DNA of 60,648 nt from Methanomethylovorans sp. (GTDB taxonomy: Archaea > Halobacteriota > Methanosarcinia > Methanosarcinales > Methanosarcinaceae). The position numbers were made by a program, and so were the translations under genes. The DNA is taken from NCBI GenBank assembly GCA_014361205.1, contig JACIVZ010000002.1, forward strand, positions 1 to 60,648, written 5' to 3'. The notes under the pieces were generated by a model that made no database searches, was not told the origin of the DNA, and worked only from the letters and a program-made list of their open reading frames with translations. Below are positions 1-60,648 of the stretch, piece after piece (the first letter of the stretch is position 1; every line of letters starts with the position of its first letter).

Positions 1-84
1 AAAGCTAACGGTAAGAAGTGTAAAAATAAAAGAAGAGACAGAGTTAGAATCCCATTAATAAATAAGGAGGGGATACATCACCCT

Positions 85-486
85 TCAATTAGTTCTGCGT
101 ATAAGGAAAGAAAGTATATCCGAACTTAAACCTGTCTCATTCTTCATTTGCTTTACTATATCTTCATGAGACATACCCTTTTCCTTATATTCCCGAATTT
201 TATCATATACATGTGGTGAGATCTCTGAATATTCTTCTATCGACTCCCTGTGTCCCCATACATCACCTTCAAGAACTTTTATGCCCTGCATTTCCAGGAA
301 CATAAGAGAGGACTTTGAAAGCGTTTTCTTATAGGATGTAGGCATATGGATTGCCTTAAGTTTAGGGCATTTTGAGACCATTGAGAAAATATCCGTATTA
401 GAAGGCCTGAAAGCCAGATGTATCATTTCCTCACTCTGGTGCAGGGTATCTATCTCTTCTTTTGAACTTAATACTCTAATTTTCAA
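85..486 (-). CDS. DUF1699 family protein
   Basis: A 133-aa soluble protein with no signal peptide or membrane segment. It resembles the DUF1699 family, small proteins I know only from Methanosarcinales and whose function is not established. The N-terminal half looks alpha/beta (MKIRVLSSKEEI start, then a segment ending near IKVLEGDVWG). The C-terminal half is helical, with a YDKIREYKEKGMSHEDI stretch that could be a helix-turn-helix-like element. The start is TTG (484-486), preceded by a GGGAGGT ribosome-binding site four bases upstream, and I saw no better ATG. It is last on its strand and separated from its upstream neighbour by an AT-rich spacer. Family assignment is from memory of the sequence pattern. 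Confidence 0.75.
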   Translation of the reverse strand: MKIRVLSSKEEIDTLHQSEEMIHLAFRPSNTDIFSMVSKCPKLKAIHMPTSYKKTLSKSSLMFLEMQGIKVLEGDVWGHRESIEEYSEISPHVYDKIREYKEKGMSHEDIVKQMKNETGLSSDILSFLIRRTN

Positions 487-814
487 GTTAACCTCCCGCT
501 TTCTATAAAGCTGATAACAGTTTTAAAATTTTTAACAAAATGCGCGATTTCTATGTATATTATCATATATATAGTTAATGACTAATATGTCTAGAAAAAC
601 AATATACACTGGCACAACATAGGAAAAAATTAAAAATTATTCTATAGTTATTGAAAATAGTAGATTAAGATCATGCACATTTTGTATAATAATATGCTAT
701 TATAAATATAATATGAGAACTCACTCTATGATCATAAAAACATGAAAAATTGAAGAATCTAAATGGATGTGAAATTAATTTTCTTAATTAGTAGATATAA
801 AGTCTAAACATGAC
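487..814. other. AT-rich intergenic spacer with minus-strand promoter
   Basis: This 328-bp spacer holds no plausible gene. It separates the 3' end of the ParA-like gene from the TTG start of the DUF1699 gene, both on the minus strand. Read on the minus strand, a TATA-like CTATATATATGA (564-575) lies about 80 bp before the TTG start, which would give a leader of roughly 50 nt carrying the GGGAGGT site. I see no other structure. Confidence 0.45.
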
Positions 815-1567
815 TCATTTATCATACATATATTCTTCTATAGTACTACATATTTTTTTAATTGATTGTGTAAATATATGATTTGGATTTGTTAAACTGA
901 CTGGATTGGTACAGTCATTAGAGAGAATATCACATATGCAAGGTATTGATACAATGACAGGAATTCCCAAGATTTCCTTGTTTTCAGATAGATTATACAC
1001 TGAGCTCATGTTCTCTATAAGATAACATTTCTTTTCAAGCATCATATAAACACCTTTTACAATTTGTTCAGTACTAAAATAACTTATCTTATTTGGTATA
1101 ATAACAGAAAGCACCAGATCTGCTACTGCAATGGCATTCACAGACTCAAACTCTATACCTGCTCCAGTGTCCAAGATCAATATATCTGTTCCGTTCATAA
1201 ATATAGACTTTTTAGCATCCAGAAGTAATTTCAATGCCTTTGCCTGCCAATTCCGGTTCACATCAAAGATCTTTCGCACTGCAACAATATCAGGATTTGA
1301 TGAACCTATAATGAACCGACCTTTCGTCTTTAATTGTGGACTCAAATCAATGAATATATTTTCTATATCACATTTGTCATCTAAGTAGTCATTAAACCAC
1401 CTTTTTGGATACAGATTAAACAAAGCAGACAACGATGGTCCTTTTAAATCCATATCCAAAAGACAAACATTATATCCTTTATAGGATAATAATGCTGCAA
1501 TGTTCGTGGCTATACAAGTTTTCCCTGTTCCCCCTTTAGATGAATGTACAGCTACAGTGACCCCCAC
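815..1567 (-). CDS. ParA/MinD-family P-loop ATPase
   Basis: About 250 aa. It has a deviant Walker A motif (SSKGGTGKT) right at the N-terminus, followed by the Walker A' region (CLLDMDLKGPSLSALF) and a Walker B-like DILILDTGAG, the hallmarks of the MinD/ParA class. The GTG at 1565-1567 is the best start because AGGTGAT lies three bases before it. A longer TTG reading would put the Shine-Dalgarno inside the gene. No ferredoxin or C-terminal amphipathic helix is evident. It sits 41 bp downstream of a winged-helix gene and Elp3 on the same strand, so all three may be cotranscribed. Partner and cargo are unknown: an orphan positioning ATPase is as likely as a cofactor-assembly ATPase. Confidence 0.85.
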   Translation of the reverse strand: MGVTVAVHSSKGGTGKTCIATNIAALLSYKGYNVCLLDMDLKGPSLSALFNLYPKRWFNDYLDDKCDIENIFIDLSPQLKTKGRFIIGSSNPDIVAVRKIFDVNRNWQAKALKLLLDAKKSIFMNGTDILILDTGAGIEFESVNAIAVADLVLSVIIPNKISYFSTEQIVKGVYMMLEKKCYLIENMSSVYNLSENKEILGIPVIVSIPCICDILSNDCTNPVSLTNPNHIFTQSIKKICSTIEEYMYDK

Positions 1568-1608
1568 AAAATCACCTATCAAAAAAGACTATATGAGTCC
1601 AAGTCAAC

Positions 1609-2016
1609 TTATTTATCATCAGTAATTGAAAAATATACCTTTCTACCTCTGCGGTATTTGTTTACATACCCCATCCGTACAAGTTGATTGAGGTAACCAC
1701 TCTCCACAGCTCTTTCCTTCCGTGTAATCTTTGATATATCTTCGGCCGTAGCTGACCCTTTCTCAAATAATACCTTTACAGTAGTTCTCAAATGTTCCGG
1801 CAAGGAAAGCAGTGTCATTACATCAAGACCACTTGAAAGCATTTCATTCCTGTACATTCGTCTTGTTTCTGGTATAGTTGTATTCTTTGAAACCATGTAA
1901 TCAATTTTTTTATCTATACAAACCAATACTTCAAGGATCTCCTGTAGTATCTGTTTTTCAGACATAGCCTCTATCTGATCATTTCTCATTTTTGTCCATA
2001 TTTTATTGGTATCCAT
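1609..2016 (-). CDS. Winged-helix DNA-binding protein
   Basis: 135 aa. An N-terminal helical stretch (about residues 10-45, EAMSEKQILQEILEVLVCIDKKID) is likely a dimerising coiled coil. A winged helix follows at about residues 60-130: LPEHLRTTVKVLFEKGSA, TAEDISKITRKERAVESGYLNQLVRMG as the recognition region, then a basic wing KYRRGRKVYFSI. This resembles MarR/TrmB-like archaeal regulators. It lies between Elp3 and the ParA-like ATPase with short spacers, so it could be an autoregulator of the pair or the DNA-binding partner of the ATPase. No ligand-binding domain is visible. The target is unknown. Confidence 0.7.
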   Translation of the reverse strand: MDTNKIWTKMRNDQIEAMSEKQILQEILEVLVCIDKKIDYMVSKNTTIPETRRMYRNEMLSSGLDVMTLLSLPEHLRTTVKVLFEKGSATAEDISKITRKERAVESGYLNQLVRMGYVNKYRRGRKVYFSITDDK

Positions 2017-2031
2017 TACTCAAAAATGTAT

Positions 2032-3672
2032 CTAAAAATACTTAGACATATAGACTCCATCTAACTCATAACCATGCTTACGATAATATTCCCTTACCCC
2101 AATCCCACTTATAACCGATATTTTTTCAAAGCCTGCATCTTTTGCTATGTCTTCTGCATAAGTGAGCAAATCTGTACCGTATCCTCTGTGCTGCCAATCA
2201 CATTTTTTTGCAGTTTCACCTACAGGAACCATAGATCCATATACATGTAATTCTCTGACAAGTGCTGAATTCTGTAGCTCAATTCTATGAGGATCATGAG
2301 GGAACCTTAGCCGCAAGAAACCTATCAGTATATCGGATTGAACATCTTCGAAAGATATGAAATATTCCTCCCCACCGCAACAATCGTATTTTTCAACAAC
2401 TAGTTGAATGTTATCAGGATTTGGTTCTCTTCCTTCGAGAATATTATGCCCTACTTCACGGCAGCGTATGCAACAACAATGTCTTCCCTGTTCTTCCAGA
2501 GTTGCTTTTGCAAGTTGCCTAATATTACTTTTGCGTGTACCTGCAATTATCTGGTGAGCTGGTATGTCTCTCTGAATCCTCTGTAATCTAACCCATTTCG
2601 GAAGGAAGGATTTTATTTGAGCCAGCAATTTAACTGCATCTTCATCTGTAAGAGCTTCATATTCGCCATTTTTCCACATTCTGTGAAGTTCTGTACCCTC
2701 AGTAACCAAAGTGGGATATATTTTCAGGTAATCAGGCCTGAAACGGCTATCATCGAATAATTTTTTGAAATTTCTTATATCAGCTTCAATATCCATACCT
2801 GGAAGGTGAGGCATCATGTGAAAACCAACCTTTAAAGCGCTGTCCCGCAGAATCCTGTTAGCTTCTATAATGTCGGCAACAGAATGTCCTCGGTTAATTC
2901 TAGAAAGTACAAAATCACAGGTGCTTTGAACCCCAATCTCCACTTTGGTAGCACCTAATTTTAATAATATATCTATATGCTTTTCCTTAGCCCAGTCTGG
3001 TCTTGTCTCAAAAGTGATTCCTACATTTCGAACCTTTGCTGTTTCGTTTGCTTTTTGAACATCTTCAAGAGTTATATAAGGAAGTGTCTTGCCAATTACT
3101 CGAATATTTTCTCGCCATTTGGTGTCAAAAAAATCGTTCATGGCTTCAATACATCTTTTCACATACCATTCCTGATAATCCAAACAACGAGCTGAATATG
3201 TCCCTCCCATTATTATCAATTCGGCCTTCCCTATATCATGACCAATCTGTTTTAATTGTTCAAGACGGGCAGTCGTTATTTTATATGGATCATATTCATA
3301 TTGAATAGCTCGCATTGTAGAGGGTTCTTTTCCCATATAACTTTGTGGAGAAGCAAAAGAAGAATCCGGACCCCCTGGACAAGGAATACAGGTTCCATGA
3401 GGACATGGAGCTGGTGATGTCATAGCTGCTATCACTGCTACACCTGAAATTGTTCGTACAGGTTTTTTCCTGAGGAAATCCCTCACTATACTTTGCTCTT
3501 CTTCACTTCCAGAGAGGATAATGTCTGCATTTGTAGGAAGAGAAGAGAGTTTATAATATTTGCTTACAAATTTCTTTGCCTGAACCAACTGATCTGGGTC
3601 TTCTATTTCCCCATTAAGTATTTTTTCTATGAGTTCACGGCATGCTAAAGTGAATTCATTGTTGCTTTTCAT
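2032..3672 (-). CDS. elp3: Elp3 tRNA U34 carboxymethyl-modifying enzyme (radical SAM/GNAT)
   Basis: 546 aa, the normal archaeal Elp3 length. The radical-SAM cluster motif CPHGTCIPC (Cys90, Cys95, Cys98) is followed by GGPDSSFASPQSYMGKEP, typical of Elp3. The C-terminal third (about 400-546) is a GNAT acetyltransferase domain with the acetyl-CoA loop around HRGYGTDLL. A second Cys set (CCCIRCRE) precedes it. Archaeal Elp3 works as a single protein that installs a carboxymethyl group on wobble uridine of tRNAs using acetyl-CoA and SAM. The gene starts 12 bp after the RFC-like gene ends, so both probably belong to the secF-secD-rfc-elp3 transcription unit. Confidence 0.95.
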   Translation of the reverse strand: MKSNNEFTLACRELIEKILNGEIEDPDQLVQAKKFVSKYYKLSSLPTNADIILSGSEEEQSIVRDFLRKKPVRTISGVAVIAAMTSPAPCPHGTCIPCPGGPDSSFASPQSYMGKEPSTMRAIQYEYDPYKITTARLEQLKQIGHDIGKAELIIMGGTYSARCLDYQEWYVKRCIEAMNDFFDTKWRENIRVIGKTLPYITLEDVQKANETAKVRNVGITFETRPDWAKEKHIDILLKLGATKVEIGVQSTCDFVLSRINRGHSVADIIEANRILRDSALKVGFHMMPHLPGMDIEADIRNFKKLFDDSRFRPDYLKIYPTLVTEGTELHRMWKNGEYEALTDEDAVKLLAQIKSFLPKWVRLQRIQRDIPAHQIIAGTRKSNIRQLAKATLEEQGRHCCCIRCREVGHNILEGREPNPDNIQLVVEKYDCCGGEEYFISFEDVQSDILIGFLRLRFPHDPHRIELQNSALVRELHVYGSMVPVGETAKKCDWQHRGYGTDLLTYAEDIAKDAGFEKISVISGIGVREYYRKHGYELDGVYMSKYF

Positions 3673-3684
3673 ACCAATTATAAA

Positions 3685-4713
3685 TTAATTGCAGAAATCT
3701 GTTACAAGCGCTTCAAGCTGTATTCTGTCGTTTGCAGCATATAGCATTTTAAAGTTAGCATCAGCAATCTTAATTGTCCACCTTGCTATTCTTTCCTCAG
3801 GTTCACCGCAAATAACAACGATTTTATGCAAGCGTTCAAGTACCTCATATCCTGCAAAACCGTTATCAATAAGCATATGATCTATAACCTTCCTGGCCTG
3901 AGCTATGTTTCCGGCCATGGCTGCTTCAAAGAGTAATCTGATATCACCTATTTCTTCTCTCATAACTGCATCATATATTACTTCAATTCCTATTGGCTCA
4001 CCGTGAGCAAGGAGAACTGCTACCTGCAAGGTATTAAGAGATGTTGCTATATTACCTCTTGAGTAATATAACAAAGCTTGTATCCCCTCTTCTGTTATGA
4101 CGATGCCTTCTATTTCAGCTATTTTCTTTATGAAACTGCCCAGTTTTTCATCTGAAACATGCCTGAAAAAAAGATTCAGACCTCTGGAACGCAGAGGAGC
4201 TATCAATCTTGATGGCTGAGTCGTAGCAAGGATAAATCTACAGGTTGCTGTATATTTTTCCATAATTCTCCTTAAAGCATGCTGTGCATTTGAATCAAGG
4301 GCCTGAGAACTATCTATAAATATAATTTTGTAATCAGCATCTATTGGTGCCATGCTCGCATATTCATTGATTATTTCCTTAAAAATAGAAATAACACTTT
4401 TCTGAATCTTTCTTGGATCATCAGTACCCAAAATGCGCGTAAATCTTTTGTCACGTACCAGATAGCTTTTACCTTGATCAAAGAAATCAGATGCATTGAA
4501 GTATGTAAAATTTCTTTCAAATCCTTCACCATATAGTTCATATGCCAGTGCGAAAGCAGCTGTGGCTTTTCCAGAGTTTACAGGTCCATAAAATAACAAG
4601 TGAGGAATATTACGAGATACTGCCAGCCTTTGAAGCGTGCTCACAGACTCTTCATTACCCACAATATCCTCGAGTCTTGAAGGTCTGTATTTAACAATCC
4701 ATAGATCCGTAAT
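3685..4713 (-). CDS. Replication factor C small-subunit paralogue (clamp loader), degenerate Walker B
   Basis: An AAA+ protein of RFC small-subunit type. The open frame continues upstream of the first GTG (4660-4662) and encodes the conserved RFC N-terminus (DLWIVKYRPSRLEDIVGNEE), so the true start is near 4713 (ATT) or 4728 (ATT overlapping the secD stop). There is no in-frame ATG, GTG or TTG there. Walker A is altered (GPVNSGKAT) and Walker B reads IIFIDSSQAL where active small subunits have a DEAD-like motif. The arginine-finger region is SRG rather than SRC. Methanosarcina is known to have two small RFC subunits plus the large one. This looks like the second, probably non-hydrolysing subunit, and it lies directly downstream of secD. 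Confidence 0.8.
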   Translation of the reverse strand: MTDLWIVKYRPSRLEDIVGNEESVSTLQRLAVSRNIPHLLFYGPVNSGKATAAFALAYELYGEGFERNFTYFNASDFFDQGKSYLVRDKRFTRILGTDDPRKIQKSVISIFKEIINEYASMAPIDADYKIIFIDSSQALDSNAQHALRRIMEKYTATCRFILATTQPSRLIAPLRSRGLNLFFRHVSDEKLGSFIKKIAEIEGIVITEEGIQALLYYSRGNIATSLNTLQVAVLLAHGEPIGIEVIYDAVMREEIGDIRLLFEAAMAGNIAQARKVIDHMLIDNGFAGYEVLERLHKIVVICGEPEERIARWTIKIADANFKMLYAANDRIQLEALVTDFCN

Positions 4714-4727
4714 ATTTTTTTGCTGAA

Positions 4728-6440
4728 TCAGACCTGACCCTCACTTTTATTTTTTAGAACTTCTTTTATCATTTTAGCATATACAGGTCTTGCAATCAGT
4801 ACTCCTATCAACACACCTATTATAGTAGTTATTGCAAATCCTTTTAAAGAGCCAAATCCCATCAATACCAAAGGCCCCATGGCAATCACGGTTGTAGCTG
4901 CTGCTGCTAATATAATACTAAATGCCTTGGTTATCCTTGATAGATACACCTTTGTAGGCGGTAATTTTCCTTCATAAAGAACTTCATCCGTGATGATAAC
5001 AAGGTGATCGATGCCTGTACCAATTGCAGCAATAATACCTGCGATACTTGGCAAATCAAGCTGCCACCCTATAGCAGAAGCAACACCCAATATCATAATC
5101 ACTTCACTTAAAGAAGTGCCTACCATCGGTATAAGAATTTCCTTTTGGCGATATTTTCTGTAGACCACAAGTGCAACTGCCAGTAAAGCTATGAGCCCCG
5201 CAATCATAGACTCTTTTTTAAACTGCATTCCTAAAGCAGCATCTACATGTCCTGCACCTATAATTTCAACATTAACAGGAAGTGCACCTGCTCTTAAATG
5301 AATCTGAAGTTGCTGGGCTTTGGACTTGCCTTCATCTCCTGTCCCTGTAGAAGATTGCCAGGAATATATAGGACTTGTTTCCAATTGCCTGGCAGCTGAG
5401 TCGCTTAGAGGAGCACTGTATATCTCCTTGCCGTCAAGTAACATTATAAGATTATGTGCCATAGGATTACGAGTAGCTCCAGACTCGATAGCAGCTTTCT
5501 GAAGAGCGAGTGCGCCTTCTTTGGTAAGAGTGAAGGGAGTAGACCACATTCCATCCTTCTCATTGTAACTGACTATACCAACGCTCTCAATATCCTCTCC
5601 ATATAGCACATGTTTTGTCACATTACCAGTCATCTGGATACGGATCTCGAATTTACCTGGTTTTTCTGCAATTTCCCTGGCTGTTGACAGATCTATGCCT
5701 GCAAAATCTATGAGAATATATTCATCACCTACTGTCTTTACAGGTATATCTTTAAGACCAAGAGAATTCATTTTTTCACTAAGGATGGTTTTGGTAAGAT
5801 CACGAGTCTCTGTTCTGACCCCTTCTTTGTATCTTGAGCTTCCGTCAGCATTTTTCAGGATTGAACCACCCACTGCATTCATGAGATTTTCTATCTCCTG
5901 CTCTGTGACAGCTGACCTTATCTCATATTCAACTCCATTAGCCACTATCTTTGGAACTACCTCAGCTTTCAATGAATTAGAAAGATAGGAATCAATGAGT
6001 ATTGCTTTGGAGGTGACCAGTTTAATTTGTGTCAGTTCGTTGTTTTTATTGATGGTGTATTCACCTAATCCTAATAGATCCATCTGAGCATTTGTAACAT
6101 CACCTTTTGTGGTGAAAGTGATTGCCAGAGTCTGATTCTGGCCCTCTTCTTTGACACTGGCTGTTGAACCTGTGATCTCAATTGTGTTGTCTATTACTGG
6201 TTCTACAAGGGCTTTCAGAAGTAAGTTTGTATCTGCATCAACCTGTACCAGTGCACCCTGAAGCTTAACCTGTAACCATGAACCGCCTTCCAAGTCAAGT
6301 CCATATTTAAGATTTGTAGTAAATCCATCTTCAAAATTATAGCCCGGATTGATAAAAATTATCGAACCTAGAAGAGCGAGTATAAAAACTATGACTCTCA
6401 GATCCCTGAATATACTTTTTGGTTCTTCATCTTCTATCAT
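4728..6440 (-). CDS. secD: Protein-export membrane protein SecD
   Basis: 570 aa from the ATG at 6438-6440, which overlaps the secF stop as ATGA. An earlier start would lie inside secF. It has one N-terminal membrane segment (VIVFILALLGSIIFI), the conserved GLDLEGGSW motif, a large external P1-type region and a C-terminal block of about five membrane helices (from LIALLAVALVVY to VLIGVLIA) with the TGIDHLVIITDE motif. SecD and SecF associate with SecYE and use an ion gradient to pull secreted proteins through the membrane. The archaeal order secF-secD is kept here. The many S-layer and lipoprotein genes in the window are plausible substrates. Confidence 0.96.
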   Translation of the reverse strand: MIEDEEPKSIFRDLRVIVFILALLGSIIFINPGYNFEDGFTTNLKYGLDLEGGSWLQVKLQGALVQVDADTNLLLKALVEPVIDNTIEITGSTASVKEEGQNQTLAITFTTKGDVTNAQMDLLGLGEYTINKNNELTQIKLVTSKAILIDSYLSNSLKAEVVPKIVANGVEYEIRSAVTEQEIENLMNAVGGSILKNADGSSRYKEGVRTETRDLTKTILSEKMNSLGLKDIPVKTVGDEYILIDFAGIDLSTAREIAEKPGKFEIRIQMTGNVTKHVLYGEDIESVGIVSYNEKDGMWSTPFTLTKEGALALQKAAIESGATRNPMAHNLIMLLDGKEIYSAPLSDSAARQLETSPIYSWQSSTGTGDEGKSKAQQLQIHLRAGALPVNVEIIGAGHVDAALGMQFKKESMIAGLIALLAVALVVYRKYRQKEILIPMVGTSLSEVIMILGVASAIGWQLDLPSIAGIIAAIGTGIDHLVIITDEVLYEGKLPPTKVYLSRITKAFSIILAAAATTVIAMGPLVLMGFGSLKGFAITTIIGVLIGVLIARPVYAKMIKEVLKNKSEGQV

Positions 6441-7348
6441 GCTCTTCTCCTCCTCGCTACTTTTCTTCCTTCTTTTTGAACATACCCGCGTAAAATGGAG
6501 ACATTTGTCAGCCATGTATTCATAATATCGGCTGCAAGTCCAAAAATAAGTACAATTGAGATATCAGATAGCAGATTGATCTGGGAAAAAGAAGGTATAA
6601 TAAAATAAGAATATGTGCTTACAATATACATAACAATGAGAGCTGCAAGGGTAGTTGTAGTCATAGTTATACCCGTACTCATAGCATTTGTTATGTTTTC
6701 TTCAACTTCCCCTCTTCTTTTAAGTACCCTCGTAGTAAGCAATATATCACTGTCCACAGAATAACCTATGAGCATAAGTAATGCTGCCACGGTGCCTAGT
6801 GATAACTCTATACCGGCCAAATTCATAAAAGCTGCTGCTATGATAATATCACTTAAAGCAGATATTACCACCGCCAAAGATGGGATAAATGTTCTGAAGA
6901 TTATGAAAACTACGATAGTCATTCCTATAAAAGAAAAAATCACTGCTTTTAAAGCCTGTTTTTGTAAATCTTTCCCATAAACAGGACCTATCTGCCGAAT
7001 CTCCACATTCTCATAAGTATCTGTTACATGCTTGGTGAGGCTTAGTTGTTCTTCATTGGACATGGGACCAAACTGCATAACAGTTCTTGAGCCTGTCTGC
7101 CGTACATCAGTTAATGGATAAGTAGAATACTTTTCCTTAAGTGAATCTGGTGGCATGTCGGTGGTAAGAGAAATCATTGTACCGCCTTTAAATTCCATGC
7201 CCAGTTTCACAGGTGCTCCTGTTGTAGCTAAACTGAAAGAAATTATCAATAAGGCCATAAGGAAGGTAGCAACAGGCAAAAACAGCAATTGTCGATTGTT
7301 GTGCCTCCTTACGAAAGAATCCAGGTGTTCCGTAAGAGATAAACTCAT
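6437..7348 (-). CDS. secF: Protein-export membrane protein SecF
   Basis: 303 aa from the ATG at 7346-7348, which has GGAG upstream. A longer reading adds 11 residues without support. It has six predicted membrane helices, with the first at LLFLPVATFLMALLIISFSLA. The SecF-type GMEFKGGTMISL motif follows the first helix, and the conserved IGYSVDSDILL lies in the later membrane block. The C-terminus is basic (GRKVARRRRA), as expected for a cytoplasmic tail. It is translationally coupled to secD through a four-base overlap and divergent from the dCMP deaminase gene. Confidence 0.96.
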   Translation of the reverse strand: MSLSLTEHLDSFVRRHNNRQLLFLPVATFLMALLIISFSLATTGAPVKLGMEFKGGTMISLTTDMPPDSLKEKYSTYPLTDVRQTGSRTVMQFGPMSNEEQLSLTKHVTDTYENVEIRQIGPVYGKDLQKQALKAVIFSFIGMTIVVFIIFRTFIPSLAVVISALSDIIIAAAFMNLAGIELSLGTVAALLMLIGYSVDSDILLTTRVLKRRGEVEENITNAMSTGITMTTTTLAALIVMYIVSTYSYFIIPSFSQINLLSDISIVLIFGLAADIMNTWLTNVSILRGYVQKEGRKVARRRRA

Positions 7349-7415
7349 ATTCTCATGCTCCAAGAGTAATGGAAATAACATATGATTTATAATTCGTGTC
7401 CAAGATACACTACAA

Positions 7416-7424
7416 CTTATATAT
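7416..7424 (+). promoter_or_regulatory. TATA box for the dCMP deaminase gene (leaderless transcript)
   Basis: CTTATATAT lies about 25-30 bp before the ATG at 7449. At normal archaeal TATA-to-start spacing, transcription would begin at or within a few bases of the ATG. No Shine-Dalgarno is present, which fits a leaderless mRNA. Confidence 0.55.
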
Positions 7425-7448
7425 ACTAGTTGCTGTTTTTATAAGTTG

Positions 7449-7910
7449 ATGAGAGAGCGACCTTGTCTGGATGAGTATTTCCTTGAAATAGCTACCGTTG
7501 TTGCGAAAAGATCAACATGCCTGCGGAATCAGGTGGGTGCTGTGATCGTCAAGGACAAAAGAATACTTTCCACAGGTTATAACGGTGCTCCCAGAAACAT
7601 GGCTCATTGTCTTGATATTGGCTGTATCAGACAACAAAATAATATAGAATCTGGTACAAGACATGAGAAATGCCGGGCAGTCCATGCTGAACAGAATGCC
7701 ATCATTCAGGCAGCCCTTTATGGTGTAAGCATAGATTCTGCAACTTTGTACTGTACACATCAGCCGTGTATACTATGTGCCAAGATGATTATCAACTCAA
7801 ATATCAAAAGAGTTGTCTTCCTTCACTCGTATCCTGATACAGACTCGGTTAATTTCTTTGCTGAAGCTGGAGTGGAATTGGTAAATCTACCTTTGAGTTC
7901 TATCTCTTAG
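7449..7910 (+). CDS. dCMP/cytidine deaminase family protein (deoxycytidylate deaminase)
   Basis: 153 aa from the ATG at 7449. A TTG three bases earlier is unlikely. It carries the zinc site HAE (His79, Glu81) and PCILC (Cys107, Cys110) of the deoxycytidylate/cytidine deaminase fold. The [23 protein letters not shown] and GCIRQ segments match the ComEB-like dCMP deaminase group. The expected reaction is dCMP to dUMP, feeding thymidylate synthesis. It is convergent with cofE, and the last 24 bases of the two genes overlap tail to tail. Sequence cannot exclude a broader cytidine specificity. Confidence 0.88.
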
Positions 7911-8651
7911 AAGGCACTTTTTTATAATATCTTCGTTATCTGATCTATACATTTCCTTTACAGAGGCGTTATCTTCACACCTTAATTTCAGACCCCTGAT
8001 TATTACTACGGGGCAACCATCATTACCTTCCCCCATCAGCAGATTTGAAGCACCTGCTATTTCATCTGCTACTGCTTCTTCTGTTATTTTAAGTTCTTTA
8101 CCAAATAGATCCTTCTGACCTTTCCAGTCTTTTAGAGGATGGATGCAATAAACACCTACAGCAACTCCTGTTTGACCCCGCTTGAAAGCTCTTCCATTTG
8201 TATCAGTTATTATAACACTGATTTGAGTACCGGTGAGACTTTCAATTCTCTTTCCGATGTACTCAGCGCTTGCATCTGGATTTACTGGTAAATCAAGAAA
8301 CATCTCATCTTCAACATTCGATTCATCTATTCCTGCATTTATGCATATATGACCATTTTTCATCTCCACGAGTAGTACTGGTGAAGGTATCAGACATTCT
8401 TTGCTTCTATCCAAAACCGCCTGGACGAATGCAGGAGGGAATCTGACATGTTGCGATAATTCAATTGCATCTTGACCGGGAACGATATCTTTAAGAGAAA
8501 ATGTTCTTCCTTCCGCTTTCCCTACAATGGTAGAAGCTATTACAATAATATCTCCGTCAAGAATATTAGTTCTTTCACAAATAATCTGTGCAATATCATC
8601 ACCTTTTTTAATAAAAGGAATATTTTTCACTGCAAAAGCTTCGAATCTCAA
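7887..8651 (-). CDS. cofE: Coenzyme F420:L-glutamate ligase CofE
   Basis: 254 aa, the usual size for archaeal CofE. The N-terminus runs through [19 protein letters not shown] followed by [13 protein letters not shown]. The metal/GTP-binding portion includes INAGIDESN and [21 protein letters not shown], both characteristic of the family. CofE adds gamma-linked glutamates to F420-0 using GTP. F420 is the hydride carrier of methanogenesis, which supports the assignment of the host. The gene overlaps the 3' end of the convergent deaminase gene by 24 bases and follows hsp20 on the same strand after a 218-bp spacer with a hairpin. Confidence 0.95.
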
Positions 8652-8803
8652 TAATCACACCAATGATACAAGTGATTAAAAATAAATAAGGCTATCTCCA
8701 TATAAACAGATACAGCGATGATGATAGTTACCCCCACTGAGCAAAAAATGATGAGGTAATTTTCCTGATGCTGTATATTGATGAGGTAGATCTTAAAATG
8801 TAT

Positions 8804-8830
8804 AATGTAGACCTAAATAAGGCCTACATT
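8804..8830 (-). terminator. Hairpin downstream of hsp20
   Basis: AATGTAGACCT and AGGCCTACATT pair with a single mismatch around a five-base AAATA loop. The hairpin sits 40 bp beyond the hsp20 stop in its direction of transcription, with A/T-rich flanks. It could end the hsp20 transcript or protect its 3' end. The remaining spacer before cofE holds nothing else that I can support. Confidence 0.5.
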
Positions 8831-8869
8831 TAAAAATTATTTTAAAAAATGTGAATCATTCGATAAGAC

Positions 8870-9331
8870 TCATTCGATAAGTATTTTCTTCTTTTCCTCT
8901 ATCTCTGCCTTGGGTATGTTTATGGTAAGAACCCCATCTTCCAATTTAGCTTTAGCACCTTCTGCCATAACATCAGATGGTAAGCTGATTGTTCGTGCAA
9001 ACCTTGAAAAAGCACGTTCACGCAATACATACCCTTCCTTTTCTTCTTCTTTTTCACGGTGTGTGTTTGCATTGATGTACAGTACATTGTTCTTTATATC
9101 AATTTCTACATCTTTTTTATCCACACCGGGCATATCAGCCTTAACAACTATTTCTTTATCCTTATCCTGAATGTCTACCATAGGCGAAAGTGTATCGAAA
9201 CTCTTCATTTCACCTAAAGGCGACAATTCACTGAATAATTGACTAAGGCGATCCTGCATCCTGCTTATTTCTTCAAATGGATCCCATTTAGACATCTCTA
9301 AAGGTGTCCATCTTACAAGACCTCGTCTCAT
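8870..9331 (-). CDS. hsp20: Hsp20/alpha-crystallin small heat shock protein
   Basis: 153 aa from the ATG at 9329-9331, which is preceded by GAGGAG. A reading starting further upstream adds 17 residues that look like leader. The N-terminus is the archaeal WTPLEMSKWDPFEEISRMQDRLSQLF type. The alpha-crystallin domain covers about residues 45-150, with PMVDIQDKDKEIVVKADMPGVDKKDVEI, a GYVLRERAFSRFARTISLP segment and the closing GVLTINIPK motif (I-x-I type). It is an ATP-independent holdase. A TATA-like box lies upstream at 9403-9413, giving a leader of about 45 nt. Confidence 0.95.
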   Translation of the reverse strand: MRRGLVRWTPLEMSKWDPFEEISRMQDRLSQLFSELSPLGEMKSFDTLSPMVDIQDKDKEIVVKADMPGVDKKDVEIDIKNNVLYINANTHREKEEEKEGYVLRERAFSRFARTISLPSDVMAEGAKAKLEDGVLTINIPKAEIEEKKKILIE

Positions 9332-9402
9332 CAACACCAACTCCTCTAATTTTTGGGGTTTTATATTTCCCTCTTTCCCCAATAAAAAGATTGGTAAACT
9401 GC

Positions 9403-9413
9403 TATATAAATAT
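9403..9413 (-). promoter_or_regulatory. TATA box of hsp20
   Basis: On the minus strand the sequence reads ATATTTATATA. It lies roughly 70 bp before the hsp20 ATG and is the only strong TATA-like element between hsp20 and apgM. Confidence 0.45.
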
Positions 9414-9452
9414 AACGCATTTAAGAAATATTATTGTAGCCTTAAATATAAC

Positions 9453-10652
9453 TTAACTATAACTGTAAAGCATAATCTTTACAAGATCAGCAGCATAGAC
9501 CGTCCCAAAAGATCCTGCTTTTACATCCACTTCATTAAATGCCACAGCTTTATCAGGTTTTTGAACAGTTGTTGAATAGATTGCAAAAGGTATGGGAGTG
9601 GAAGTATGCGTTCTTAAATGTACAGGAGTCGGATGATCAGGCATGAGCAATATTGTAATGTCTTCTGCCAGATTTTTAGCACCTTGTAATATGGTTCCGA
9701 CAACCATTTCATCGAAATCCTCAACAGCCTGCATCTTAGCCTTTAGATCACCCATATGTCCTGCCTCATCAGGTGCTTCCACATGCACTACAACAAAATC
9801 GTGGTCTTTAAGAGCTTCCAGTGCATATTCTGCTTTTCCTCTGTAATTGGTATCAAGATAACCTGTTGCTCCGGGGACATCAATAACATCAAAACCAGCA
9901 TACAAACCTATCCCCTTCACCAGATCAACTGCAGAGATGATAGCACCTGTTTTTCCATATAAATCTTTAAACAGAGGGAACTCTGGAGCTCCTCCCTGAC
10001 CCCATAACCAAATGGAATTAGCAGGCTTTTTTCCTGCTAATATCCTTTTAATATTAATGGGGTGTTTTTCAAGAATTTGCATGGATGAACTAATCAATTC
10101 ACAGAGTGTCTTGCTATCTTTACCTTTTGGAAGATATTTATCCATATTCTCTCCGATTATATCATGTGGCGGGGTACATTCGGTCTCTGAACCAAGTTTG
10201 TTCTTTGTTACCAATAAGTGCCTGTAGCTGATACCTGGATAGAAACTTATACCGTTCTTACCTAACTCAGCGTTTATATTTTGTATGAGTACTTTAGCTT
10301 CTTCACTGGATATGTGACCAGCACTGTAGTCTACAATAATTCCATCATTGATAGTTATAAGATTGCAACGAAAAGCCACATCATCTGAATTCAGATTTAT
10401 ACCCATGCTTGCAGCTTCAAGAGGAGCCCTCCCTGAATAATATTTTTTAGGATCGTATCCTATAATAGACATGTTAGCAACATCACTTCCCGGATGCATA
10501 CCCTCTGGAACGGTTTGAGCCAATCCCGTTCTTCCATTAGCAGCAATGTAATCCATATTAGGTGTTTTTGCTTTCTGGAGTATAGTTTTTCCTCCAAGTT
10601 CATCAAGAGGTTCATCTGCCATACCATCTCCGATCAGTATTACATACTTCAT
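9453..10652 (-). CDS. apgM: 2,3-bisphosphoglycerate-independent phosphoglycerate mutase, archaeal type
   Basis: 399 aa from the ATG at 10650-10652, with AAGGTG upstream. The alkaline-phosphatase-superfamily metal motifs are present: [12 protein letters not shown] at the N-terminus, the phosphoserine loop [13 protein letters not shown], and the C-terminal [14 protein letters not shown] and [10 protein letters not shown] motifs. The length matches archaeal ApgM rather than the longer bacterial GpmI. It interconverts 3- and 2-phosphoglycerate in glycolysis and gluconeogenesis. It is transcribed singly, upstream of hsp20. Confidence 0.95.
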
Positions 10653-10739
10653 GATATACACCTTGGGTTTTTAAAACCGACAAACTAATCAACTAATAGA
10701 AGAAACAAGCATGCAATTCATCTAAATGCTTTAACTTGT

Positions 10740-10801
10740 ATGAGATTAAGTGGTTTCTATGGGATATATAATGAGATTAAGTGGTTTCTATGGGATATAT
10801 A
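10740..10801. repeat. Perfect 31-bp tandem duplication over a start codon
   Basis: Two identical 31-bp copies (10740-10770 and 10771-10801) sit head to tail across the start of the next gene. The ATG used by the gene (10790) is in copy 2. Copy 1 contains the same ATG in another frame. The GGATATATAA at the copy junction (10761-10770) lies about 20-30 bp before the used ATG, where an archaeal TATA box would be for a leaderless transcript. Confidence 0.9.
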
Positions 10802-11758
10802 CGTTTTGTGTTTATTTATACAATTATATTGATGGGCCTGTTATCTTCACCAGTGTGCAGTTCACCTGAAGAGAAAACAATTATATATTACTCTAAGAAC
10901 ACTCTGACTGTAGGCGATGTGGCATATATAGAGCAAGGATATTCATTTCAGCTTATAGATTTCAATAAAAAATCAGGAGACATACTGTTAAAAGTGTATT
11001 ACAAAGGCGAAGAGATAGACGGAGAAGATTTTTTAGGAAACAAAAACAAGCCCGTTGAATATATAAAAACTATAGAACAAAAAGACGATGAAGAAACCGA
11101 TTATGTTATATTCAGGATCAGACCCATAGATTTTAACGAAAAAGATAAAGTAACATATGTAGAAGTGGAAATAGAACAATTTCTTGACCCATTACAGGAC
11201 GATAAGGACTTCCTTATGTTAGATACTTCAAAGGCTGTTAAAAGAGGAGAGACTCTTTTCCTTGAGGAAAATTACACTCTTGAAGCAATTGGTTTTGAGG
11301 ATGATTCTGTAATACTTGAACTTAGCAAAGACGGTAAACCACTGAAAGAAGAAGAACTTGAAATTGGGGATATATTTAGTTATTACAAAGAGATGGGGAA
11401 CAATTCAAGAACTATATTCATAGCAAGAGTAAGTAAATTTTTTGAATCTTCAGATAGTTCTACAGTTATCCTAAAAGATGTTACTCAGAGATCAGATCTC
11501 GAAGAAAACAAAGAAGGAAACCTGATACAAAATTTAACCGATGAAAATCAACAATTAATGGCAATACCTGATAATATCAATAATATTACAGGAGATACAA
11601 GTAACCAAATTGCAACAGATAATTCACAGAATTCCACGCTGTTAAACATAGGTGGAGAGAATAAGAGCAACTATAAAAATGTGGACACAGATAGTTTTAT
11701 GCCGATATTGTTCTTAGTAATCATAACGATGGGAATTGCTATTCTAAAATTCAGCTGA
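10790..11758 (+). CDS. S-layer-related membrane-anchored protein
   Basis: 322 aa from the ATG at 10790. An N-terminal signal sequence (FVFIYTIILMGLLSSPVCS) and a single C-terminal membrane anchor (MPILFLVIITMGIAILKF) bracket an acidic outer domain. Two halves repeat the pattern 'xxVGDVAYIEQGYSFQLIDF' and 'VKRGETLFLEENYTLEAIGF'. These resemble halves of the Methanosarcinales S-layer duplication domain (the DUF1608 type seen in the main S-layer protein). A Ser/Asn-rich stalk with several N-glycosylation sequons (about 240-295) precedes the anchor. It is probably a surface-attached accessory protein. The exact role is unknown. Confidence 0.7.
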   Translation: MGYIRFVFIYTIILMGLLSSPVCSSPEEKTIIYYSKNTLTVGDVAYIEQGYSFQLIDFNKKSGDILLKVYYKGEEIDGEDFLGNKNKPVEYIKTIEQKDDEETDYVIFRIRPIDFNEKDKVTYVEVEIEQFLDPLQDDKDFLMLDTSKAVKRGETLFLEENYTLEAIGFEDDSVILELSKDGKPLKEEELEIGDIFSYYKEMGNNSRTIFIARVSKFFESSDSSTVILKDVTQRSDLEENKEGNLIQNLTDENQQLMAIPDNINNITGDTSNQIATDNSQNSTLLNIGGENKSNYKNVDTDSFMPILFLVIITMGIAILKFS

Positions 11759-11891
11759 TATCTAATACATGAGAGCTAATATATATTAAATATTCATTAT
11801 ATTAGTATTGGTTTGAATGAATTCATAATCTTTATATTAAACCATCTTCTTTATAGTGCAATCCATAATCCGCAGAAAATGTGATATGAAT

Positions 11892-13283
11892 ATGAGAATC
11901 GTAATGAAATTTGGTGGCACTTCGGTAGCAAATGGAGAAAAAATCCGGCATGTTGCTACACTTCTTAAAGGCTTCCATGAAAAAGGTGATGAGCTCATTG
12001 CAGTGACATCTGCACTTGGTGGTGTCACAGATGGTCTTATGAACACAGCAAAGGATGTGGCAAAGAACGGAAAAATCTCTCAGGTCAAAGAATTCATAGC
12101 AGACATTACCAAAAAACATTATGATGCTATACATGCAGCAATAGATGACGAAGACATTGTATCTGAAACTATAGAGACCATAGATCTGAGGTTAGATGAA
12201 CTGGAAAAAGCCTTGATAGGAATATGTTATCTCGGAGAACTTACTCCACGTTCAATAGATTATATTTCTTCTTACGGAGAGAGGTTAGCCGCACCAATCG
12301 TAAGTGGTTCTATTAGATCTTTAGGAATGGAATCTAAATGGTTCACTGGGGGAGAGGCAGGAATAATCACAGATGATAACTATGGAAATGCGCGTCCACT
12401 TGAAAAAAGCTATGATCTTATAAAGGAACGATTGTCTCCTCTGCTTAACAGTTCAATAATAACTGTTGTTACTGGTTTCATTGCAGAGAATGAAACCGGA
12501 ATAATTACAACCCTGGGCAGAAGCGGTTCTGACTTCTCGGCTTCAATCATTGGCGCAGCTGTTCAGGCAGATGAAATATGGTTATGGAAAGAAGTTCATG
12601 GAATAATGACCTCCGACCCAAAAATTGTACCCGAAGCAAAACCTCTTACCCAGATCTCATATATTGAGGCTATGGAACTCTCATATTTTGGCGCAAAGGT
12701 TCTACATCCACGTACAATAGAACCAGCCATAAAGCACAGAATACCGGTAAGGGTAAAAAATACTTTTGAACCTTCATTTGAAGGTACCCTTATAGTTGCT
12801 GACCAGGTTCCAAGTCAAGATGTAGTAAAAGCTGTAACCCTCATTAAGAATGTTGCACTGATAAACATCTGTGGTGCAGGCATGATGGGTACAATTGGTA
12901 CAGCAGCCAGAGTTTTCACTAGCCTTGCAAAAGTGGGTGTGAACATAATAATGATAAGTCAGGGTTCTTCTGAATCAAATATGTCAATTGTAATCGATGA
13001 AGAACAACTGGAAACTGCAGTCAATGCAGTACGCTCTGAATTTAATCGAAATGTAGTGGGAGATGTTGTTTATGACAGAGATATCTGCGTAATAGCTGTA
13101 GTAGGTGCAGGAATGGACGGTACACCTGGAGTCTCCGGCAGAGTATTCAGCACATTAGGAAGAGAAAAAATAAATGTTATAATGATCAGCCAAGGTTCAT
13201 CACAGCACAATATATCCTTTGTTGTAAGTTCAAAAGATGCTATTAATGCAGTAAGGGCATTGCATCGTGAATTCAGTAATTAA
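11892..13283 (+). CDS. lysC: Aspartate kinase
   Basis: 463 aa from the ATG at 11892, with GTGAT a few bases upstream. A GTG at 11856 is possible but adds unconserved residues. It starts with the MKFGGTSVANGEKI nucleotide-binding motif. The kinase domain runs to about residue 290, with TTLGRSGSDFSAS and MTSDPKIVPEAKP. Two tandem ACT domains follow (VALINICGAGMMGTIGTAARVF and VCVIAVVGAGMDGTPGVSGRVF), typical of feedback-regulated enzymes. It makes aspartyl-4-phosphate for the Thr/Met/Lys pathway. purM follows after 15 bp and is probably cotranscribed. The gene symbol is by family rather than by known locus. Confidence 0.93.
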   Translation: MRIVMKFGGTSVANGEKIRHVATLLKGFHEKGDELIAVTSALGGVTDGLMNTAKDVAKNGKISQVKEFIADITKKHYDAIHAAIDDEDIVSETIETIDLRLDELEKALIGICYLGELTPRSIDYISSYGERLAAPIVSGSIRSLGMESKWFTGGEAGIITDDNYGNARPLEKSYDLIKERLSPLLNSSIITVVTGFIAENETGIITTLGRSGSDFSASIIGAAVQADEIWLWKEVHGIMTSDPKIVPEAKPLTQISYIEAMELSYFGAKVLHPRTIEPAIKHRIPVRVKNTFEPSFEGTLIVADQVPSQDVVKAVTLIKNVALINICGAGMMGTIGTAARVFTSLAKVGVNIIMISQGSSESNMSIVIDEEQLETAVNAVRSEFNRNVVGDVVYDRDICVIAVVGAGMDGTPGVSGRVFSTLGREKINVIMISQGSSQHNISFVVSSKDAINAVRALHREFSN

Positions 13284-13298
13284 TGACAGGTGTTGTCA

Positions 13299-14300
13299 AT
13301 GAATAAAAAGCATCTTACATATGCAGAATCTGGTGTGGATATCATAAAGGAAGAAAGCACAATTAGGGCTCTCACCAGTAAAATAACCTATGCTCGTAAA
13401 GGTCTGGGTGCTCCACTGACAAATATAGGGCATTATGCAGGTCTTCTGGACTTTGGAGAATATGCTCTTGCAATGACTACAGATGGCGTTGGTTCTAAAG
13501 TCCTTATTGCTAGTGCATTAAGAAAATGGAATACGATTGGTATAGACTGCATTGCCATGAATGTTAATGATATACTGGCTATTGGTGCTGAACCTATAGC
13601 TTTTGTTGATTATCTTGCTCTGGAAAAACATGATGAAGAATTTGCAAATCAGATAGGAGAAGGATTAAGAAAAGGAGCAGAGTTATCCCGAATTTCCATT
13701 GTTGGAGGGGAGACTGCTACTCTTCCAGATATCATAAAAGGTTTCGACTTAGCGGGTACATGCCTTGGAATTGTAAAAAAAGATAAAATAATCACTGGTG
13801 AAAAAATACAGCTCGGCGATGTACTAGTAGGTATACCCAGCAGTGGAGTGCATAGCAATGGTTATTCCTTAGTGCGCAAGATAGTTGAAGAATCTGGATA
13901 TTCGTATAATGATCCTTTTCCATACAACAGTTCTAAGAGTATTGGAGAAGAGTTACTTGTTCCCACCAGGATCTATATGGAAGTACTTGATGTGATTAAA
14001 CATTGTAATGTACATGGTTTAGCCCACATCACAGGAAGTGGCTTACTGAAACTTCAAAGGATTACTAAACTTGGATTTGAGATTTCAGATCCAATTGAAC
14101 CTAACGATATTTTTAAATTCCTGCAGCAAGAAGGTAATGTTGATGAACTGGAAATGTACCAGACATTCAATATGGGAATGGGCTTTGTGATAGTTCTGCC
14201 ACAAGAAGATGTTCAAAAAGCTGTTGAGATAACAGGTGGCAAAGTAGTGGGCAGGATAACAAATTCCGGTATAAAAGTAAAGGAACTCATGATAGCGTGA
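13299..14300 (+). CDS. purM: Phosphoribosylformylglycinamidine cyclo-ligase
   Basis: 333 aa from the ATG at 13299, with AGGTG seven bases upstream. The N-terminal YAESGVDI motif, the MTTDGVGSKVLIA segment, the AMNVNDILAIGAEPIAFVDYLA motif and GLAHITGSGLLKL are the PurM signatures. It is an ATP-grasp-like (PurM-fold) enzyme that closes the imidazole ring to form AIR in purine synthesis. It lies between aspartate kinase and an unknown 93-aa gene with nine-base spacing, suggesting one mRNA. Confidence 0.95.
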   Translation: MNKKHLTYAESGVDIIKEESTIRALTSKITYARKGLGAPLTNIGHYAGLLDFGEYALAMTTDGVGSKVLIASALRKWNTIGIDCIAMNVNDILAIGAEPIAFVDYLALEKHDEEFANQIGEGLRKGAELSRISIVGGETATLPDIIKGFDLAGTCLGIVKKDKIITGEKIQLGDVLVGIPSSGVHSNGYSLVRKIVEESGYSYNDPFPYNSSKSIGEELLVPTRIYMEVLDVIKHCNVHGLAHITGSGLLKLQRITKLGFEISDPIEPNDIFKFLQQEGNVDELEMYQTFNMGMGFVIVLPQEDVQKAVEITGGKVVGRITNSGIKVKELMIA

Positions 14301-14309
14301 AGTGGTAAC

Positions 14310-14591
14310 ATGTCGAGATCATGTACAAAAAACATACCGTATGAGATCCTGATTAGTGGGATTACACCTGCACAGAGTGAAAAATACATAAAGGAGAACT
14401 CTGACAGAGTGTTTCATGTACCAGGTGGATACAATATAAGAGGTATGAAACTTATCGGATCAGATAAGATTCCGGTAGGTGTAAAAGGTAAAGATCTACT
14501 ATTTCAGTTTATAAAACCCTGTTTTGGTGTGTTTGTGCTTAAGATTACAGATGCACAGGATGAAATCGACAAGTTACAAACAGATTTCTGA
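14310..14591 (+). CDS. Small conserved-looking protein of unknown function
   Basis: 93 aa, soluble and without signal peptide. I do not recognise a family. Features: a basic N-terminus, FHVPGGYNIRGMKLIG in the middle, and two separated cysteines (one near the N-terminus and one in KPCFGVFVL). It starts nine bases after purM, and its reading frame is clean with codon use like its neighbours, so it is probably a real gene of the same operon. It could be a small nucleotide- or metal-linked accessory protein, but nothing in the sequence proves that. Confidence 0.6.
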   Translation: MSRSCTKNIPYEILISGITPAQSEKYIKENSDRVFHVPGGYNIRGMKLIGSDKIPVGVKGKDLLFQFIKPCFGVFVLKITDAQDEIDKLQTDF

Positions 14592-14596
14592 GACGA

Positions 14597-15163
14597 TCAG
14601 ATCTTGCAGCTTGAAGACATTTCAAGTACACATTGCAGGAATTCTTTTGGGGGAAATTCATGAATGGAACTGGCAATGACCTTTCCCTTACCTATATTTT
14701 TTATAATCATCAATGGCTTGTTTTGTGTATCTCTTAGCACAATTCTTGCATCTGTATCCAAGAAATAGCCATCATATTCCACTTCCCTGGTATGCCATTG
14801 AGTCACACACATATCTTCATGACCTTCCACCCTCTGCACTGGTCCAGAACCTTGTTCCTGCACGTATTTCAGATGAAAGGGAAGCCATTCATAATCATAT
14901 TCCGGCACCATGGGCCCAAATATAACAAGTGTACCTCCTTTTTTTACGAAGTTTTCTATCTTATGCTTGTTTTTAACTAAACTTTTTACAGTTGAAGAAT
15001 ATGCATTATTGGCAAAACCAGTTGGTATAATAAGACACTTGCATGGAGGCAGGTAAGGAGTACCTATAGATTCGGCTGATACTCTTTGACATTCAATATG
15101 GTACTCTAAAAATAACTTTTCAAACAGCAAAGGTTTTTCCCAGACAAGCATCACATCTGTCAT
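14597..15163 (-). CDS. Glutamine-amidotransferase-like (flavodoxin-like fold) protein, unknown function
   Basis: 188 aa. The order of elements suggests a class I glutamine amidotransferase-like/ThuA-like alpha/beta fold: TDVMLVWEKPLLFEKLF, CKCLIIPTGFAN, VKKGGTLVIFGP near residue 75-85, and a closing IIKNIGKGKVIASSIHEFPP. The catalytic Cys of true amidotransferases is not obvious at the expected elbow, so activity is doubtful. It is convergent with the 93-aa gene (five bases between stops) and divergent from the 353-aa gene. Confidence 0.55.
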   Translation of the reverse strand: MTDVMLVWEKPLLFEKLFLEYHIECQRVSAESIGTPYLPPCKCLIIPTGFANNAYSSTVKSLVKNKHKIENFVKKGGTLVIFGPMVPEYDYEWLPFHLKYVQEQGSGPVQRVEGHEDMCVTQWHTREVEYDGYFLDTDARIVLRDTQNKPLMIIKNIGKGKVIASSIHEFPPKEFLQCVLEMSSSCKI

Positions 15164-15209
15164 GAAAACATGATTGATACATTCTCATATTAAGCTTTTG
15201 GAGATAGGG

Positions 15210-15220
15210 TCATATTTAAA
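15210..15220 (+). promoter_or_regulatory. TATA-like box upstream of the 353-aa gene
   Basis: CATATTTAAATATC lies about 140-150 bp before the gene. It predicts a start of transcription near 15240 and a leader of over 100 nt containing two hairpins. Confidence 0.4.
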
Positions 15221-15287
15221 TATCAGGATAGATACAAATCTTCTAATAGGGATAATATTTTAACCCAATAGAACCTCTCATGTAAGC

Positions 15288-15328
15288 GGGTGGGGGAGTG
15301 GGCTCACCCAAAGTGCTTTCACTTTTTT
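15288..15328 (+). terminator. Tandem hairpins with U-tract in a leader
   Basis: GGGTG (15288-15292) pairs with CACCC (15305-15309) around a G-rich loop. It is followed at once by AAAGTG-CTTT-CACTTT (15310-15325) and three further T residues. The second hairpin with its T-run looks like an intrinsic terminator, yet it sits only 25-40 bp before a start codon, so it may be an attenuator or a leader structure. Confidence 0.5.
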
Positions 15329-15350
15329 ATGGATTTGTCCAGAATTAACG

Positions 15351-16412
15351 ATGGAGATGCATTCTATGGCAGGGTACAGACAGATACAGTGTATTGATCA
15401 ATCAGGTTTTGGAATTGAAGCTTTCAGGATGGTCATACCCGAAGACTGGACATGTTATGGTGGGATTACGTGGGTAAATGACCTGCATATGCCTGCATAT
15501 ATAAAGTTTGCAGTGGTAAGCCCTGATGGGCTGATGGCATTTGAGGGGTTTCCTATTCTGAAGTTTATGTGGTCAAACAACCCTATGGCAGTAATAAATC
15601 AGCAGTTCTGGCAGACTCAGAGTACAAAGGTTGTAGCACCTATGTTACCTGATGAAGCTCTGCTCAAATATATTATATCTCCCTTCAGGCAAAAGATGCA
15701 GCCTTACAGGATAGTTTTCAAAGGTCAGGTATCTCCTAACGATCCAATGGTTGCAGATCCCTCTGCTCCACCAATATCATCATCTGTGCAAATCAGATTT
15801 GGAAAGGTGAGAATATCCTATGAAATTGCAAAGAATCTGATTGAAGAAGAGTTCTATGCGGGTGTTTCATACGAACAGGTACCAACTATGACAGGAGATT
15901 TTATCCTTTGGCAGATGCAAACAGGTTCTATCCGTGCTCCTCAAGGACATCTTGATGAGAATATGCCACTATTCCGGACAATGAAGGCTTCTATTCGGCC
16001 AAATGAAACATGGGTACAGCAGTTGACTGACCTTATAACAGGATCGTATCAGCGGCAGACAGCATATATCCGCCAGATAGGCATCTTTTCCAAACAATAC
16101 AGCCAGATGCAGGATCAATTGAGGGAGCAGAGAATGCGTAGCTGGGAAGAGGCGAACAGACAGTTCGAGGCTGAGAGGGCAGCATATAATGTGCAGGTTG
16201 ATAAAGAGACTCCTTCTGAAAGGTTCAGCCGTGAAGCAATCCTTGGTCTTGAAAGACGCTGGGATCCATACGAAGAAAAGGAGATAGACGTGGAAGGCGG
16301 ACATGTAGATGTCTGGACAAATGCTCTGGGTGACAGGATACTCTCTGACAGTTACAATTACAACCCTAATGAGCATCTCATGGGTAACTGGAAGAGAATG
16401 GAACCATTATAA
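15351..16412 (+). CDS. Conserved-type protein of unknown function (353 aa)
   Basis: No signal peptide or membrane segment; I do not recognise the family. The N-terminal half (about 1-200) is beta-rich and aromatic (FGIEAFRMVIPEDWTCYGGITW, AFEGFPILKFMW). The middle (about 215-290) is helical and Gln/Arg/Glu-rich (QYSQMQDQLREQRMRSWEEANRQFEAERAAY), a probable coiled coil. The end (VDVWTNALGDRILSDSYNYNPNE) is again beta-like. The start may be ATG 15351, or ATG 15366, which has GGAG nine bases upstream. It is monocistronic and convergent with mtrH, behind a structured leader. Confidence 0.6.
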   Translation: MEMHSMAGYRQIQCIDQSGFGIEAFRMVIPEDWTCYGGITWVNDLHMPAYIKFAVVSPDGLMAFEGFPILKFMWSNNPMAVINQQFWQTQSTKVVAPMLPDEALLKYIISPFRQKMQPYRIVFKGQVSPNDPMVADPSAPPISSSVQIRFGKVRISYEIAKNLIEEEFYAGVSYEQVPTMTGDFILWQMQTGSIRAPQGHLDENMPLFRTMKASIRPNETWVQQLTDLITGSYQRQTAYIRQIGIFSKQYSQMQDQLREQRMRSWEEANRQFEAERAAYNVQVDKETPSERFSREAILGLERRWDPYEEKEIDVEGGHVDVWTNALGDRILSDSYNYNPNEHLMGNWKRMEPL

Positions 16413-16449
16413 ACAGATTGATAAGGAATGATCAATTAAAAAAGGATGA

Positions 16450-16473
16450 AAACTGGTATAATCATACCAGTTT
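16450..16473. terminator. Bidirectional terminator overlapping the mtrH stop
   Basis: AAACTGGTAT and ATACCAGTTT form a perfect 10-bp stem with the four-base loop AATC. It lies between the 353-aa gene and mtrH, which face each other, and the mtrH stop codon (16462-16464) falls inside the hairpin. Confidence 0.75.
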
Positions 16474-17418
16474 GAATATGGGGTGGTTGGGGTCCTTTAC
16501 CTCAAGACCGAGTTCTTTTGCTGTCTCTGCAAGCATGATGTCTACCATAGCAGTTGCAGGGAATACTTTATCTGTGTTCTCAATAGGTCCGAATAACTGG
16601 AAGTTTGAACCAAGCACCTGTGGCACAAGGTTTGTGCCGATATCAGCTGGCATATAGATGGCCTGCTTCTCTTCTTTTGTCTCGAACTTCTTCTTGTAGT
16701 TCTTCATCCAGTCCCATGCAGATGCCATGTTATGATAACCGCCACCCACGGGCAATCCGAGATGTCCTTTGATTGCAAGAACTGCTCTCATAGAAGCACC
16801 AGAACCTGCACCCAGTGGGGTTGCTGCTACATCGATTAAAGGTTTTGTAATTCCACATTCCTTTGCAATTTCAAGCATCCCTTTTGATTGACCTGTACCA
16901 CCAGTCTCAAGGATCTCAAGCTTTCCTTTCACGCTTGGATCTGTTGCATTGAAGGCAAGGACAATAGAACAGGTGATATCACTATCCATTACTGCTTCTA
17001 TTTCATCTGGCTGAATACTCGCATTGATAGAGTTGTATATAGCTCTGTCAGCTACCCCGATTTCCGTAACATGCCTTGCAGCAGCTGCACGAACTTCACC
17101 TGCTGAGGAATCTATAAGGAAGGGGGTAGTGTCATCGAGCTCAACAAACCAGTCAATATATCTTTTAATTGCCTCTGGGGTCTCTCCCACAATCTGATTA
17201 ACATAGGGATTCCCTGTTGTTGCACCCATTTCTTGAATGTTATGCCATAGTGCCTCTGCAGCTGCCTTATCAAATATACCTTTATCTTCATCAGAAACTA
17301 TTTTGTGTCTTGCATAAAACATTGTACCAACAAGTACTGTGGGGTATTCTCCGGGTTGGCCACCGAACTTGACGTTACCTACCTCGTATACCTCTTGCTT
17401 TTTATCAAATCTGAACAT
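16462..17418 (-). CDS. mtrH: Tetrahydromethanopterin S-methyltransferase subunit H
   Basis: 318 aa, soluble and TIM-barrel-like. The start MFRFDKKQEVYEVGNVKFGGQPGEYPTVLVG is typical. It contains FLIDSSAGEVRAAAARHV and the glycine-rich MLEIAKECGITKPLIDVAATPLGAGSGAS segment. MtrH transfers the methyl group from methyl-H4MPT/H4SPT to the corrinoid held by MtrA. It is the last gene of the mtr operon, 12 bp after mtrG, with GAGGTG upstream. Confidence 0.97.
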   Translation of the reverse strand: MFRFDKKQEVYEVGNVKFGGQPGEYPTVLVGTMFYARHKIVSDEDKGIFDKAAAEALWHNIQEMGATTGNPYVNQIVGETPEAIKRYIDWFVELDDTTPFLIDSSAGEVRAAAARHVTEIGVADRAIYNSINASIQPDEIEAVMDSDITCSIVLAFNATDPSVKGKLEILETGGTGQSKGMLEIAKECGITKPLIDVAATPLGAGSGASMRAVLAIKGHLGLPVGGGYHNMASAWDWMKNYKKKFETKEEKQAIYMPADIGTNLVPQVLGSNFQLFGPIENTDKVFPATAMVDIMLAETAKELGLEVKDPNHPIFKLV

Positions 17419-17430
17419 TTGTACACCTCT

Positions 17431-17661
17431 TTATCCAAATAACCACGGTTTAATTGACAGGTAAACAAGGAATATTAGGATGCCTGCAACAGCTCCATAA
17501 AGTATTCCAATATCCCTTCCAACTTTTTTGCCTATCCTCTGTGCCACTTCGCTATGGACGAACTCTATTTTTTCGTCGATCTTATTAAGCCTCGCAATCA
17601 CTTCAGCGAAATCCGCAGGATCTGTGACCACGCTTGGTACTCTATCGCTTCTGTCGGTCAT
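17431..17661 (-). CDS. mtrG: Tetrahydromethanopterin S-methyltransferase subunit G
   Basis: 76 aa. A cytoplasmic helical N-terminal part (VIARLNKIDEKIEFVHSEVAQRIG) is followed by a single C-terminal membrane helix (IGILYGAVAGILIFLVYLSI), as in known MtrG. The start codon overlaps the mtrF stop by one base (TAATG), so translation is coupled. It is a small structural subunit of the membrane complex. Confidence 0.95.
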   Translation of the reverse strand: MTDRSDRVPSVVTDPADFAEVIARLNKIDEKIEFVHSEVAQRIGKKVGRDIGILYGAVAGILIFLVYLSIKPWLFG

Positions 17662-17894
17662 TAGTAAATCACCTGCCAGATGATCAATGGAAGAATTACC
17701 GCCATAAGTATAACAAACACAAAACCTGCTGCAAAACCAATAATTCCTGTTGAGCTCACTCCAGAATCAAGCTTCTGGTTTCTTGCTATAAGTTGTGCAC
17801 GATACCTAATGTCGGCTACTACGTTATCTATAGGTCCCATTTGAGGTTCAATAACCATAGGGACTCCCTTTCCATATTCAATCTCCTCAGCCAT
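17661..17894 (-). CDS. mtrF: Tetrahydromethanopterin S-methyltransferase subunit F
   Basis: 77 aa from the ATG at 17892-17894, which has GGAGGAAACTAAA before it. A longer reading into mtrA is not needed. The N-terminus ([39 protein letters not shown]) resembles the MtrA/MtrF homologous tail. One C-terminal membrane helix ([23 protein letters not shown]) follows. It starts one base after the mtrA stop. Confidence 0.94.
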
Positions 17895-17895
17895 T

Positions 17896-18621
17896 TTAGT
17901 TTCCTCCCAGCAGTAGACCAAGTATTGTCAGAGTTATGACCATACCTATCATTATACCCTCGACTTTACCGGCATGGACACCAGCATGGAATTTGTTAAG
18001 GTTACCGATACTCATCATCTCTTTATTGATACTAAGTATACGGCTTCTTATAGTAGCAAGCTCTGCAGCCATTGGCTTTAAGCCGCCTGCTTCTTCTTTC
18101 TCTTCTCCGCCTTCCTCGCCGATTTGGATAAGCATAGGTTCAGCATCATAGGCACCTGGATCCTTTGCAGCATATTCTTTAATCTTTGCTACTATTGCGT
18201 CAACATCTTCGGTTCCTATAAAGTTGATACATTCAACCTGTTTCTGGAATCTTTCAATAGCTTCGGGTGTAAGGTTTTCTATATATGGAATAGCACCTAT
18301 TGCTCCGACAATCCTGTTATCCTTAACTCCATTCTGGTGCAGCTTAAGAATTGCATCACCTGTAACATGTCCTTTAACTTCGGAACCTGTTACAATGAGA
18401 TATCGGATATTGGGGTTAGAGATTATATGTACAACTACCTTCTCTATACCAAGGTTCTCGGTCTTACAGGGACCTGTGATACAGGCTCCTGCAGCAAGCT
18501 GAGGTGCACCAGGAAGGTGTGAACCCAGTGTGATGACAGCAACACAATTCTTCACATCTCCTACTTCATATTCACCTTTAAGCACAGGCCATTGTGGAGC
18601 TGGTTCTCTCTTTTCTACCAT
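17896..18621 (-). CDS. mtrA: Tetrahydromethanopterin S-methyltransferase subunit A (corrinoid protein)
   Basis: 241 aa. The corrinoid-binding domain covers about residues 1-170. The histidine in [10 protein letters not shown] (His85) matches the axial ligand of cobalt known as His84 in Methanothermobacter. An acidic linker ([12 protein letters not shown]) leads to one C-terminal membrane helix ([18 protein letters not shown]). MtrA carries the methyl group on 5-hydroxybenzimidazolyl cobamide between MtrH and coenzyme M, driving sodium export through MtrE. It sits one base after mtrB. Confidence 0.97.
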
Positions 18622-18622
18622 T

Positions 18623-18946
18623 TCATATCACTCCCATAGTTCTCAACACATACAATACTATCAGCAGCAAACCAGCCACTCCAAGACCTACAACTATCCC
18701 ATAGAATGCATTCCCGTATATACCAGCAATATATGAGGTGTTTTCACGACCCGGGACTGAATTCATAAGGGGTCTATCAGGTGCGAGAGAGTTAACCAGA
18801 TCATCCGCTATTCTGTCAAGCTCATCAAGCCTTGCCATAATAGGATCCATTGAATATTGTATAATATCTGGACGTTCTTCTGCCAGTAAAGAGGTCAATG
18901 GATCTAGCACCAAGTGTACTTCTGGTGCAACGTGTATCATGCTCAT
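18623..18946 (-). CDS. mtrB: Tetrahydromethanopterin S-methyltransferase subunit B
   Basis: 107 aa. The N-terminal soluble part runs through [26 protein letters not shown], and a single membrane helix lies at the end ([20 protein letters not shown]). The start overlaps the mtrC stop by four bases, and GGAGGAATT lies just upstream inside mtrC. Together these point to strong translational coupling. Confidence 0.95.
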
Positions 18947-19770
18947 TCTAATTCCTCCTCTGAGGGTAACAATCCTGTTCCCACTACTTTGAATGCATCT
19001 CTCTTAACACGTGCATAGAATCCTGTAAAACCGAAGTACCAGAGGAATATACCTATGAGAATTGTCACTACACCAACTGATGCACCCTGTGTAGAAAGTG
19101 CAACAATTCCTGATAAGATCATTGCTATAGAGCCTTTCTCCAATGCAGTATAAAGAGTACGATCCTGTTTTTCATCAGCTCCAAGATTTGCATTGAACGG
19201 ATGAAGAAGAGCCATACCACCCGCAATGAATATGACTGCTATATAGCCTGTAGTGATAACTTCTTCCAGCACGACATTGAACATGAGAGAACCTGTCATT
19301 GCAACAGATAGACCAATGATTAATATAGTTCCTGCTGCTGCAATTTCTGTCATGGACTGTTCCATTACGGGAATGTTCATTTTAAGGACCTTGTTAGCAA
19401 AGATACCAATAAGTAGACCTATAATGGATGCTACTACCAGGGCAATCACGGGACCAATTATTGCAATTTCAAAACCTTTACCTATAGCAAGGCCAAACAT
19501 TGCGGCTACTACACCCATACCAAGGGCTAGCATACCTATTGAAGGTACCCCTGTACCCAAACCATAGCTTGCCACCCTTCTAACGGCTCCTGCTCCCCAT
19601 ATAGCAGCGCATATAGCACCCAGAGCACCCATAAAGGAAAAAACTCCTCCTGCAATATTGCCAAGGAAATGAGCACCATATATTCCTACAAGCCCTCCGA
19701 TTATACCAAACGCTATTAGCTTACTCTGTGGTATAGCTGCATGAGCTTCCCCGCTTCCTCCGACAGACAT
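18943..19770 (-). CDS. mtrC: Tetrahydromethanopterin S-methyltransferase subunit C
   Basis: 275 aa, an integral membrane protein with about seven hydrophobic helices and many glycines ([28 protein letters not shown]). It is one of the three large membrane subunits (C, D, E) of the sodium-pumping complex. GGAGGT lies in the 3' end of mtrD, and the start is one base after the mtrD stop. Confidence 0.96.
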
Positions 19771-19771
19771 T

Positions 19772-20524
19772 TTACATACCTCCTAAAGTGATCACTGCCA
19801 AAACAGCACATAGAAGTGTCACAATAAACGAAGTCAGAGCAGCCCTTGGCCATCTCTTGAACTTCGGGTCATGGAAACCTTCAATAGTTCCTCCAATATT
19901 GTATGAAGGAATAACAGCGTTCATGAAGAATATGCCAACTGCGAAAATACTGGCAAGGCCAACAAGTTCATGTCCAGTTGTGCTCATTATATCCTTAACA
20001 GTCAGCCCAGCTGCAACTTCTCCCATCATCAGCAGTGCATAGTAAACTAAACCTCCTCCAAGTCCTCCAAGCCCTGCTCCGATAACTCCGCTTATGAAAG
20101 AAACTGTTGGTATGGCATGACCTTCAGTACCCTGAGAGACATAAAGATCTTGTCTGTCCTTGGTGATGGGGTCATATTTTACCTTTGCTGAGGCAGGAGG
20201 GCAACCCACACCATAGATGTAGACCCATTGACCTACAAGCATGGTAACTGATATCATAATCATAGCACCCACTGCGCCTGATGCCAGCACCAATCCAATA
20301 TTATCAGTCACCCCCATCATTGCACCTGCTGTAACAAGACCAGTAAGGCCCGCACCTGCAGCCAATTGCACAGTACCTGTTCCAATGCCTGTTGCCTGGG
20401 CCATTGCAGCTGGCGCACCCCCTACAGGCACGAAGTGAACACTAACAGAGACAAGTACACCCCCAAGGGTGATCAGCAACATATACATGATGTTATCTGC
20501 AAGTAATCCTGCTATGTCGATCAT
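19772..20524 (-). CDS. mtrD: Tetrahydromethanopterin S-methyltransferase subunit D
   Basis: 250 aa, with about six membrane helices. Motifs such as VHFVPVGGAPAAMAQATGIGTG and VGCPPASAKVKYDPITKDRQD match MtrD. It overlaps mtrE by four bases (ATGA). It forms the membrane part of the complex with MtrC and MtrE. Confidence 0.96.
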   Translation of the reverse strand: MIDIAGLLADNIMYMLLITLGGVLVSVSVHFVPVGGAPAAMAQATGIGTGTVQLAAGAGLTGLVTAGAMMGVTDNIGLVLASGAVGAMIMISVTMLVGQWVYIYGVGCPPASAKVKYDPITKDRQDLYVSQGTEGHAIPTVSFISGVIGAGLGGLGGGLVYYALLMMGEVAAGLTVKDIMSTTGHELVGLASIFAVGIFFMNAVIPSYNIGGTIEGFHDPKFKRWPRAALTSFIVTLLCAVLAVITLGGM

Positions 20525-21426
20525 GCTGCTTCCTCTTTATCTTCTTTATAAGGACCAAATGCTTTCCTTGCCTTGACTTCAATCTTTCTGTTGTATATTA
20601 TCATAATTATGACCATGATAGCTCCCGCAATAAAAGACTCCCATCCTGAAGCAACGCTTCTTGCAGGGTCAAATACAACAGTAATCCATGTACTCAGAAA
20701 TACAGTCATACCAAAAGCAATACCTGTCACAGGTCCACCAAATTTGGCACAGAACCACGAATTGTCCATGCTGCTCCTAAGCCCGGATTCAGCTTTTCGT
20801 ACTATATTTCCTGAATTTGATGTGTTAAGACCACTTCCAAACTCGACACTCTGAAACTCACGCTCAGCACCATAGTGCACATCGCCAGTGGATGAACCAA
20901 TTGCACCAATAGTTATTCCCCATATGAAAGCCAAGAGTGGAAGAGGGAACGGATGAACAAAAACAGTTACCATTATGTATGAAACTACAAGAATACAGAA
21001 AGTTGTTATGAATGAATATCCCATTATTGCGGGCGTATGCGAGCGAAGTACATCAAGATATACCATCTGTTTGAAACGTTTCTGACTTGCACATCTGCCC
21101 ATATAAGCAGTTGTTGCATATGTTCCATGTATTATGGCTGCAACTAAAGATCCAATAGTCAGTGCAAGAACTACAGAAATATTAAAGTTTAACAATACAT
21201 ATGCTACAGTTCCACCAATAGTACACATAAGAGCGTTCGATGGTGGTTCTCCAGAAATGGCTTTATTATAGATCCTATGTGGGTACGACATCTGGGGCGC
21301 AAGTTGCACTTGTGAGTTAGGATTACTCTGAGATCCTATATCGGATTCCAGGTCTTCAGATGCACCTGCTATTGTAGCGGCTGCACCCATAAGTGCCAAC
21401 GCACCCATACCTATGAGCGGGTCCAT
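20521..21426 (-). CDS. mtrE: Tetrahydromethanopterin S-methyltransferase subunit E
   Basis: 301 aa and the first gene of the mtr operon, with GGAGGAAAATATAT directly before the ATG. It has about six membrane helices. Typical segments are QVQLAPQMSYPHRIYNKAISGEPPSNALMCTIGG and GAIGSSTGDVHYGAEREFQ. The latter holds the conserved Asp thought to take part in sodium translocation. The long leader upstream carries two palindromes. Confidence 0.96.
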   Translation of the reverse strand: MDPLIGMGALALMGAAATIAGASEDLESDIGSQSNPNSQVQLAPQMSYPHRIYNKAISGEPPSNALMCTIGGTVAYVLLNFNISVVLALTIGSLVAAIIHGTYATTAYMGRCASQKRFKQMVYLDVLRSHTPAIMGYSFITTFCILVVSYIMVTVFVHPFPLPLLAFIWGITIGAIGSSTGDVHYGAEREFQSVEFGSGLNTSNSGNIVRKAESGLRSSMDNSWFCAKFGGPVTGIAFGMTVFLSTWITVVFDPARSVASGWESFIAGAIMVIIMIIYNRKIEVKARKAFGPYKEDKEEAA

Positions 21427-21799
21427 ATATATTTTCCTCCTACATCTTTGTCTTCTGATTGTGAATTAATTCTATTATCAGATAATATTAGTTCCATCAT
21501 AGTAGAGTGGGATTAATGATGGTTATTATATTACCATTCGCTGAAATTGAATATACTGTCTCATTATAAACCTTTCGAAGAAAAACTTGCATTGCATAAG
21601 TGTATTTTCATAGAACATTTATTATAATTTACAGCATTGTATTAACAATAAAACATTGGGTAGAGTTTAAATAGAATATAGAATTTCTCCAAAGATAAAA
21701 AGACAATAAATACAACTTTGTATACATTGCAGAATTGCACACACTTGCATTCAGGAACTGACCATAAATCTCTTATCTTAAAATGGTTGCTGTTAGTTT
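21427..21799. promoter_or_regulatory. mtr operon promoter and structured leader; divergent promoter of the isomerase gene
   Basis: On the minus strand a BRE-like CGAAAGG followed by TTTATAAT (21563-21577) is a strong archaeal promoter, placing the mtr start near 21540 and giving a leader of about 115 nt. The leader holds a perfect 15-bp palindrome (21473-21487) and a seven-bp stem CCATCAT/ATGATGG (21494-21522). No gene is present. The right-hand part is AT-rich and must serve the divergent isomerase gene, but I cannot pick a clear box for it. Confidence 0.65.
21473..21487. repeat. Perfect palindrome in the mtr leader
   Basis: TATTATC-A-GATAATA is a perfect inverted repeat around one central base, 47-61 bp before the mtrE start. 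In RNA it can fold only after the loop is relaxed, so a protein-binding site in DNA is as likely as an RNA structure. Confidence 0.6.
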
Positions 21800-22612
21800 A
21801 TGATAATAGGAGCATCTTCATTTGCAGGCTCACTGGCAGAGATTTCACGTGAAGTTAATTCTGTAGAACTCTATATTCCAAAACTGCATGTATACGATGG
21901 TTCAAAACTTAACCGAAGAAAACTGGAAATGATCCTGGACGAACTTTCAGCTTTTGATCTCTTGACATCTATACATGCCCCTTATTACGCTGAATCTTCG
22001 ACATATCCAAAGGAACTCCTTTTAGATACTTCCAATATGGAGCCTAAGGATTTCAGACTCATGGAAGAAGCTATAGAGCTTGCAGCCGACTTAGAATCAA
22101 AAGTAGTTGTTCTTCATCCTGGAAAAATAAATGGGAACCGGGAAATATCTTTCTTGAAAATGGTAAATAATCTGAAGGTCCTTTCAGAAAAAGCAAGTGA
22201 CTTTGAAGTCATGTTAGGGCTTGAAAATAAAGAAGGTACTGATGCCACTAACCTCTGTTGCCATGCAGAAGAACTTATAGCTGCAGTTGAAACTGTGAAT
22301 TCCGATAATCTGAAGATTACATTAGATATAGGACATGCAAATCTTACTTGCGGAGGAGATTCAGAAAAACTGAAAGCTTTTGTAAGAAATGTAGCCCCTC
22401 ATGTAATACACATGCATATTCATGATAATGGAGGCAAATGGACCAGTACTTACGACGGAGACGAACATCTTGCTCCGGGTAAAGGTACTGTAGACTATAC
22501 AGTATTAAAAGAGATTCATAATTATCGAGGTATTTATAATCTTGAAGTATTCTCTATGAAAGATGTAATCGCAGGCAAATCTGAATTACTGAGGTACCTC
22601 TTTCAGAGCTGA
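21800..22612 (+). CDS. Sugar phosphate isomerase/epimerase-like TIM-barrel protein
   Basis: 270 aa, an AP-endonuclease-2/xylose isomerase-like TIM barrel. Metal-ligand positions are recognisable: SIHAPYY, VVLHPGK, LGLENKEG, TLDIGHANL, HMHIHDNGG and a late LAPGKGTVDY...NLEVF. This set is typical of the zinc/manganese-binding sugar isomerase group. The substrate is not predictable. No Shine-Dalgarno is seen, so the mRNA may be leaderless. The 3' end overlaps the convergent UspA gene by 27 bases. Confidence 0.82.
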   Translation: MIIGASSFAGSLAEISREVNSVELYIPKLHVYDGSKLNRRKLEMILDELSAFDLLTSIHAPYYAESSTYPKELLLDTSNMEPKDFRLMEEAIELAADLESKVVVLHPGKINGNREISFLKMVNNLKVLSEKASDFEVMLGLENKEGTDATNLCCHAEELIAAVETVNSDNLKITLDIGHANLTCGGDSEKLKAFVRNVAPHVIHMHIHDNGGKWTSTYDGDEHLAPGKGTVDYTVLKEIHNYRGIYNLEVFSMKDVIAGKSELLRYLFQS

Positions 22613-23035
22613 AATTTTATTAATATTGGAATGAGAATAATTCGGTGGCACTACTAATATTAACCTATCTGAAATCTCTAAAACTTTGGCAGTAACAGAG
22701 CCTAATATTTTTTTCAGGCCGCTTTTACCCTGATTTCCCATAATTATCAAGTCTACATCATAGTTATTTGCCACATCAACTATTTTTACAGGTGCACTCC
22801 CTTCTTCCACTACTTTCTTTATCTTTGAGATATCAAATCCTATCTCAACTAGTATGTTTTCAATAGTGGATAAAACTAAATCAGCACCTTCTTTCTGCCA
22901 TGATTTCATACCTGTACCTTTATCGGCAATCACATGAAGGATTATGAACTCCGTATTCTCATTACCAATCCTTTTGGTGATACGTGCAGCATTTTCTGAA
23001 TATATGGAACCATCAGTGGGTAATAAGATCTTCAT
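22586..23035 (-). CDS. Universal stress protein (UspA family)
   Basis: 149 aa from the ATG at 23033-23035, with an equivalent ATG just before it. A longer reading adds a 21-residue tail without family resemblance. It has the N-terminal MKILLPTDGSIYSENAARI and the ATP-binding GNQGKSGLKKILGSVTAKVL motif (G-2x-G-9x-G-S/T), so it is likely an ATP-binding Usp. Role in the cell: stress survival, not defined further. Confidence 0.88.
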   Translation of the reverse strand: MKILLPTDGSIYSENAARITKRIGNENTEFIILHVIADKGTGMKSWQKEGADLVLSTIENILVEIGFDISKIKKVVEEGSAPVKIVDVANNYDVDLIIMGNQGKSGLKKILGSVTAKVLEISDRLILVVPPNYSHSNINKISALKEVPQ

Positions 23036-23130
23036 CATTCCTTGATTAGAATTAAATATATTAAAATGCTTTGAATTGCTTTTGTAATATAATGGCTGCA
23101 ATACGAGATTAAAACTTCAGGTGATTAAGA

Positions 23131-23598
23131 TTGAAATATCAGAAATTTAAAAAAATGGATAATAAAAAATACCTTGAAGTCACAAGATTTCTTAAAACAA
23201 CAACACATCTTACTGCAAGAGAATGGGTTATAGCTCACCTGTGTGCCGGTTTCAAAGATAACTCAAATCGTTCCGAAATGACCTGGATAGGTGCTAATCT
23301 TAAGGAACTTGTTCCTTTTATGGACAAAGATTATACACGTCAAGAAGTCTCAAATGCAAGATCAACCTTTAAAAAAAAAGTTCAGCGAAGTGGAACAACT
23401 TTCTTTTATGCATATTATGCTGGCCTCATTAGTCAGGAAGAAATGATAACGATGATACATAAAATAGTTAAGGATCTAAAAAAATTAATTGAAACTGAAG
23501 GAGGAGATGTTCCAACAGAGCATGCAACTGAAGTGCAGATGCTGGTAGCTGATGTGCTTAGAAAAATTAATGAAGCTATGGAAGAAGAGTATTTTTAA
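23131..23598 (+). CDS. DUF5806 family protein
   Basis: 155 aa. The pattern YQKFKKMDNKKYLEVTRFL, TAREWVIAHLCAGF, IGANLKELVPFM and QEVSNARSTFKKKVQRSGTTFFY matches the DUF5806 family known from haloarchaea and methanogens, of unknown function. The start is TTG 23131, preceded by a near-perfect Shine-Dalgarno (AGGTGATT, 23119-23126). Homologues also begin just before this YxxFxxM motif, which supports TTG over the ATG at 23155. It is helical and without membrane segments. It meets the convergent 92-aa gene with a four-base overlap. Confidence 0.75.
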   Translation: MKYQKFKKMDNKKYLEVTRFLKTTTHLTAREWVIAHLCAGFKDNSNRSEMTWIGANLKELVPFMDKDYTRQEVSNARSTFKKKVQRSGTTFFYAYYAGLISQEEMITMIHKIVKDLKKLIETEGGDVPTEHATEVQMLVADVLRKINEAMEEEYF

Positions 23599-23873
23599 AT
23601 ATTTTGACTTGTTTTTTCCAAATACCTTTTGTAATAAGCAAGCATCTGTTTTTCAATACGATGCAGATAATGAGCCTGAACTTTTGATATGTAAAGTTTA
23701 TTGGGTCCTATCTGCACTACAATATCCGAATCCTTTGGTGCTTTCATTTCAACTGGTACGATCACAGGACCTCCACAAGTAGTGCATAATCTGAAATCTC
23801 TTTTGTGCTCCAATATGAAAGATTTGACTTCAGAGTCAATTTCAAAATTTCTATTACCTTTTCCCATATGCAA
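23595..23873 (-). CDS. Small zinc-ribbon-like protein of unknown function
   Basis: 92 aa. A CTTCGGPVIVPVEM segment gives one CxxC pair followed by a beta-rich stretch (IVVQIGPNKLYISKVQAHYL) and a helical tail. Only one CxxC is present, so metal binding would need a dimer or partner. The start may be the first or the second methionine (two residues apart). I do not recognise a named family. It is convergent with the DUF5806 gene. Confidence 0.6.
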   Translation of the reverse strand: MHMGKGNRNFEIDSEVKSFILEHKRDFRLCTTCGGPVIVPVEMKAPKDSDIVVQIGPNKLYISKVQAHYLHRIEKQMLAYYKRYLEKTSQNI

Positions 23874-23953
23874 TATGCATCAAGAAGCATCTATATGTAT
23901 TTTGCTGAGAGATGTTTAGCACATATTTAAATACTGGAACATAAAATTTTATA

Positions 23954-24394
23954 ATGAACATATATATGATCAAAATTATGATATTATGGTTATTGATTAT
24001 AGCTATATATCTTTGTGGTTGTATAGAGAAAGATGATGAGGAAATCCCAATATACACAGATCCAGGCTATCCCAACGCCTATTTTGCCCATCCTGTTTTA
24101 GGTTGGTACCTTAACAAAACAGCCTATATATATGAAACTCAAGGAAAGAAAGCTGCGATTCTCCATTATCGCTCTGATCCGGTTTTAATTACTCAGGAAA
24201 GTAATTTAAAATTGAAAATTCGTACCGTTGAAAAAGATCCAGAGAATCTTGATGTTTTGAGAAAACTTGGAATTGATATACTTACTGTTTCTGCAGATGG
24301 TACAACAATTGTAGGTTATGTGCCGGTTAGCAGTCTAAAAGAATTAGGAACTCTTGACTTTGTGAAAAACGTAAGTTCTGAAAAGCAAGAGTGA
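23954..24394 (+). CDS. Putative lipoprotein of unknown function
   Basis: 146 aa. The N-terminal hydrophobic segment (IKIMILWLLIIAIYLCGC) ends in a lipobox-like LCGC, so the mature protein would begin at Cys after lipid attachment. An acidic linker and a small alpha/beta domain of about 100 aa follow (VLRKLGIDILTVSADGTTIVGYVPVSSL). It is likely membrane-bound on the outer face. No family is recognised. Confidence 0.65.
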   Translation: MNIYMIKIMILWLLIIAIYLCGCIEKDDEEIPIYTDPGYPNAYFAHPVLGWYLNKTAYIYETQGKKAAILHYRSDPVLITQESNLKLKIRTVEKDPENLDVLRKLGIDILTVSADGTTIVGYVPVSSLKELGTLDFVKNVSSEKQE

Positions 24395-24448
24395 GTCCGA
24401 AAAATCATTGGCGAATTTTAAATCTGATGAAGTAGTAATTGTGAGACT

Positions 24449-24739
24449 ATGTTGATGCGAGATAGGAACAAACTGGTCATATGGCCAGCCTATATAGACA
24501 AGAACAGATCAAGAAGCCAAGGACGTATTATCTCAAAAAAGTCTTCTGTTGGAGAACCAACTCTTGTTGAGATCGAAAAAGCTGCACTGAAACTTGGCCT
24601 GAATCCTGAAGTGGAAAAAGATAAATCTTATCCACGATCTTGGTGGGAAAAGAGCGGTAGAGTACTTATAGATAACATTGCACCTAAAACTCACCTGTCA
24701 AGAAAAATTGCTTCTGCTATAAAAGAAATGCGGCCATAA
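24449..24739 (+). CDS. srp19: Signal recognition particle subunit SRP19
   Basis: 96 aa, the usual archaeal size. It opens with NKLVIWPAYIDKNRSRSQGR and includes the KSYPRSWWEKSGRVLID motif, both SRP19 hallmarks. It binds 7S RNA and helps SRP54 assemble for membrane targeting. The start may be ATG 24449 or ATG 24455. It is convergent with the sec61-beta/secG gene, with 25 bp between them. Confidence 0.93.
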   Translation: MLMRDRNKLVIWPAYIDKNRSRSQGRIISKKSSVGEPTLVEIEKAALKLGLNPEVEKDKSYPRSWWEKSGRVLIDNIAPKTHLSRKIASAIKEMRP

Positions 24740-24764
24740 AATAATAGTAGAAATAAAAGAGATT

Positions 24765-24938
24765 TTATGGCCAGAGGCCGTACGCTGCGTTAAGCATTAA
24801 AACAGCAAAACCAATGACTACCCCAAAAACCATCACAGATTTTGGATCTATGTGAATTGCCTTCTTATCTGCTTCATAATACCTCATCAGACCAGCTGAT
24901 GACATCAGCCCGCTACCAGTTGAACTTTTCCGTGACAT
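24765..24938 (-). CDS. secG: Preprotein translocase subunit SecG (Sec61-beta homologue)
   Basis: 57 aa, short enough to be missed by automatic calls. Translation of the minus strand begins MSRKSSTGSGLMSSAGLMRY, continues through EADKKAIHIDPKSVMVFG and ends in one membrane helix (VFGVVIGFAVLMLNAAYG). This is the classical archaeal Sec61-beta layout: a Ser/Gly-rich cytoplasmic N-terminus, the GLxRYYE motif, the DPK motif and a tail-anchored helix. The ATG (24936-24938) has AGGAGAAAAT before it. It sits next to SRP19, and secDF are elsewhere in the window. Confidence 0.92.
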   Translation of the reverse strand: MSRKSSTGSGLMSSAGLMRYYEADKKAIHIDPKSVMVFGVVIGFAVLMLNAAYGLWP

Positions 24939-24950
24939 ATTTTCTCCTGT

Positions 24951-24986
24951 GAATAAACAATATAAATTGAATAAACAATATAAATA
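24951..24986. repeat. 18-bp tandem duplication in the secG promoter
   Basis: Two copies (24951-24968 and 24969-24986) differ at one base. Each holds a TATA-like TTTATATT on the minus strand, so secG has two TATA boxes 18 bp apart. The nearer box predicts a start at the ATG itself, and the farther one a start that keeps the Shine-Dalgarno. Confidence 0.8.
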
Positions 24987-25069
24987 CTAATACGTTTATA
25001 CCATACTAACTTTTTATTCTGTTATTTGTATTCAATCATTTAAAATCTTCTGGTCTTTAGTGATCGTCA

Positions 25070-26092
25070 TTAATCAACAAATAATTCCTCCAATAGAAAA
25101 GGAGGATAGTATATTCCTTTTTCAGTAATAACAGCCGTTATATTCTCCATAGGAGTTGCATCGAATGCTGGATTATATACGTTGACATCTTTCGGAGCTA
25201 TTGGTTTACCATTGAAAAAACGCAATTCATCACCATTCCTAAGTTCAATATCCACTGTTTCTTCCCATCCCTCAAGATCAAAAGTGGATAAAGGTGCCGC
25301 CACATAGAAAGGTATTTCATGCTCTTTGGCAAGCACTGAATGAGTATATGTTCCTATCTTATTGAAAACAACATCACCTGTTATTCTGTCAGCTCCCACT
25401 ATTACCTTGTTTATAACACCTTTTCTCATAAGATGCCCTGCCATTGAATCAGCTATAAGAGTCACGGGAATGTTATCCTGCATAAGTTCCCATGCAGTTA
25501 TCCTGCTTCCCTGATTCAGTGGTCTTGTCTCACATGCTATGACCTGTATCTGCTTACCATCTTCCACAGCAGAACGAATAACTCCAAGAGCTGTACCCCA
25601 ATCTACACACGCCATCCTTCCGGCATTGCAATGAGTAAGCACAGTATCCCCGTCTTCGAGCAATGTGGCACCATGTTCTCCTATTTTTTTATTTTTAGCT
25701 ACATCTTCATCAGCCATCTTTTTTGCCTCAGAGAGTGCCACAGCTTTTATACCTTTCAGGTCATATGCATCATTGACAGCATGTAATATCCTGTCAACAC
25801 CCCATGCCAGGTTCACAGCAGTGGGTCTTGTGGCCTTTATGGTTTTTGCAGCTATCTCCATGTCTTTTAACATGGAATTCACATCTTTTGCACTACTGAG
25901 TCTTGCTGCAAGAGCCATACCATATCCCCCTGCAACTCCAAGAGCTGGTGCTCCACGTATTCTCATAGATATAATAGCCTCACATAACGAAGCAAGTGTC
26001 TTACATTCTATTATTTTAAATTCTTCTGGCAACATTGTCTGATCTATCATTACTATTGAATTTGATTCATCATTCCAGTCTATAGTTCTCAT
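25070..26092 (-). CDS. mtnA: S-methyl-5-thioribose-1-phosphate isomerase (MtnA, aIF2B-like)
   Basis: 340 aa. It has the RIRGAPALGVAGGYGMALAA motif, the catalytic-cysteine region LTHCNAGRMACVDWGTALGVIR and the Asp-containing VGADRITGDVVFNKIGTYTHSVLA. The set matches MtnA rather than true aIF2B or ribose-1,5-bisphosphate isomerase, which lack this combination. It converts methylthioribose-1-phosphate to the ribulose form. In methanogens it may act with other partial salvage steps, since the full aerobic pathway is absent. It is monocistronic on the minus strand. Confidence 0.88.
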   Translation of the reverse strand: MRTIDWNDESNSIVMIDQTMLPEEFKIIECKTLASLCEAIISMRIRGAPALGVAGGYGMALAARLSSAKDVNSMLKDMEIAAKTIKATRPTAVNLAWGVDRILHAVNDAYDLKGIKAVALSEAKKMADEDVAKNKKIGEHGATLLEDGDTVLTHCNAGRMACVDWGTALGVIRSAVEDGKQIQVIACETRPLNQGSRITAWELMQDNIPVTLIADSMAGHLMRKGVINKVIVGADRITGDVVFNKIGTYTHSVLAKEHEIPFYVAAPLSTFDLEGWEETVDIELRNGDELRFFNGKPIAPKDVNVYNPAFDATPMENITAVITEKGIYYPPFLLEELFVD

Positions 26093-26268
26093 GGTATCAT
26101 CTGCTCTTTTAAAAGCATGAAGGAAATAAAAATATAAAGGTTGGTATGATATAAATATTGAAAATCTATCAACTGATCATGTAGAATTAATTTCTTGCAA
26201 CCCCCACCGTTATCAACTAAAAAAGGCTTCCTTCTCATTTATATACTGTCTTCTCCTAATATTATGCA

Positions 26269-28095
26269 ATGCAAAAACCCTTTATTATACATGATCCTGT
26301 TTACAAGACCATTATCCTTGATGAGTTTGAACAGATACTTCTGAATACCCGCCATGTCCAAAGACTCAGGAATATCCAGCAACTTGGGTTAGTTGATCAT
26401 GTATACCCCGGTGCCAATCATACCCGTTTTGAACACAGCATCGGTACAATGCATATGGCATCTGTCATCGGCCAAGCCCTTTCCCTTGATGAAGAGGATA
26501 TCCGCAAAATAAGGATTGCAGGACTTTTACACGATGTGGGTCACCCGGCATTCTCTCATGCTGTTGAGGATGTGCTCAGACGTAATCCTCACTTGCAACC
26601 GGTAATCGAAGACAGGAAGCTTATAAAACATGAGGCTTTTTCAAAGGATATTATAAGGAACTTGCCAATGGACAATTACATTGCAAAATCTACGGAATCG
26701 GAATTTGGTACTGATCCTTTTATTTTCTTTGATGAAATCTCAAAAATTGCTACAGGAGATGCACAATCCATCTCAAAGCCGTATCTTGCACAGGTAATAG
26801 CAGGAGATATTGATGCTGACAGAATAGATTTCCTTCTGCGTGATTCATATCATACAGGCGTCTCTTTCGGGCTGATAGATGTTGACCAGATAATAGAAAG
26901 TCTTGTCATCAAAGATGGAAATATCTTATTGGGGAGTTCAGATAGCTCTGACTATGGTAATGAGATGGCTCTGACAGCTGCCGAATCCCTCCTTATCTCA
27001 AGGGCACATCATTATAATGCTATCATACACAATCCAAAGACACAGGCTGCCAGGGTTATGTTGCTCTGTGCACTTGAAGATGCACTTGAGCATTTCAAAA
27101 ATGTTTCCGGGACAGCAACTGTAAAGAAAGAGATTGTTCGTTTTTTCACGGAGTATAATGACAATGACCTGCTTAGCTTCATCAGGTCTAATGCATCTGA
27201 AAAATCCCTTAGACTACTTAATGACCTTAGAGATGGAAGATTATATGTACCTGTTGCAAGGTTCAGCCAAAAAATACTAAGACCTACTACAAGGATGGCA
27301 CTTGCCACAATTGCACGCCACGGTGTTGCTAAAATGAAATTCGAATCTCGCCTTGCACAGGAATTGGGAGATGTGCTCGTTGACCTTGATGTAGCAACAG
27401 GTCTTCCAAAGAGTATAAGAGTACTGATAGGAAATGAAGAAAGTTTTTTCTATGATGAATCAGCTCTCGCCAATGGTCTTGTGAGATCTATTTCACGACA
27501 ACTTTCCCTTACAACCTTTGCACATCCAGATGCTATTGCAGGTATGGATGAATCAGTTATGTCCAACCGTATGAATCAGATTGTTGATGAATTATCTCCA
27601 AGGCTTCTGGGATTTATTCGTGCAGAACAGTACCTTCCTATCGAAGGAATAATTCTGCTTTTTTATGCAATATACAATATTTTTAAGAAGGAAGAAAATG
27701 GTTTCATCTCAATCCCGCGTCTGAGGCATATAACGTGGCTTTATCGTACAATACTTCAGTTCAGTGATCATGATCTTCTTAGGAATTTTTTTGACTACAA
27801 ATTTCACGAAAGATATGGGTTTCCCTACAGCGATCAAGTGTTTGAGAACATACAAGTACTTGTTGCTATGGGCATGGTGGACGAAGATCTGAGATATTAC
27901 GAAAAGAATGGCAGGTATAGACAACGATATGAATATGTACTTACACCTGAGGGTGCAGAATATGCACATAAGATTGCAGGATCTTACACTTCAGAATTCA
28001 GGCATATTTTAAATTATGTCCTGATAAATAAACATTCAATACCAAAGGATATAGTAACTATGCCTCTGGCAAGGTACAAGACTCACCACAAATAA
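26269..28095 (+). CDS. HD-domain phosphohydrolase
   Basis: 608 aa. The HD domain is at about residues 20-230: HVQRLRNIQQLG, HTRFEHSIGT, AGLLHDVGHPAFSHAVED (the HD pair) and GDIDADRIDFLLRDSYHTGVS. This is the dGTPase/SAMHD1-like branch of HD hydrolases. The long C-terminal region (about 300-608) is helical with a possible winged helix near the end (YVLTPEGAEYA). The substrate may be deoxynucleoside triphosphates, but that is inference. The ATG at 26269 has no clear Shine-Dalgarno. Confidence 0.85.
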   Translation: MQKPFIIHDPVYKTIILDEFEQILLNTRHVQRLRNIQQLGLVDHVYPGANHTRFEHSIGTMHMASVIGQALSLDEEDIRKIRIAGLLHDVGHPAFSHAVEDVLRRNPHLQPVIEDRKLIKHEAFSKDIIRNLPMDNYIAKSTESEFGTDPFIFFDEISKIATGDAQSISKPYLAQVIAGDIDADRIDFLLRDSYHTGVSFGLIDVDQIIESLVIKDGNILLGSSDSSDYGNEMALTAAESLLISRAHHYNAIIHNPKTQAARVMLLCALEDALEHFKNVSGTATVKKEIVRFFTEYNDNDLLSFIRSNASEKSLRLLNDLRDGRLYVPVARFSQKILRPTTRMALATIARHGVAKMKFESRLAQELGDVLVDLDVATGLPKSIRVLIGNEESFFYDESALANGLVRSISRQLSLTTFAHPDAIAGMDESVMSNRMNQIVDELSPRLLGFIRAEQYLPIEGIILLFYAIYNIFKKEENGFISIPRLRHITWLYRTILQFSDHDLLRNFFDYKFHERYGFPYSDQVFENIQVLVAMGMVDEDLRYYEKNGRYRQRYEYVLTPEGAEYAHKIAGSYTSEFRHILNYVLINKHSIPKDIVTMPLARYKTHHK

Positions 28096-28188
28096 TAGAA
28101 TTTTCATATCATTCCTTAAAGCTGTGATATAATAATCACCCTTTAATAATAGATTGAACTAAAGAAATTATCTTTTATCTCAAATGAA

Positions 28189-28211
28189 AAATACGGAAAT
28201 TTCGTATTTGT
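28189..28211. terminator. Dyad between the HD gene and trmI
   Basis: AAATACG and CGTATTT flank GAAATTT, giving a 7-bp stem with a short loop. A second weaker dyad (GTGAT/ATCAC near 28123-28138) precedes it. Together they are the only structure in the 161-bp spacer and could end the HD-protein transcript. Confidence 0.4.
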
Positions 28212-28256
28212 AACTGATTATTTTATGCATAGAGTCAAAAAATGTAGGAGCTATTT

Positions 28257-29009
28257 ATGAAATATGGAGAAACAGTATTATTGAGGACATTCACCAAGGA
28301 AAAACCGCGGGAATTTATAGTGTGCGTTTCAGAAAATGAATTCCACAGTGATTTTGGAGTTATCAAACTTGAACAGCTAACCGAACTATCTGCCGGTGAT
28401 ACCATTTTTTCTCATAAAGGTCAACAGTTCTTAGTACAGAAGCCTCGTATGCCTGATATGTTCAGACATGCACAGCGTTCTGGCGCTCCAATTATGCCAA
28501 AAGATATAGGAATTATCATTGCATACACCGGACTTTGCAAGAATGATGTGGTTCTGGATGCTGGGACCGGTTCAGGCATTTTGGCTATGTACCTTGGCTC
28601 CATTGTAAAAAAAGTCATTACTTATGAAGTCAAGGCGAATTTTGCTGATATTGCGCGTAATAATATTGCAAAAGCTGGTCTGGATAACGTGGAAGTACGT
28701 TGTGGAAACATAGTTGAAGAAATTGATAAAATTGATGAAAAATTTGACGTAATTACACTGGATACAATCGATTCCCATGAAATTATTCCTAAGATAAGAA
28801 GAGTCCTCATGCCTGGTGGTTTTGTAGTGACATATTCACCTTTTATAGAACAAACAATTGAAATACGCAAAGCAATGGACAGATCTGGACCATGGGATGC
28901 TATAACAATAGAATGTATAGAAAGACCTTTATCCATATCTGAGAGAGGAACAAGACCAGGAACAGGAGGAGTAGGCCATACTGGATATATCACTATCGCC
29001 AGAATGTGA
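28257..29009 (+). CDS. trmI: tRNA (adenine-N1)-methyltransferase TrmI
   Basis: 250 aa. An N-terminal small beta domain (1-75) is followed by a SAM-dependent Rossmann domain with DVVLDAGTGSGILAMYLG (motif I) and a YEVKANFADIARNNI motif II region. The late GHTGYITIARM end and the RRVLMPGGFVVTYSPF segment are typical of TrmI/Trm61 enzymes, which methylate A57/A58 in the T-loop of archaeal tRNA. GGAG lies six bases before the ATG. It is convergent with radB, with three bases between the genes. Confidence 0.9.
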   Translation: MKYGETVLLRTFTKEKPREFIVCVSENEFHSDFGVIKLEQLTELSAGDTIFSHKGQQFLVQKPRMPDMFRHAQRSGAPIMPKDIGIIIAYTGLCKNDVVLDAGTGSGILAMYLGSIVKKVITYEVKANFADIARNNIAKAGLDNVEVRCGNIVEEIDKIDEKFDVITLDTIDSHEIIPKIRRVLMPGGFVVTYSPFIEQTIEIRKAMDRSGPWDAITIECIERPLSISERGTRPGTGGVGHTGYITIARM

Positions 29010-29012
29010 TCA

Positions 29013-29681
29013 TTATTCTACTCCTGCGGAAGTTATAGTAAACTCACAACTTATGCCCTCCGGCAGAGAACGATGCTTCTTAAGAATTGCCCGTCTCTTT
29101 CCATCGGTGAGACGTTCTAATTGTATGATGGTTTTAGATATATGTTCAATGATGTTACCACCAACAGGGCGTAGTGTGCCTGTAGCAACGTCGGTGTATA
29201 CCTGATTGGTTATAACGACAACTATCCCATATTTTCTTGCAAGGTTGTGCAAAAAACCTATTTGGCTTCCAAGTTCACGCCTTGCCCTGACTGCAGAATC
29301 TTCCTGTTCAAGTTCAAATCGGTAGAAAGCAGTTGCAGAATCAACTACAATAAGACCAATATTTTCTTTAATGACCTTTTCAAGTTCTCTTACCGCAGCG
29401 TGTTGTTCTTCAAAATTATGAGGCTCATATATCAGTATATTCTGGGCTATTTCCTTCGCCCTCTCTCCTGCTATCTGTCTAAACCTAGTAGGAGAAATAC
29501 CTTCAGTATCAATAATGATAACTTTCTTTCCTTGTTCAACACATCTTATAGCAAGCTGAAGACAGATATTTGTTTTTCCACTTCCAGCTTCTCCAAAAAA
29601 CTGGGTCACTACACCTGTCTCCAATCCGCCTTCCAGAAGTGTATCCAATGATTTGCAGCCAGAAGTTAAATGTGAAACTAT
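29013..29681 (-). CDS. radB: RadB recombinase paralogue, probable ATA start
   Basis: 222 aa if started at ATA (29679-29681). It has Walker A GEAGSGKTN, the Walker B-like LIVVDSATAFYRFE, and the L2-adjacent region VVVITNQVYTDVATGTLRPVGGNIIEH typical of RadB. The family N-terminus (LTSGCKSLDTLLEGGLETG) lies upstream of the first in-frame TTG (29648). The open frame there has no ATG, GTG or TTG before a stop, but ATA sits five bases after AGAGGTG and about 20 bp after the expected transcription start. RadB assists RadA in homologous recombination. It lacks the N-terminal HhH domain of RadA. Confidence 0.9.
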   Translation of the reverse strand: MVSHLTSGCKSLDTLLEGGLETGVVTQFFGEAGSGKTNICLQLAIRCVEQGKKVIIIDTEGISPTRFRQIAGERAKEIAQNILIYEPHNFEEQHAAVRELEKVIKENIGLIVVDSATAFYRFELEQEDSAVRARRELGSQIGFLHNLARKYGIVVVITNQVYTDVATGTLRPVGGNIIEHISKTIIQLERLTDGKRRAILKKHRSLPEGISCEFTITSAGVE

Positions 29682-30059
29682 GTAAACACCTCTTAAGATT
29701 GCTTGCTATACCAGTATTCATTAATTTATATCACTTTTTTGCAGAAGGAATTATGATCAGATATGATAATGTAGACAATTTACAGGTTTTTTTATATTAC
29801 CAATTATGATACTAGATGGATACCAGATTTGATTCTAAATTTAAATACTTGTTAACTATTGCTTTTTTTTATGTATGTAAATGTGTTGTGAAAAACTATT
29901 ATTAAGCCAGAAATCATTTGTATAATTTACCTTCAAAAGAGAGATTGAAGTAACAAAGAAAGAGCTTCTGATTGTGTTTTTCAAAAGAACACACATGCTA
30001 TCTTTGAATAAAATTGTAATATACAATTTAAAATATAAAATTATAATGGACGCGAGAAA
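29682..30059. promoter_or_regulatory. Divergent promoter region between radB and the nrd operon
   Basis: This 378-bp spacer has no gene. On the minus strand GATATAAATTA (near 29721-29734) is a TATA box for radB. On the plus strand AAAATATAAAA (about 30030-30040) is a TATA-like element roughly 25 bp before the glutaredoxin ATG at 30060. A perfect palindrome (30012-30028) lies just upstream of that box. The middle is featureless AT-rich DNA. Confidence 0.5.
30012..30028. repeat. Perfect palindrome upstream of the nrd operon
   Basis: AATTGTA-ATA-TACAATT is a perfect 7-3-7 inverted repeat, next to the predicted TATA box of the glutaredoxin-nrdD-nrdG genes. The position suits an operator. It does not match the bacterial NrdR box. 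Confidence 0.6.
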
Positions 30060-30311
30060 ATGCCTGAAGTCATTATATATACAACAAAAACCTGCCCTAA
30101 GTGCGAACTGCTCAAAGTTGCCCTTAAAGAGAGAGGAGTTGTTTTCAAAACAACTGATATGTCTACTCCGGAAGCTCTCACAGAACTGCGGATAAATGGA
30201 GTGTTCACCCTGACAGCTCCTGTATTGCAGATAGGTGAAGAGTTCTTTACCCATGATGACTTGTTCAATGGCATGGAAATAAAAAGAGATGTACTTGATA
30301 ATTTGGTTTGA
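30060..30311 (+). CDS. Glutaredoxin/NrdH-like redoxin
   Basis: 83 aa with a CPKC active site near the N-terminus (YTTKTCPKCELLKVALKERG) and the cis-proline region TAPVLQIGEEFF. It directly precedes and overlaps the upstream reading of nrdD (17 bp between its stop and the nrdD ATG). In the related Methanosarcina barkeri system, a NrdH-like redoxin reduces a formate-independent class III ribonucleotide reductase with electrons from ferredoxin via a thioredoxin reductase. The context implies the same job here. Any other electron donor is not encoded nearby. Confidence 0.88.
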   Translation: MPEVIIYTTKTCPKCELLKVALKERGVVFKTTDMSTPEALTELRINGVFTLTAPVLQIGEEFFTHDDLFNGMEIKRDVLDNLV

Positions 30312-30327
30312 TGGGAGGGAATTGGAT

Positions 30328-32712
30328 ATGGATACATGTATAATTGATACACCGCTAAAAAAAGAAAAAAATGATGAAGGGATTGAGCAAAAACTTAAGT
30401 TCACTGGTTGCGTTCAGGAGGGTATGATCTCATCTCAAAAACAGGCAGTACAGAAGACCCTTGACGGTCATTCCATATCCGTGATGCCAAAAGTACGTAC
30501 AACTGACGGGCATATGGTAGAGTGGAACCGTAATGTAGTTGTCAACCAGTTGATAAAGGAAACAAAACTTGCCGAAAGGTTTCATAATAAACCAGGGATA
30601 ACTAAAGAAGAAGCCCAGGAAATTGCAAAGGATACTGAAAGACGTATAAGACAGCTAGACCTTAAATTCCTTTCTGGACCTCTCATCAGGGAAATGGTCA
30701 ATATGATTCTTCTGGAGAGAGGACATATAGAATGGAGAAACGTATCCACAAGAGTAGGTACTCCGGTATATGATGCCTGTGAAATAGATTTGGGATCCGG
30801 TTTTGAAGCTAAAGACAATGCAAATCTGCAGGAAAATGCAGAAACATCACATAAGAAAAAAGCAGATAAGATTTCTAAAGAGCAATATTTACTGCTTTTG
30901 CCACCAAAACTTGCAGACCTGCATCTAAATGGTGATTTACACATCCATGATCTGGAATATCTTGGAACTCGTGCCTTTTGTCAGGACTGGGATCTTAGAT
31001 ATTTTTTTTATTATGGCCTCATGCCTGATGGATCCGGCGCCAAGGCTAGTGTTGCTGGGCCTGCAATGAAAGCAGAGGTTGCTATTTTACATGCAGTAAA
31101 AGCACTCGGAAGCGCTCAAACCAACTTTGCGGGAGGTCAGGGTTTCTATAATTTCCTAACATTCCTTGCACCTTACTTCGAAAGCAAGAGCTACAAGGAA
31201 ATCGAGCAGCTCATGCAGATGTTTGTTTATGAGATGACGCAGATGATGGTAGCCCGTGGGGGTCAGGTTGTTTTCTCTTCGGTCCAGTTGTCTCCGGGTG
31301 TACCTAAACTTTGGAAAGATATCCCAGTAGTATATAAGGGAAAAGTACATGATGGCACAAATGGTACTGTAAGGCGCACATATGGAGAATTTGAACGTGA
31401 AGTCAGGCTGAGCTTTGCCGCTCTTATGAACGTAATGCTCCAGGGAGATAATTGGGGCAAACCGTTTAATTTCCCAAAACCAGAAATATCCATTGAACCT
31501 GATTTCATGCAAGAGGACGAGTTATTTAATCGTGCCCATCCAGAACTTCCCACATATGATGATCTTTATACCCTTGCATTTGAACTGGCTGCAAAATTTG
31601 GTACTCCTTACTTTGATAACCAGCTTCCTGAGTATAGAGGTGCAGGAAAAGGCATCTCATGTTATCAATGCTGTGCTTATCAATTTTCTGCTAATGCGGA
31701 TGAAGATGACTGTTTTGAAGACAAGCTATATTTCAGGGATGGAAAACATTTCTCTATGGGTTCATGGCAAGTAGTGACACTTAATTGCCCAAGAGCTGCA
31801 TATAGAGCAAATGGTGATGATAAGGCTTTGTTTGCAGATCTTAAGGGGCTGATGGATCAGGCGATAAAGATATTCGCAACCAAGAGAAAATGGATGGAAA
31901 ACATAATAGAAAATGAAAGAATGCCCTTTGCCACACAGCGCCCAAAAGATCCTCAAACCGGCAAAAAGGGTTCAATAGCTGTGGACATAGATGCTTTAGT
32001 ATATACAATTGGAGTTGTTGGCATTAACGAGATGGTTCACTACCACACAGGTTACCAAATCCATGAATCAAAGAATGCTTTAAAGTTTGCTGTAAGAGTG
32101 ATGACTGAGCTGGAAATGTATGCACGTGAGCTAAGTCAAAAACACGGAATTCAGATTGCACTGGCAAGAACACCTGCGGAAACAACCGGTCAGAGATTTG
32201 CAGTGTCTGATCTGTTGCACGAAGAATACACAAATTGTGCAAGACAGGTTGTACAGGGAGACTTGGAGAAAGCATTGGCAAAAATAAAGGAGACTCATGA
32301 TCTGCCTATATATTACACCAATGGAACTCATGTACCACCCAGTGCTGATATATCCCTTGTGGAAAGGATTAAGATAGAACATGTATTCTTCCCCATAGTC
32401 GATGGAGGCAATATATGTCATATATGGTTGGGCGAAAGCTCACCTGACCCAAAAGGACTCAAGGAGTTTGCCATGAACATAGCCAAGAACACACAGGTGG
32501 GATACTTTACATTTACTAAGGATATGACAGTTTGTCTGAATGATTTTCATATGATGTCAGGACTTAAAGATATCTGCGAGAACTGTGGCTCTTCTAATGT
32601 AGAGCAAATGTCCAGAGTTACCGGATATATACAATCAGTAAGTGGCTGGAATGCAGCTAAGAAACAGGAACTGATAGATAGGAAGAGATATACAGTAGCT
32701 GGCATAGCCTGA
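30328..32712 (+). CDS. nrdD: Anaerobic ribonucleoside-triphosphate reductase NrdD (with ATP-cone)
   Basis: 794 aa from the ATG at 30328, which has GGAGGG upstream. An ATP-cone (about residues 40-140: VRTTDGHMVEWNRNVVVNQL ... MILLERGHIEWRNVSTRVGTP) provides allosteric control by ATP/dATP. The catalytic ten-stranded barrel holds the cysteines of GKGISCYQCCAY and the HIHDLEYLGTRAFCQDW segment. Near the end come zinc ligands (CENC plus an earlier Cys) and the glycyl-radical motif RVTGY. It reduces NTPs to dNTPs without oxygen. nrdG follows after ten bases. Confidence 0.96.
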   Translation: MDTCIIDTPLKKEKNDEGIEQKLKFTGCVQEGMISSQKQAVQKTLDGHSISVMPKVRTTDGHMVEWNRNVVVNQLIKETKLAERFHNKPGITKEEAQEIAKDTERRIRQLDLKFLSGPLIREMVNMILLERGHIEWRNVSTRVGTPVYDACEIDLGSGFEAKDNANLQENAETSHKKKADKISKEQYLLLLPPKLADLHLNGDLHIHDLEYLGTRAFCQDWDLRYFFYYGLMPDGSGAKASVAGPAMKAEVAILHAVKALGSAQTNFAGGQGFYNFLTFLAPYFESKSYKEIEQLMQMFVYEMTQMMVARGGQVVFSSVQLSPGVPKLWKDIPVVYKGKVHDGTNGTVRRTYGEFEREVRLSFAALMNVMLQGDNWGKPFNFPKPEISIEPDFMQEDELFNRAHPELPTYDDLYTLAFELAAKFGTPYFDNQLPEYRGAGKGISCYQCCAYQFSANADEDDCFEDKLYFRDGKHFSMGSWQVVTLNCPRAAYRANGDDKALFADLKGLMDQAIKIFATKRKWMENIIENERMPFATQRPKDPQTGKKGSIAVDIDALVYTIGVVGINEMVHYHTGYQIHESKNALKFAVRVMTELEMYARELSQKHGIQIALARTPAETTGQRFAVSDLLHEEYTNCARQVVQGDLEKALAKIKETHDLPIYYTNGTHVPPSADISLVERIKIEHVFFPIVDGGNICHIWLGESSPDPKGLKEFAMNIAKNTQVGYFTFTKDMTVCLNDFHMMSGLKDICENCGSSNVEQMSRVTGYIQSVSGWNAAKKQELIDRKRYTVAGIA

Positions 32713-32722
32713 CAGTGATGTA

Positions 32723-33508
32723 ATGAAAGCCAATTATGGCACTTATATTCCAATTTCTACAATAGACTGGCACGGCAAGGTAGCTATTGTCCTCTTTTTA
32801 AGGGGATGTCCTTTCCGTTGCCCTTACTGTCAGAACTACGATATTCTGACAGGATCCGACCTTGTGGAGGTGAAACTTCTTCAGGATAAAATTGAGAGTT
32901 CCATACCTTTTATAAACTGTCTTGTAATCTCTGGCGGCGAGCCGTTGATACAGAAAAATGTTGTAAAGGAACTGGCAAAGTTTGCAAAGAAGAAAGGATT
33001 GCTTGTTGGTATTCATACAAATGGTTTTTTCCCGCAGGTTATTGAAGAACTTCTTAAGGATTCACTGGTTGATGGTTTTTTCATAGATGTCAAGGCTCCT
33101 ATGGATGACCCTGAAATTTACGGTAAAGTCATTGGTTTGCGTGAATATAATCTATCCTTGGAACCAAAGGAAGTAATAGAAAATGTTACTAAGAGCCTTG
33201 ATATTGTTTCCAAAAGTAATGCTCATATAGAGGTGAGAACCACAGTTATGCCCGGCCTTGTGGGCAGCAAGGAAGACATTGCTGCTATAAGTCAATTTTT
33301 ATCACCTTACATCAAGGATAAAAATATACCTTATGTAATACAGCAGGGATTGCCTGAAAATGCTATGTCTGAAAAATTAAGAGAGATGAAACCATTTTCC
33401 AGGGAAGAACTTCTTAAGATGGCTAAAGCCGCATACCCTTTTTTATCAAATGTCTGGATAAGGACAAAAGAAAAAGGTAATGAACGAGTTAACTTCGAAT
33501 TAGTTTGA
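32723..33508 (+). CDS. nrdG: Anaerobic ribonucleotide reductase activating protein NrdG
   Basis: 261 aa. The radical-SAM cluster motif CPFRCPYC lies at about residues 30-37 with GWHGKVAIVLFLRG before it. The rest has the GGEPLIQ and IHTNGFFP segments of the barrel. It generates the glycyl radical on NrdD with SAM and reduced [4Fe-4S]. It is longer than bacterial NrdG (about 150-200 aa) and of the archaeal type. It begins ten bases after nrdD, so they are cotranscribed. It is the only activase seen for the two NrdD proteins in this window. Confidence 0.88.
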   Translation: MKANYGTYIPISTIDWHGKVAIVLFLRGCPFRCPYCQNYDILTGSDLVEVKLLQDKIESSIPFINCLVISGGEPLIQKNVVKELAKFAKKKGLLVGIHTNGFFPQVIEELLKDSLVDGFFIDVKAPMDDPEIYGKVIGLREYNLSLEPKEVIENVTKSLDIVSKSNAHIEVRTTVMPGLVGSKEDIAAISQFLSPYIKDKNIPYVIQQGLPENAMSEKLREMKPFSREELLKMAKAAYPFLSNVWIRTKEKGNERVNFELV

Positions 33509-33672
33509 AGAGCAGAGTCAATGTCTTGAGAATACATAATTTAAGATAAATGACAATAAACTGTGATAGCCTTAAATGTTATATTCAATGAATGTGTATG
33601 GGCATGTACTATTAAATAAAAATTTACTACACCATATAAATTTTATCACGTAAAAAAAGAGTATAAAATCTC

Positions 33673-34665
33673 ATGAAATACATACCCGTTTCACAGATTG
33701 GGGAAAGATCCCTGATATCTCTACTTTCCAATGTGTTCCGTGAACTACCCGATGATATAATTATAGGTGCCGGTGCTGATGATTGTGCAGTCATTGATAT
33801 TAATGAAAGTTCGTACCTTGTAGTTACTACGGATATGCTTCATCGCATTACAGATTTCCCAGAGCAAATGAGCGCCTGGCAAATTGGATGGATGTCTGCG
33901 GCAGTCAATCTGAGCGATATTGCTGCGATGGGTGCACGACCGATAGGATTACTGGCTTCTCTGGGTATACCACTAAATACAGATGTCTTCTTTGTGGAAG
34001 AGATAGCCAGAGGTATGAAAGACTGTGCAAGGGAATACGATACCGCAGTCATTGGTGGAGATATTGATTCTCATGATGAGCTTACTATTTGCGGGAGTGC
34101 CCTTGGAACTGTGCCAAAAGGACAGCTGCTTACAAGAAAGGGTGCCCATGTGGGGGACAAGGTATGTGTTACAGGATATGCAGGTTCTGCAGGCGCTGCG
34201 CTCTATGCTTTGGAAAATGATATGGATGTACCAAATAGCGTGCTCAAGGCCTTATTTGAACCCATTCCCCGCATAAAAGAAGCCATGAAACTTGCAGCTA
34301 CAGGGCATGTGACAAGCATGATGGATACAAGCGATGGTATAGCAATGTCACTCTATGACCTCTCAAATGCCTCAGGAGTAGGTTTTATACTCCAGGAAAA
34401 GGCTCTGCCTTTACAGCCTGAAGTAGAGGAATTAATGTCTTTCAACAGAGTAAATCTAAATTACATGGCCCTTTATACTGGAGGTGACTTTGAACTTATC
34501 TTCACTGTGAGACCAGAAGGTATTGAAGAAGTGCTGAATATGGGCAATATCAGTATGATTGGAGAAGTTTTACCTCATGACAGATCGATATTGATACAGA
34601 AGTTGGATGGTACTGTGTTACAAGTGGAACGAAAAGGCTATGAACAGTTAAAGATAGCAAGGTAA
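33673..34665 (+). CDS. thiL: Thiamine-monophosphate kinase
   Basis: 330 aa of the PurM-like fold: GAGADDCAVIDINES, VVTTDMLHRITDFP, AAVNLSDIAAMGARPIGLLASLG, GGDIDSHDELTICGSALGTVP and MDTSDGIAMSLYDLS. The set is diagnostic of ThiL, which phosphorylates thiamine monophosphate to the pyrophosphate cofactor. The start ATG at 33673 has no strong Shine-Dalgarno. A 164-bp spacer with TATA-like AT runs separates it from nrdG, so it is probably a separate unit. Confidence 0.92.
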   Translation: MKYIPVSQIGERSLISLLSNVFRELPDDIIIGAGADDCAVIDINESSYLVVTTDMLHRITDFPEQMSAWQIGWMSAAVNLSDIAAMGARPIGLLASLGIPLNTDVFFVEEIARGMKDCAREYDTAVIGGDIDSHDELTICGSALGTVPKGQLLTRKGAHVGDKVCVTGYAGSAGAALYALENDMDVPNSVLKALFEPIPRIKEAMKLAATGHVTSMMDTSDGIAMSLYDLSNASGVGFILQEKALPLQPEVEELMSFNRVNLNYMALYTGGDFELIFTVRPEGIEEVLNMGNISMIGEVLPHDRSILIQKLDGTVLQVERKGYEQLKIAR

Positions 34666-34714
34666 TACATAAAATACAAGAAAACCAGTTAAAGTAGAAA
34701 TGGTAGGTTAGATT

Positions 34715-37700
34715 ATGAAAACCCGTTTAGGTTTTGTTATATATTTAGTATTGATAGTGCTAGCAGGGGGAGCAAATGGGATTCCCAGCATTTCTGATTA
34801 CTCTCCGGCAAGCAATCCGACTTCTACATTGGGCGAGGAACAAATATTCAGAGTATCTGTAAATGAAACATGTAATGTTAGTTGGTACTTAAATGGTGTT
34901 GAATTCAAAACTGATGAGAATGTAACAACTGCAGAATATTCTAACAACACTGCACCAGCTGGTGAATATGAAGTCAAAGCTGTAGCACAGAACGTCAATG
35001 GAAGAGTTGAACATACGTGGACATGGATCGTGGCAAATGAATCTTTATCTATAATAGATTTCAATCCTCACGATACAAATATAAATTCAATAACTGATGC
35101 CACAGTGAATTTCAATGTTACCCTTAATCAGGAAGCTTCTATTATATGGCTTATTGATGGAAATCAAATGAAAACCACAAGTGGGTTTTCAGATTCATAT
35201 TCAAATAATACAGCTGTGGCTGGCACATATAATGTAACAGTTATTGCATCTAATATTAATGGTATTGACCAGCATACTTGGAACTGGAATGTTTCAGCTG
35301 CAAAAAACGAAACACTTGAGCTTACCGGTTTCAACCCCACAGATACAAATCCCGAATCATTAGCAGGGGATACTCAGGAATTTAATATAACACTCAACCT
35401 GGAAGCTATGATACGATGGCTCATTGACAATATTGAAATGGATTCGGATACAGGTTCCTTTAGTTCATATACAAACAGCACAGCTGTTGCTGGGACATAT
35501 AACGTAACAGCAATTGCAGTAAATGGAAACAACTCTGTTCAGCAGGTATGGACATGGACCGTTAAAGAAGCTGAAAATGATTCTCTTAATATTACAGATT
35601 TCAGCCCAAAAGAAGAAACTACAACTGTGGTTGGTACCTACCAGCAATTTACGGTTAAAACCAATCAAGATGCAGATATTGAATGGTATATTGGTGAAAA
35701 TCTGGAACAAAAGAATGAATCTGTATCATTTGCATCATTCAATGTTTCTAAAAATGATATAGGATCATATAATGTAACAGTGAAAGCATCAAATGCGAAT
35801 GGAGAGTCCCAGAAAAAATGGACATGGACAGTTGTTCCCAAGACATATCAAAGTGGGGATCGCATATGGGATGCTAATGCCAATCAAGCTCTTGATTATA
35901 CATGGACTGCTCTGAGCTACTCCGGTTTCTACTATGACCTTGACAGTGGCGAAGGATCGGAAACCATGACAATACATCTTGACAGCAGGTCTGACAGGTC
36001 TATTGGAAGAGGAGACCTGATATATGAGACCACACCAATTGCAACCGATTTTAAGTATCGCAATTGGGGAAAGTATCAAGTCATAGGTTTTATGGCTGAG
36101 AAATATTTTGCAGGTTATCTTGATACTACTCAGTTTGCTGATGAGATTAGCGTCATGTCGGATGGTATACTTGCAAAGGTACTCATAGACGAAAATGATA
36201 AAAAATCTCTTTTTGCTGGTTCAAGTCTTACACTTGAAAATGGCTATTCACTGAATATAGTAGAAGTTGATGTCAATGGGAATAACGTATATGTCACCCT
36301 TTCCAAAGACGGATCAAAAGTTGACGAGACAATCGTTAAAGACAACGGGACATATGTTTATGAAACGGATTTAGGAGATAGAGACGATGTACCCATCATA
36401 GCAGTTCATTTCGGGAATATATTTATGGGTACTGAAGCCAGTGCAGTATTTGTTGATGCTATCTTCCAGATCTCTGATGAATATATTAGTATTGAATCCG
36501 GTGACAAATATGGAGTTATGGAAATCACTACCGTAAGTGATGAGAAAATCACCATGGAAAATGATGATCCTATTTCCCTTAATAAGGGCAGAGTTGTGAG
36601 TATAATGGGAAAACTAAAATTCATCATTGCTGATGATTCTGTACTGAGATTTGCTCCTTTTGTTGACATGTCGGAAGTAGGCACATATGAATTGAGAGGT
36701 ACTGTTGCTGAAGGAGAATTTGAGTGGACACCACTTAACTTTGAGGGCTTCTACTACAATATTGATGAAGGTATTGGTACTGAAAAACTTGAGATTACTG
36801 AGTTGTCAGGAAGAACAATTCGAGCTGGTGATCTTGTTTATACTTCTACCCCAGAGGAAGTGAGTTTTGAGTATGATGACTGGGGAAATTTTGAAGTGAT
36901 GGGCTTCATGGCTGAGAAATATTTTGCAGGATATCCAAAAAATGAATTTACAGATGAAGTAAGCCTGGTTTCTCAAGGTCAGTTGTCAAAAGTTCTTATT
37001 GATATGAGTGACAAAAAATCTCTTACAGCTGGTTCATCCTTAGTGATGGAAGAAGGTTATGCCCTAAATATTGTTGAAGTTGATATAAATGGTAAGACTG
37101 TTTATGTTACTCTTACTAAGGATAGTGATGAGGTAGATAATGATATCATCGCCTCAGGAGGTACCTATGTATACAAAACTGATGTAGGAGATGTTGATGA
37201 TGTACCTGTTATAGTTATTCACTTCCAGGATGTCTTCCAGGGAACAGAAAGCAGTGCGGTTTTTGTTAATGGTATCTTCCAGATATCAGATGATTATGTG
37301 TCTGTAGAAACCGGTGAAACTTTTGATAAAATGGAAGTAACAGGTATTTCAGAAGACGGCATTAAAATGGAAAATAAAGATTCAATATCGCTTTCAAAAG
37401 GTAAAGATATCTCAATAATGGGAAACATTAAGTTTAAGGTGGCAGATGATAATACTGTCAGGTTTTATCCGTATGTGGAAATCAAAAATCTATCTTCGGA
37501 ATCACTCACCATAGATAATGAACAAGTAGTGGCTCAAGGTATTGCAATGACTATTAATGTCACTTCCAGAGGTGTAGGTGTAAGTAATGCCACCGTGAAA
37601 ATAGATGGTGAGAACATTGGCTCAACCTCAGATCAGGGAATGTTGCGATATACACCCAATAAGATAGGTAATTTCACCATCACTGCAGAAAAAGAAGGAT

Positions 37701-38413
37701 ATATTTCTGCAAGTTCTAAACTGGAAGTAATATCGCCTCAGGATGAGTCACGTAAGATGACTATTGAGATTATCCCAGAAGAGGTTTATGAAGGAACTAA
37801 TGTTAAATTCCGGGTTCTCAAAGCTATAGATGGTGAAGCTATTGAAGGGGCAGAGGTAGCTTTTGATGGAGAAAAAATTGGCAATACTTCAACAAATGGA
37901 GAAATTAATTATACAGTTACAGAAGTGGGTATGCACAAGGTGACCGCTTCTAAGTCTGGATTATTAAATGCTGAACTGAACTTTGAGGTAAAAGAACTTG
38001 CTGCAAAGTTCACCTTCACGAACCTGCGGATTTCACCACTTGAAATAAGGGCAGGAGATAAAGCAACAATATCTGTAGATGTAGCAAATACAGGTATGCT
38101 ACCTGGAAATTACACTGTTGAATTAAAAATCAATGGTAACGTTGTAGATTCTCAGCTAGTATCACTTGATAGCGGAAATTCCACTACGTTAAAATTCTTG
38201 CATGTGGAAAAAGATCCAGGCACATACATTGCCTCGGTGCAGGAATTGAGTGTAACATATGAAGTACTTGAGAAATCTGGTACTATCTGGTACATACTTG
38301 GAGGTATTATTCTTTTGGCTGCTGCAGGAATTGGTTATCTATTCACTGCTGGTGGTTGGACAGTAGAGATGGCAAGGGAAAAATTAGATGAATTTATCGG
38401 TTCTCTCCGATAA
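34715..38413 (+). CDS. Large S-layer-related surface protein with Ig-like repeats
   Basis: 1232 aa. A signal peptide (LGFVIYLVLIVLAGGANG) is followed by four Ig/PKD-like repeats of about 90 aa (roughly residues 25-375), each ending in a HTWTW or QVWTWTV-type strand. Then come two copies of the Methanosarcinales S-layer domain (about 379-650 and 655-925), which share FMAEKYFAGY and DKKSL-AGSSL blocks. Two carboxypeptidase-regulatory-like Ig domains and a CARDB-like domain lead to a C-terminal membrane anchor (IWYILGGIILLAAAGIGYLF). Many NxS/T sequons imply N-glycosylation. It could be the main S-layer subunit or, more likely given the extra domains, a large surface adhesin. Confidence 0.82.
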   Translation: MKTRLGFVIYLVLIVLAGGANGIPSISDYSPASNPTSTLGEEQIFRVSVNETCNVSWYLNGVEFKTDENVTTAEYSNNTAPAGEYEVKAVAQNVNGRVEHTWTWIVANESLSIIDFNPHDTNINSITDATVNFNVTLNQEASIIWLIDGNQMKTTSGFSDSYSNNTAVAGTYNVTVIASNINGIDQHTWNWNVSAAKNETLELTGFNPTDTNPESLAGDTQEFNITLNLEAMIRWLIDNIEMDSDTGSFSSYTNSTAVAGTYNVTAIAVNGNNSVQQVWTWTVKEAENDSLNITDFSPKEETTTVVGTYQQFTVKTNQDADIEWYIGENLEQKNESVSFASFNVSKNDIGSYNVTVKASNANGESQKKWTWTVVPKTYQSGDRIWDANANQALDYTWTALSYSGFYYDLDSGEGSETMTIHLDSRSDRSIGRGDLIYETTPIATDFKYRNWGKYQVIGFMAEKYFAGYLDTTQFADEISVMSDGILAKVLIDENDKKSLFAGSSLTLENGYSLNIVEVDVNGNNVYVTLSKDGSKVDETIVKDNGTYVYETDLGDRDDVPIIAVHFGNIFMGTEASAVFVDAIFQISDEYISIESGDKYGVMEITTVSDEKITMENDDPISLNKGRVVSIMGKLKFIIADDSVLRFAPFVDMSEVGTYELRGTVAEGEFEWTPLNFEGFYYNIDEGIGTEKLEITELSGRTIRAGDLVYTSTPEEVSFEYDDWGNFEVMGFMAEKYFAGYPKNEFTDEVSLVSQGQLSKVLIDMSDKKSLTAGSSLVMEEGYALNIVEVDINGKTVYVTLTKDSDEVDNDIIASGGTYVYKTDVGDVDDVPVIVIHFQDVFQGTESSAVFVNGIFQISDDYVSVETGETFDKMEVTGISEDGIKMENKDSISLSKGKDISIMGNIKFKVADDNTVRFYPYVEIKNLSSESLTIDNEQVVAQGIAMTINVTSRGVGVSNATVKIDGENIGSTSDQGMLRYTPNKIGNFTITAEKEGYISASSKLEVISPQDESRKMTIEIIPEEVYEGTNVKFRVLKAIDGEAIEGAEVAFDGEKIGNTSTNGEINYTVTEVGMHKVTASKSGLLNAELNFEVKELAAKFTFTNLRISPLEIRAGDKATISVDVANTGMLPGNYTVELKINGNVVDSQLVSLDSGNSTTLKFLHVEKDPGTYIASVQELSVTYEVLEKSGTIWYILGGIILLAAAGIGYLFTAGGWTVEMAREKLDEFIGSLR

Positions 38414-38431
38414 ATTCACTTATGTTATAAA

Positions 38432-38953
38432 TTATGTTATTTTTTTTGAAACCCTTTCTATTGCCTCCAGAAGGCTGTTCTTTGGCATGATCGTAGCCAC
38501 AGGGATCCTCAATATTTTTTCAACTGTAGAACTTACAATAGGTGCACATACGAGGGCACATGCTCCCTCCCGCTCAGCTTTAACTGCTGCAATTATGGCT
38601 TCTTCGATGGAGGTGGCAGAATATTCTCTGATGGTACAGAGATTTCCACCTATCTTTTTCTTTGTCTCCCTGATATTATCAAGAACAGGCCTTGCAGCAA
38701 TGACCGCTATAAAATCTCCTTTTTCAGATTTTTCCAGGCTCTTTATAGTTTTAATTATCTGTCTTAAAGTTTTCATATTTGGTTCTCTTTTGCCTGACAT
38801 TATTTTGTACAAAGTGCTTGCAGGTATGTTAGCCTGTTGAGCAAATTCTACTGCATTCAAATGAAGGTCCTCTTTTAATACAATCGAAAATGTTTTCTGG
38901 AAATCTTCATAAGAATTCAGTATAGCCTCCACAATCTTATCTGATGGCTCCAT
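38432..38953 (-). CDS. XRE-family helix-turn-helix regulator with C-terminal sensory domain
   Basis: 173 aa. The helix-turn-helix is at about residues 33-65 (LNAVEFAQQANIPASTLYKIMSGKREPNMKTLRQIIKTI). The C-terminal half (about 80-165) is an alpha/beta domain with an IAARPVLDNIRE start and a YSATSIEEAIIAAVKAEREGACALVCAPIV stretch, as in the archaeal COG1709-type regulators. It starts 145 bp from the divergent ABC-transporter operon, with a perfect palindrome between them. It is therefore probably the regulator of that transporter and of itself. Confidence 0.8.
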   Translation of the reverse strand: MEPSDKIVEAILNSYEDFQKTFSIVLKEDLHLNAVEFAQQANIPASTLYKIMSGKREPNMKTLRQIIKTIKSLEKSEKGDFIAVIAARPVLDNIRETKKKIGGNLCTIREYSATSIEEAIIAAVKAEREGACALVCAPIVSSTVEKILRIPVATIMPKNSLLEAIERVSKKIT

Positions 38954-38975
38954 GATTCCTCCTGTTATAATAAAC

Positions 38976-38991
38976 TATCCTTAAAAGGATA
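38976..38991. promoter_or_regulatory. Perfect palindrome between regulator and ABC operon
   Basis: TATCCTT-AA-AAGGATA is a perfect 16-bp palindrome, 23 bp before the regulator's ATG on the other strand and about 108 bp before the transporter start. It is a candidate binding site for the divergently encoded HTH protein. Confidence 0.6.
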
Positions 38992-39038
38992 AGTGACAGT
39001 TACATTTATACTTTTAGGAAAATTAACTTACCTTCTAC

Positions 39039-39099
39039 AGGAAACATTAAATATAGCTCAATAGAACGTTTCCATTATTCGGAAAAAGAGGAAACATTA
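39039..39099. repeat. AGGAAACATTA direct repeats before the ABC operon
   Basis: An 11-bp element AGGAAACATTA occurs at 39039-39049 and again at 39089-39099 just before the ATG. Between them GTTTCC (39069-39074) is the inverse of its GGAAAC core, so the second copy can form an imperfect hairpin with it. The elements flank the predicted TATA region and could bind a regulator or fold at the ribosome-binding site. Confidence 0.5.
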
Positions 39100-40106
39100 T
39101 GTCTAACAAAATGATCCAAAAGGTTGCAGTAGCCTTTTTTATTATTAGCGTTATGACGGCTATTGCATTTATTTCAGGTTGCACTGAACCTAAACAGAAA
39201 GAGGAAATAAAAGAGATAAAATTCGGATACCAGCCAAGTACTCATCAAATAGCTTATCTGACTGCAAAGGAAAAAGGGTGGTGGAACGCAAGTCTGGCAC
39301 CTTTGGGTATCTTAAAGACAAGCGATAATTTATTCCCAAGCGGCGCACCTGAAATGACATCTATGCTTTCTGGAAATCTGGATGTAGCATATGTGGGGGC
39401 AGCACCATTTATATCCGCTTTAAGTGAGGGTCTTGATGCCAAAATAGTGGCTGCTGTTCAGGTACAGGGTTCTGATCTCGTAGTCCGCACAAGTGTGCCT
39501 TATGAAACACCTGATGACCTCAAAGGACTGAAGATAGCTACATTCCCTCCGGGAACTATCCAGGACACTCTCTTGCGGAATTGGCTGAAAATAAATAATA
39601 TTGATCCAGATAAAGACGTAACTATCGTGCCCATGACACCTGCAGATGCTGTAACAGCTATCTCTGCTGGCCAGGTTGACGCAGTGTTCCTGCCACATCC
39701 CTCACCTACAGAAATTAAGGAAAAGGGCTATGGACGTACAGTTGTTAAGTCTGGAGAGATTATGCCAAACCATGCATGCTGTGTAGTTGTGGTAAGTGGA
39801 AACCTTATCAAAAACCATCCTGAAGTGGTAGCAAAGATAGTGGAAACACATGTAAATGCCACAGAGTACAATAAGGAACATCCGGATGAAGCCGCCCAAA
39901 TTTACGCAGCTGACCAGCAAATGGATATAAATATCGTCCGGCAATCTATTAACGATTGGGATGGCACATGGGTTGCAGATCCACATCTGATCGTAAACTC
40001 AACTGTAGACTATGCAAAGATACAGTATGAACTGGGATATATAAAGAAACCACTTACGGAAAAAGATATATTTGATATGTCTTTTTATGATTCCTTGCAA
40101 AAGTGA
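39099..40106 (+). CDS. ABC transporter substrate-binding lipoprotein (sulfonate/nitrate/taurine type)
   Basis: 335 aa. The signal ends in a lipobox (TAIAFISGC), giving a lipid-anchored binding protein. The mature domain has the SsuA/TauA/NrtA layout: IKFGYQPSTHQIAYLTAKEKGWW, the GAPEMTSMLSGNLDVAYVGAAPFISA pocket and LKGLKIATFPPGTIQDTLL. Ligand by family could be an alkanesulfonate, taurine, nitrate or a related organic anion. In a methanogen, coenzyme M-like sulfonates are a plausible guess only. The permease and ATPase genes follow. Confidence 0.88.
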   Translation: MSNKMIQKVAVAFFIISVMTAIAFISGCTEPKQKEEIKEIKFGYQPSTHQIAYLTAKEKGWWNASLAPLGILKTSDNLFPSGAPEMTSMLSGNLDVAYVGAAPFISALSEGLDAKIVAAVQVQGSDLVVRTSVPYETPDDLKGLKIATFPPGTIQDTLLRNWLKINNIDPDKDVTIVPMTPADAVTAISAGQVDAVFLPHPSPTEIKEKGYGRTVVKSGEIMPNHACCVVVVSGNLIKNHPEVVAKIVETHVNATEYNKEHPDEAAQIYAADQQMDINIVRQSINDWDGTWVADPHLIVNSTVDYAKIQYELGYIKKPLTEKDIFDMSFYDSLQK

Positions 40107-40154
40107 GTTTTTGAATATAAATTACATGACAAGCAAGGAGTTCTGTAAGTAGAA

Positions 40155-40982
40155 ATGGCGAATAAAATAATACATAAGCTAAAAGGTAGAGCAGTGGAGA
40201 TAATCTCCATAGTCTCTGCCCTTGTGCTGTGGCAATTTGTAGCAGACCTTATAGTTAGGAATAAGTTCTTTCTGCCAAGTATCCTTGATGTCATTTCCGC
40301 AGCTGTAACAATAGTTCAGCGCCCATCGGTTTTGGAAATAGGGTCATTGGCCATAGAAATGCCAGTGGTATTCGTTGATCTCTTACAAAGCTTGTTACAT
40401 TTTTCGATTGGAATGATAGCAGCTCTGATAATAGGAATACCTATAGGCATGATGATGGGTTGGTTTACAACATTCAATAGGATATTTGATCCTATAATAG
40501 AAATTTTTAGACCAATACCTCCTCTTGCATGGATACCTTTTGCTATAATATGGCTGGGACTTACACCCGTATCTGCAGGTTTTCTTATATTTATAGGAGC
40601 TGTGTTTCCTATCATTATTAACACTTTCACAGGCCTTAAAAATGTACCAAGAGTCTATGTAGAAGCAGCCAGAGTACTTGGATGTATGAAGGATCGTGAT
40701 CTTATAAGATACGTGGCTCTCCCTTCTGCTCTTCCTTCCATAGCAGCAGGTATAAGGATTGGTATAGGTGTGGGATGGATGTGTCTGGTGGCTGCGGAGA
40801 TGTTCGGAGTCAGTAAACATGGATTAGGTTTCAAAATATGGCATCATTACCATCTTCACCAGATGGATATGGTACTCGTGTATATGATGATGTTGGGATT
40901 ACTGGGACTCTTTATCGACAAGGTGCTTAGATATGTTATCGACGAACATCTGCTTAAATGGCAGGCAGGGGTTGTAAGATAA
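40155..40982 (+). CDS. ABC transporter permease (SsuC/TauC type)
   Basis: 275 aa with six or so membrane helices. The characteristic EAA-like loop is in VYVEAARVLGCMKDRDLIRYVALPSALPSIAAGIRIGIGVGW, where the cytosolic coupling helix contacts the ATPase. It follows the binding protein after 48 bp and is coupled to the ATPase gene by a TAATG overlap. Confidence 0.9.
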   Translation: MANKIIHKLKGRAVEIISIVSALVLWQFVADLIVRNKFFLPSILDVISAAVTIVQRPSVLEIGSLAIEMPVVFVDLLQSLLHFSIGMIAALIIGIPIGMMMGWFTTFNRIFDPIIEIFRPIPPLAWIPFAIIWLGLTPVSAGFLIFIGAVFPIIINTFTGLKNVPRVYVEAARVLGCMKDRDLIRYVALPSALPSIAAGIRIGIGVGWMCLVAAEMFGVSKHGLGFKIWHHYHLHQMDMVLVYMMMLGLLGLFIDKVLRYVIDEHLLKWQAGVVR

Positions 40983-41749
40983 TGGGAAAAGTTGAGATAA
41001 AGAATATTAGCCGTATTTTCAGAAAAGAAGGTGCACCTGAAACCCTTGCATTGGATAACATTAGTCTTAAGATAAATGACAAGGAGTTCATATGTTTTGT
41101 TGGACCTTCTGGCTGCGGTAAGACAACGCTTCTACGTATTATTGCCGGACTTGACACCCCTGACTCAGGAGAAATAATACTTGACGGAGAAAAAATATCT
41201 ATACCAGATTCAAAAAGAGGTATGGTATTCCAGGAGTATTCACTTTTTCCCTGGAGAACAGTTATCGAGAACATCATCTTTGGTCCAGAGATGAAAGGAA
41301 TCCCAAAAAAGGAAGCAATACAAGAGGCAGAGAAATATCTCGAACTTGTGGGTCTTACACAGTTCAGAGATAGTTTCCCATATGAACTTTCAGGAGGTAT
41401 GAGGCAAAGAGTTGCTATTGCTCGTGCACTCGCCAATGAACCAGAGGTATTGCTTATGGATGAACCTTTCGGCGCACTGGACGCTCAGACTAGAAATTCT
41501 TTACAGCACCAGCTTCTGGATATATGGAATAAGAAACACATTACCATCCTCTTCGTTACTCATAGTGTAGATGAAGCTGTGTTCCTAGCTGATAGAATAG
41601 TTGTTATGACCGCACGTCCTGGAAAAATTAAAAAAATAATAGACGTAGATCTACCACGCCCCAGAATAAGAACAAGTCCTGAAGCCAATAAACTGAGGAC
41701 TGAAGTATTGAAACTTCTCTCGGAAGAAAGAAAAGAGAAAATAGACTAA
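40982..41749 (+). CDS. ABC transporter ATP-binding protein (SsuB/TauB type)
   Basis: 255 aa from the ATG at 40982. It has Walker A GPSGCGKTT, the Q-loop FQEYSLFPW, signature LSGGMRQRVAIARALA, Walker B VLLMDEPFGALD and the H-loop VTHSVDEAV. The DRIVVMTARPGKI end is typical of the nitrate/sulfonate subfamily. The start overlaps the permease stop. It is the last gene of the three-gene transporter operon. Confidence 0.93.
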   Translation: MGKVEIKNISRIFRKEGAPETLALDNISLKINDKEFICFVGPSGCGKTTLLRIIAGLDTPDSGEIILDGEKISIPDSKRGMVFQEYSLFPWRTVIENIIFGPEMKGIPKKEAIQEAEKYLELVGLTQFRDSFPYELSGGMRQRVAIARALANEPEVLLMDEPFGALDAQTRNSLQHQLLDIWNKKHITILFVTHSVDEAVFLADRIVVMTARPGKIKKIIDVDLPRPRIRTSPEANKLRTEVLKLLSEERKEKID

Positions 41750-41772
41750 TTATAAAAAAAATTGTATCTATT

Positions 41773-42204
41773 TCATTCAGAACGCACAATTACTTTTGTT
41801 CCTGCCTCTACATCTTTTATGCTAACTTTACCTACAAGTTCCAGTAATTTTTCAGCTTTCGCAAAATTTATACAACAGCCGGGGCGCACCAGCATCTGTC
41901 CCCCACAAGTTGCAGAGCCTTGAATCTTAACATTGCTCATCAGTGTGAGGTCCTGGAGTATGCGTATATCACCCTTAATTTCACAATATGGACCAATGAT
42001 AGCATTTTGCGCCTGTACATGACCTTTAACCAGGGAGTTTTTCCCAAGTTCCAGATATCCTGCAACTTTCAACTCCTTCCAGAAATTACATCCTGCACCA
42101 ACTATCAGATTACCCCTGAGAAAAACACTATTTTCAAAGTATGCATTTTTCTGAATGACATATGTATTGGAAGGAGGATGATATTTGATAAATTCTGTAT
42201 TCAT
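41773..42204 (-). CDS. Bactofilin-like polymer-forming beta-helix protein
   Basis: 143 aa of short right-handed beta-helix turns (FENSVFLRGNLIVGAGCNF, VAGYLELGKNSLVKGHVQAQNAIIGPYCEIKGDIRI), the pattern of bactofilins (DUF583). It has no membrane segment. In archaea their role is not settled, but such proteins polymerise into filaments or scaffolds. A short C-terminal beta extension (KVIVRSE) is present. It is convergent with the ABC ATPase, 23 bp away, and is probably its own unit. Confidence 0.72.
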   Translation of the reverse strand: MNTEFIKYHPPSNTYVIQKNAYFENSVFLRGNLIVGAGCNFWKELKVAGYLELGKNSLVKGHVQAQNAIIGPYCEIKGDIRILQDLTLMSNVKIQGSATCGGQMLVRPGCCINFAKAEKLLELVGKVSIKDVEAGTKVIVRSE

Positions 42205-42262
42205 TTTATCACTTGGTAAAAAGCAATATAGATATGAACATGTAGTTTATAAGCTAGCTTTT

Positions 42263-42988
42263 CTATATATTATTTTCATAAGAAACCACGCGAGAAATTT
42301 CATACCATAATGCAAGCGTGATTAATGAAAGAGAGGTTGCAACAATATTCTCTTTTCCGTTACCCCAGAAACCTTCATAATTCTGTTCTTTCATGAGCCA
42401 ATCAATAGAAACTTCAAGCTCTTCTCTTAAACCCGACATTAAAAGAGACTGAATGACGATATTACTTGTTGCAATGTTTTTCCATCCACCGTTTGATTCA
42501 CGTTTTTCAAGCAACCAGTATCTTCTCTCATCTATAAAATCACGATACATTTTATCAATAGCACCTTGTTTTACAAGTGCCATAATAACAAGTGAAGTCG
42601 TCCCGGGGTGTTCCCAATCATGTCCGTAGTTTTCAAACAACCAACAGCAACCTTCTGAATCGTGAATACCCATATCTGCTAAAGCTATGAGAGAATATGC
42701 TGTATCATATACGTTACTATTCCAAGAACCTTCCTTCTTCTGTGAAAGAAGCCATTTTTCTACATCAGGAAAGATCAGACCCATGTTAGCAAGTGAAGAA
42801 ACAGCTCTGGCAGTTTCCCTTACATTACCTCCCCATGGTGGATTGCCTTTAAGCCTTATTAGAAAAGAAGTATATCGGCTTGAAAGATTCCATGATCCTC
42901 TTGCCCAGACCACACGGCTAATCTCTTTAATTCTTTCTGTTTGTTGTTTCTCAAGCCAATCAAGTGCCTTTGATATCCTGGGGTCCAT
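42263..42988 (-). CDS. Terpene-cyclase/prenyltransferase-like alpha-toroid protein
   Basis: About 241 aa from the ATG at 42986-42988. A longer reading overlaps the nrdD-like gene upstream. It is made of repeating helical pairs with W-L-x-x-x-Q motifs (ALDWLEKQQTERI, VEKWLLSQKKEGSWNSNVYDTAYSLIALADMGI, SIDWLMKEQNYEGFW), the alpha/alpha-toroid fold of squalene-hopene cyclases and protein prenyltransferases. The catalytic DxDD/DCTAE motif of the cyclases is replaced by NVYDTA and no CaaX-transferase zinc site is clear, so the activity is unknown. It lies 34 bp after the second nrdD. Confidence 0.65.
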   Translation of the reverse strand: MDPRISKALDWLEKQQTERIKEISRVVWARGSWNLSSRYTSFLIRLKGNPPWGGNVRETARAVSSLANMGLIFPDVEKWLLSQKKEGSWNSNVYDTAYSLIALADMGIHDSEGCCWLFENYGHDWEHPGTTSLVIMALVKQGAIDKMYRDFIDERRYWLLEKRESNGGWKNIATSNIVIQSLLMSGLREELEVSIDWLMKEQNYEGFWGNGKENIVATSLSLITLALWYEISRVVSYENNI

Positions 42989-43022
42989 GAACATAATATG
43001 CTGGTCTGTATTTAGTGTTTTT

Positions 43023-44825
43023 CTAGCAATGCATCCTATACCTGTACCTCTGAGAATACTCTGCTTTTTTGCCTGGATTCCAGTGGTTAACATGACCATA
43101 GTAACCTGTTACCCTCGATATATGATCAATAACAGGGCTTGTGCACATAGGACAGAATTCATTCACTCCTCTGGAAGTATGACCCTTCTCACATACAGAA
43201 AAATCTGGAGAAAAACAGAAATAAGCAAGCTTCGTTCCAGCCAATTTCCGAACAAATTCATTAAGACCAGCTGGATCGGGATAACTTTCACCCATCCATA
43301 TATGACATATAGTTCCTCCATTAAAAAAAGGATGGAACTCTGCCTCAATATTGATCCTATCTACAAGAGAAATAAGTGCATTATAAGGTAGATGAGTGGA
43401 ATTTGTATAGTAATATCCTCCTTCAATACCCTGGACGTTAGCTTTTTTCCCGAAATTTATTTTGTCGATCATGGCAAGCCTATATGCAGTACTTTCTGCA
43501 GGTGTTTGCTCAAGAGTGTATTCAATGTTGTCTTCATTGGAGAACTCCTCTATCCTCTTAACTATATGAGCAATTATCTTCACACCAATTTCTGTTTGTT
43601 TGTCGATACCTTCTCCTGTAAGATTCATGAGACATTCGTTCATACCTACAACACCAAATGTTAAATGGCGCTTCTGAAAATCAAAATAAGGTACACCATC
43701 ATCTGTTTTATTGAGCAGCCATGGCATAAGTTCCCATTCATAAAGCGATCTTCTGATTATATCCTGACTTTCCAGCAATGCTTTACGAGCAACTTCAAGA
43801 GCTTTATCCAGCTGTGAAATGAAATCGTTTTCATCTGCTGAGCGGAGGGCTACGCCGGGCAAATTGATGGTCACAACCTTATTGGAGCCCGTACCTATGC
43901 CACCTGCCGTCCAGATACCCCCTGCATGACGACTCAGTAATCTGCAACACATAGCATGCACCGTATCCTCTTCCAGATAAGGAGCCGCAAGGTTCAGGAA
44001 ATAAGGAGCACCGGTAGCAGAAGTGGCCTGCATGGTCTCCATCCATAGAGGATCATTGAAATCATGATCTTTGGCGATTGCCGTAGTTATGAGAGGAAAT
44101 GTAAACGGAGCTCCGGTGGAATCACCGTAGGTCGAAACCTTTACGAATGCACTGTAAATCTGTCGTGCCTCATCTTCAAATTCACTATATGTTGCATCAA
44201 GTATTTTACCTCCGTAGACCACTCTTTCATCTTTCAGTGCCGGTGGACATTTCAATCTCAGACCGATGTTAGTAAAAGCGCTCTGCGCCCCTATCCTGTT
44301 GGACTGGTTCATCTGGAACATGAAACTCTGCACTGTCTGGTATATCATGGGCTCGTTCATTTTCTCATAATGCAAATGTGGGGCGAGCAGCCAGTTGAGC
44401 ATGTCCACAGCCTGAGCACCTGCAAAGAATTGCTGGGAATGCATCATAAAAGACATTACATGAAACAATGCAGAATCCAGTCTTTTAGCAGGGAGGCTGC
44501 GGGTATCAGGAAACTTCAGGCCGTCCATAAGAATTATACGTCCATCAATGCCGTTACAATAGGGCATGAAAGGGCTATGCAGATCATGGATATGTATCAG
44601 GCCTTCCAGATGGGCTTTTGTGACATCCTTAGAGTAAAGTTTTTCCAGAGCATATCGTTTTTTGACCTGGGATGCAATATGCAGATCTATCACCGAAGGG
44701 CTGGCCCTGGTGTTGGAATTTTCTGTAAGCAACCAGTTTTTTTTGAAGAGCACATCGTCTATGAGCTCCACAGGGTCCTTGAAATCAAGCCTGTCTACAT
44801 TATCCCCACTTGACATATTAGTCAT
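43023..44825 (-). CDS. Second anaerobic ribonucleotide reductase NrdD, lacking the ATP-cone
   Basis: 600 aa (an ATG at 44816 is an alternative start). It matches class III reductase: HIHDLHSPFMPYCNGIDG near residue 75, the catalytic-loop MCCRLLSRHAGG, late zinc ligands CEKGH...CPMC, and the glycyl-radical site RVTGYYGHVNHWN. Unlike the 794-aa NrdD it has no ATP-cone, so dATP feedback through that domain is absent. No activase or redoxin lies beside it, so it may rely on the NrdG near 33 kb. It could also be a paralogue of another glycyl-radical role, but the core motifs favour ribonucleotide reduction. Confidence 0.88.
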   Translation of the reverse strand: MTNMSSGDNVDRLDFKDPVELIDDVLFKKNWLLTENSNTRASPSVIDLHIASQVKKRYALEKLYSKDVTKAHLEGLIHIHDLHSPFMPYCNGIDGRIILMDGLKFPDTRSLPAKRLDSALFHVMSFMMHSQQFFAGAQAVDMLNWLLAPHLHYEKMNEPMIYQTVQSFMFQMNQSNRIGAQSAFTNIGLRLKCPPALKDERVVYGGKILDATYSEFEDEARQIYSAFVKVSTYGDSTGAPFTFPLITTAIAKDHDFNDPLWMETMQATSATGAPYFLNLAAPYLEEDTVHAMCCRLLSRHAGGIWTAGGIGTGSNKVVTINLPGVALRSADENDFISQLDKALEVARKALLESQDIIRRSLYEWELMPWLLNKTDDGVPYFDFQKRHLTFGVVGMNECLMNLTGEGIDKQTEIGVKIIAHIVKRIEEFSNEDNIEYTLEQTPAESTAYRLAMIDKINFGKKANVQGIEGGYYYTNSTHLPYNALISLVDRINIEAEFHPFFNGGTICHIWMGESYPDPAGLNEFVRKLAGTKLAYFCFSPDFSVCEKGHTSRGVNEFCPMCTSPVIDHISRVTGYYGHVNHWNPGKKAEYSQRYRYRMHC

Positions 44826-45113
44826 GAATAAAAATCTGTTATGAGAGAATATATAGTTAATTCATTTTGGTTTTGCAGAAAACAGATTTTTAAAATCTTT
44901 AACAACCAGCCAGATAAAATATAAATATCGGTGTTATACAGTAACCAATTTTTAGATATACTATTTTATAGTAAATAAGAGACTGAAAAAGTTAATCCTA
45001 CTGTCAAATATAATTAGGTATGCATCCATGAAAAGGTGATAGTAAAAGTATTATATACTATGAAAATAAATCAAATTTCTACTTCATATCTAAAATAATA
45101 TGGAGAAAACGAC
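44826..45113. other. AT-rich divergent spacer
   Basis: The 288-bp spacer between the divergent nrdD-like gene and the metalloprotease gene has no ORF that I would call. AACTATATATTC on the minus strand (near 44851-44860) could be a TATA box giving a nearly leaderless nrdD transcript. ATAAATAT-rich stretches serve the other side. I see no other structure. Confidence 0.4.
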
Positions 45114-45150
45114 AGAGGTGATAAACTGAAGACATTATCTATCTATTGTA
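45114..45150 (+). other. Out-of-frame start and signal peptide of the metalloprotease gene, with TATC tract
   Basis: A strong Shine-Dalgarno (AGAGGTGAT, 45114-45122) is followed by AAA and CTG (45126-45128). From that CTG the frame starts MKTLSI but then leaves the protease frame. If one TATC unit of the tract TATCTATCTAT (45136-45146) is removed, the reading becomes MKTLSIVLLILILLTGTAFA, a complete signal peptide fused to the mature protein. As read, the gene therefore has a 4-bp frame problem here. Confidence 0.65.
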
Positions 45151-47205
45151 TTGCTAATTTTAATATTACTTACAGGAACAGCTTTTGCAGATACAAGTGA
45201 CGACGACTATCTCAAGAAAGTAAATTTTGACAACAAGTCACTTGAGATAACTGATAATTTTAAAAATTTCGATGTGGTGACATCCAACACTGAAGCTTTT
45301 ATGAAAGCTGCAGAAAGTGGCAAGGTCAGATTAACTCTACTAGGAAAAGAGTTTGAGCTTGAGCTAAAAGAAACAAATGTAATCAGTGAAAGTGCGAAAA
45401 TAATCAAAGAGAATAAAACAGGCATCTATTTTGTAAATGCTCCACATGTAGATACCTATAGGGGATATGTAACTGGTAAGGATGATAGCAGAGTATCATT
45501 GACTGTAGCAGATGATGTTCTTATTGGAAGTATCAGGGTCGAGAATAAAACATATATCATTGACCAAACAAATCAAAAACAGGCTGGAAAGGTCATTCAT
45601 GTAGTTTATGATCTGGATGATTTTAAAGAACGAGAGATTAAAGAATACAATACTTGTGGTGTTGACGAAAAGGAAGAGGCTTTGAGCAATGAGCTATTCG
45701 CAGAGAGTTTGTCTTCTGAAGGAGCGATTACATCTTCCATATTAACTTACACTCAGATAGACATCCTGCCATGCTACGACCAAGGTTTTGAGGATGAATA
45801 TACAAATCCAATAGGTGAGATTGTAGCGATGGTCAACGAAGTAAATGGCGAATTAGCACATGCAAATGCAGAATTGAATATCCATTTCTTTAAAAGATAC
45901 GGGGACCTAAATGTTGGGAATGGTAATTCACATACCATATATTATTATTTTATGGATGATATAAAACCATATAGAAATATGACAGGTACTGATTTGGCTA
46001 TGTTGCTTTATGGAAATGATTTCACAGATGACACAATCGGGACAGGCTCCACTTTTAACGGCAGTTCGAATAGAGCTTATTCTGTGATTCAAATGGTATC
46101 TGCAGGTCTATTTAGCAGTTATCAAGCCACTTACAATGGCAGATGTGTCCTTATAACTCATGAACTCGGACACAATTTCGGTGCAACTCATGAAGAAGCT
46201 TATAGATGGCCTCTTGGTCTGAGTTGGCATTATACCTCTATGTGGTCTCCATTCACAGGCACTTCATTCTTAGATGACTATATGGAAGTTGAATACTCAG
46301 ATTTAAACCGCCGTGGAGATGCTTCACACAACAACATATTGCATGTGGCATCTAATAAAGATACTATAGCAGACTTTAAGGAATTAAATTCTGATGTCGA
46401 CACCGTTGGAGTTTACGACAATGCTGGTACTTGGGCCTTATGGAACCTATCTTCCGGTTATCTGGATATTGTTGGATTCGGATGGTCGGGTACAAAGCCG
46501 GTTGTCGGGGATTGGGACGATGACGATGAAGTAGAAGTTGGTATATATGACCCGGTAAATTACAGGTTCCTGTTACGGTTAGATTCAGGCAGTTACCAGA
46601 CAATTCCTCTCGGATGGGCTGGTGTTACTCCGGTTATTGGTGACTGGGATGGAAATGGAAATGATGAACCTGGGGTATATGATAATGCCGGTACCTGGGC
46701 TCTCTGGAACCGTAGTACTAATTCTGCAGATATTGTAGGATTTGGATGGTCAAACACAAAACCGGTTGTGGGTGATTGGGACAACGACGATGCAACTGAG
46801 GTTGGCATATACAACACTGCTGGAAACAATTTCTTGCTTAAGACCGGATCTAGTTATCAAACAATAGGCCTTGGGTGGGCTGGCGTTACTCCGGTTATTG
46901 GTGACTGGAATGGAGATGGAACAGATGAACCGGGTGTATACAATAATGCTGGTACTTGGGCACTTTGGGATCGTAATACAAATTCTGCATATACCGTTGG
47001 ATTTGGATGGTCTGGAACAACTCCTGTTGTAGGTCATTGGACTGGTGTTGATGGTAAAACTGGAGTTGGTATCTTTGAAGCGGCCAACAACAGGTTCCTG
47101 TTGCGGGTAGGTCCTTCTCCTTTGAATCCAGTATTTATAGATCTTGGGTTGAGTGGTGTTACTCCTGTAATAGGCCATTGGAATGAGTATTCAACGTTTG
47201 TTTAA
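45151..47205 (+). CDS. Secreted reprolysin-like (M12) zinc metalloprotease with beta-propeller repeats
   Basis: 684 aa in the open frame. The zinc site HELGHNFGATHE (about residues 336-347) is the metzincin motif HExxHxxGxxH, and a prodomain-like region precedes it. The C-terminal 270 aa hold six half-repeats of about 45 aa (GVYDNAGTWALWN... then GWAGVTPVIGDW(D/N)G(D/N)G), an FG-GAP/VCBS-like pattern with Asp-rich calcium loops, likely a substrate- or surface-binding propeller. In the listed frame only a short hydrophobic start remains. See the upstream out-of-frame signal peptide. Otherwise it is intact, so a frameshift, an indel or a phase switch are all possible. Confidence 0.8.
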   Translation: MLILILLTGTAFADTSDDDYLKKVNFDNKSLEITDNFKNFDVVTSNTEAFMKAAESGKVRLTLLGKEFELELKETNVISESAKIIKENKTGIYFVNAPHVDTYRGYVTGKDDSRVSLTVADDVLIGSIRVENKTYIIDQTNQKQAGKVIHVVYDLDDFKEREIKEYNTCGVDEKEEALSNELFAESLSSEGAITSSILTYTQIDILPCYDQGFEDEYTNPIGEIVAMVNEVNGELAHANAELNIHFFKRYGDLNVGNGNSHTIYYYFMDDIKPYRNMTGTDLAMLLYGNDFTDDTIGTGSTFNGSSNRAYSVIQMVSAGLFSSYQATYNGRCVLITHELGHNFGATHEEAYRWPLGLSWHYTSMWSPFTGTSFLDDYMEVEYSDLNRRGDASHNNILHVASNKDTIADFKELNSDVDTVGVYDNAGTWALWNLSSGYLDIVGFGWSGTKPVVGDWDDDDEVEVGIYDPVNYRFLLRLDSGSYQTIPLGWAGVTPVIGDWDGNGNDEPGVYDNAGTWALWNRSTNSADIVGFGWSNTKPVVGDWDNDDATEVGIYNTAGNNFLLKTGSSYQTIGLGWAGVTPVIGDWNGDGTDEPGVYNNAGTWALWDRNTNSAYTVGFGWSGTTPVVGHWTGVDGKTGVGIFEAANNRFLLRVGPSPLNPVFIDLGLSGVTPVIGHWNEYSTFV

Positions 47206-47332
47206 TTTCAATGAACTTAGGTATGTTTAATTGAGAATAGAAGAGCTGGTTTCAGCTCTTTCTTATTTTAAATCTCTGTAATCCAATGCAAAAACAAGAA
47301 GAGATAGCAAGAATACAGGGTAAGGAAGAAAT

Positions 47333-47737
47333 ATGGGAAAGAAAATAGACACAATTGTAGGCGTTATAGTTGTATTATTGTTAATTATTACAATTTATGG
47401 TTTTTCACAGCAGTATGTTGAAGTGAAAGAACAACAAAATCGTTTAGATAATCCTCCATTTAGAATTGCTGTTTTGAATGAGGATGTTAAAAGCCATGAA
47501 ATAACTGTTGAGGTTTTAGATGCAAATAACAGTACTCTATACATATCTTCATATTCCATAGAATCTGGGGATTTTGCCCTTTCTCCTGTTATACTAACTG
47601 AAAAAGGGAATTATTCAGTGAAAGTAACTGTAGATGGAAATATCACTAAAAATGCAAACATCAATTTTAATGAAGAAAAAACTTTAGAAATAGATATCTA
47701 TCCAGGTAGTATAGATTTTGGCTATTCAATGCCATAA
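47333..47737 (+). CDS. Membrane-anchored protein with Ig-like domain, unknown function
   Basis: 134 aa. A near-terminal membrane helix (TIVGVIVVLLLIITIYGFSQQ) acts as an uncleaved anchor. A beta-rich domain of about 95 aa follows (IAVLNEDVKSHEITVEVLDANNSTLYISSYS ... KGNYSVKVTVDGN), of Ig-like appearance, exposed outside. Several sequons are present. It follows the metalloprotease gene by 127 bp on the same strand and may share its surface function. No family is recognised. Confidence 0.65.
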   Translation: MGKKIDTIVGVIVVLLLIITIYGFSQQYVEVKEQQNRLDNPPFRIAVLNEDVKSHEITVEVLDANNSTLYISSYSIESGDFALSPVILTEKGNYSVKVTVDGNITKNANINFNEEKTLEIDIYPGSIDFGYSMP

Positions 47738-47998
47738 CTTATTCATTTTTTCGCCTCTGTCGAAAATCATTAAAATCAATATCATTGCCTGAAAAACCAA
47801 TTCTGGAGCGATATATAGACATCCTTTTGTAAAAATGTCAATTTGATTAGTTCCTCGAAAAGAGAGGATTTCTACAGAGCCATTTTAGTTCGTTAAGGAT
47901 GTGTAAACTAAAAAGAGGCTTGAAAGTGGGAATAATGATACAAAAAATATATTGCGAAGGGATCATAGATTTTTTCCCGCACAAAAAGTGTACGAAAC

Positions 47999-48838
47999 TT
48001 ATGCCTGCTTTTTAAAACCGACAACAGAATCTACGATCTTGGTAAATTCTTTGGACCACTCCAGCTCGTCGGCTTTCAGATTATGTACCTGTCCGCTATC
48101 CTCTATCTCTGCGATCTTGGGATCAATGGGCAGAGCTGCGATAATTGATACATCAAAGTCTTTAGCTGCCTTTTCAACGCCATCTTTACTGAAAATCTCT
48201 ATTTTCTCCTCACAATGAGGGCAGATGAGACCGCTCATATTCTCCACTATACCTATAACAGGTACCTTTAACATATGGGCAAATGTAATGGACTTGCGTA
48301 CACTTACCAGTGCCATGTCCTGAGGTGTAGTAACTACCACAGCACCATCGATCTTTTCAATGAGCTGGGCGATACTGAGAGGTTCATCTCCTGTTCCAGG
48401 AGGCAGGTCAATGACCAGATAATCAAGCTTTCCCCATGAGACATCTTCCAGGAACTGTTTGATAGCCGCCATCTTGGCCGGTCCTCTCCATATCACAGGA
48501 GAATCCTTATCCTCTATAAGTAAGGCGATGGACATAACTTTGAGGTTATCTGTCACTGGTACGGGAACAATGCCTTTCTCGTCCACCTCAGGTCTTTTAT
48601 CCTCTATCCCGAACATCTTGGGTATGCTTGGCCCGTGAATGTCACTGTCAAGGAGACCCACTTTGAATCCCTTCCGGGCAAGCTGGGCAGCAAGATTGGC
48701 TGCAACGGTGCTTTTGCCGACTCCTCCTTTTCCACTCATTACCACTATCTTGTTTTTAATTGCCCTCATGTTGGCAACTAATTTTGATTCCTGTGGCTTC
48801 TGGAGCAGATCCTGTGTTTTCTGAACTTTCTTGTCCAT
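47999..48838 (-). CDS. Mrp/NBP35-family Fe-S scaffold/carrier P-loop ATPase
   Basis: 279 aa. It has the deviant Walker A GKGGVGKST, the KVGLLDSDIHGPSIPKMFG block, DLPPGTGDEPLSIAQL, and the C-terminal CPHC (in ENMSGLICPHCEEKI) that binds a bridging [4Fe-4S] between subunits. ApbC/NBP35 proteins assemble and hand over Fe-S clusters. It lies 56 bp downstream of a DUF134 gene on the same strand. In the bacterial orange-protein operons the homologue is the Mrp component, which fits the nearby NifX and MinD genes. Confidence 0.92.
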   Translation of the reverse strand: MDKKVQKTQDLLQKPQESKLVANMRAIKNKIVVMSGKGGVGKSTVAANLAAQLARKGFKVGLLDSDIHGPSIPKMFGIEDKRPEVDEKGIVPVPVTDNLKVMSIALLIEDKDSPVIWRGPAKMAAIKQFLEDVSWGKLDYLVIDLPPGTGDEPLSIAQLIEKIDGAVVVTTPQDMALVSVRKSITFAHMLKVPVIGIVENMSGLICPHCEEKIEIFSKDGVEKAAKDFDVSIIAALPIDPKIAEIEDSGQVHNLKADELEWSKEFTKIVDSVVGFKKQA

Positions 48839-48894
48839 ATTTTTTCACCTGAATAATAATTCAAATTTTCACAATACGTAACGTAACATTTGAT

Positions 48895-49230
48895 TTATGT
48901 TGACCTTCTGCAACCTTTGTTTTCTTCTCCGACTGTGACATAATCTCCACCGCAGATCTCGATGGCTCTGCCAGTAGTGAGTGCAAAAGTAACTTTTCTT
49001 CTGGCACTTTGCAAATCCTCCCAGAAGGCCCTCCTTGAGATTCTCATTTTAAGGGAGGCTTCTTCCTGTGTGAGACCCTCAAGTTCCACAAGGCGTAGAG
49101 CTTCAAGTTCTTCCACTGCGATTGAAACTACCTCAAGTTCCTGTAGAGGCACCCCTCTGGGCTTAAAATAGATAACTTCCGGAGTATGCTCTACACGTCG
49201 GGGGCACTTAGGACGTCCTCTTTCCTTCAT
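48895..49230 (-). CDS. DUF134 family helix-turn-helix protein
   Basis: 111 aa. The N-terminus [25 protein letters not shown] and the middle [40 protein letters not shown] (helix-turn-helix) match DUF134, a family of likely DNA-binding proteins found beside Mrp/NifX genes in many anaerobes. A cysteine and CGGDYVTVG end are typical. It is probably the regulator or a metal-sensing partner of the cluster. The start ATG is at 49230. Confidence 0.88.
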
Positions 49231-49301
49231 AGCATTTTTTCACATAGGCTATTAAATATATATAGTTTCCTACAGTCAAAAGTGACCCGATGTAGAAAGG
49301 G

Positions 49302-50285
49302 TCAAGATGCTTTATAATATGCCCCATTTTCGGATACTATCCTTATTATAGTGTTGGAGGAGATCAGTTTTTCCATAATAGGAGTCAGTTGAGCACTTGA
49401 GATGCCAAAGGATGCACATATCTGCTCGAAAGTGCAAGGCCTTCTAAGTAAAAGATCATAGACCTCTTCTTCCAAATTTTCGTGCTGCATACTTGACTTT
49501 CCTCTTTTCAGGACTTTGAGTACCAGTTTGACCCTATCTCTTCCGAACTCTTCATCAAATCTGTGTGCTATTTCCTTTAACCTTATGTCGGCCACCGGCG
49601 CAATGAATTTCTCTGCAGGTGGCCTGCTAACAGTTAATATCTCTATCTCATCAGGATCTATGGTTTTAAGGACCTCTATAAGTTTGGTTATCTCCTCATC
49701 AGTACCATTCACCGGATATCCATTTGTTGAATCAACAAGCATTATCTCTATCCCAAGTCTGGGACGTTTTTCCATATCTTTCATAGCCTGCAACCCTTTT
49801 ATAATATTATCAAGCCTTATACCCTCAACAGGCCTGTGTATTGCCCTGAAAGTATCTTCATTGCCAGAAACAAAGGTTGCTATTACAAGATCTGCTTCGG
49901 CAAGATTGGAACGCACGTCCTCCCTGTCCAAAAGAGAAGAATTTGTTAGCACGCAAACAGGCTGATCTATAATTTGCTTTACTCCTCTGATCATCGATCC
50001 AAGTGATAGGTTAAGTGTGGGTTCACAGCTACCTGAAAAAGTGATATAATCAAGGTTTTCTATATTCCTGTGGAAAGACCTGATCCCTTCTACCACTTCT
50101 TCGGTGGTTACTGCTCCCTCAACTTCCTCGGGCCCTTTTATCTTATAATCCACATGTCCCAGCTGGCAATAGACGCAATCAAAATTACAATTCTTCTTTG
50201 TGCCTGCCTTTTTGATCACATCGACACCAAGGGACCTTCCAAGCCTTCTTGAAAGAATAGGACCATAGATGATTCTTGTTTTCAT
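49302..50285 (-). CDS. Radical SAM protein (COG0731-like) with C-terminal winged helix
   Basis: 327 aa. The cluster motif CNFDCVYCQLG (CxxxCxxC) lies at about residue 33, followed by FSGSCEPTLN, VCVLTNSSLL and an ATFVSGNEDTF segment typical of this radical-SAM branch. The last 70 aa (EEEVYDLLLRRPCTFEQICASFGISSAQLTPIMEKLISSNTI) form a winged helix, an unusual fusion. The substrate is unknown. Members of this COG are often linked to tRNA wyosine-like chemistry, but the C-terminal domain argues for a regulatory or other role. It is 35 bp downstream of the MBL-fold gene on the same strand. Confidence 0.82.
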   Translation of the reverse strand: MKTRIIYGPILSRRLGRSLGVDVIKKAGTKKNCNFDCVYCQLGHVDYKIKGPEEVEGAVTTEEVVEGIRSFHRNIENLDYITFSGSCEPTLNLSLGSMIRGVKQIIDQPVCVLTNSSLLDREDVRSNLAEADLVIATFVSGNEDTFRAIHRPVEGIRLDNIIKGLQAMKDMEKRPRLGIEIMLVDSTNGYPVNGTDEEITKLIEVLKTIDPDEIEILTVSRPPAEKFIAPVADIRLKEIAHRFDEEFGRDRVKLVLKVLKRGKSSMQHENLEEEVYDLLLRRPCTFEQICASFGISSAQLTPIMEKLISSNTIIRIVSENGAYYKAS

Positions 50286-50319
50286 TTTATTATGACCACA
50301 GTATTATGATGTGTATTGT

Positions 50320-51030
50320 TCAAAGCTCCACAGAATATCCTGCAAAAATATCGACAAATGCATCTGGATACTTCATTTTTATCTCTTTTTTATGAGCTGT
50401 ACAATGACCGGCACCTATCAAATGCATGCATTTGAACAGACCATAATCCTGGCTGTCGTGCAGACCGCCAACGATACCGACCACATTACCAAAAGAAGAA
50501 GCTGCATCCAATATTGCAGGAAGCCCGGGGTGTGCGCAACCGGTGATAACGTACAGTCCTTTGTCGGAATCCAGTATCAAAGATTGTTCTCTTATCTCTT
50601 TTCCAAGTTCGCCTGTTGTATATACTCCCTTGCATATTTCCTGAGGTAGTTTTATATCATGCAATCTGGGATTCATGGGACTATCCATATTCGAAAGAGA
50701 AGTGGAAGTATCTTCCTGCTTTCCCCTTGTCGATATCTCTCTTTTCAGGTTGGGTGAAAAACTTGCCGGTATAAAGACGTCCACATCTGGCTGCATATTA
50801 AGGAACGTTGGTACACCACCGATGTGATCCCAGTGCTGATGAGATAGCACCAAAGTGTCAATATCTTTGGGAGAAATTCCAAGTTTATCCATATTCGCCA
50901 AAAGAACATGACCATCCCAGCCCGTATCAAAGAGAATATTATGCGCAACAGTTTCAATTAAGCAAGAAAAACCCCATCCCCTATTCAAACCTTTTTTTGC
51001 CTCATTGTCATAAATGACCGTAAGCTTCAT
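50320..51030 (-). CDS. Metallo-beta-lactamase-fold hydrolase (DHPS-like)
   Basis: 236 aa. The di-metal motif SHQHWDHIGG and later GCAHPGL and GGLHDSQDY segments match the DHPS-like MBL-fold proteins (ribofuranosylaminobenzene-phosphate synthase relatives). Related proteins are encoded beside the Mrp/NifX genes in other anaerobes. The substrate is not known and could be a pterin-like compound, which would suit a methanogen. Probably cotranscribed with the radical SAM gene after it. Confidence 0.8.
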   Translation of the reverse strand: MKLTVIYDNEAKKGLNRGWGFSCLIETVAHNILFDTGWDGHVLLANMDKLGISPKDIDTLVLSHQHWDHIGGVPTFLNMQPDVDVFIPASFSPNLKREISTRGKQEDTSTSLSNMDSPMNPRLHDIKLPQEICKGVYTTGELGKEIREQSLILDSDKGLYVITGCAHPGLPAILDAASSFGNVVGIVGGLHDSQDYGLFKCMHLIGAGHCTAHKKEIKMKYPDAFVDIFAGYSVEL

Positions 51031-51169
51031 ATTTATATACTCCTGTTTGACCAGATCTCCTTGTTAACTACTATTAAACACATGTGAGAATAAATATATG
51101 AAGATATCTGAAAAGAATTAAATATAATTTCTCCATATAGAATTAATAGAAAAGGAAGGAGAAATACAA

Positions 51170-52865
51170 TTGCACTATGGCCTTGGTATTGATACTGGTG
51201 GAACATACACAGATGCTGTTCTTTTAAGAGGGTCAGACGGTATGATCGTAGATTCCAAAAAAGCGTTTACCACATATCCTGACCTGCAGATCGGCATAAG
51301 TGCGGTTCTGGATGCCCTTGACCAGGAACTTCTCAGCCAGGTCAGCCTCGTATCAGTCTCTACAACTCTTTCCACTAATTCCCTGCTTGAAGGTAGAGGA
51401 ACCCCTGTAGGACTTGTGCTCATTGCTTATAGGACAGCATCCTGCAGAACAGGAATTCCCTACCCAGGATCTCATAGTTGTGCCCGGTGGTCATGGTCCA
51501 AGCGATGAAGAAAAGGTGCCTTTGGATACCGAAGCTATCAGAGAATTTGGTGACAGAACAAAGGACAAAGTTTCAGCATACGAAATCTCGTTTTTCGTTG
51601 GAACAAGGAATCCCGAACATGAACTGCGGGCCAAATCCCTGATCCAGAAGGTTACTGGCAAACCTGTGGTATGTGGCCACTAACTTTCCCAGGAACTAGG
51701 TGCCTATGAAAGGGCAGTTACTGCTGTTCTTAATGCTCAGTTGATACCCATTACGCATCGCTTTGTTAGTGCTGTTATGGCAGACATCAGGAAAAGAGGC
51801 ATCAATGCAAGGATGCTGATGTTGAAATGTGATGGATCCGTGTATAATTTGGAGGATGCTCTAGAAAAACCTATTGAGACCATTTTTTCCGGCCCTGCGG
51901 CAAGTCTTCTTGGAGCATCGTATCTTGCAAAACTGGACACATGTGCTGCCATAGATGTAGGTGGGACCAGTACCGATGTATCCGCTATTTACCAAGGGGT
52001 ACCTGAAATAAGTGATTCAGGTTCTGTGGTGGGCGGATGGAAAACAAGGGTCAGGGCTATGAAAATGGAAACTTCAGCCACAGGTGGAGACAGTCATGTC
52101 TGGATCACTGATGGAAAAGTGAAGATAGGTCCCAGACGTGTTATTCCTCTATGTGTTGCTGCTGTTGAGTATCCAGGACTGTTACAGAAGCTTAGTCACA
52201 TGAAACCACTACCCCGTAAGTCACTGGATGAGAACTACCAGCCCACCAAATTTTTCGTAAGGACCGGCTATGCCTGCAATGGGCTGAACAATGAAGAAGC
52301 TGAAATGCTCCAGCATATCGGAAGCGACCCTATTAGCATACATGAGCTCTACACTTCTATGCATGCTATGCCATCTGGAAAGATAATTGATTCACTTATA
52401 AAGAAAAGATTGGTGCAAGCCATCGGTTTCACGCCCACGGACGCTTTGCATTGACCCGTAAAAGCATATTCTGAGGAAATGTCTGCACTTTTAGATGCTG
52501 ACATTATCATTCCGGAACATGCAGATGTGGGGAATGCCGTGGGGGCTCTTGCGGGCAAGGGAGTCAAAAAAGTCGAAGTGCTGATCATTCCAGAATCCAT
52601 AGAAAAGCCTGCAGAGGACTTCCTTATTTTCTATCCGGGTGGAAGAGAACATGTTGTAGATTATAGAGAAGCCTTTGAAAGAGCGAGACAGATAGGACTG
52701 GACATGGTGCTTGAATATGAGAACAGGTGTGGAGTAAGCAAGGAAGAGACCGAGACTAATGTTTCAGTAAAGAGCATTTCTCCTGAGAACTGGCCTCATC
52801 CACCTCTGGAAACAAGGATCACAGTTGTAGGCATAGGCAATCCCATGATGATCATAAAGGGATGA
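51170..52865 (+). pseudogene. Hydantoinase/N-methylhydantoinase A (HyuA-like) pseudogene
   Basis: The pieces are clearly one HyuA family protein: GIDTGGTYTDAVLL at the start, then VVPGGHGPSDEEK, AAIDVGGTSTDVSAIY and SATGGDSHVW. Three lesions break it. First, a seven-base near-duplication at about 51418-51431 (CTCATTG/CTTATAG) shifts the frame. Second, a TAA at 51681-51683 sits where the family has Glu (VCGH-E-LSQELG). Third, a TGA at 52452-52454 follows TPTDALH, with the next expected segment missing. The stops are TAA and TGA, so pyrrolysine cannot explain them. It sits in the middle of the metal-cofactor cluster without an obvious link to it. Confidence 0.88.
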
Positions 52866-52904
52866 AAAAGATTATTTCTATACTTACAGTAAACTAATCT
52901 TTTT
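52865..52904. terminator. Terminator-like hairpin after the pseudogene
   Basis: AAAAAGATTA (52865-52874) pairs perfectly with TAATCTTTTT (52895-52904) across a 20-base loop. The T-run at the 3' side favours termination of plus-strand transcription into the NifX operon. Confidence 0.6.
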
Positions 52905-52935
52905 GACCACATTAGATTGTCATCAATATAGTAGA

Positions 52936-52968
52936 TTAACTTTTTGAGTTAAATATTTATATTTTATC
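52936..52968 (+). promoter_or_regulatory. Promoter of the NifX-MinD operon with operator-like dyad
   Basis: TTAACT-TTTTG-AGTTAA (52936-52952) is a perfect dyad directly upstream of AAATATTTATATTTTATC (52951-52968), the likely TATA box. The start would be near 52990, about 45 bp before the first gene. The dyad's position suggests control by a repressor or activator. Confidence 0.5.
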
Positions 52969-53036
52969 TCATATTAGAGTAATTATCAAGAATAGAGAGA
53001 CGTGAAAAGACTTACTATGGTCAGGCCGTGAGCAAA

Positions 53037-53360
53037 ATGAAGATATGCGTTACTACAAAGAACAATGGTCCTGAAGCGGGAACTGACCCACATTTTGGAA
53101 GATGCTTATATTTTATGTTCGTAAATACAGACGATATGCAATATGAATTTGTGAAAAATCCTTATTCTTCTGCATCCCAAGGTGCAGGTGTACGGGCTGC
53201 ACAGTACGTTGCGGACCGTGGAGCAGACGTGCTTATTTGCAGCAACCCTGGCCCAAATGCCGTATCAGTAATGGAAACTGCAGGTATACAGATAGTAAAA
53301 TATCCTGAAATGAAAGCTATTGAAGCTGTACAAAAATTCCTTGAGACAAATGAAATTTAA
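53037..53360 (+). CDS. NifX/NifB-like dinitrogenase iron-molybdenum cofactor family protein
   Basis: 107 aa from the ATG at 53037 (a GTG nine bases earlier is possible). The small alpha/beta domain begins MKICVTTKNNGPEAGTDPHFGRCLYFMFVN, the conserved DxxFGRxxYF of this family, and ends ITGI-like AGIQIVKYPEMKAIEAVQKFLE. Proteins of this fold bind Fe-Mo-type or Mo-Cu clusters. The 'orange protein' of Desulfovibrio is a member. It is the first of two NifX-like genes in one operon with two MinD ATPases. Confidence 0.88.
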   Translation: MKICVTTKNNGPEAGTDPHFGRCLYFMFVNTDDMQYEFVKNPYSSASQGAGVRAAQYVADRGADVLICSNPGPNAVSVMETAGIQIVKYPEMKAIEAVQKFLETNEI

Positions 53361-53371
53361 ACGGTGAAAAT

Positions 53372-53767
53372 ATGAAGATATGTGTACCATCTATGGGTGA
53401 AACTGGCCTGGAAGATCAGGTAGGACAGCATTTTGGAAAGGTTTTGAACTATATAATGTACGATACAGAGACCAGTGAAGTTTCAGTAATACCCAATACC
53501 AGTGAGCATAATGGCGGAGTAGGGCTGCCTCCTGAACTGATGTCCCAAAACGGGGTTAATGTTATGCTTTGTGGAGGTCTTGGAAGGAAAGCTGTTGCTA
53601 TGTTCGAGCAGTATGGAATAGAAGTATATGTGGGAGCGCAGGGTACTATAAGGGATGCTCTGAAATCATGGGAAACAGGAAAATTACAAAAGGCGACCAT
53701 GGACAATGCATGCAGTTCCCATGAACACCACGACCACCATCATAGCCACGACCATCACCACCACTAA
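53372..53767 (+). CDS. NifX-like protein with His-rich metal-binding tail
   Basis: 131 aa. The same fold (MKICVPSMGETGLEDQVGQHFGKVLNYIMYD, then GVGLPPELMSQNGVNVMLCGGLGRKAV) is followed by a C-terminal HEHHDHHHSHDHHHH-type tail, very rich in histidine and probably a metal (nickel, zinc or copper) reservoir or delivery segment. It starts 12 bp after the first NifX gene. The duplication plus the tail suggest division of labour: one binding and one supplying metal. Confidence 0.87.
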   Translation: MKICVPSMGETGLEDQVGQHFGKVLNYIMYDTETSEVSVIPNTSEHNGGVGLPPELMSQNGVNVMLCGGLGRKAVAMFEQYGIEVYVGAQGTIRDALKSWETGKLQKATMDNACSSHEHHDHHHSHDHHHH

Positions 53768-53817
53768 AGTCCACATCCTCTGTGGGATGACAACAAAGTA
53801 AAAAGTACAGAGGCTTC

Positions 53818-54663
53818 ATGAGAATAGCAGTAGCAAGTGGCAAAGGAGGTACTGGTAAGACCACAGTGTCCATTAACCTTGCATTATCCCTTGGAAATGT
53901 CCAGCTCCTTGACTGCGATGTAGAAGAGCCGAACTGCAATCTCTTCCTCAACCACGAACTTAAAAAAGTGAGAGATGTGGTGGTTCGAGTCCCTTTCATT
54001 TCTAAAGATAAGTGCGACCTCTGTATGAAATGTGTAGATATCTGTCGTTTCAACGCACTTGTTAAACTGCCCAAAAGTCTAATGTTATTTCCAAAATTAT
54101 GCCATGGCTGTGGAGCATGTTCCATTGTATGCCCACAGGGTGCTATAAATGAAAAATGTAGGTCCATAGGGACCATTGAAAGGTCTGTTTCAAAGAACTG
54201 CGGCACGGAACTGTACCAGGGTCAATTGAATATCGGCGAGCCTATGGCTTCTCCTATAATCCATGCACTTAAAACACATATTGATGATACAAGAACCGTG
54301 ATCATAGACTCTCCGCCAGGTACTGCATGCCCGGTCATTTCTGCCATAACTGGGGCAGATTACTGTGTGCTTGTCACTGAGCCCACTCCTTTTGGATTGC
54401 ATGACCTGTCACTTGCACTGGAACTGGTAAAAGAAATGCGTATCCCACATGGAGTGGTGATCAACAGATGTGACCTAGGTGATGAAAGAGTGGACAGATA
54501 TTGTGCTGAGAACAGTATCCCGGTGCTTATGAAGATACCAAATGAAATGAAAATAGCTGAATTATACTCGCAAGGTATTCCTTTCGTGCTGCAAATGCCA
54601 CACTGGAAAGTAAATTTCGTTGAGATGTTCCGACAACTCCAAGAGCTGGCAGGCAGGTGTTGA
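53818..54663 (+). CDS. MinD-family ATPase with inserted 2[4Fe-4S] ferredoxin domain (copy 1)
   Basis: 281 aa. It has Walker A GKGGTGKTT at the N-terminus, and after the first quarter a ferredoxin insert with two CxxCxxCxxxC motifs (CDLCMKCVDICRF; CHGCGACSIVCPQ) at about residues 64-106. Walker B-type DSPPGTACPVISAITGADY and the late nucleotide-binding region NRCDLGDERV complete the P-loop fold. It is the COG1149 type, which in anaerobic bacteria accompanies ORP/NifX proteins. It follows the NifX genes by 50 bp, and copy 2 starts one base after its stop. Confidence 0.92.
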   Translation: MRIAVASGKGGTGKTTVSINLALSLGNVQLLDCDVEEPNCNLFLNHELKKVRDVVVRVPFISKDKCDLCMKCVDICRFNALVKLPKSLMLFPKLCHGCGACSIVCPQGAINEKCRSIGTIERSVSKNCGTELYQGQLNIGEPMASPIIHALKTHIDDTRTVIIDSPPGTACPVISAITGADYCVLVTEPTPFGLHDLSLALELVKEMRIPHGVVINRCDLGDERVDRYCAENSIPVLMKIPNEMKIAELYSQGIPFVLQMPHWKVNFVEMFRQLQELAGRC

Positions 54664-54664
54664 A

Positions 54665-55552
54665 ATGCCAAAACAGATAACTGTTATCAGTGGCAAAGGC
54701 GGTACTGGCAAGACAACTCTTACAGCGGCTTTTGCTTCCCTCGCGAACAAAGTCCTGATAGCAGATTGTGACGTGGATGCTGCGGATATTCACCTGATAC
54801 TGGATCCAATATCGACCAGCAAACTGGATTTCTATGGTATGGAAGTAGCTTCCATCAATGAGGACAAATGTTCTGCCTGTGGCTTATGCGTGGAAAGATG
54901 CAGGTTCGCTGCTATCTCAAAAGAATTGGTGATCGATGCACATATCTGCGAAGGATGTGGTGTATGTTCGCTAATCTGTCCTGAAAATGCCATAATAATG
55001 AAGGAACACAAAGCTGGAGAAATATTCAGGTCTGCAACAAGATTTGGTCCTTTAGTCCATGCGAGGTTAGGAATAGGGGAGGAAACTGGCGGAAAACTGG
55101 TCTCGATGGTTAGAAAGGTCTCCAGTGAAATGGCTATAGAGAATGACATTGATCTTATTATTATAGACGGACCTCCCGGAACCGGATGCTCTGTAATTGC
55201 GTCAATATCTGGGGTGGACCTTGTATTCATAGTTACGGAACCAAGTGTATCGGGGATACATGATCTTGAGAGGGTACTTGAGGTCACTGCTCATTTTGGA
55301 ATAAAGGCAGTTGTTTGTATCAACAAGTGCAACATCAATGAAGAAAAAACATCAGATATAGAAGAATTCTGTAAAATTAAAGGAATTGATGTAGTAGGCA
55401 AGCTTCCTCTGAGTGACATCCCCATTAAAGCAATGCTTGGAAGTCAAACAGTTATAGAATATGAAGATGGTATTTTTTCCGGAGCAGTTGGGGACATGTG
55501 GCGCAAGATAATGGCATGTGGTACATTAATGAAAAATGAAACGAAGTTTTGA
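54665..55552 (+). CDS. MinD-family ATPase with inserted 2[4Fe-4S] ferredoxin domain (copy 2)
   Basis: 295 aa from the ATG at 54665 (one base after copy 1). Walker A GKGGTGKTT, ferredoxin insert CSACGLCVERCRF and CEGCGVCSLICPENAI, and GPPGTGCSVIASISGVDL are in the same order as in copy 1. The two likely form a heterodimeric P-loop complex that couples ATP to electron or cofactor transfer. Short overlaps and common direction show one operon with the NifX genes. Confidence 0.92.
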   Translation: MPKQITVISGKGGTGKTTLTAAFASLANKVLIADCDVDAADIHLILDPISTSKLDFYGMEVASINEDKCSACGLCVERCRFAAISKELVIDAHICEGCGVCSLICPENAIIMKEHKAGEIFRSATRFGPLVHARLGIGEETGGKLVSMVRKVSSEMAIENDIDLIIIDGPPGTGCSVIASISGVDLVFIVTEPSVSGIHDLERVLEVTAHFGIKAVVCINKCNINEEKTSDIEEFCKIKGIDVVGKLPLSDIPIKAMLGSQTVIEYEDGIFSGAVGDMWRKIMACGTLMKNETKF

Positions 55553-55643
55553 GCCCAGGTATATTTGATAGGCCTTTAATAAGTGTAGACATTTGCAGAC
55601 TAATTGGCTGCATGCATTTGAATGGTTTTTGTTGTGATGTTTG

Positions 55644-55678
55644 TTGACAATATAATTAAAATTCATTATAATTGTCAA
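55644..55678. repeat. Inverted repeat before the 62-aa gene
   Basis: TTGACAAT (55644-55651) and ATTGTCAA (55671-55678) form a perfect eight-base dyad with a 19-base AT-rich spacer. A further near-match in the spacer (ATAAT/ATTAT) extends it. It lies about 50-80 bp before a small membrane gene and could be an operator or the terminator of the preceding operon. Confidence 0.45.
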
Positions 55679-55726
55679 AGCTCTTTTATGGGAGAAGCGA
55701 CATAAGATTAAATGTAAGGGATAGAT

Positions 55727-55915
55727 ATGTCAAGCATCCTTAACAGAAAGGCTGGTGGATCTCACCCACTGGCAAATATGACACTGGATTACATCGAAAT
55801 TCTGATTGCAGTTCTTATTTTTATATTGCTACTTTTTTCTATAGACAAGATGATAGACTTTGTCTGCTTGATAAAATCCATACTTTGTCCGAAAACTTTT
55901 TCATATGGACCATGA
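55727..55915 (+). CDS. Possible small membrane protein
   Basis: 62 aa with one clear membrane helix (IEILIAVLIFILLLFSI) and a second short hydrophobic stretch near the end. AAGGGAT lies before the ATG. I recognise no family. The reading frame is short, so it could be chance, but its isolated position behind a dyad gives it modest support. Confidence 0.35.
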   Translation: MSSILNRKAGGSHPLANMTLDYIEILIAVLIFILLLFSIDKMIDFVCLIKSILCPKTFSYGP

Positions 55916-55953
55916 AAAAGTTATGATGAAGTGAAAAGATAAGATTTTTATCT

Positions 55954-56589
55954 TTATCTCTTCCTTACCAAAAATAGCAGTGCTGTTAATGAGATGATAG
56001 ATAAAGACGCTTCAAATCCCGGGGTTGAAGGCACAGATACAGCACCCTTAGGTTCTTCACCGAAATGAAGAGCTTCAATTGCATCAATATCGGAACCTGG
56101 AGCCCTTCCAGAGATATTTGTTTCTCTGTCTTCAATTTTTACATATCTTGCCCAGCTCAATTTAGAGCCTGCAAGGTCAAATTCTGTTGTTCCTAATCCA
56201 GTACCAAGGGATACCCATGTTTGCAAGTCCTGACTGACAAAAACCTCGTACTTTTCAGGAGTGTCCATGCCATAGAAAACCTGATCTATTTCGTATACTC
56301 TCAGATCATCTCCTTCTCCATCAAGAATCAACTCATTTGCACCCATATCAACTATTACGTATCCACCGCCTAATGACATTGGTTCAACCTTTTTCATATC
56401 TACGACACCAATGATATAACTATCAAGATTGTTTATATTGGCCGCTCCTCCTAGTTTCTTATCAACCACACTGTTAGCATAGGCGCGACTATCGGTTCCA
56501 GGGGTTCTTCCATCTGCAAATACAACAATTGAAAGAGAAAGCATCAGAATTAATGATATGAATATATTAGAGATTTTTCTTTTAGACAT
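55954..56589 (-). CDS. PGF-CTERM-type surface protein
   Basis: 211 aa from the ATG at 56587-56589. A signal peptide (SNIFISLILMLSLSIVVFADG) is followed by an extracellular domain of about 150 aa, beta-rich with a KYEVFVSQDLQTWVSLGTG and YVKIEDRET pattern typical of discoidin/F5-8-like folds. The end VPSTPGFEASLSIISLTALLFLVRKR is a PGF-CTERM sorting signal: PGF motif, membrane helix and basic tail. An archaeosortase would process it and attach a lipid. Binding partner unknown. Confidence 0.75.
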   Translation of the reverse strand: MSKRKISNIFISLILMLSLSIVVFADGRTPGTDSRAYANSVVDKKLGGAANINNLDSYIIGVVDMKKVEPMSLGGGYVIVDMGANELILDGEGDDLRVYEIDQVFYGMDTPEKYEVFVSQDLQTWVSLGTGLGTTEFDLAGSKLSWARYVKIEDRETNISGRAPGSDIDAIEALHFGEEPKGAVSVPSTPGFEASLSIISLTALLFLVRKR

Positions 56590-56823
56590 ATGACCACCCA
56601 TGATTAATTAACAATATTAACACTTATCTATGTATACATAAAACTATCTCTATTTTCAAAGGATATTAGTTAGATGCATTGTTGCAGAAAGCTGCTACAT
56701 ACAAATAAACTGCAGACCTGGTAGCAATATTCAAGATTATAATTAGAGTTCATATCAAAAATTGACATGTTATTTGAGATTATATCAAAAATGTTAAATA
56801 AACCTTGTTTGCTATAGGAATTC

Positions 56824-57255
56824 ATGGAATGCTTTACAGGACTGGAAATATCCCCAAAGAAGGTGGAGTACTTGAAGTTTCTTTTCAAAAAGGATGAGAC
56901 TGTACGGACAACTGACATTTCCTCGGAACTTAATGTAGACCCCTCTACAACAACAAAAACTCTTGCAGATCTTGCTGCTCAGGGGTATGTGGACCATGTC
57001 CCATACAGAGGAGTACGATTGACAGAAAAAGGCAAGGAATACGCAAGATTTCTGGTCCATAGACACAACATCTTAAGCCTTCTTCTTACCCATTACGGGC
57101 TTTCTGCCAAAGAATCTTGCCATGAAGTATCCAGATTCGAAGCCTACGTATCCAGAAATGCAATTGAGAAGATATGTGCCTCCATGGGACATCCCACTGT
57201 AAGCGTATGTGGAAAAATATCGCATGGTTCATGCAGTATTGGTGAACATTCCTGA
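56824..57255 (+). CDS. DtxR/MntR-family metal-dependent repressor
   Basis: 143 aa. The N-terminal winged helix (VEYLKFLFKKDETVRTTDISSELNVDPSTTTKTLADLAAQGYV ... YRGVRLTEKGKEYA) is followed by the metal-binding/dimerisation domain, with RHNILSLLLTHYGLS and CHEVSRFEAYVS (a Cys/His/Glu site). The last 25 aa (CGKISHGSCSIGEHS) add Cys/His. It lies directly upstream of znuA and probably represses zinc or manganese uptake when the metal is plentiful. It ends without the SH3 domain of DtxR. Confidence 0.85.
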   Translation: MECFTGLEISPKKVEYLKFLFKKDETVRTTDISSELNVDPSTTTKTLADLAAQGYVDHVPYRGVRLTEKGKEYARFLVHRHNILSLLLTHYGLSAKESCHEVSRFEAYVSRNAIEKICASMGHPTVSVCGKISHGSCSIGEHS

Positions 57256-57265
57256 AAATTTTTTA

Positions 57266-57301
57266 GTATATAATATTGGTATTTATCCAAACTTTTTGGA
57301 T
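57266..57301 (+). promoter_or_regulatory. znuA promoter and operator-like palindrome
   Basis: GTATATAATA (57266-57275) is the TATA-like box. ATCCAAA-CTT-TTTGGAT (57285-57301) is a perfect 7-3-7 palindrome, about 20 bp further on and so over the likely transcription start of the transporter genes. It could be where the upstream DtxR-like protein binds. Confidence 0.5.
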
Positions 57302-57338
57302 TGATAGAACATAAGTAATGAAAAATTAGAGGTGGAGT

Positions 57339-58292
57339 ATGAACAAAGTTATCGAAATATTAGCAATATCTGCAATATGCGCCATATTACTGTTTAGCGG
57401 ATGTACTGAAAAAGCACAGGAAAACTCTGCAGAAGAAAAAACTTCGGGAGATAAAGTTTTAGTTGCGGTGACCATTGCCCCGCAGGCAGAATTTGTGGAA
57501 CAGATAGGTGGAAACAAAGTTCGTACAGTTGTTATGGTTCCTGCCGGTGCAAATGCACACACATATGAACCTACTCCAAACCAACTGAAAGATCTCAGCA
57601 ATGCACAAATGTATGTAAAATTAGGATCAAATATGGGGTTTGAACTTGCCTGGATGGATAAACTGCTGTCAATTAACTCTGATATGCATGTTGTTAACTC
57701 TTCCAGCGGAATAAAATTCAGGACTATGAGAGAGAATGAACAGGAATCACATGCGTATGAACATGAAGAAACTGAAGAACACGCCGAAGAAGAGCATGAT
57801 CACACTGGCCCTGACCCACATGTCTGGACTTCACCTCAGAATGCAAAGATAATGGTCAAGAACATATATGAAGGATTGGTAGCTATTGATCCGAATAATA
57901 AGGCAATATATAAACAGAATTACGATGCATATGTCTCTAAACTTGATGAAGTGGATGCCAAACTAAAAGCCGCACTTGCCGGAAAAGAAGGTACGAGTTT
58001 CATTGTATACCACCCTGCATGGGGATATCTTGCAGATGACTATGGATTACATGAGATTTCAATAGAAGTGGAAGGCAAAGAGCCAAGCGCAAAGGATATG
58101 AAAAAGCTAATAGACACTGCTAAAGAAAAAAGAATAAAAGTCATCTTTGTGCAAAAGGGATTCAGCACAGCAAGCGCACAGACAATTGCTACACAAATAG
58201 GAGGAGAGGTAGTTGAGATCGATCCCCTTGCAAAAGATTATGTAGATAACATGGAAAGGGTTGCTGATGCATTTGCAAAAGGACTGGAATGA
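57339..58292 (+). CDS. znuA: Zinc/manganese ABC transporter substrate-binding lipoprotein
   Basis: 317 aa. The signal ends in a lipobox (LLFSGC). The metal-binding ligands include the first His of AHTYEPTP and the GPDPHVWTSPQNAK motif, with a His/Glu-rich loop (ESHAYEHEETEEHAEEEHDH) between them, typical of ZnuA. The late conserved segment is VIFVQKGFSTASAQTIATQIG with Asp-Pro near the end. GAGGTGGA lies before the ATG. The ATPase and permease follow after a 364-bp remnant. Confidence 0.92.
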   Translation: MNKVIEILAISAICAILLFSGCTEKAQENSAEEKTSGDKVLVAVTIAPQAEFVEQIGGNKVRTVVMVPAGANAHTYEPTPNQLKDLSNAQMYVKLGSNMGFELAWMDKLLSINSDMHVVNSSSGIKFRTMRENEQESHAYEHEETEEHAEEEHDHTGPDPHVWTSPQNAKIMVKNIYEGLVAIDPNNKAIYKQNYDAYVSKLDEVDAKLKAALAGKEGTSFIVYHPAWGYLADDYGLHEISIEVEGKEPSAKDMKKLIDTAKEKRIKVIFVQKGFSTASAQTIATQIGGEVVEIDPLAKDYVDNMERVADAFAKGLE

Positions 58293-58656
58293 ATTATGTC
58301 ATGGTACTGGAGAATATTAATCTGCCAGTACACAGCAATATTTTTTGATAGTATTTATTCCAAAGGAAGAGTAAAAGATGTCTCTATTGATCTTACTTTT
58401 CCTATCAGTGTATAGTAAGCCCTGATGGAGCGCATGAATACTGGCGGCCCTTTGAGAGTTATATGGCAAAAAAGATTATCGGGTCGCACATATATCTTTG
58501 AAAAATATCAAAAGATTGGAATACCATCACCATCTCAGTAAATTGTCAGGTGGAAAGCATCTTTATTACAAGAACCTTTGTGGCCATGCTACTTGCAAAA
58601 GATTATATAGATAACATGGATAGGTTTGTTAATGCATTTGCAAAGGACTGGCATGA
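58293..58656 (+). pseudogene. Decayed partial duplicate of znuC plus the znuA 3' end
   Basis: This spacer is not random. It contains a broken copy of the beginning and middle of znuC: GTACTGGAGAATATTAATCT near 58312 matches the ATPase start region, CTTACTTTTCCTATCAGTGT near 58392 matches its core, and a TTGTCAGGTGG signature near 58540 matches LSGGQ. It then carries a second copy of the znuA ending (58592-58654 against 58228-58289). In-frame stops and deletions kill any product. It marks an ancestral tandem duplication of znuA-3'/znuC whose first copy decayed. Confidence 0.85.
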
Positions 58657-59406
58657 ATGACAAATGTCGTAGAGCTTCATGATGTATGGGTAAGTTATGG
58701 TAATGTCACTGTACTGGAGGATATAAACCTCACCGTACATGATAAAGATTTTTTGGGAATCATTGGCCCTAACGGAGGAGGAAAAAGTACTCTTCTTAAA
58801 GTGATCTTGGGACTCATAACACCTGACAAAGGTATTGTAAAACTTCTTGGAGATAAGCCTGAAAAGACGCACAAGTATGTGGGATATGTACCCCAATATG
58901 CCTCCTTCAATCTTACTTTTCCCATCAGTGTATGGGAAGTTGTCCTTATGGGACGTATGAACACTATTGGCCCTTTGAGAAGATATGGCAAAAAAGATTA
59001 TCACGCCGCACAGGAAGCTTTAAAAAAAGTGAAAATGCTGGAATACAAGGATCGACAGATCAGTGAATTGTCAGGTGGACAGCGTCAAAGAGTTTTTATT
59101 GCCAGATCCCTTGTGACCGACCCAAAGCTCCTCATCCTCGATGAGCCGGCAACAGGCGTAGACGCTGTAATGCAGAAAGAGTTCTATGAACTGCTGAAGG
59201 AACTTAAACAAAATATAGCTATCATAATGGTCTCTCACGATATCAGTGCTATTTCTATATACGTGGACAAAGTAGCCTGCCTTAACAGGAAATTACATTA
59301 TCATAATTCCAAGGAACTAAGTCCCGAAGACCTTGATGCTTCATATGCATGTCCCGTAGAAATGCTTGCACATGGAATGCCACATAGAGTATTTAAATTA
59401 CATTGA
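58657..59406 (+). CDS. znuC: Zinc/manganese ABC transporter ATP-binding protein
   Basis: 249 aa. Walker A GPNGGGKST, Q-loop PQYASFN, signature LSGGQRQRVFIARS and Walker B LLILDEPATGVDA are intact. The pattern matches ZnuC/MntB ATPases. The C-terminal tail (about 200-249) is family-typical. It starts just after the duplicate znuA tail (58592-58654), and znuB begins 12 bp after its stop, with GAGGTC as Shine-Dalgarno. Confidence 0.95.
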   Translation: MTNVVELHDVWVSYGNVTVLEDINLTVHDKDFLGIIGPNGGGKSTLLKVILGLITPDKGIVKLLGDKPEKTHKYVGYVPQYASFNLTFPISVWEVVLMGRMNTIGPLRRYGKKDYHAAQEALKKVKMLEYKDRQISELSGGQRQRVFIARSLVTDPKLLILDEPATGVDAVMQKEFYELLKELKQNIAIIMVSHDISAISIYVDKVACLNRKLHYHNSKELSPEDLDASYACPVEMLAHGMPHRVFKLH

Positions 59407-59417
59407 GGTCAAAAAAC

Positions 59418-60233
59418 ATGCTCGAGATCCTTCAGTACAGTTTCATGAAGAATGCTATTTTAACTGCGATACTTGCAAGCATAGCTTGTGGAATAATAGG
59501 CGTTTATGTCGTTGTGAAAAAGATATCTTCCCTTAGCGGAGGGATTACTCATGCTTCCTTTGGCGGTATCGGCCTTGGATATTTCCTTGGAACAAATCCA
59601 CTGTATGGGCTTATACCCTTCAGCCTGCTTTCTGCTCTTATAATGGGACTTGTAAGTAGGCGTTCAAAAGTATCAGAAGACACTGCGACCAGTATACTCT
59701 GGTCTCTGGGCATGGCACTGGGAATTATTTTTATATACCTGACACCAGGCTATGCACCCGATTTGATGACCTATCTTTTCGGGAACATCCTTACGGTATC
59801 CACATCCGACCTGCATTTAATGTTAGGACTTGATGTCCTTATATTGATAATAGTATATGCATTCTACAAGGAGTTCATGGCAATATCATTTGATGAAGAA
59901 TTTGCAACGGTAATAGGAGTTGCTGTGGAGCGTATATATCTTCTGCTTTTGTGCCTGATAGCCCTTACCATAGTGTTGCTCATCAAAGTAGTAGGTATAA
60001 TCCTTATCATAGCTTTGCTTACAATGCCAGCCAGCCTGAGTGCACATTATACATATAACCTTCGCAATATGATGTATCTCTCCATCTTCTTCGGAACATT
60101 TTTCAGTATAATGGGACTGATTCTTTCCTATGCCCTGGACATTCCCTCGGGTGCAACTATAATCCTTGTTATGTCAGGAGTATATATTATACATTTAATA
60201 TACGATAACATTAAAAAGAAGGTTCATGCTTAA
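59418..60233 (+). CDS. znuB: Zinc/manganese ABC transporter permease
   Basis: 271 aa from the ATG at 59418, with TGAGGTC upstream. It has eight or nine membrane helices, with the VVKKISSLSGGITHASFGGIGLGYFLG motif typical of ZnuB/MntC permeases and the conserved Asp/His-free pore part LLTMPASLSAHYTYNLR. It is the last gene of the metal-uptake operon. Confidence 0.94.
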   Translation: MLEILQYSFMKNAILTAILASIACGIIGVYVVVKKISSLSGGITHASFGGIGLGYFLGTNPLYGLIPFSLLSALIMGLVSRRSKVSEDTATSILWSLGMALGIIFIYLTPGYAPDLMTYLFGNILTVSTSDLHLMLGLDVLILIIVYAFYKEFMAISFDEEFATVIGVAVERIYLLLLCLIALTIVLLIKVVGIILIIALLTMPASLSAHYTYNLRNMMYLSIFFGTFFSIMGLILSYALDIPSGATIILVMSGVYIIHLIYDNIKKKVHA

Positions 60234-60256
60234 GATGAGATACGATACCAAAAATA

Positions 60257-60268
60257 GTTTTATAAAAC
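60257..60268. terminator. Short palindrome between znuB and the SMR gene
   Basis: GTTTTATAAAAC is a perfect 12-bp palindrome in the 37-bp gap between convergent genes. It could act as a weak bidirectional terminator. Confidence 0.3.
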
Positions 60269-60270
60269 AA

Positions 60271-60594
60271 TTAATGGATATTTGTGCTTAAATGCAGTCC
60301 CACCACTCCTATTATAATTAGTGTAAGGAACATTATTCTTAGAACAGACATTTCTTCATTGAACCCAATGAATCCTATAAGTGAGATTAATGCTACTCCC
60401 AGACCCGCCCATATAGCATAGGCAACACTTATATCTATCTTTTTAAGAGCAATAGTAAAAAAAATAAAACTGATACTATAAAACACAAAAATAAATATTG
60501 ATGGTAATGTTTTTGTAAACCCTTCAGATAGTTTCATACAAGTGGTTCCGCATATCTCAAAAAGTATGGCAGCAGCAAGGTACAGATAGCTCAT
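60271..60594 (-). CDS. Small multidrug resistance (SMR) transporter
   Basis: 107 aa with four membrane helices. The first helix carries the conserved glutamate that couples proton and drug (ILFEICGTTCMKLSEGFTK). The others contain SVAYAIWAGLGVALISLIGFI and LIIIGVVGLHLS. It fits the EmrE/SugE-like family. A strong Shine-Dalgarno (GGAGGGGAT) lies immediately before the ATG on the minus strand. The substrate (quaternary ammonium, guanidinium or other) is unknown. Confidence 0.9.
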   Translation of the reverse strand: MSYLYLAAAILFEICGTTCMKLSEGFTKTLPSIFIFVFYSISFIFFTIALKKIDISVAYAIWAGLGVALISLIGFIGFNEEMSVLRIMFLTLIIIGVVGLHLSTNIH

Positions 60595-60648
60595 ATCCCC
60601 TCCTGAATGCTTTTTGCATATAATTAAATTTTTATGATTTTTTGTTTT

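Follow-up and report, generated by a model that had tools for sequence, protein, structure and literature searches.

The metal uptake operon of this Methanomethylovorans species poses the question of why its first two genes lie 364 nt apart, whereas in congeners the two abut. The window analyzed here, a stretch of 60,648 nt, is one whole contig of a 2.15-Mb archaeal genome. Four genes of the locus follow one another on the + strand. Upstream of the operon stands a gene for a DtxR/MntR-type metal-dependent regulator (56824..57255; Pfam PF01325 and PF02742), which scores under the NCBIfam MntR cut-offs. It is followed by znuA (57339..58292), an intact gene for a metal-binding lipoprotein with a His-rich loop (PF01297, E 6e-76), by the intact ATPase gene znuC (58657..59406; PF00005), and by the permease gene znuB (59403..60233; PF00950, E 3.5e-80), whose longest reading starts from TTG at 59403, the ATG at 59418 being the likelier start. 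The PF01297, PF00005 and PF00950 genes form one cluster, with a DtxR-type regulator gene ahead of those for solute-binding protein, ATPase and permease, as in ZnuABC/Mnt-type cluster A-I metal uptake ABC operons. NCBIfam zinc models and manganese models both match, both below cut-off, and the His-rich loop in the lipoprotein presumably favors zinc as the substrate. Compared with congeners, znuA is 79-81% identical in DNA and the znuC protein is 85-90% identical. A small multidrug resistance family gene (PF00893; 60271-60594, - strand) is convergent with znuB. Elsewhere, the window encodes a 1232-aa surface protein (34715-38413, +), S-layer-like by eye, with a C-terminal membrane helix and an internally duplicated domain (DNA repeat 36049/36865, 80%), as well as a 684-aa secreted metalloprotease-like protein (45151-47205, +) with a HELGHNFGATHE motif and C-terminal tandem repeats of ~261 bp (two, 189 nt each, at 80%) made of GWxGxTPVxGDW units. 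The two arms of a 69-nt inverted repeat (32402-32470 and 43253-43321), 77% complementary, lie 10.8 kb apart.

The interval from the znuA stop to the znuC start occupies 58293-58656, which agrees with the 364 bp given for it in an earlier note on this DNA. A repeat search returned colinear blocks that tie 58227-58561 to 58592-59086, and the similarity to the downstream unit starts at 58227, within znuA. The left end of the duplicated unit is therefore the 3′ end of the intact znuA (tail copy 1, 58227..58292, +), identical at 60 of 66 positions to 58592-58656. Next comes a decayed copy of znuC codons 1-154 (pseudo-znuC, 58294..58585, +; 76% against 58657-59124), then a junction, ATGCTA (58586..58591, +), in register with both GACCCA of znuC (59119-59124) and GATCCC of znuA (58221-58226). 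A second znuA 3′ end (tail copy 2, 58592..58656, +), a duplicate of the final 66 bases of znuA with a one-base frameshift, adjoins znuC. In a gapped alignment of 58227-58591 with 58592-59124, pseudo-znuC is identical at 224 of 295 positions (76%, the six junction bases counted). It has several frameshifts, its largest deletions are 43, 61 and 54 nt, its indels of 43, 1, 61, 1 and 8 nt are not multiples of three, and stops interrupt all three frames. In its intact form the duplicated unit (58592-59124, ~533 bp) comprises the znuA end and znuC codons 1 to 154-156, so that its znuC part ends ahead of the Walker B motif; the upstream unit is now 365 bp (58227-58591). These alignments bear out the earlier description of a decayed znuC copy and then a second znuA end directly before the intact znuC. 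Searching the genome at the protein level likewise recovered 58456-58560 as a znuC match. A small ORF at 58550-58660, with an ATGA overlap with the znuC start, has no Pfam match and is probably a chance reading frame.

Relatives place the event in time. The znuA stop touches the znuC ATG in all four congeners with the locus, a fifth congener assembly has no match, and the two genes are adjacent also in three genomes of another genus. The remnant is absent from all five congeners searched, and 59 other relatives searched yielded only the znuA end, znuC themselves, or short matches. A maximum-likelihood tree groups the remnant with its own znuC in 96% of 200 bootstraps, with branch lengths of 0.32 for the remnant and 0.04 for own znuC. 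Over the same alignment columns the remnant is 73% identical to own znuC and 64-66% identical to congeners. At sites polarized by four agreeing congeners, 45 have changed in the remnant only, 1 in own znuC only, and 3 are shared. Mismatches in the remnant are spread evenly over codon positions (26/18/27; uniform, p=0.36), whereas those of own znuC against congeners fall mostly on the third (14-16/5-9/62-69). The order of the copies, their lineage-specific occurrence, the tree and the lost codon-position bias together point to a tandem duplication confined to this lineage, after which the copy decayed neutrally. They show that the duplication postdates the split from the sampled congeners and that pseudo-znuC then decayed without constraint. 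The tandem duplication of the znuA end and znuC proposed in the earlier note, with decay of the first copy, thus stands in outline. Two of its elements need amending: only znuC codons 1 to about 154-156 were copied or survive, and decay has been slower at the second znuA end than in the rest of the unit.

Explanations other than duplication in place fare poorly against this evidence. That the resemblance is fortuitous, or that the spacer holds a functional non-coding RNA unrelated to znuC, can be set aside almost completely, since pseudo-znuC aligns to znuC with a local score of 165.8, far beyond the scores of 1000 random 298-nt pieces from the same window (mean 22.6, maximum 36.8); an Rfam search gave no match. 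A chimera of different strains, fused in a metagenome-like assembly, would find some encouragement in the 170 contigs of the genome and in the contig end 2 kb downstream. We nevertheless consider such an artifact highly improbable because a misjoin would yield intact sequence, while this fragment is decayed and its sequence is absent from all other searched genomes. The identity of just ~73-76% between pseudo-znuC and own znuC could suggest a fragment brought in by recombination from a foreign or paralogous znuA-znuC operon. This origin is very unlikely: the remnant is nearer to own znuC than to that of any congener, the excess change lies on its own branch and lacks codon bias, and a protein search found no second znuC of such a kind in the genome. 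On the evidence of the tree, a foreign source is not supported.

That the spacer is a fossil tandem duplication, whether formed in one step or two, is very probable, and we favor as the probable course a single duplication of the znuA end and part of znuC, followed by decay. Tandem duplications can form at short direct repeats. Here, likewise, the copies are direct and adjacent, and the junction is in register with a short word common to znuA and znuC; unlike in that general case, the junction has decayed, and the repeat is one that we infer. In the lineage of this species, the duplication would have taken in the last ~66 bases of znuA and the first ~154-156 codons of znuC, ~533 bp, probably via a short repeat GA(T/C)CC(A). 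Congeners have GATCCA or GACCCA before the znuA end, and GATCCA, GACCCC, GACCCA or GGCCCA in znuC. Given the GACCCA/GATCCC register, a crossover within such a shared word would fit the junction length and keep the reading frames in phase, suggesting microhomology at a breakpoint whose letters have since changed. Walker A and the signature motif would both have been present in the fused product, but Walker B would not, and the first znuC copy was thus probably dead from birth. Useless beside znuA, this copy would have decayed without constraint to 365 bp, znuA end included, while the downstream unit would have retained a complete znuC. The second znuA end would presumably have been retained for its position immediately ahead of the znuC start, to which it gives a translation signal and possibly a promoter. 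Against a single event stand the junction, whose six bases are now a poor match to both parents, the small number of shared derived sites (3/295 and 1 in the tail), and the slow change of tail copy 2, a pattern not expected had the entire unit decayed neutrally from one event onward.

This slow change sits badly with simple decay. Tail copy 2 has accumulated 2-3 substitutions in 66 positions (and lost one base), whereas pseudo-znuC has about 66-71 in 295 (p=4e-4); none of the substitutions in tail copy 2 falls in its first 33 bases (p=8e-4). Overwriting of tail copy 2 by copy 1 through gene conversion was considered and rejected, as changes specific to copy 1 are missing from copy 2. The slower decay suggests that the second znuA end is probably still useful, or was parted from a functional gene only later. 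Under the latter scenario, the initial duplication would have been larger, covering znuA and znuC in full at the least. The second znuA would have kept its function during the decay of the first znuC and possibly of znuB, and a deletion would afterwards have brought pseudo-znuC up against the end of this second znuA. Such a course would explain why tail copy 2 changed at the rate of a working gene (branch 0.03, versus 0.28 for pseudo-znuC) and why its unchanged first 33 bases extend well beyond the ribosome-binding site. It requires an additional event, however, and the spacer shows nothing else that derives from a second znuA or znuB, so we regard it as a credible but rather unlikely alternative to the one-step duplication. 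Tail copy 2 was thus either kept as a control region of znuC or was formerly the end of a complete second znuA until the later deletion; the sequence alone accommodates both.

Under the one-step duplication, the well-preserved tail copy 2 may carry start signals of znuC. AAAGGA, a ribosome-binding sequence, precedes the znuC ATG in this copy. A pattern search also picked out a BRE/TATA-like sequence, GCAAAAGATTATATAG (58595..58610, +), 47-62 bases ahead of the ATG, as a possible znuC promoter. Chance alone would produce about 0.7 matches of this kind per strand over the whole window, and TATA-like words can come from Tyr-Ile codons. Its counterpart in tail copy 1 is ATTATGTA, in which the BRE/TATA-like box is lost. 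Across eight genomes of two genera, synonymous conservation is higher at the znuA end (6/14 codons) than in the rest of znuA (9/102, p=0.003), and the znuC end showed no such effect in the same test; the promoter and conservation tests were picked after the data were seen. A promoter scan of the spacer, with a bacterial model not apt for archaea, stayed at chance level, and a look for terminator-like sites there found none. Methanolobus psychrophilus, a relative, has many gene-internal start sites, and Methanolobus promoters lie ~19-22 nt from start sites (PMC5378194). The slow change of tail copy 2 and the raised synonymous conservation of the znuA end would support the doubtful and still speculative proposal that the duplication split an overlapping double role of this sequence. 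The upstream copy would then encode the protein C terminus without a TATA-like box (ATTATGTA), and the downstream frameshifted copy, with its BRE/TATA-like box (ATTATATA) and ribosome-binding sequence, would now act solely as promoter and leader of znuCB.

Duplicated pseudogenes of prokaryotes have already been surveyed, ABC transporters included (PMC522871). As in those disabled native duplications, a disabled partial copy here lies beside its intact parent; in contrast to them, a piece of the neighboring gene was copied too, and the scar lies within an operon with the znuA end repeated (PMC522871). It is well supported that the remnant is an ordinary duplicated pseudogene inside an operon, of a known kind. 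Literature searches on zinc uptake in Methanomethylovorans and on duplication through microhomology returned nothing useful. The locus offers a clean archaeal case in which partial tandem duplication has opened up an operon, with congeners that keep the ancestral arrangement. If tail copy 2 was retained as a promoter, the duplication would have parted the coding and regulatory functions of one sequence.
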